Below, piece after piece: positions 1 to 20,463 of a stretch of 20,463 bases of DNA. A model generated the notes under the pieces. It saw only the letters and a program-made list of their open reading frames with translations. It was not told where the DNA came from and did no database searches. Within the stretch, counting starts at the first letter, position 1. Each line of letters begins with the position of its first letter. Made by a program: the position numbers and the translations under genes. Source of the stretch: a virus; the IMG/VR virus record IMGVR_UViG_3300009593_000160, positions 1-20,463 of that record; one strand, 5' to 3'.

Positions 1-810
1 AATAAGATTGTTGGTTTCATTCGTTTTGGTTCACCTACTATTAACTCTAAACCTCGTAATGAATTTCTAGGCAAACCTTTAAACACATTAGATAAAGAAG
101 TAATGAAAAGATTTAATGATTCAGCAATCATGGGTTTCAATATCATACCAACACAACCATTTGGTTTCAATTATCTAGGTGGTAAACTACTCGCAGGTAT
201 TTGTAATTCACATCTCGCCAGAGAAACACTTAACAAGAAATACAATACAGAGTTCTGTATGTTTGAAACTACATCATTATATGGCACATCTAAATCATCA
301 TCTATGTATGATGGTATGAAACCATTCTTAAGATTTATAGGACTAACTGATTCAGATTTTGTTCCGTCAATCAATGATGATAAGTATGCACATTTAAAAG
401 ATTGGTTTGAGAATAAGAACAATGGAGTGCCACTTGTCCATGAAGATGCATCAAGTAGAAAGTTGAAGACACAAGGTAAGATGATTTCTATTATAAGAAA
501 TTCATTAGATAAACACCATAGTGAAATGTTAAGAACATTCAAACAATGTTTCATTGATGCAAAGAATCTTACAGAACGCAAGAGACAATACTTAGGAACA
601 TATGGGTTCAAAAATGTTAAAGAGTATTTGAATCTAGAGACTGATACATTAGAAAAGAATATCAACTATGATAGATTTGAATATGATAGTATCATTACAT
701 GGTGGAAGAAACACGCAAGCAAAAGATTTGAGAATTTAAAAAGAGATGGTAGATTAAGAACCGAACTGGAAGTTTGGTCAAACAATAAGGAGATTGATAT
801 AATAAGATGA
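1..810 (+). CDS. DUF4338 (DruA-like) protein, copy 1, 5' end missing
   Basis: Open reading runs in frame from base 1 to the TGA at 808-810, so the gene begins before the window; the first internal ATG at 103 is not the start. The 269 visible residues begin inside a DUF4338 domain, the family that includes DruA of the Druantia defence system. The conserved block IIPTQPFGFNYLGGKLLA (residues 48-65 of the visible part) aligns with ILPTQPLGFNYTGGKLMA in the second copy at 10148-11428, followed in both by a TTSLYG motif and a shared C-terminal W-K-K..A-K-R pattern. The two are therefore paralogs, though the middle parts differ widely. The biochemical activity of DUF4338 is not known to me. The gene overlaps the next one by ATGA (807-810). 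The family call rests on recalled pattern, not a search. Confidence 0.6.
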   Translation, partial: NKIVGFIRFGSPTINSKPRNEFLGKPLNTLDKEVMKRFNDSAIMGFNIIPTQPFGFNYLGGKLLAGICNSHLARETLNKKYNTEFCMFETTSLYGTSKSSSMYDGMKPFLRFIGLTDSDFVPSINDDKYAHLKDWFENKNNGVPLVHEDASSRKLKTQGKMISIIRNSLDKHHSEMLRTFKQCFIDAKNLTERKRQYLGTYGFKNVKEYLNLETDTLEKNINYDRFEYDSIITWWKKHASKRFENLKRDGRLRTELEVWSNNKEIDIIR

Positions 811-1202
811 GGATAGGATTTACATGTGGAGCATTTGACTTATTACACGCAGGTCATGTAGTAATGTTAAAAGAAGCGAGAGAGAATTGCGAACATTTAA
901 TTGTTGGATTGCAAACAGACCCAAGTATAGATAGACAAGAAAAGAATCAACCAGTGCAATCAGTATACGAAAGATTCACTCAACTCAGTGCAATTAAGTA
1001 TGTCGATGAAGTCATACCATATGATACAGAAGCGAGTCTGATAGATTTACTAGAATCAACACCAATCAATGTAAGATTTATAGGTGAAGATTACATAGAC
1101 AAAACTTTTACAGGAGATTACTTGCCTATAGAAGTTTATTATACTAATAGAAAACACTCCTTCTCATCGAGTGGTTTAAGAAAAAGGGTGACTCAATCAT
1201 GA
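807..1202 (+). CDS. TagD-like cytidylyltransferase
   Basis: 131 residues, the usual length of glycerol-3-phosphate cytidylyltransferases. It shows the HxGH nucleotidyltransferase signature GAFDLLHAGHVVMLKEA at residues 8-24 and, near the C terminus, SSSGLRKRV, matching the family's second nucleotide-binding motif (ISTTxIRxR-like). Enzymes of this family join CTP to a sugar- or polyol-phosphate such as glycerol 3-phosphate to give a CDP-activated compound; the true substrate here cannot be read from sequence. The start overlaps the stop of the DUF4338 gene and the stop overlaps the start of the glycosyltransferase-like gene (ATGA both times), so the three are translationally coupled. A role in making an activated sugar or polyol for the downstream transferase is inference. 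Confidence 0.8.
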   Translation: MRIGFTCGAFDLLHAGHVVMLKEARENCEHLIVGLQTDPSIDRQEKNQPVQSVYERFTQLSAIKYVDEVIPYDTEASLIDLLESTPINVRFIGEDYIDKTFTGDYLPIEVYYTNRKHSFSSSGLRKRVTQS

Positions 1203-2185
1203 ATATAACCATAGCAAGACTTCGTTCATTTGTAAAATACAATGGACCTTTAGAGACAGTATTAGATAGTTTCTTTGAGAACTATGTAAGATGGATGAGG
1301 GCAAATCCTCAACACAACTACGATACTTATAATGTATCATTTGAAAATGTAAGACCAAAGAGAACGCCTGAGACTATTGATTGGGCAGATGTAATTGTTA
1401 TACCAAGTGATAGTGAGTTTAGATATCATGGTGAACTACAGATGAATCCAAAAGACTTAGCGAAGTCTAATGAACATATGGATGTAATCAGACCTTTCTT
1501 TGAAGGTAAAGATATCATAATGTTCTGTAGCGATAGGGCAGATACAGAAGAGTTATATAGAGAAGAAGTATTAAAGGGTATCAATATAAAATCATTCACT
1601 ACTATCGATGAAGTCGATTTTAGTGGCAACATACATGGCATGAAGTATCACTTCATAAACACCTTAAAAAACCCCTTGGCGGAAATGATTGGGTCAACTA
1701 AGACTCACGACTTTGGATATTGGGGCCGTATGAAACACGGTCACGATAGAGAAAAGACCATTCGTCAAATTTATCGAAGTGAACTTTCATGCCAGCTTAT
1801 AGGTGGGATGCCATCTGGTGTAGAACGAGAGTCAAAATGGATTAAAGATTGGAAGAAACTCTATCCTTTATTAGAAGGTTGTAGAGGAACATTATGTTTT
1901 AATTGGTTAGATGAGACTGCAACCACATCTAGATATCCAGAGGCACTTGCAATAGGTATTCTTCCATTTGTTTGGAGAAATTATGACTGCAACAACTCAT
2001 ATAGAATAGATAAGTGGCAGAGAGTATATACATTTGAAGAGTTCTTAGAGAAGTCATTACAATTAAGAGATGAGTCATTCAGAAAGGAGAAGATGGAACT
2101 CGCAAGAAAGAACTATGCAGAAGTCCACCTTACAGAAGATGAATACTATGCCGAGTTTGAGAGGAGAATGAACGATGCTTTTTAA
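1199..2185 (+). CDS. probable GT-B-type glycosyltransferase
   Basis: 328 residues, no signal peptide or membrane segment. Residues 239-254 (ETATTSRYPEALAIGI) resemble the donor-binding region of GT-B glycosyltransferases, where an E-A-L-A-x-G element contacts the nucleotide sugar, and residues 171-187 (DFGYWGRMKHGHDREKT) resemble the linker before the C-terminal domain. The N-terminal half is not recognisable. It follows a cytidylyltransferase with a four-base ATGA overlap, which fits a transferase using a CDP- or UDP-activated donor to modify DNA, a virion protein or the host surface. The family assignment is moderate and substrate and acceptor are unknown. GAGGAG near its end serves as ribosome site for the next gene, which overlaps it by 11 bases. 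Confidence 0.45.
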   Translation: MNITIARLRSFVKYNGPLETVLDSFFENYVRWMRANPQHNYDTYNVSFENVRPKRTPETIDWADVIVIPSDSEFRYHGELQMNPKDLAKSNEHMDVIRPFFEGKDIIMFCSDRADTEELYREEVLKGINIKSFTTIDEVDFSGNIHGMKYHFINTLKNPLAEMIGSTKTHDFGYWGRMKHGHDREKTIRQIYRSELSCQLIGGMPSGVERESKWIKDWKKLYPLLEGCRGTLCFNWLDETATTSRYPEALAIGILPFVWRNYDCNNSYRIDKWQRVYTFEEFLEKSLQLRDESFRKEKMELARKNYAEVHLTEDEYYAEFERRMNDAF

Positions 2186-2486
2186 AGAAGTCTACATGGT
2201 AGTTGAGAACCCACATGAAGAAGATGCAGGTATAGAACTTATATCTGGTGAATGGGAAGGTTTAGTATATCAATATGGTGATGTTCAGTTTGTAGATGGC
2301 GAACCACAAATGAACTTCAAAAGAACTATAAGAAGACTTCCAAAAGATGTAGAAGTGTCAGAAGAAGCGATTGAGGATTTACTAAATAATAGTGAACTCA
2401 ATCAGTTAATGGGTGACATTCTAGTAGAGTTAATACAAGAACAAATAAAAAGAGAGGAAAAAGCAAATGGCAAGAGTAAATCATAG
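2175..2486 (+). CDS. hypothetical acidic protein
   Basis: 103 residues, no membrane segment. The N-terminal half is predicted beta-rich (EGLVYQYGDVQFVDGEPQMNF), while the C-terminal third (from about residue 55) is acidic and helical, ending in a charged tail. I do not recognise the family. The ATG at 2175 has a good ribosome site, GAGGAG at 2160-2165, although an in-frame ATG at 2196 is also possible. It overlaps the upstream gene by 11 bases and the next gene by 20 bases, so it belongs to the same transcript. A structural or host-takeover role is possible but not supported by any motif. Confidence 0.7.
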   Translation: MLFKEVYMVVENPHEEDAGIELISGEWEGLVYQYGDVQFVDGEPQMNFKRTIRRLPKDVEVSEEAIEDLLNNSELNQLMGDILVELIQEQIKREEKANGKSKS

Positions 2487-2664
2487 ATTCGGAAAAGATG
2501 TAGACGGAGACGGAGTAATTTCAGGCTCAGAGATGTTTATATTTAATTGCGAAGAAGACGAAGTTGAAGAACTTAAAGCTGAAAAGGAATCAGAAGGATA
2601 TGTTTGGGTTGAGGAAGTAACCGACATGCCTGAACCAACTGAGGACTTATCTGAAAGTGAATAA
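2467..2664 (+). CDS. small protein with one canonical EF-hand loop
   Basis: 65 residues. Residues 11-22 read DVDGDGVISGSE, an exact 12-position EF-hand calcium loop: Asp at 1, 3 and 5, Gly at 6, Ile at 8, Ser at 9 and Glu at 12. The rest is acidic, with a helical stretch (EEDEVEELKAEKESEGY) followed by an acidic tail. Only one loop is present, whereas EF-hands normally pair, so binding may need dimerisation or the loop may act structurally. The start overlaps the preceding gene by 20 bases and its last codons overlap the GTG start of the lysozyme. Calcium binding is inferred from the motif; any link to lysis is only by neighbourhood. Confidence 0.75.
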   Translation: MARVNHRFGKDVDGDGVISGSEMFIFNCEEDEVEELKAEKESEGYVWVEEVTDMPEPTEDLSESE

Positions 2665-3109
2665 AGAAGTCTTAAAAGAACAGATTAAAAGACACGAAGG
2701 AGAAGTCCTTGAAGTCTATGAAGACTCGCTAGGGTATTTAACTCTAGGGGTAGGTCATCTAATTAGAGAAGATGACGCTGAATATGGTGAACCAGATGGA
2801 ACACCTGTTTCACAAGAGGTCGTAGATAGATACTACGATGCAGACTTTGACAAACATGTAGATGAAACACTTCATGTTTGTGGAGCACACGACATAGATT
2901 TTGATAATCTACCTGAGAACATTCAACATGTATTAGTCAATATGTGTTTCAATCTTGGTGCAAATAGATTATCGAAGTTCAGAAACATGCTCAAGGCATG
3001 TTCTAATTCAGATTGGAAAGAAATGGCCGCCCAAATGGAAGACTCTAAATGGTTTGGGCAAGTAGGTAGAAGAAGTGTTGAACTTCAAGACATGGTGTTA
3101 GATGCCTAA
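2657..3109 (+). CDS. e: T4-type endolysin (lysozyme, GH24)
   Basis: 150 residues, close to the 164 of T4 lysozyme, with no signal peptide. The catalytic triad is intact and correctly spaced: Glu14 in RHEGEVLEVYEDS, Asp23, and Thr29 in YLTLGVGH (T4 Glu11, Asp20, Thr26). The C-terminal part carries the expected N-x-C-F-N-L-G helix and a W-F-x-Q-V-x-R-R segment, matching T4's WyNqtPnRak region. The enzyme cuts the glycan of peptidoglycan at the end of infection and would need a holin to reach it; none is evident here. The start is GTG: no in-frame ATG lies close upstream, and starting there places the catalytic Glu three residues deeper than in T4. It overlaps both neighbours by eight bases. Confidence 0.93.
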   Translation: MNKEVLKEQIKRHEGEVLEVYEDSLGYLTLGVGHLIREDDAEYGEPDGTPVSQEVVDRYYDADFDKHVDETLHVCGAHDIDFDNLPENIQHVLVNMCFNLGANRLSKFRNMLKACSNSDWKEMAAQMEDSKWFGQVGRRSVELQDMVLDA

Positions 3110-3395
3110 AGTCAAATGCATCAGATTAGATACTGGTGAAGTATTAATAGGGTTCGTTAAGAAGAAACTTAATGGCGATTATATAATATCTGATGCACAA
3201 GTATGTTTAATAGAGGCAACAGAAGGACAAATGGAAGTCAAAATGGCACCGTGGATTCCTTTTGCCAAAGAATACATATTTACAATCAATAAGAATCTTA
3301 TACAAACAGTCTTCGAGGCCAAGCCTCAACTTGAAACTAATTTCAAAGTTGCGACAGGCAACACTCATGGAGTGAGAGGACAAATCAGGAAATAA
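3102..3395 (+). CDS. hypothetical protein, possibly Sm-like barrel
   Basis: 97 residues, no membrane segment. The first 75 residues alternate short hydrophobic strands and turns: VKCIRLDTGEVLIGFVKKK, then NGDYIISDAQVCLI, then EYIFTINKNLIQTVF. The opening TGEVLIGFV followed by DYIISDAQVCLI resembles the Sm1 part of an Sm/LSm RNA-binding barrel, which would make it a possible RNA chaperone. The likeness is weak, and the long loop with WIPFAKEY is not diagnostic. The tail (THGVRGQIRK) is basic. It overlaps the lysozyme by eight bases and is followed three bases later by the next gene. Confidence 0.7.
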   Translation: MPKVKCIRLDTGEVLIGFVKKKLNGDYIISDAQVCLIEATEGQMEVKMAPWIPFAKEYIFTINKNLIQTVFEAKPQLETNFKVATGNTHGVRGQIRK

Positions 3396-3398
3396 ATT

Positions 3399-3632
3399 AT
3401 GAAAGATATGATGGATATCATCCTAAACGCCCAAATAAAACAGGCAGAGGCGATGATTTTGAAACACAAAGTAAACATAGAAGTTCTAACTAAGAACGCA
3501 TCTGGAGTCGCAGAACATCCAGATATCATGGACACAGTAGAGAAAGAATTATCTCAAATTGCACATTGGCAAGATATTATAGATGCCACTAGTCAACTTG
3601 ACTTTCACCAGAAAAAGACCCTTGTAGAATAG
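3399..3632 (+). CDS. hypothetical helical protein
   Basis: 77 residues, predicted almost wholly alpha-helical, amphipathic and without membrane segments or Cys; no family recognised. AGGAAA lies about seven bases before the ATG, an acceptable ribosome site. It is the last gene of the run that precedes the polymerase, and its final codons overlap the likely promoter of gene 43. Its amphipathic helices would suit a small dimeric or adaptor protein, but this is only a structural impression. Confidence 0.65.
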   Translation: MKDMMDIILNAQIKQAEAMILKHKVNIEVLTKNASGVAEHPDIMDTVEKELSQIAHWQDIIDATSQLDFHQKKTLVE

Positions 3633-3650
3633 ACTAGTCCATAGTATAAT
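3622..3650 (+). promoter_or_regulatory. probable promoter of gene 43
   Basis: TTGTAG (3622-3627) and a perfect TATAAT (3645-3650) are separated by 17 bases, the ideal sigma-70 spacing. The TATAAT ends six bases before the polymerase ATG at 3657, so transcription would begin at about the start codon and give a leaderless message. No Shine-Dalgarno sequence precedes that ATG. No T4 middle-promoter MotA box was seen at the expected place. Confidence 0.5.
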
Positions 3651-3656
3651 AGATAT

Positions 3657-6164
3657 ATGGATTTTTACACAAATGTATGCAGGTCTCGTGACAAAATACT
3701 CGCAATAGGATATAAGAACGGAAAGAAACAAAAACTTTCTGTATCATATAGACCTAATCATTTCATACCATCCAAAAAAGGTTCATCGCCTTACAAGGCG
3801 CTCGATGGTAGACCATTAGAAGTTGTTAATCTCAACTCAATGGCAGGCGCCAAGAAATTCAAAGACAAGTATCAGAACATAGATGGTTTCGAAGTTCATG
3901 GTTATGATAGATACATCTATACTTACATATCTGATAAGTTTCCAGGCAAAATAGAATTCGACCCAAGACAAATAAAGATTGCCACACTTGATATTGAGTG
4001 TGAATCAGAGAATGGTTTTCCTGAACCATCACAGGCAATCGAAAAAGTAAACGCAATTTCAATTAAACCTTTCGGTAAATCTACTGTTGTATTTGGTATT
4101 GGTCCATGGGAGACAGAATCAGATGCAGTCTATGTGAACTGTAAAAATGAGAAAGAACTGTTGATGAACTTCATGAAGTATTGGAGACAAGAATGGTTTG
4201 ATATCATTACAGGTTGGAATGTAGATGCATTTGATATGACTTACCTTTGTAATCGTTATGATAGATTGTTTGGTGAAGATACACATAAGAAATTATCACC
4301 ATGGGGTCAGGCATCTCAGAGAGAGTTTCTACAAAATGGTTATCAGAAGACTCAGATATTTGATTTGAGTGGTGTTAATGTTGTTGACTATATGGAACTA
4401 TACAAGAGGTCTACATTCACCAACCAAGAATCATATAAGTTAGATTACATTGCACACTTTGAATTGGGTAAACAGAAATTAGATTACTCAGAGTATGGTT
4501 CATTACATACACTTTATAAGAATAACTATGCAAAGTATCTAGAATATAATGTTCGTGATGTTGTTCTCGTAGAAGAATTAGAAGACAAATTAGGTTTCTT
4601 AGACTTGACTCAGGCAATGGCGTATGATGCCAAGTGTAATTACATTGACACATTTGGTATGGTTAAGTATTGGGAAACAATCATATACAACTTCTTAAAA
4701 GAACAAGGTGTTCAGACACCACCTCAGAAACGAAATGAGAACAAGACTAATCAGATTGCAGGTGCGTATGTTAAAGAACCAATAACTGGTGGACACAATT
4801 GGGTAATGTCATTTGACTTAAACTCACTTTATCCTCATTTGATTATGCAGTGGAACATTTCGCCAGAGAAAATGATAAAGGGCAACAAACAAGATGTCAC
4901 TGTAGAAACTATGTTAGATATGAAGAGTGACTTGTCTGTATGTAAGAAGATGAATACAACAGTTGCACCTAATGGTGTTATGTTCTCTAGAGATAAACAA
5001 GGGTTCTTTCCTGAGATTATGGAAGTCATGTATGATGAGCGTAAGGCATGGAAGAAAAAGATGATTGAGTATCAGATAGAGAAAGAGAAAACAACTGATG
5101 CAAAAAGAATCAGAGAACTTGATACACTTATTAAAAGGGCATACAACAATCAACAGGTTAGAAAGATTGCATTGAACTCAGCGTATGGTTCTATGGCGAA
5201 TCAGTGGTTCGCCTTCTTTGACCCAAATCTTGCAGAGGCAATTACTTATTCTGGTCAGTTAGTTATTAAATGGTCAGAGAAGATAGTCAATCAATATCTA
5301 AACAAGATACTCAAAACAGATAACGAAGATTATGTTATTGCAATGGACACTGATTCGATTTATCTCACAATGGATAAATTTGTTAATACAGTTATGCCAG
5401 ATGAGACAGATAAGAATAAAATTATTGATTTCTTATCTAAGGCAGAGTCTAAGATAGAAGATGTTTTAGATGAGGGGTTTGAAGAACTCGCCAGTTATGT
5501 AAACGCATTTCAACAGAAGATGGAAATGGGTAGAGAAGTTATTGCAGATAAGGGTATATGGACTGCAAAGAAAAGATACATTCTTAATGTATATGATAAC
5601 GAGGGTGTTAGATTAGAGAAACCAAAACTCAAACTCATGGGTATTGAGACTGCAAAGTCGTCTACACCATTGTGGGTTAGAAGAAGATTAGAGAAGGCAA
5701 TTAAACTTGTGATGACTGGCACAGAACAAGAATTATGGGACTTCGTAGAGACATCAAGAAAAGAGTTTAGAGAATTACCGCCAGAAGATGTTGCGTTTCC
5801 TAGAGGGTGTAGAGGTCTAGTTCAATACGCAGACACTACAAACATATACTCAAAAGGAACACCAATACATGTTAGAGGTTCATTATTATTTAATCATAGA
5901 CTTAAAGAGATGAATCTTACTAAGAGATATGAACCTATTCTAAATGGCGAGAAGATACACTTTACATATCTCACTATGCCCAATCCTATTAATGAGAATG
6001 TGATATCATTCACCAACTCATTACCAAAAGAATTCGATTTACATAGATTTGTAGACTATGATATGCAATTTGATAAGTCGTTTGTCGAACCACTCAAGAA
6101 CATTGTTCAATTAATTAATTGGAATGTCGAACCTACTGCAAGTTTGGATACATTCTTTGCATAA
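3657..6164 (+). CDS. 43: replicative DNA polymerase, family B (T4 gp43 type)
   Basis: 835 residues against 898 in T4 gp43. The N-terminal opening MDFYTNV matches T4's MKEFYISI, which supports this start; an in-frame stop lies just upstream. The proofreading exonuclease is intact: ExoI LDIECESENGFPEP (about residues 105-118), ExoII TGWNVDAFDMTYL, and ExoIII YLEYNVRDVVLVEEL. The polymerase motifs follow in order: A (SFDLNSLYPHLIMQWN), B (RKIALNSAYGSMANQWF) and C (IAMDTDSIYL), then KKRYILNVYD of the thumb side. It copies the phage genome with clamp, loader, helicase and primase; helicase gp41 is encoded 2.1 kb downstream. The promoter appears to sit directly on the start codon with no ribosome site. 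Confidence 0.97.
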   Translation: MDFYTNVCRSRDKILAIGYKNGKKQKLSVSYRPNHFIPSKKGSSPYKALDGRPLEVVNLNSMAGAKKFKDKYQNIDGFEVHGYDRYIYTYISDKFPGKIEFDPRQIKIATLDIECESENGFPEPSQAIEKVNAISIKPFGKSTVVFGIGPWETESDAVYVNCKNEKELLMNFMKYWRQEWFDIITGWNVDAFDMTYLCNRYDRLFGEDTHKKLSPWGQASQREFLQNGYQKTQIFDLSGVNVVDYMELYKRSTFTNQESYKLDYIAHFELGKQKLDYSEYGSLHTLYKNNYAKYLEYNVRDVVLVEELEDKLGFLDLTQAMAYDAKCNYIDTFGMVKYWETIIYNFLKEQGVQTPPQKRNENKTNQIAGAYVKEPITGGHNWVMSFDLNSLYPHLIMQWNISPEKMIKGNKQDVTVETMLDMKSDLSVCKKMNTTVAPNGVMFSRDKQGFFPEIMEVMYDERKAWKKKMIEYQIEKEKTTDAKRIRELDTLIKRAYNNQQVRKIALNSAYGSMANQWFAFFDPNLAEAITYSGQLVIKWSEKIVNQYLNKILKTDNEDYVIAMDTDSIYLTMDKFVNTVMPDETDKNKIIDFLSKAESKIEDVLDEGFEELASYVNAFQQKMEMGREVIADKGIWTAKKRYILNVYDNEGVRLEKPKLKLMGIETAKSSTPLWVRRRLEKAIKLVMTGTEQELWDFVETSRKEFRELPPEDVAFPRGCRGLVQYADTTNIYSKGTPIHVRGSLLFNHRLKEMNLTKRYEPILNGEKIHFTYLTMPNPINENVISFTNSLPKEFDLHRFVDYDMQFDKSFVEPLKNIVQLINWNVEPTASLDTFFA

Positions 6165-6167
6165 ATA
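6160..6167 (+). promoter_or_regulatory. T4-like late promoter octamer (CATAAATA)
   Basis: CATAAATA matches the TATAAATA late consensus at seven of eight positions and overlaps the stop codon of gene 43. In T4 the transcription start lies six bases after the octamer, here 6173, one base before the iscU ATG at 6174. Confidence 0.45.
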
Positions 6168-6173
6168 AAAGGT

Positions 6174-6593
6174 ATGGCATATAGTAGCAAGGTTGTTGAA
6201 CGATTCGAATCTGTTCTAAACAATCCAGATAAACATTCAGTCGGTAGATTTGACCCTAAGGCGCCAGATGTAGCGACAGGCATGACAGGTGCGCCTGCAT
6301 GTGGTGATGTTATGAAACTACAATTGAAACTAGATGAAGACGAAAGAATCATCGATGTTAAATTTAAAACATATGGATGTGGAAGTGCAATTGCATCATC
6401 TACATTGTTTGTTGATATGCTGAAAGGTAAAACTATAGAAGAAGCAAAACAAGTTAAAGATAAAGAAATCGCAGAAGAACTTGAATTGCCTCCAATCAAA
6501 TTGCATTGTTCTGTTCTTGCAGAAGATAGCATACAGAGAGCAATACAAGATTGGGAAGATAAAAAGGAGCATAGGCAGCACAATCATGTATAG
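6174..6593 (+). CDS. iscU: IscU-like Fe-S cluster scaffold
   Basis: 139 residues against 128 in E. coli IscU. All functional residues are kept at a constant offset of six: Cys43 and Asp45 in GAPACGDVMKLQ, Cys69 in KTYGCGSAIASS, and His111 and Cys112 in PIKLHCSVLAED. The LPPVK site that binds the HscA chaperone is present as LPPIK (residues 105-109). The family accepts sulfur from IscS and iron, builds a 2Fe-2S cluster and hands it on. The kept HscA site implies that it works with the host Isc machinery. It follows gene 43 by ten bases and overlaps the nuclease gene. A ten-residue charged tail (EDKKEHRQHNHV) extends beyond the usual end. No apparent client protein is encoded beside it. Confidence 0.93.
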   Translation: MAYSSKVVERFESVLNNPDKHSVGRFDPKAPDVATGMTGAPACGDVMKLQLKLDEDERIIDVKFKTYGCGSAIASSTLFVDMLKGKTIEEAKQVKDKEIAEELELPPIKLHCSVLAEDSIQRAIQDWEDKKEHRQHNHV

Positions 6594-7014
6594 ATATAAA
6601 GTAGATATAGTTAAAGTCGTGGACGGAGACACAGTAGATGTAGATATAGACCTAGGATTTGGAATGGTTTATAAAAAACAGAGAGTTAGGATGTTGGGTA
6701 TAGATACACCTGAATCCAGAACTCGTGATTTAGTTGAAAAGAAATTTGGTAAGGCGTCTAAGGCACATCTTGTAAAAATTTTAGAACAAGGTAATGTCGA
6801 ATTAGTTTCTCATGATAAAGGAAAGTTTGGAAGAATACTAGGTGATTTATTCATCGGTGCTTCAACATTCTCAGTCAATCAACAAATGATTGATGAACAT
6901 CACGCAGTCCCTTATACAGGAGAGAACAAGGAATTAGTCGAGGCACAACACATGGCTAATAGAGAAATACTTATAGAGAATGGTACAGTGGAGTTGGAGA
7001 ATGGAACCTCATAA
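6586..7014 (+). CDS. thermonuclease-like (SNase fold) nuclease
   Basis: 142 residues from the ATG at 6586. The frame stays open further upstream to an ATG at 6481, but that extension lies wholly inside iscU and reads as non-conserved sequence, so the later start is chosen. The staphylococcal nuclease motifs are all present: VVDGDTVDVDIDLGF (residues 9-23), RVRMLGIDTPESR (about 32-44) with the catalytic Arg, Asp and Glu, and GKFGRILGDLF with the second Arg. The enzyme should need calcium and cut DNA or RNA. There is no signal peptide, so it probably acts in the cytoplasm, perhaps on host nucleic acid. It overlaps iscU by eight bases; AAGGAG lies about 16 bases before the ATG, a long spacing. 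Confidence 0.85.
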   Translation: MYRYKVDIVKVVDGDTVDVDIDLGFGMVYKKQRVRMLGIDTPESRTRDLVEKKFGKASKAHLVKILEQGNVELVSHDKGKFGRILGDLFIGASTFSVNQQMIDEHHAVPYTGENKELVEAQHMANREILIENGTVELENGTS

Positions 7015-7210
7015 TATGATGATAACTCTTATGGATGTATTTTACATCTTAATGATTATCACAATCTTTGGGTTTATTGTTCATCTTGAAACTCAGATGA
7101 AATTGATTCTTGAGATGATGAAACAGAGGTGGACATATGAGACACTTGAAGATGAGTTCGAAACAAAATCTAAATTTGAAAAGTCACTAGACAAACTTGA
7201 CCAAAGCTAG
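7001..7210 (+). CDS. small single-pass membrane protein
   Basis: 69 residues from the ATG at 7001, which has GGAG eight bases upstream; the ATG at 7016 or the upstream one at 6980 cannot be excluded. Residues 6-24 form one hydrophobic segment (ITLMDVFYILMIITIFGFIV), followed by a charged helical cytoplasmic-type tail rich in Glu and Lys. No family recognised. It overlaps the nuclease gene by 14 bases. Its shape, one membrane helix and a charged coil, is shared by inner-membrane holin-like, antiholin and takeover proteins alike, so no function is assigned. Confidence 0.65.
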   Translation: MEPHNMMITLMDVFYILMIITIFGFIVHLETQMKLILEMMKQRWTYETLEDEFETKSKFEKSLDKLDQS

Positions 7211-7230
7211 TATACTGGTAACAGTATAAA
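7197..7230 (+). promoter_or_regulatory. possible promoter upstream of uvsX
   Basis: TTGACC at 7197-7202 and TATAAA at 7225-7230 are 22 bases apart, longer than ideal, and lie within an AT-rich 47-base gap, the only real gap in this block. The gap also holds two similar AGTATA elements (7210-7215 and 7223-7228). The ribosome site for uvsX, GGAG at 7245-7248, is well placed. Confidence 0.25.
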
Positions 7231-7257
7231 ATTTATTATATTATGGAGAAGTGAAAT

Positions 7258-8313
7258 ATGTCATTCATTAAAGACTTAGTGAAAGCATCAGGAAATGAAT
7301 ACGCAGGTATCGTTTCTGATGGTATTGCAGCTGGAGATGTTGACTCATTCGTAGACAGTGGGTCGTTTGTCTTCAATGCATTATTAAGTGGCTCGCTATT
7401 CGGTGGGTTACCAAAAAACAAAATTACTGCAATCGCAGGAGAATCAGCAACAGGAAAAACATTCTTTGCATTAGGAATGGTAAAACAATTCTTAGAAGAC
7501 AATCCTGAAGCTGCTGTAATTTACTTTGAATCAGAATCAGCACTCAGCAAAGATATGATTGAGGAAAGAGGAATCGATTCAAATAGGATTGTTATTGTGC
7601 CTGTAATAACAGTTCAACAATTCAGAAATCAGGCAATTAATATTCTCGATAGATATCTAGAGACACCAGAGGACGATAGACCTCCAATGATGTTCTGTTT
7701 AGATAGTCTTGGTATGTTATCAACTACAAAAGAAATCGAAGATACTGCTGAAGGAAAGGAAACTAAAGACATGACTCGTGCCCAAATTACAAAGGGTGCA
7801 TTTAGAGTATTAACTCTTAAACTTGGTCGTGCTGGTGTTCCTATGATAGTCACGAACCACACATACGATGTGATTGGTTCTATGTTCCCACAAAAAGAAA
7901 TGGGTGGTGGTAGTGGACTTAAGTATGCCGCTAGTTCAATCATTTATCTTTCTAAAAGAAAAGAGAAAGAGGGAACAGAAATCGTAGGAAACATTATTCA
8001 TTGTAAGAACGCAAAGTCAAGACTTACTGTTGAGAACAGAATGGTCGATGTCAGATTGACATATGATAAAGGACTAGATAGATATTATGGTCTACTAGAC
8101 CTTGCACTTGCAAGTGGAGTTTTTGAGAAAGCTTCAACCAGAGTCAAACTACCAAATGGTAAAACAGAATTTGGTAAAACGATTAACAATAATCCAGAGA
8201 AATACTTCACTGATGAAGTAATGGAAAGATTAGAAAAAGTAGCTAACCAGTATTTTAAATATGGAAATAACGAGAATAGAACAGACGATACTCAAGAATC
8301 TGATTCAGAGTGA
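7258..8313 (+). CDS. uvsX: UvsX recombinase (RecA family)
   Basis: 351 residues against 391 in T4. The Walker A motif is GESATGKT at residues 61-68 and Walker B lies in [13 protein letters not shown], about residues 141-153. The DNA-binding loop region [33 protein letters not shown] matches the RecA/UvsX core (first twenty residues of that stretch carry the T-N-H-T-Y motif). It forms filaments on single-stranded DNA, pairs homologous strands and starts recombination-dependent replication with the gp41 helicase, whose gene follows immediately. GGAG at 7245-7248 is the ribosome site. Its 3' end overlaps gene 41 by 53 bases. Confidence 0.95.
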
Positions 8314-9649
8314 AGAGTTTTCACGGAAAGTAATTCCTTTCCTAAAACCTGAGTATTTTGCCGATTCATCTGAGCAATTGGTATACAAAGAGATAACACA
8401 TTATTTCGAAAAGTATACTAAGAGTCCAACACTTGAAGCACTTCTCATAAACCTTGACAATAATTCATCTGAGTCAGAGAATATTGTTAAAGGGTCTAAA
8501 GAGTTGTTGGGCTCGATGCCTAAAGATGATACACCGTTAGAATGGCTTGTCGATGAGACAGAATCTTGGTGCAAAGATAGAGCAATCTATATTGCAGTTA
8601 TGGATTCTATTGAAGTCTTAGATAAGAAGTCTCAAAGGTCGACCGGCGAAATACCAGAGTTATTAAAGGATGCCCTTTCCGTGTCTTTTGACCAACACAT
8701 TGGTCACGATGTATTAGAAGATGCAGAAGAGAGACATAATTTCTATACACATGAAGAAGAGAAATTACCATTTGATTTAGAATACTTTAATAAGATTACA
8801 AAGGGTGGTCTTCCTAATAAGACATTAAACATATGTCTCGCAGGAACAGGTGTTGGTAAATCATTATTCATGTGTCACATGGCATCAAGTGCCTTAATGC
8901 AGAACAAGAATGTATTGTATATTACACTTGAGATGGCAGAAGAAAGAATTGCAGAGAGAATAGATGCAAACATTATGAATGTTCCTATGAAAGAGTTGCC
9001 AGATATATCTAAGAAAGATTATGGTAAGAAGATTGAAAGACTTAAGAACAAGACAAAGGGTAAACTTATTGTGAAAGAATACCCAACTGCAGCTGCCCAC
9101 GCAGGACATTTTAGACATCTATTACAAGAATTAGATATCAAGAAAGATTTTCAACCAGATGTAATCTTTATTGATTATCTAAACATATGTGCATCTCAGA
9201 GAATTAGACCAGGCGCTGGTGCAAACTCTTATACATTAGTTAAGAGTATTGCAGAAGAGTTGAGAGGTGTTGCAGTAGAATATGATGTGCCAATCATGAG
9301 TGCAACTCAGACTACAAGAAGTGGTTTCGGTTCTACAGATATTGGCTTAGAAGATACATCTGAATCATTTGGTTTACCGGCAACTGCTGACTTAATGTTT
9401 GCACTGATTACATCAGAAGAACTAGAAGAGTTAGACCAACTTGTCGTAAAACAATTGAAGAATAGGTATAATGACCCTACGATATTTAAACGATTTGTTA
9501 TAGGTGTTGATAGGGCCAGAATGAAACTCTACGATGTAGAACAAGAGGCACAGGAAGAATTAGTTGATGGTGAACTATTAATTGATGATAGTATTCCTGT
9601 TGCTGATAGAGCGAGACCATCAAACAAGTTTAACGATTTTAAGGTATAA
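8261..9649 (+). CDS. 41: replicative DNA helicase (DnaB family, T4 gp41 type)
   Basis: 462 residues, near the 475 of T4 gp41. The N-terminal helical domain ([20 protein letters not shown]) aligns with the start of gp41, and an in-frame stop lies just upstream, so the ATG at 8261 is the only plausible start. The RecA-like domain has Walker A AGTGVGKS (residues 194-201), Walker [13 protein letters not shown], and the [16 protein letters not shown] and [11 protein letters not shown] elements typical of DnaB helicases. It moves 5' to 3' on the lagging strand as a hexamer and recruits primase. The gene begins inside uvsX with a 53-base overlap. Confidence 0.95.
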
Positions 9650-9651
9650 TT

Positions 9652-9816
9652 ATGGGAACAAGAGCAAGAGTAAAATTTAGTCATACAGGTGGCATTGCCG
9701 GAAGAAGAACAAGGGCGCTTGAAAGATTAAAGAATGTTAAAGAACCAACCAACAAACAACTCAAAGAGATTGAGACATTAGAAGAGAGGACTAGAACAAC
9801 GACTAGTATTATATAA
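9652..9816 (+). CDS. 54-residue basic protein
   Basis: A short gene in the space between gene 41 and the cupin gene, from ATG 9652 to TAA 9814-9816. The protein begins MGTRARVKFSHTGGIAGRRT and continues with a charged amphipathic helix ending in a Thr-rich tail. The first 33 residues are strongly basic, as in small nucleic-acid-binding proteins. It starts two bases after gene 41 ends and its stop codon shares one base with the next ATG (TAATG), so it is tightly coupled on both sides. No family recognised. Confidence 0.6.
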   Translation: MGTRARVKFSHTGGIAGRRTRALERLKNVKEPTNKQLKEIETLEERTRTTTSII

Positions 9817-10148
9817 TGCAAAGGGTTAGAATAGAAAATATAGGTGGAGAGATTATTAAAGATACTTCTCAATATCTATTAAAAGATAATCCTTTTGGTG
9901 AACACTTAACTCTTAGTAGCACAATGTTAAGGGCGAATGAATCAACAAATGGACATACACATGATGACCAAGAAGAAGTTTATTACTTCCATAAAGGTAA
10001 AGGTGAAATGCAAATTGATGATGAAAGATTTCCTGTAGAGGCAGGTGATATCGTTTGTATTAATATTGGAGAGTTTCATAAAGTTATCAACACAGGAGTT
10101 TTTGGTTTATATTTTATATGTGTATTTGAAGGAGGAAGAAACCACTAA
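9816..10148 (+). CDS. single-domain cupin protein
   Basis: 110 residues forming one conserved cupin beta-barrel. Motif 1 is GHTHDDQEEVYYFHKGKG, with metal ligands His47, His49 and Glu53; motif 2 is EAGDIVCINIGEFHKV, with the fourth ligand His88. Such proteins bind Fe, Mn or Zn and act as small-molecule isomerases, dioxygenases or sensors; the substrate cannot be told. It overlaps the 54-residue gene by one base and the DUF4338 gene by one base, the latter preceded by the ribosome site GGAGGA within its own codons. The neighbouring 2OG-Fe(II)-type gene suggests an iron-using group. Confidence 0.85.
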   Translation: MQRVRIENIGGEIIKDTSQYLLKDNPFGEHLTLSSTMLRANESTNGHTHDDQEEVYYFHKGKGEMQIDDERFPVEAGDIVCINIGEFHKVINTGVFGLYFICVFEGGRNH

Positions 10149-11428
10149 TGGAACCATTTGTTCAGAAACAATTTGACGAGTATCAGGCAAATAGAACTGA
10201 AAAGGAGATATTGCCTAAAGAAGAACTCAGAGAACTATTGATAAAAGATTTATCATTTGTTTCTAAAATGGGTGTGGCAGAATACACCTTATACCAGAAG
10301 TATCAAGAAATACATTTGAAATATCCATCACAAACAGTTCAGACTTTATATGGTGAAGAAACAAACTTTGTCAATGAAGACCATTTAAAACTAATTACAG
10401 AAACTAAGAATAACATATGGTTTCCAAAAGTCTTTGCAGACTTCGTTAATCTAGAACCAGAATTGATATACACTGATTCAGAGAAAGATAGACAGGCTGC
10501 TGGTTCTCTTACTGAGAGGTGGAATTGTTTAAGAACAATGACACACAGCCAGAAGAACTCATCTAACATTGGTAGAAATCTACATTACATTGTTAGAGAT
10601 AAAGTCACAGGCAAGTATCTTGGTGTCATTTGTATCACAGGTGACTTCATTGACTTAACGCCTAGAGATAATTACATTGGTTGGGATAGAGAATACAAAA
10701 CAAATAGTGGTAAACTAAACAACAGTGCGATTGGTTCAAGTATCTTACCAACACAACCATTAGGGTTTAATTATACAGGTGGTAAACTCATGGCATTGTT
10801 ATGCACTGCCGATGTGATACAGAAACAGTGGGAAGAAAACTATGGTGATAAGTTAGTTGGCATGACTACTACATCATTGTATGGTAAATCTAAGACAGGT
10901 GGTCTATCACAATACGATAGACTCAAACATTGGAAGAAAATGGGTTATAGTCAAGGTTCATTATCATTTGAGATGACCAAAGAGACTGAAAGAAAGATGC
11001 TAGACTATGCAGAACACCATTTCAATGAGAGATATTTCTTATTGTATGTTGCAAAACGAGAGAGTGGTCAGACATTGAAGAGAGACCATAGAAATCGTAT
11101 GAGACAATTTATGTATTCACAGTTAAAGATACCAAAAGATTTACAGAAGAGTGACCATCAAAGAGGTATCTACTATTCTACATTCTATGAAAACTCTAGA
11201 GAGTTTCTTAGAGGTGAGATAGAACAAGACCAATTGGTTAGAAATTCAAACGATGGTTCAGTAGAATCATTAACTCAGTTATGGAAAGAGAAATATGCCG
11301 CTAAGAGAATTACTAATCTTATGAAATCAGATAGGCAAAACTTAACTGAGACATTATTCTACGATGACATCATAGGTATGTCATGGGAAGAATGTAAAGA
11401 AAAATATTTAGGAGATGTAGGTAGATGA
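10148..11428 (+). CDS. DUF4338 (DruA-like) protein, copy 2
   Basis: 426 residues, apparently complete. The family pattern lies in the middle: W125-x2-L-R, then IGRNLHYIV (141-149), a GKYLGVI strand, RDNYIGW (173-179), and SILPTQPLGFNYTGGKLMA (198-216), followed by W228-x2-NYG and a TTTSLYG segment. This order matches DUF4338, best known from DruA of Druantia. The N-terminal 115 residues are helical and not recognised. The C-terminal half is charged and basic. Both window copies keep the PTQP-x-GFNY-x-GGKL core, so it is probably the active or binding site. No DruE-type helicase or other Druantia part is present. It is coupled to the cupin before it and the oxygenase after it (ATGA). Confidence 0.65.
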   Translation: MEPFVQKQFDEYQANRTEKEILPKEELRELLIKDLSFVSKMGVAEYTLYQKYQEIHLKYPSQTVQTLYGEETNFVNEDHLKLITETKNNIWFPKVFADFVNLEPELIYTDSEKDRQAAGSLTERWNCLRTMTHSQKNSSNIGRNLHYIVRDKVTGKYLGVICITGDFIDLTPRDNYIGWDREYKTNSGKLNNSAIGSSILPTQPLGFNYTGGKLMALLCTADVIQKQWEENYGDKLVGMTTTSLYGKSKTGGLSQYDRLKHWKKMGYSQGSLSFEMTKETERKMLDYAEHHFNERYFLLYVAKRESGQTLKRDHRNRMRQFMYSQLKIPKDLQKSDHQRGIYYSTFYENSREFLRGEIEQDQLVRNSNDGSVESLTQLWKEKYAAKRITNLMKSDRQNLTETLFYDDIIGMSWEECKEKYLGDVGR

Positions 11429-12099
11429 TACCAATAACAGTGGTTGACGATTTTTTAGATGAACCACATCAACTTCTAGAGTTGGCCGATGCATTAGAAT
11501 TCGCACCGGATCCAAATGGAATGTGGCCTGGTACCAGAAGTGAACAACTTCATTTAGTAAATGACATACTTTATGACAATCTTGTCACAAAAGTTATGAG
11601 TCTATTTCAAGCCTTACCTGATTTGGGTAGAAGTGAAACCTCATATGGGGCATCTGCTGCCGGATTAGTCGATTGCACTATGGCATTTCAAAAGATTCCT
11701 GCCAAGATGCATAGTGGTTGGGTTCATAGTGATAATGGTTTCGCAACAGGCATACTTTATTTGAATGAAAGTGACGGCACTTCAATCTATACTAGTAAGG
11801 AAGGTTCACTACTTGACCCATCTCATTTTGAAACAAAACAGAAATGTAATCGTCAAGGTTATATGACTGAGAGAGACATACAAGTTCAAATGGAGTTTAA
11901 CGATTCGTTTGAAGAACATGTAAATGTTAAAGGTAAATTTAATAGACTATTGATAATGCCGAATTGTTATCATGGTGCAAACAGTTTTGAGGTTACTGAT
12001 TCAAAAGACGAAGAGAGATTAACATTAGTTATGTTCTTTCATAGAATTGCAGGTGAACCTATGCCTATAGAAAGAATGAAAGCAGTGAGGATAGTATGA
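11425..12099 (+). CDS. 2OG-Fe(II) oxygenase-like protein
   Basis: 224 residues. The iron-binding facial triad is recognisable: His101-x-Asp103 in WVHSDNGFATGILYLNE and the distal His183 in PNCYHGANSF, with Arg198 in ERLTLVMFF as the likely 2-oxoglutarate carboxylate ligand. The strand LIMPNCYHG before the distal His also fits the double-stranded beta-helix fold. Enzymes of this class hydroxylate proteins, nucleic acids or small molecules with O2 and 2-oxoglutarate. The gene starts in the stop codon of the DUF4338 gene and its own stop overlaps the next start, ATGA in both cases. The substrate is unknown; DNA or virion protein modification is a guess. Confidence 0.7.
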   Translation: MIPITVVDDFLDEPHQLLELADALEFAPDPNGMWPGTRSEQLHLVNDILYDNLVTKVMSLFQALPDLGRSETSYGASAAGLVDCTMAFQKIPAKMHSGWVHSDNGFATGILYLNESDGTSIYTSKEGSLLDPSHFETKQKCNRQGYMTERDIQVQMEFNDSFEEHVNVKGKFNRLLIMPNCYHGANSFEVTDSKDEERLTLVMFFHRIAGEPMPIERMKAVRIV

Positions 12100-12359
12100 C
12101 AATGAATATTCTGGACATGGTTCCAGTTAAAAAAAGGGGTGTCTTAATCGAAGGTCGAAAGATTAGAATCGATAGAGACATGTATAGAGAATTTACTGAG
12201 AAAGTATCTAAACTAGAGGTTCTTGGACATGAACTACCACATATAGTAGAACATGAAAAGGAAGAGGATATGTTCACAGTAGAACTTCTAGGTGAAGTAG
12301 ACTTAGAAGAATTGGATAGTATTATCAGTGGTTTTGACGAATCCAACGAAGCGGATTAG
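12096..12359 (+). CDS. hypothetical acidic protein
   Basis: 87 residues, starting at 12096 or at the second ATG at 12102. A basic N-terminal third (VPVKKRGVLIEGRKIRIDRD) is followed by an acidic helical part rich in Glu and Asp. No motif or family recognised. It is the last member of the overlapping run that begins with the 54-residue gene and ends ten bases before the tRNA. Confidence 0.65.
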   Translation: MTMNILDMVPVKKRGVLIEGRKIRIDRDMYREFTEKVSKLEVLGHELPHIVEHEKEEDMFTVELLGEVDLEELDSIISGFDESNEAD

Positions 12360-12369
12360 GTAAATATAT

Positions 12370-12445
12370 GGGGTGGTAGCTCAGTAGGGAGAGCGTCTGG
12401 TTTGCATCCAGAAGGTCGTGGGTTCGATTCCCTCTCACTCCACCA
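12370..12445 (+). tRNA. tRNA-Ala (anticodon UGC)
   Basis: Full cloverleaf of 76 bases. Acceptor GGGGTGG (12370-12376) pairs with TCACTCC (12435-12441) through five Watson-Crick pairs and G-U pairs at 3-70 and 7-66; discriminator A and an encoded CCA follow. D stem GCTC/GAGC, anticodon stem TCTGG/CCAGA, loop TTTGCAT with anticodon TGC at 12403-12405. T stem GTGGG/CCCTC has one T-T mismatch (50-64) and loop TTCGATT. The G3-U70 pair is the alanine identity element, which supports the anticodon reading. It decodes GCA and probably GCG/GCU, and GCA is the prominent Ala codon in the phage genes here. Confidence 0.95.
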
Positions 12446-12470
12446 TTGATAATAAAAATAAGGAGTATAT

Positions 12471-13094
12471 ATGAAAAATATATTAGGAGCATTAATACTA
12501 ATGCTATCAACGAGTGCATTTGCAGACATGTCTGTTAATATGAACTATACTAACGACTACATTTGGAGAGGCGTGTCACAAGGTGACGGTAACGCACTTC
12601 AACTTGGAGTTGAATATGATAGGGACATACTTGCAGGAAATCTTGTAGTAGGTGCATGGACATCAGAAGTAGACTTTGATGGAACAGAGCGTGAGGCAAA
12701 CTTTTACGCTGGGTTCTCAATGCCAGTAGTGGCAGACCATATTGAAGTTGGTTTTGGATATGTCGAAAGAAAATTTGACAATGAAGCATATGACCACGAA
12801 GAGGCATTTGCATCTATATCATTTCTAGATGTGGGATTAAGCATGATGTATGCAAAGACTCAAGCCGAATTCGGTGATGAGTTTGCACAAGCTCAATGGA
12901 CTCTACCATGGGTAGACCAATGGGTTGATGTGAGCGTAATATATAATTATTTCGAAAAGAATGAAGACCAAGTATTATTTGGACTCTCAAAAGAGTTTGA
13001 TAATGGTATGGGATTACACCTTTTAACAGGTGATGATTACATTACTGATGAGAATTTTACATCAGTGTCTTTATCTTATAATTATAAATTCTAA
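12471..13094 (+). CDS. TorF-like outer-membrane porin
   Basis: 207 residues. A signal peptide occupies residues 1-18 (MKNILGALILMLSTSAFA, cut before Asp19). The mature part consists of alternating beta strands with aromatic belts and ends in SLSYNYKF, the C-terminal Phe signal for BamA-dependent insertion. NDYIWRGVSQGDG near the start of the mature protein and the strand YAGFSMPV match the pattern of the TorF/TIGR02001 family of bacterial proteins of unknown function. A host-like porin in a phage may change uptake or shield receptors against superinfection, as phage-encoded porins do in lambdoid phages; that is inference. AAGGAG eight bases upstream is the ribosome site. It lies between the tRNA and a hairpin, so it forms its own unit. 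Confidence 0.8.
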   Translation: MKNILGALILMLSTSAFADMSVNMNYTNDYIWRGVSQGDGNALQLGVEYDRDILAGNLVVGAWTSEVDFDGTEREANFYAGFSMPVVADHIEVGFGYVERKFDNEAYDHEEAFASISFLDVGLSMMYAKTQAEFGDEFAQAQWTLPWVDQWVDVSVIYNYFEKNEDQVLFGLSKEFDNGMGLHLLTGDDYITDENFTSVSLSYNYKF

Positions 13095-13107
13095 TTTATT
13101 GTTAACC

Positions 13108-13132
13108 GGTGGGAGAGCTGCAGTCTCCCACC
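13108..13132 (+). terminator. terminator-like hairpin after the porin
   Basis: A perfect 9-bp stem, GGTGGGAGA (13108-13116) with TCTCCCACC (13124-13132), encloses the seven-base loop GCTGCAG. Only a short, imperfect T stretch (CCTTTATT) follows, so it may end transcription weakly or protect an mRNA 3' end. Confidence 0.55.
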
Positions 13133-13142
13133 AACCTTTATT

Positions 13143-13613
13143 ATGAATGAACTTAGAATAAGAAAGATTTTTCCAGAAGATGCAGAATACTGTTTCGAGA
13201 CTCAACACGCCCAACATTTTCATGAGAGAGGTCTTTACTCTTATGATTCATGGAAATTCATATCTCAATTCCTTACTGATTCATGGGTGGCATCAGTAGA
13301 TGACCAGGTTGTTGGTCATAACATCGGTATTATACAGAACTTAGAAGATTCATTAGTGCCACAAGAGTATCATAATTTACTCGCATACAACATTTTAGAT
13401 AATTGTGTCCATCCTGATATGAGAATGTCTGGTGTATCAGGTGCTATAATGGACCATGTATCTGAATCATATCCATTGATTCATACAAAGATTCATGCAG
13501 ATAACCAAGCTGCATACCACATACTAACCACTCGTAAATTCGTTGTTGTAAACGAAGTAAAAGACTATTATTTAGATGGTGGAAGTATGTTAGTTTTAGT
13601 CAGAGAGGGTTGA
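13143..13613 (+). CDS. GNAT-family N-acetyltransferase
   Basis: 156 residues covering one GNAT domain. The acetyl-CoA binding motif A is NCVHPDMRMSGVSGAIMDHV (about residues 86-105), with the R-x-x-G-V-x-G/A core, and the motif B helix follows in IHADNQAAYHILTTRKF. The enzyme transfers an acetyl group to an amine of a protein or small molecule; the target cannot be inferred. It starts ten bases after the hairpin, so it is either read through or has a promoter not seen here. Its end overlaps the -35 box of a possible promoter. Confidence 0.85.
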   Translation: MNELRIRKIFPEDAEYCFETQHAQHFHERGLYSYDSWKFISQFLTDSWVASVDDQVVGHNIGIIQNLEDSLVPQEYHNLLAYNILDNCVHPDMRMSGVSGAIMDHVSESYPLIHTKIHADNQAAYHILTTRKFVVVNEVKDYYLDGGSMLVLVREG

Positions 13614-13639
13614 CAATAGGCCATACTTTTTAGTAGGAT
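13610..13639 (+). promoter_or_regulatory. possible sigma-70 promoter
   Basis: A perfect TTGACA (13610-13615) is followed after 18 bases by TAGGAT (13634-13639), a four-of-six -10. It would serve the small membrane peptide at 13646 and the genes after it. Weak -10, hence modest confidence. Confidence 0.35.
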
Positions 13640-13645
13640 GGACAC

Positions 13646-13741
13646 ATGATGAAAATAATTAAGAAACATGGGCTACTAGATACGGACTTTCTTGTCCCTA
13701 TGGCAGCCTTTTTACTAATAATTATAGGGGACCTAGTATGA
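13646..13741 (+). CDS. 31-residue membrane peptide
   Basis: A short gene from ATG 13646 (or 13649) to TGA 13739-13741. The peptide has a basic start, MMKIIKKHG, then LLDTDF, and a hydrophobic segment VPMAAFLLIIIGDLV that can span the membrane. Its TGA overlaps the ATG of the next gene (ATGA), a typical coupling arrangement that argues it is truly translated. AGGA lies about eight bases upstream. No family can be named at this length. Two similar peptides occur at 14138 and 16946. Confidence 0.5.
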   Translation: MMKIIKKHGLLDTDFLVPMAAFLLIIIGDLV

Positions 13742-14154
13742 ATAAAGCAGTAAAATTAACCACACAATACCTTGAGAACTATGGAGATTCTAAGAATCCT
13801 CATTACAAATACAAGGGTGGTGATTGCTACTTTGTTCCATTCACAACCGAGTCATTAGTCTTTGAGGAAGACGCTTACGGACCAGGTGAACACTCTTACT
13901 ATGAGGCGCCAAATGTGTCTCAGGCGACAGTGGATGCGCTTGTAATGCAATATATGAACGCATACAATGGTTTGGAGTTCGCCTTCTCTTATATAACTAA
14001 TTCTGAGGTAGTTTCAGAGTGGTCAATGGAACATGAAGTGGAAAACGCTGAAGATTGGGACAAACCTAAGGTGCTTACAGTCGCAGAACTTCTTAAGGGT
14101 ATTAAGGAGACTGCGGAACTTAAAGAGAAACATCTAAATGAAAAAGTTGCTTAA
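13738..14154 (+). CDS. hypothetical protein
   Basis: 138 residues, acidic, soluble, rich in aromatic residues in the first half (YLENYG, YKYKGGDCYFVPF, EHSYYEAPN). A helical C-terminal tail of about 40 residues ends in KEKHLNEKVA. No family recognised. It is coupled by ATGA to the membrane peptide upstream, and its last 17 bases overlap the second membrane peptide. Confidence 0.7.
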   Translation: MNKAVKLTTQYLENYGDSKNPHYKYKGGDCYFVPFTTESLVFEEDAYGPGEHSYYEAPNVSQATVDALVMQYMNAYNGLEFAFSYITNSEVVSEWSMEHEVENAEDWDKPKVLTVAELLKGIKETAELKEKHLNEKVA

Positions 14155-14221
14155 ATACACTCTTTATACCTTCTTATTCATTTTTATTTATTTGGGATTA
14201 ATGACAATAGCAGTAATATGA
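14138..14221 (+). CDS. 27-residue membrane peptide
   Basis: A short gene from ATG 14138 to TGA 14219-14221. The peptide starts MKKLLKYT and continues with an uninterrupted hydrophobic stretch, FLFIFIYLGLMTIAVI, enough for one membrane helix. It begins inside the last codons of the upstream gene and ends with ATGA on the start of the HAD gene. If the 138-residue gene were followed directly by the HAD gene there would be an unexplained 63-base gap, which this peptide fills exactly. Confidence 0.5.
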   Translation: MKKLLKYTLYTFLFIFIYLGLMTIAVI

Positions 14222-14655
14222 AAACAATAATTTTTGATGTAGACGGAACAATCGCAGATTGCGACCACAGAAGACATTTTGTGGAGAACAACAACGATTG
14301 GAAGTCTTTTAAAGAACAAACAGTAAACGATACGCCTGTTCAATGGGTTTGCGATATTGCAAAGAGATTCATTGCACAAGGTGATGATGTTGCCTTCTTC
14401 TCAGCAAGAAACGAAACAGAGAGAGAAGTCACAGAGAGACAAATTTCAGAGTGGATTGGTGATGGTCACAAAGGACTTTTCCTTAGACCCAATGATTCAT
14501 ATGATCCTGATGAGGTATTCAAGTCTGAACTTGCTGATAAGTTTGAAGAAATTGGTGGTAAAATTGACCTCGTATTTGACGACAGAAACAAAGTTGTTGA
14601 TATGTGGAGAGCAAGAGGAACCACTGTAGTTCAAGTAGCAGACGGCGACTTTTAA
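14218..14655 (+). CDS. HAD phosphatase, polynucleotide 3'-phosphatase-like
   Basis: 145 residues, the size of one HAD domain. Motif I is IIFDVDGTIAD with nucleophile Asp7 and Asp9; motif II is FFSARNE (Ser62); motif III Lys102 lies in VFKSEL; motif IV is LVFDDRNKVVDMWR (Asp121, Asp122). The ending RARGTTVVQVADGDF closely resembles the C-terminal phosphatase domain of T4 polynucleotide kinase (PseT), which removes 3'-phosphates and 2',3'-cyclic phosphates from RNA. No kinase domain is attached; a P-loop kinase is instead fused to a nucleotidyltransferase at 17193. The gene is coupled to the peptide before it and ends at a strong terminator. Confidence 0.8.
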   Translation: MKTIIFDVDGTIADCDHRRHFVENNNDWKSFKEQTVNDTPVQWVCDIAKRFIAQGDDVAFFSARNETEREVTERQISEWIGDGHKGLFLRPNDSYDPDEVFKSELADKFEEIGGKIDLVFDDRNKVVDMWRARGTTVVQVADGDF

Positions 14656-14670
14656 TTCAAAATGCGATGG

Positions 14671-14699
14671 AAAACCACCTATACAATTAGGTGGTTTTT
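14671..14699 (+). terminator. strong rho-independent terminator
   Basis: An 11-bp perfect stem, AAAACCACCTA (14671-14681) with TAGGTGGTTTT (14688-14698), has a six-base loop TACAAT and leads into TTTTT. The A-run on the left arm would let it work in both directions. It closes the unit ending with the HAD gene. Confidence 0.9.
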
Positions 14700-14706
14700 C
14701 TGTTAT

Positions 14707-14714
14707 AATAAATA
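14707..14714 (+). promoter_or_regulatory. T4-like late promoter octamer (AATAAATA)
   Basis: AATAAATA directly follows the terminator and matches seven of eight late-consensus positions; a TATAAT overlaps at 14704-14709. The T4 rule (start six bases after the octamer) predicts +1 at 14720, exactly the A of the next ATG. The sequence is shared with the element at 18474. Confidence 0.6.
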
Positions 14715-14725
14715 GTAATATGAAA
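14708..14725 (+). repeat. 18-base start-site repeat, copy 1
   Basis: ATAAATAGTAATATGAAA here is identical to 18475-18492 and includes the late promoter core, a GTAAT spacer and the first two codons of the gene. A shorter match, AGTAATATGAAAA, lies at the start of the HAD gene at 14218. Confidence 0.7.
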
Positions 14726-15016
14726 AAATTGAGTTTAGATGATAGATTGAATAACATGGAACCTAAGGATACTCCTCTACTTTGGATAGGATATACATTA
14801 TTATTGATTATGCTTTTGGTTCCTATGGGTTGTTCACACATTGAAGTGTTGCCTGGTCTTTGTTATACAGACAAAAATGGAACATTTTTATGTCCTGAAC
14901 CAGAACCAGAAGATATCATGATTGACCCAATTAGAGATTTAGAAGAAGATGAATGTGAAATCTGGAGATATGTAGATGATCCAGATGCATACATGAACTG
15001 TATAATGATAGCGTAA
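14720..15016 (+). CDS. membrane-anchored acidic protein
   Basis: 98 residues. A charged N-terminal part of about 18 residues precedes a hydrophobic segment, LLWIGYTLLLIMLLVPMGC (residues 20-38), followed by an acidic, Cys-containing outer part with CYTDKNGTFLCPEPEPED. The Cys at the end of the hydrophobic segment might be a lipobox (VPMGC), but Pro and Met at -3 and -2 are poor for signal peptidase II, so a simple membrane anchor is as likely. Four further Cys residues could form disulfides in the periplasm. The late promoter lies on its start codon and there is no ribosome site. No family recognised; an outer-membrane or spanin-like role is only a possibility. Confidence 0.7.
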   Translation: MKKLSLDDRLNNMEPKDTPLLWIGYTLLLIMLLVPMGCSHIEVLPGLCYTDKNGTFLCPEPEPEDIMIDPIRDLEEDECEIWRYVDDPDAYMNCIMIA

Positions 15017-15022
15017 TGAACG

Positions 15023-15205
15023 ATGAACGCAACAAAGAACCTGAAACCAGACGAAGTAATTAACATCATTTCTATGAAAGTTGCTCTTAAAAAGGACTTA
15101 AAAGAGTTTAGAAAGAATGGCGAGGACCGAAAAGCGGACCTTATTGCTCTAAAAATTGAACAATTAGAGACAAAATTACACTCCAGACCGCTCGCAAAAA
15201 ACTAA
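15023..15205 (+). CDS. hypothetical coiled-coil protein
   Basis: 60 residues, helical and highly charged (KKDLKEFRKNGEDRKADLIALK, then EQLETKLH), with regular hydrophobic spacing suited to a short coiled coil. Net basic. No family recognised. It begins six bases after the anchored protein ends and is followed by a 28-base spacer with a strong ribosome site for the next gene. Confidence 0.6.
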   Translation: MNATKNLKPDEVINIISMKVALKKDLKEFRKNGEDRKADLIALKIEQLETKLHSRPLAKN

Positions 15206-15227
15206 ATAGTCCATAGGAACAAAGGAG
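15201..15227 (+). promoter_or_regulatory. weak late-type box and strong ribosome site for 15234
   Basis: ACTAAATA (15201-15208) resembles the late box but differs at two positions, and the same octamer also occurs inside genes (for example 2381-2388), so its promoter role is doubtful. AAAGGAG at 15221-15227 is the best Shine-Dalgarno in the window, six bases before the ATG, and suggests high expression of the gene that follows. Confidence 0.4.
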
Positions 15228-15233
15228 ATTTCT

Positions 15234-15692
15234 ATGGGACATTACGATGACGAGAAGGCAAGACTACTTCTTTTACAAGCTAAAAAACAAAAACAAAGCG
15301 ATTTACTGAATCCTTCATTGGGTTCTGAGACTATTGTGATTAAAGAATCATCAGCTCATGGTGTTTATATCGATGATGGCCAAACTGATTCAATTACCGA
15401 TGCCTCTGTAGTGCATACTTACACAGGAACAGGTGGTGCTAAGGCCGCTGTTGCAGACTGGAGAAGTAATAATTCATCAGTGACAAGTGGTAATATGTTT
15501 GATTTTTGGCAAGATATTGATGCGATGTCTACCGATGCAATTGCAGCTGATAGAACTGCATTTAACACCTCAGTGACAAATATAACTGCTGACCTTGCAC
15601 ACATACAGAAAATTATTGACAATGGTGGTTCAACTACTACTCAATTCGCAGCTGACGGAACAACATATGTTTCCGGCCTCGACTTATCATAA
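15234..15692 (+). CDS. probable virion-associated protein of unknown function
   Basis: 152 residues, with a charged 25-residue N-terminal helix followed by sequence rich in Ser, Thr, Ala, Asp and Gly (SVVHTYTGTGG, SNNSSVTSGN, TSVTNITADLA). This composition is common in phage head and tail decoration or fibre-associated proteins and differs from the Lys/Glu-rich neighbours. The very strong ribosome site suggests abundant product. No known motif was recognised, and the structural role is inferred from composition and expression signals only. Confidence 0.65.
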   Translation: MGHYDDEKARLLLLQAKKQKQSDLLNPSLGSETIVIKESSAHGVYIDDGQTDSITDASVVHTYTGTGGAKAAVADWRSNNSSVTSGNMFDFWQDIDAMSTDAIAADRTAFNTSVTNITADLAHIQKIIDNGGSTTTQFAADGTTYVSGLDLS

Positions 15693-15694
15693 CA

Positions 15695-15702
15695 TATAAA
15701 TA
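15695..15702 (+). promoter_or_regulatory. T4-like late promoter (perfect TATAAATA)
   Basis: TATAAATA matches the T4 late consensus at all eight positions and lies in the 51-base gap before the ligase-like gene. The predicted start is 15708, giving a 36-base leader before the ATG at 15744. It probably drives the four coupled genes down to 18482. Confidence 0.75.
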
Positions 15703-15743
15703 CTAGTATTACACGAACCTTAAGAGAAAAGTGATACTAGAAT

Positions 15744-16949
15744 ATGGCAGTCAAGAACTTACATTTAGAACATTTAGAAGACGAAATTATCAACAATGGT
15801 ATTGATGGTGGTCGTGCTGCTATAAACTTTCTTCGTTCTCTCAGAGATATGATGAAAGGCACCTCAAAGAAAGGTGTCAACATGACAGTCAAATGGGATG
15901 GTGCCCCAGCAATTTGGGCAGGAAAACATCCAGAAACAGGTCAATTCTTTGTTGCAAAGAAATCACTATTCACTAAAGACCAATTACACTACACATCTGA
16001 ACAACAAATCAAAGATGCATCAGAACTATCTGGTGACTTAGAGAAGAAGTTCATAGAGTCATTCAAGTATCTATCTAAACTTTCATGGAATAAAATCTTA
16101 CAAGGTGACTTGATGTTCACCGATGCAGATAAGGAAATGGAAGAGATAGATGGTGTGAACTATGTCACATTTCAACCAAACACAATCTTATATGCCGCTG
16201 ATATCGAATCAGACTTAGGCGAAGCTATAGCCACCGCAAAATATGGTATAGTTTTTCACACCACCTATGAGGGTTCAACAATAGAAGACCTTGGTGCATC
16301 ATTTGGTGCAGACATATCTACTTTAGGACATAGTAAAGATGTTTGGGTTGACGATGCATCGTATAAGAGTGTTGCAGGTAATTCAAAGATGACTGCAAAA
16401 GATACAGTCGTATTAACTAAGGCATTATCAGAAACAGGTAAATCATTTCATAAGATTAAGAAAGCTTCATTGACTAAGTTCATGAAAGTTCAAAAGGCAA
16501 TACAATCTAAAGGTGCAGGTGCAACATACAAGACATACATGAACGCACAAATTAGAAAGGGTAAATTCAACCTAACTTATAACGATTACATAAAACACTT
16601 CGATGATTATTGGAGAGATAAAGTAGTTGGTAAAGTTAAAATGGAAAAGACAAAGAAAATGAAAGAAGAAATGGGTGTGCAACTAAGAAGAGAACTAGTT
16701 GGCCTAAAGGTGTTGATAACTGCATTAACAACATTTCAAACTAACATGGTAAATGCAAAAGATATAGTCATTAAAGGTTTAAATACTGTAAAGGGTATTG
16801 GAACATTCAAGAAGACTTCTACAGGTTTTGAAACAGTGAATCCAGAAGGATATGTCGCAATCGATGACTCAGGTAAGGCAGTTAAGTTAGTAGATAGAAT
16901 GGAGTTCTCACTAAATAATTTCACAGTGGCGAAGAATTGGGACAAATGA
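15744..16949 (+). CDS. KxDG nucleotidyltransferase (ligase-like) protein
   Basis: 401 residues, no signal peptide. Elements of the covalent nucleotidyltransferase (RNA/DNA ligase, capping enzyme) superfamily appear in order: motif I VKWDGAPAIWAG with putative nucleophile Lys50; a motif III-like ILQGDLMF (118-125); a IIIa-like KYGIVFHT (166-173); motif IV PEGYVA (367-372); and motif V KAVKL (378-382). About 190 mainly helical Lys-rich residues separate IIIa from IV, an unusual insertion. The opening HLEHLEDEIINNGIDGGRAAINFLRSL recalls a conserved but uncharacterised T4-like marine phage family. If active it would form a Lys-AMP or Lys-GMP intermediate on RNA, DNA or a small molecule. Coupled by ATGA to the next genes. 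Confidence 0.6.
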   Translation: MAVKNLHLEHLEDEIINNGIDGGRAAINFLRSLRDMMKGTSKKGVNMTVKWDGAPAIWAGKHPETGQFFVAKKSLFTKDQLHYTSEQQIKDASELSGDLEKKFIESFKYLSKLSWNKILQGDLMFTDADKEMEEIDGVNYVTFQPNTILYAADIESDLGEAIATAKYGIVFHTTYEGSTIEDLGASFGADISTLGHSKDVWVDDASYKSVAGNSKMTAKDTVVLTKALSETGKSFHKIKKASLTKFMKVQKAIQSKGAGATYKTYMNAQIRKGKFNLTYNDYIKHFDDYWRDKVVGKVKMEKTKKMKEEMGVQLRRELVGLKVLITALTTFQTNMVNAKDIVIKGLNTVKGIGTFKKTSTGFETVNPEGYVAIDDSGKAVKLVDRMEFSLNNFTVAKNWDK

Positions 16950-17011
16950 TGACAGTAGAACAAATATTAGTATTATGTGTAGTCATCTCAACAATATGGG
17001 CATTATCATGA
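16946..17011 (+). CDS. 21-residue membrane peptide
   Basis: A very short gene from ATG 16946 (or 16949) to TGA 17009-17011. The peptide, beginning MMTVEQILVLCVVISTIW, is almost entirely one hydrophobic helix. It overlaps the ligase-like gene by ATGA at its start and the 62-residue gene by ATGA at its end, so it fits exactly into the gap between them. This perfect double coupling is the main reason to call it; length alone proves nothing. Confidence 0.45.
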   Translation: MMTVEQILVLCVVISTIWALS

Positions 17012-17196
17012 CACAACTAATTAGTGAATATATGGGACAAGATAAGAAGGCAATAGTCTTCAACGATAATGGTGTATGGGGTTGTAATTATTACATGGGT
17101 AATGAACTCGTAAAGACAGAATTGTATGAGGGTCATTCAGAATCATATGCCGAAGATGCCGCTGAGAACTATATTCAAGGTGTAAAACAACTATGA
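17008..17196 (+). CDS. hypothetical 62-residue acidic protein
   Basis: 62 residues from ATG 17008; the frame is open to an ATG at 16975 but that start would lie inside the membrane peptide and lacks a ribosome site. Short beta-type segments (KAIVFNDNGVWGCNYYMGNELVKTELY) are followed by an acidic helix (ESYAEDAAENYIQGVKQL). No family recognised. ATGA overlaps on both sides bind it into the late unit. Confidence 0.65.
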   Translation: MTQLISEYMGQDKKAIVFNDNGVWGCNYYMGNELVKTELYEGHSESYAEDAAENYIQGVKQL

Positions 17197-18482
17197 AAAC
17201 ATTAAAGAGATTTATATCAGAAGCCAAGAATAAACCGGCAGTGTTTTCTTTTGGTCGTTTCAATCCACCAACAACAGGACACGCAAAACTAGTAGATAGA
17301 ATTTTTAGAATTGCTAAACAAGTCCAAGGTGATCCTATGGTGTTCACCTCACATTCAAATGATAAAAAGAATAACCCTTTAACACACAAACAAAAGGTTT
17401 GGTATCTCAGAAAGTTCTTTGGAAAAAAGGCAGGAATACCAGATGTTGCAGCCAGAACAATATTTGATATATGTGTTGCATTATATGACCAAGGATATAA
17501 AAAGATAGTTATGGTCGTTGGTTCAGATAGAGTTAGAGATTTTGATGCATTGATTAAGAAATATAATGGGTCATATGGAAGACATGGTCACTATAAATTT
17601 GATGACATACAGATAGTCAGTGCAGGAGAAAGAGACCCCGATTCAGATGATGTATCAGGTATGAGTGCAAGTAAAATGCGTGCTGCTGCTGAAAGAGGAG
17701 ACTTCGATGCATTTAAGGGTGGTGCACCAGATAAGAAAGCCGCACCTAAACTATACAGAGATGTTCGTAAGGGTATGGGAATCATGGAAGGTAATCTACC
17801 TGAATACATGATAGAAGACTTGATACAAGAAGGTGTATACGATCCAGGTATCTTCAAGGCAGTGTTCTTAATGGGTGGTCCAGGTTCTGGTAAATCAACA
17901 GTCGTCAAACAATTGGCACTCAACGCATTGGGTTTAAAGACAGTCAATACAGATAAATCATTTGAAGCAGGTCTTAAGAAGGCAGGCCAAACATTAGATT
18001 TAAAAACTGTGCCCGCTGCTGTCAGAGACCCCATAAGAAAGAAATCTAAGAGAATGACTGCAAGAATTTTAGATAGATATTTAGAGGGTAGACTTGGTCT
18101 CATCTTCGATACAACTAGTGCTGATAAAGGGAAGATAAGGGCATATAAGAGACAATTAGACTTGTTAGGATATGACTGTAAAATGATTTATGTTTCTGCC
18201 TCATTAGATAATGCACAGAAAAGAAACGCTGAAAGGGCGAGAAAATTACCAGCTGAAATAGTTAAGAGTGATTGGGATAAATCAGAAAAGAACATTGTAG
18301 CAATGAAGAGTATCTTCAAGAAAGACTTTGCTCAGATAACAAATGACGATGATTTGTTGTCATTAGAGAAGAAAACAAACTCTTTATATGCAAAATTGAT
18401 GACTTGGTCATCATCTTTCCCTACCTCAAAAGCTGCATTGCTCTGGAAACAGAGACAATTATTATCAAAGAAACATAAATAG
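17193..18482 (+). CDS. nucleotidyltransferase-kinase fusion with T4-like capsid-targeting peptide
   Basis: 429 residues in three parts. Residues 1-11, MKTLKRFISEA, match the capsid-targeting peptide of T4 internal proteins (MKTYQEFIAEA), including the gp21 protease site (I-x-E|A). Residues 15-165 form an HxGH nucleotidyltransferase, with GRFNPPTTGH (21-30) and SGMSASKMR (155-163), the NMN/phosphopantetheine adenylyltransferase type. Residues 222-429 form a P-loop kinase: Walker A GGPGSGKST (228-236), LIFDTTSAD (303-311), and a lid with KRNAERARK (343-351), resembling polynucleotide kinases and zeta-type kinases. The order recalls NadR (adenylyltransferase plus ribosyl-nicotinamide kinase), but the kinase looks different. 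It may therefore act on RNA ends or on an NAD-type cofactor. Last of four coupled late genes. Confidence 0.75.
   Translation: MKTLKRFISEAKNKPAVFSFGRFNPPTTGHAKLVDRIFRIAKQVQGDPMVFTSHSNDKKNNPLTHKQKVWYLRKFFGKKAGIPDVAARTIFDICVALYDQGYKKIVMVVGSDRVRDFDALIKKYNGSYGRHGHYKFDDIQIVSAGERDPDSDDVSGMSASKMRAAAERGDFDAFKGGAPDKKAAPKLYRDVRKGMGIMEGNLPEYMIEDLIQEGVYDPGIFKAVFLMGGPGSGKSTVVKQLALNALGLKTVNTDKSFEAGLKKAGQTLDLKTVPAAVRDPIRKKSKRMTARILDRYLEGRLGLIFDTTSADKGKIRAYKRQLDLLGYDCKMIYVSASLDNAQKRNAERARKLPAEIVKSDWDKSEKNIVAMKSIFKKDFAQITNDDDLLSLEKKTNSLYAKLMTWSSSFPTSKAALLWKQRQLLSKKHK
18474..18481 (+). promoter_or_regulatory. T4-like late promoter octamer (CATAAATA)
   Basis: CATAAATA overlaps the stop of the upstream gene. The predicted transcription start is 18487, the A of the next ATG, the same geometry as at 14707. 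Confidence 0.55.
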
Positions 18483-18492
18483 TAATATGAAA
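18475..18492 (+). repeat. 18-base start-site repeat, copy 2
   Basis: ATAAATAGTAATATGAAA, identical to 14708-14725. Both copies join a late promoter core to a start codon. Confidence 0.7.
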
Positions 18493-18747
18493 TCATTCAA
18501 AGAATACAGAATGAGTCCCAAAAATTCAGATTGGGAAGGTAGAGGTAAACTATCTAGAACAGTCAGAAAGGATTTCTGGAAGAGTTTTAAGAAACAAAAG
18601 AAAGAAGAATTGGGTCCAAACGCCGATGCAGGTGATTATGTAGATGATTTCAGAAAGTCAGATGCACCTCAGTTTAAGGGTAAATCAGACAAGAAGATAC
18701 AGAAAATGGCTATTGCCGCTTACTTATCAAAGAAAGGTAAAAAATGA
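18487..18747 (+). CDS. hypothetical basic protein, possible internal head protein
   Basis: 86 residues, strongly basic (many Lys in WKSFKKQKKEE, KSDKKIQK, SKKGKK), soluble, no known domain. The start MKSFKEY resembles the capsid-targeting opening MK-[TS]-x-x-E-[FY] but lacks a clear I/L-x-E cleavage site. GDYVDDFRKSDAPQFKGKSDKKIQKMA in the second half has a compact helix-turn look; it is not assigned. It begins at a late promoter and is coupled by ATGA to the even more basic gene at 18744, so a role in the head with DNA is plausible but unproven. Confidence 0.65.
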   Translation: MKSFKEYRMSPKNSDWEGRGKLSRTVRKDFWKSFKKQKKEELGPNADAGDYVDDFRKSDAPQFKGKSDKKIQKMAIAAYLSKKGKK

Positions 18748-19172
18748 ACGAACTTAAGACATTCGCAGAAATATTCGAAGATGAAATAGAGAACGAACTC
18801 ATTAATGAAGTCGATTCTATTCAGACTCGTATGAAAAAACGAAGAGCAATGCGTAAGAACCGTGCTAAGATTGCATTTGCTAGAAAGAAAGCAGCTAAAA
18901 GAAAGATTTTAGACCCGAAGAAACTCATGAAGAGGGCCAGAAAACAGGCAAGAAATAAGATTGCTAAGAGAATACTTAAGGGTAAGAGTAAGGCAGATTT
19001 GGGTATGGGTCAAAAGAGAGCGTTAGAAAAGATACTTGATAAGAAGGCATCTAAGATATCTAAACTCGCTAAGAAGATGTTAAAAGTCGTTAGACAAAAG
19101 GAAATGATGAAAGGTAAGAAGAAACCCATAGAAAAGTCTAACAAGAACGCAGTACCAGTTAAAAAGAAGTAA
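18744..19172 (+). CDS. extremely basic protein with acidic leader, probable head-internal DNA-binding protein
   Basis: 142 residues with two contrasting parts. Residues 1-23 (acidic, LKTFAEIFEDEIENELINEV) could be a cleavable capsid-targeting leader, and INE|V is a weak gp21-type site. The rest is about 40% Lys plus Arg, with helical runs such as MKKRRAMRKNRAKIAFARKK and KMLKVVRQKEMMKGKKKP and almost no acidic residues at the end. Such composition fits an internal head protein that neutralises packed DNA, as T4 internal proteins do. There is no enzyme motif. It overlaps the upstream gene by ATGA, shares its transcript, and ends in a Lys run. Confidence 0.65.
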   Translation: MNELKTFAEIFEDEIENELINEVDSIQTRMKKRRAMRKNRAKIAFARKKAAKRKILDPKKLMKRARKQARNKIAKRILKGKSKADLGMGQKRALEKILDKKASKISKLAKKMLKVVRQKEMMKGKKKPIEKSNKNAVPVKKK

Positions 19173-19212
19173 TTTCTACTAACTAAATATTACTGCACAA
19201 GGATAAGGAACA

Positions 19213-19220
19213 TATAAATA
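19213..19220 (+). promoter_or_regulatory. T4-like late promoter (perfect TATAAATA)
   Basis: TATAAATA is exact and lies eight bases before the ATG at 19229, so the predicted start (19226) leaves a three-base leader. A weaker ACTAAATA lies at 19182-19189. AAGGA at about 19206 is too far upstream to be a usual ribosome site. Confidence 0.65.
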
Positions 19221-19228
19221 ACTATATC

Positions 19229-19624
19229 ATGGATAAACAACAACAGACTTGGAAAGATAAATTAGAAGAAGTTAGAGGGTTTAATAAACCTACTCTTGCT
19301 GTCACCGAAGAAACTAAAGAACCAGTTCCAGTGGAGGAACAACACGAATTAGATGAAATCGAAGAGTTGCTTAAGAAGGAATTTGAAGAACAGACAGAGA
19401 GCCAAGAGGAGAATCTGGAGTCACTCGAAGAAAAAAGAGATAGACTACAGGCAGAACTCAACCAAGTAGAGGCAGAACTCGCTGAAGAAAATCAGTCAGT
19501 AGAAAAATCCATCGAAAAACTAACTGAACGCAACATGCTTGGTAGACTTGCCAAGTCACTAAGATTAAACGAACAAGGTAAACAGAAGATGTTTAACTAC
19601 TTCGAAAATGGGGAAATCAAATGA
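19229..19624 (+). CDS. acidic coiled-coil protein, possible scaffold
   Basis: 131 residues, with a long acidic coiled coil from about residue 38 to 100 (EIEELLKKEFEEQTESQEEN, then LEEKRDRLQAELNQVEAELA), and a short C-terminal helical cap (MLGRLAKSLRLNEQGKQKMF). High Glu content and coiled coil recall prohead core scaffolding proteins of T4 (gp22, gp68), but length and order do not prove it. It has its own late promoter close to the start codon and is coupled by ATGA to the next acidic gene. Confidence 0.7.
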   Translation: MDKQQQTWKDKLEEVRGFNKPTLAVTEETKEPVPVEEQHELDEIEELLKKEFEEQTESQEENLESLEEKRDRLQAELNQVEAELAEENQSVEKSIEKLTERNMLGRLAKSLRLNEQGKQKMFNYFENGEIK

Positions 19625-20148
19625 GTATACAAGAGTTATCTCAAAAACTAATAGACGACATGAAAACAATTCTAGAAGGCGGAACTGTTGAAGTCGTTGA
19701 AGATAACACCAACGACAAATCAGACGATGGTGAAGGTCTAGATAAAGTTCAACCTAAGGCAGTCAAGAAAAAATTCAAAGACAGAAAAGACAAAGACATT
19801 GATAACGATGGCGATACTGATGACTCAGATGAATTCTTACACAAGAAAAGAAAGGCAATATCTAAGGCAGTAGCACAAGACGAAGAGACTGTTAAAGAAG
19901 AAGATGATGAAGAACTTCCTAAGAAAGATGATGATGAAGAAGAAGATGAAAAGAAACTTCTAAAAACTGGTAAAGGTGGTAAATACCTTAAGTATTCAAA
20001 CCTACTTCTTAAGAAACAAAAAATGCCTAAAGGTGCAGACATGACTGCAATCAACAAAGAAATCAAAAAAGAAAGACAACATCTAGGTATAACAGAAGAA
20101 ACTTTAGAAGACTTACTTATACATTACCTTCCAGAACAAGAGGACTAA
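19621..20148 (+). CDS. acidic and basic mixed-charge protein with calcium-type Asp motif
   Basis: 175 residues. The central region has DIDNDGDTDDSDE (residues 59-71), an Asp/Asn/Gly string that fits an EF-hand-like or thrombospondin-type-3 calcium site, though the twelfth position is Asp and the eighth is Thr, not Ile/Leu. It is flanked by basic KKKFKDRKDK and HKKRKAISKAV. A Glu/Asp/Lys stretch at 88-113 follows, then a helical C terminus with the ending EETLEDLLIHYLPEQED. The pattern KDRKDKDIDNDGD is one I associate with T4-like marine phages, without known function. ATGA overlap on the upstream gene; the next gene begins two bases after the stop. Confidence 0.7.
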   Translation: MSIQELSQKLIDDMKTILEGGTVEVVEDNTNDKSDDGEGLDKVQPKAVKKKFKDRKDKDIDNDGDTDDSDEFLHKKRKAISKAVAQDEETVKEEDDEELPKKDDDEEEDEKKLLKTGKGGKYLKYSNLLLKKQKMPKGADMTAINKEIKKERQHLGITEETLEDLLIHYLPEQED

Positions 20149-20150
20149 TA

Positions 20151-20463
20151 ATGGAAACATTCAAAGAGATACAAGAAAAATTCAGTCAAAGTGTTGCATC
20201 AGGTAAAAACTTAGTAGATTTTGAAGTCTATTTAGATAAGGGAGATGCTGATAAATCTATAAAGGCAATTGAACTTCTATGTAAACAGAATGGATGGAAA
20301 CATCAAAAAACAGTAGATGCAAAAAGATTTACTACAAAAGCAACAATAGATGTTTATTCTCATTGGCTTACTTGGGAAGATGATCCCAAAGATGAAAGAG
20401 CAATTAGATTAACTGTTGTTGCTAATCAGAAATCTAAAAATTATAAAGATGTAGATTTATCAC
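20151..20463 (+). CDS. hypothetical protein, 3' end missing
   Basis: The frame is open from ATG 20151 to the window end, 104 codons. The start METFKEIQEKFSQ resembles the MK-T-F-x-E opening of nearby possible head proteins. The visible part mixes helices (KSIKAIELLCKQ) with strands (KATIDVYSHWLTW, AIRLTVVANQ) and is soluble. It cannot be assigned, and its end is outside the window. Confidence 0.6.
   Translation, partial: METFKEIQEKFSQSVASGKNLVDFEVYLDKGDADKSIKAIELLCKQNGWKHQKTVDAKRFTTKATIDVYSHWLTWEDDPKDERAIRLTVVANQKSKNYKDVDLS

Follow-up and report, generated by a model that had tools for sequence, protein, structure and literature searches.

A predicted T4-type capsid-targeting sequence on a phage nucleotidyltransferase-kinase

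Introduction

The window analysed here, a 20,463-nt stretch of DNA of a marine T4-like phage, contains an ATG-initiated plus-strand ORF (17193-18482) for a 429-residue enzyme with the N terminus MKTLKRFISEAKNKPAVFSFGRFNPPTTGH. The locus raises the question of whether this enzyme, a nucleotidyltransferase fused to a kinase, is itself a cargo of the phage head. In T4, mutagenesis of internal protein IPIII assigns residues 4 and 7 of its tag to targeting and residues 8 and 10 to processing, the protease gp21 cleaves after L/I-x-E, and the host receives fusions to the capsid-targeting sequence (CTS) (PMC9026906).

The best explanation overall, to which we assign a probability of roughly 0.84, is that residues 1-10 of the enzyme constitute a T4-type CTS, with late synthesis, cleavage and injection. 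The enzyme would be made late from the promoter TATAAATA, and leader residues 4 and 7 would bind the scaffold core of the prohead. The prohead protease gp21 would then cut past I8-x-E10, so that the enzyme would be free in the head by the time the DNA is packaged and would enter the next host together with it.

Architecture and inferred chemistry of the enzyme

The ORF comprises a leader, a nucleotidyltransferase domain of the cytidylyltransferase-like family PF01467, a linker and a P-loop kinase domain with the motif GGPGSGKS at 17874-17897 (Table 1). An AlphaFold2 model (pTM 0.48) places the first strand of the nucleotidyltransferase at residue 16, in agreement with the earlier note on this DNA, which had the enzyme begin four residues past its first 11 residues. 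Model confidence falls below pLDDT 50 at residues 1-10, 146-155 and 199-216, a pattern consistent with two domains joined by a flexible tether. The protein is predicted to be basic (pI 9.9). Because its active-site motifs are almost wholly invariant across 30 homologs, it is expected to be catalytically active, although the reaction is not known.

The best PDB fold match across both domains is NadR (6gyf, E 3.8e-6), which combines NMN adenylyltransferase and ribosylnicotinamide kinase activities; sequence searches identified no solved structure at E 0.01. Pfam, AlphaFold2 and Foldseek all support the NadR-like order, in which a single chain runs from an NMNAT domain into a P-loop kinase. The NadR model TIGR01526, however, covers only residues 19-79 and scores 30 bits against a cut-off of 341, failing the NCBIfam equivalog criterion, and the kinase sequence lies nearer AAA_33, PNK or PSTK. 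Fold matches to the kinase include NadR, dephospho-CoA kinase, PSTK and PNK, as well as zeta-like proteins. A nucleotide or NAD-type reaction is inferred from the NadR-like architecture, with the substrate unknown; as infection starts, the enzyme's likeliest uses are to sustain NAD or nucleotide pools or to undo a host defence. A stand-alone PNKP-type phosphatase (14218-14655; PF25109, E 1.9e-24) is encoded about 2.5 kb before this PNK-like kinase ORF. Elsewhere, the window encodes a DruA-domain protein (10148-11428; PF14236, E 9.7e-23), part of which a shorter ORF at the window start (103-810) resembles by eye, and a tRNA-Ala(TGC) gene (12370-12445).

Table 1. Coordinates of the leader, its enzyme and associated features. 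Positions refer to the window unless another sequence is named.
Feature	Position	Strand	Evidence or remark
Capsid-targeting leader (predicted), residues 1-10, MKTLKRFISE	17193..17222	+	Enzyme-derived matrix, family conservation, pLDDT <50
Nucleotidyltransferase domain, residues 16-198 (GRFNPPTTGH, SGMSASKMR)	17238..17786	+	PF01467 E 6.8e-7; PHROG 3041 E 1.8e-61
Unstructured interdomain linker, residues 199-216	17787..17840	+	pLDDT <50; E199, E208 and E213 invariant or near-invariant
P-loop kinase domain, residues 217-429	17841..18479	+	PF13671 E 7.2e-13; Zeta_toxin E 5.4e-9
T4-type late promoter (predicted) TATAAATA of the DUF6267-enzyme operon	15695..15702	+	Conserved placement
5' leader hairpin CTAGTATTAC...GTGATACTAG of the late transcript	15703..15740	+	Predicted in 32 distinct leaders
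DUF6267 protein, encoded first in the operon, untagged in this clade	15744..16949	+	Pfam PF19782 E 2.6e-91
Very basic ORF, net +35, pI 10.9, leader MNELKTFAEIFEDEIENELINE	18744..19172	+	PHROG 23027 E 3e-6
Modular tagged proteins	L089 4001-5953; L090 2998-4407; L091 15214-16641; L088 6666-8456		Glu often near module border
Tagged S-CREM2 (L138) SAM hydrolase, Cas9-like nuclease and APH-like kinase	3837-5081; 7704-10313; 10579-12846		Virion-reported

A conserved predicted late promoter upstream

Virion proteins have to be synthesized late, which agrees with the promoter predicted 49 nt upstream of the DUF6267 start. The motif [TC]ATAAATA lies 32-49 nt upstream of DUF6267 in all six genomes compared; it also precedes gp20 (5/5), gp22 (5/5), gp18 (4/4) and gp13 (3/4) and is absent before gp43, uvsX and gp41 (0/6 each). 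As about two copies of TATAAATA are expected by chance per window, the evidence resides in the conserved placement alone. The enzyme thus appears to be late-expressed, on promoter prediction only, with its sharing of one transcript with DUF6267 inferred from gene order. The sole other TATAAATA of the window (19213-19220) is situated just upstream of ORF 19229-19624 and suggests a second late operon comprising that ORF and an acidic one (19621-20148).

Between promoter and DUF6267, the transcript is predicted to fold into a hairpin placed alike in L008, L017, L025, L032 and L150 and ending a few nucleotides before the start codon. C-G pairs change to G-C from one clade to another, the C-G of the window-type hairpin being G-C in L008, in the absence of a formal covariation test. 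The DUF6267 transcript has this hairpin instead of a clear Shine-Dalgarno sequence, whereas the gp18 and gp22 leaders contain GGAG and no such hairpin. DUF6267 itself displays ligase-like motifs: KWDGAP, EGYVAI (EGYV) and KAVKLVDR (KLVDR). Assignment as an RNA or DNA ligase was rejected, as Foldseek returned nothing below E 0.001 and only weak ligase matches at E 1.7 or worse; the motifs remain a lead.

Resemblance of the leader to the T4 internal-protein tag

The earlier note had proposed that MKTLKRFISEA matches the signal of the T4 internal proteins and includes the gp21 pattern I-x-E|A, and both proposals hold. In NC_000866, ipII (MKTYQEFIAEARVG) and ipIII (MKTYQEFIAEASVV) begin MKTYQEFIAE|A, to which MKTLKRFISE|A conforms, and ipI (MKTFKEFTSTTTPVSTITEATL) begins MKTFKEFTSTTTPVSTITEA. 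Across 35 non-redundant full-length family members, K2 and E10 are found in every sequence, position 11 is A, G or Q in all, and position 8 is L, I or M in 33, the other two having deletions. The criterion of a hydrophobic or aromatic residue at positions 4 and 7 was met (F/L/Y in 33/35 and F/W in 31/35, respectively). Positions 5, 6, 9 and 13 vary, and K12 is conserved. The least variable leader columns (2, 4, 7, 8, 10 and 11) cover all mutation-mapped residues of the IPIII tag.

To quantify the likeness, 23 distinct leaders, all from this enzyme family, were turned into a 10-column weight matrix, with which the start region of every ORF in T4 and in the marine sequences was scored. The best three scores among 254 T4 ORFs belong to ipIII (13.6), ipII (13.6) and ipI (6.9), with the next at 4.6. 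Over all genomes scanned, a score of at least 6 is reached at 23 of 2820 start-region Met/Val codons (0.82%, some of the 23 being the enzymes themselves), as compared with 4 of 8793 internal Met/Val codons (0.045%) and 0.085% in shuffled controls. The resemblance of the leader to the T4 tag exceeds chance.

The enzyme and IPI, IPII and IPIII are alike in leader length, in residues 2, 4, 7, 8, 10 and 11, in a gp21-type site, in being basic and in the presence of gp21 (for the enzyme, in its relatives). They differ in that their mature parts are unrelated, the IPs being small binding proteins and the enzyme a two-domain cargo with active-site motifs and a second set of I/L-x-E sites between its domains. 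Among T4 proteins, the ADP-ribosyltransferase Alt is a published case of an enzyme that travels in the head, is cleaved by gp21 and reaches the host by injection. Its NAD chemistry may be shared with the present enzyme, but we know of no homology between their bodies. The suggestion that Alt be aligned with the leader did not survive: its start, MELITELFDEDTT, does not fit, aligning only over a short x-E stretch, and Alt was dropped as a second template.

A tag that leads to the scaffold need not lead to the next host. The leader could instead recruit the enzyme for a role in head assembly or DNA packaging without injection, a reading that we consider improbable yet the most durable of the alternatives. 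T4 IPIII also affects head assembly (PMC9026906), and a late-expressed kinase or nucleotidyltransferase could act in the producing cell. The delivery of CTS fusions to the host by T4 (PMC9026906) and the intact active-site motifs of the enzyme weigh in the other direction without excluding this possibility. Injection, and action in the first minutes of infection as the earlier note predicted, are only inferred, by analogy with T4.

Spread of the leader among homologs and unrelated cargo

By a looser pattern, the leader is kept in 35 of 38 diverged homologs, and it is also found in those of Syn9, P-SSM2 and S-CRM01. Trimming is not universal: the nucleotidyltransferase of Pelagibacter phage HTVC008M begins MKTLKELLRKK, with no Glu in its leader, and the gp23 of this phage is without an [ILM]xE[AGS] site.

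The leader also occurs on proteins that are not related to the enzyme. Phage C48C1 has four adjacent tagged genes, encoding a DUF6267 protein (MLDFKNFITEQ), a basic protein (MLSFKQFVSEV), a nucleotidyltransferase (MIKNFSQYLLEE) and a small protein (MITFKKYLEEK); Melnitz-1 has a similar set. Unrelated carriers within a single phage, our criterion for portability, are found in C48C1, Melnitz-1 and S-CREM2. Compared from residue 21 on, the carrier bodies fall into many groups without blastp links and one large group joined via common modules. DUF6267 orthologs are untagged in the clade of the window (MAVKNLHLEH) and tagged in another (MIKFSSFITEDKGGKNLHLEH), with MIKFSSFITED and MLKFNGFLTED in the sister clade, indicating that the leader has been gained or lost on the same protein. 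Judged from these sequences, the leader is portable, although some motif-bearing gene families may be chance matches.

Such breadth bears on the possibility that the conserved N terminus is merely structural, the opening element of the enzyme or its dimer, and unconnected with the capsid. Its presence beside the catalytic domain in nearly all family members and the conservation of K12 would suit that reading, which we nonetheless regard as very unlikely: the leader is predicted to be disordered (pLDDT <50 at residues 1-10), it recurs on unrelated proteins and T4 internal proteins, the Syn9 and P-SSM2 homologs keep the motif despite about 60-100 extra residues before the enzyme, and Paride, a jumbo phage that is not T4-like, has a homolog without it.

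Tagged proteins are modular, with the same small DUF5824-like, CWxxxKQVG and basic K/R-rich modules appearing as separate tagged ORFs or as fused precursors; the long modular precursors could be polyproteins cut by gp21. The very basic ORF that follows the enzyme in the window is a candidate co-packaged DNA-binding protein. Its relatives have a better tag (MLSFKQFVSE in C48C1, E 5e-9), and a basic Melnitz ORF, MKKFSELTSELIE, resembles it without a blastp link.

Head machinery and presence in virions

Both gp21 (PF03420, above the Pfam cut-off) and gp23 are encoded on 8 of 13 contigs of relatives, namely those of sufficient length to reach the head cluster. These include G004, the nearest large relative, with 81% enzyme identity. 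The window, a 20.5-kb fragment without the head cluster, does not encode gp21. In five relatives, gp23 carries L[DE]E|A, compared with LTE|A in T4 gp23.

Members of the enzyme family are already known from virions by mass spectrometry. The T4-GC190 cytidylyltransferase was found in S-SM1 virions (PMC3037559), and P-SSM2 gene 194, annotated T4-GC 190, begins MKSFSQFLTE. S-CREM2 ORF154, which begins MKNFSSFLTE|A, was detected in virions by three unique peptides (PMC10665884), and NMNAT-like proteins were reported in virions of S-SCSM1 and S-CBWM1 (PMC9602691). These proteins (T4-GC190, S-CREM2 ORF154 and S-SCSM1 ORF91) share the homologous nucleotidyltransferase domain at 33-48% identity. Most of those examined have the enzyme's leader, some with 60-100 residues between it and the enzyme, unlike in the window, and those examined are without the C-terminal kinase. 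The virion data concern one-domain cyanophage homologs only, and not the two-domain subfamily to which the window enzyme belongs. For no family member did the literature searched offer a mature N terminus or an injection assay.

The S-CREM2 proteome permits a broader comparison. A strict tag pattern, found at 2 of 843 internal Met codons, selects five proteins. The virion contains four of these (SAM hydrolase, APH-like kinase, cytidylyltransferase and gp13), compared with 52 of all 219 (Fisher p = 0.012, resting on five proteins). A looser pattern gives a weaker signal (5/9, p = 0.037). LRFASFMAE|A follows a short extension in a Cas9-like virion protein, and MQTFSMFFSE opens gp136, a basic protein of the virion. 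The entry of the tagged S-CREM2 virion enzymes into the capsid was previously unexplained. In the texts searched, the authors who described the cyanophage virion cytidylyltransferases and NMNAT-like proteins are silent on the T4 tag, and no link between virion enzymes and this tag was found in the literature searched, in which 'capsid targeting sequence' and 'cyanophage' occur together only in a T4 review.

That the enzyme is an ordinary metabolic or anti-defence protein of virion-producing cells, detected in cyanophage virions through lysate contamination, draws support from the mere three unique ORF154 peptides and from the S-SCSM1 authors, who name lysate carry-over as possible (PMC9602691), but is hard to credit given independent detection in several phages and the same leader on different non-structural S-CREM2 virion enzymes with 19 (SAM hydrolase) and 21 (APH-like kinase) peptides (PMC10665884).

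Packaging of the enzyme in the capsid, as the earlier note had it, is well supported at the family level by the match to the mapped tag, the portable leader, relatives that encode gp21 and gp23, the predicted late promoter and the published detections in cyanophage virions. That gp21 removes the leader, with a predicted cut at E10|A11 (17222|17223), is strongly inferred, with no mature N terminus reported.

Linker sites and a possible two-enzyme precursor

Absent from the earlier note, along with the late promoter, was a second conserved I/L-x-E region. Glu occurs in at least 95% of the family at only six positions (10, 116, 199, 208, 213 and 258), four of which belong to the leader or to the linker between the domains. 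At E10, E199 and E213, I or L occupies position -2 and the intervening residue is among the most variable of its stretch. E213|G214 (17831|17832) has I/L at 211 in 34 of 35 homologs, and [IL]xE|G is also found at 37-40% identity. In HTVC008M, the kinase is a separate ORF that starts MIPFILKE|GLYDPGIF.

A second gp21 cut at E213|G214, separating the domains, is therefore plausible, at a little under even odds. Residues after G214 are conserved as well, so that a structural reason for linker conservation is possible. In neighbouring non-cargo genes, conserved E with I/L at -2 is found in 7 of 60 cases, and a simple Fisher test on this feature did not reach significance (p = 0.19), E10 having dropped out because alignments were truncated. 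The middle residue of such sites is mostly invariant in the neighbours, as opposed to eight residue types at each of E199 and E213. The claim rests on the pattern, the predicted disorder and the diverged homologs, not on the Fisher test. A tentative extension, again somewhat more doubtful than probable, is that the enzyme is a head mini-polyprotein: gp21 would cut at E10, E199 and E213, freeing two enzymes to be injected together, with other tagged precursors likewise cut at module borders.

Implications

Judged by the literature searched, three things appear to be new: the explanatory tag, its occurrence on unrelated cargo, and the linker sites. NMNAT-like and other non-structural proteins have been reported repeatedly from cyanophage virions by authors who did not know their route of entry; a tag of ten residues, whose binding and cleavage logic is known, accounts for them. 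The linker sites raise the testable idea that a single targeting peptide delivers two enzymes. Because the tag is searchable in any T4-like genome, it provides, among hypothetical proteins, a shortlist of candidates for carriage into the host at infection: a short tag probably marks the proteins that a phage carries into the next cell.
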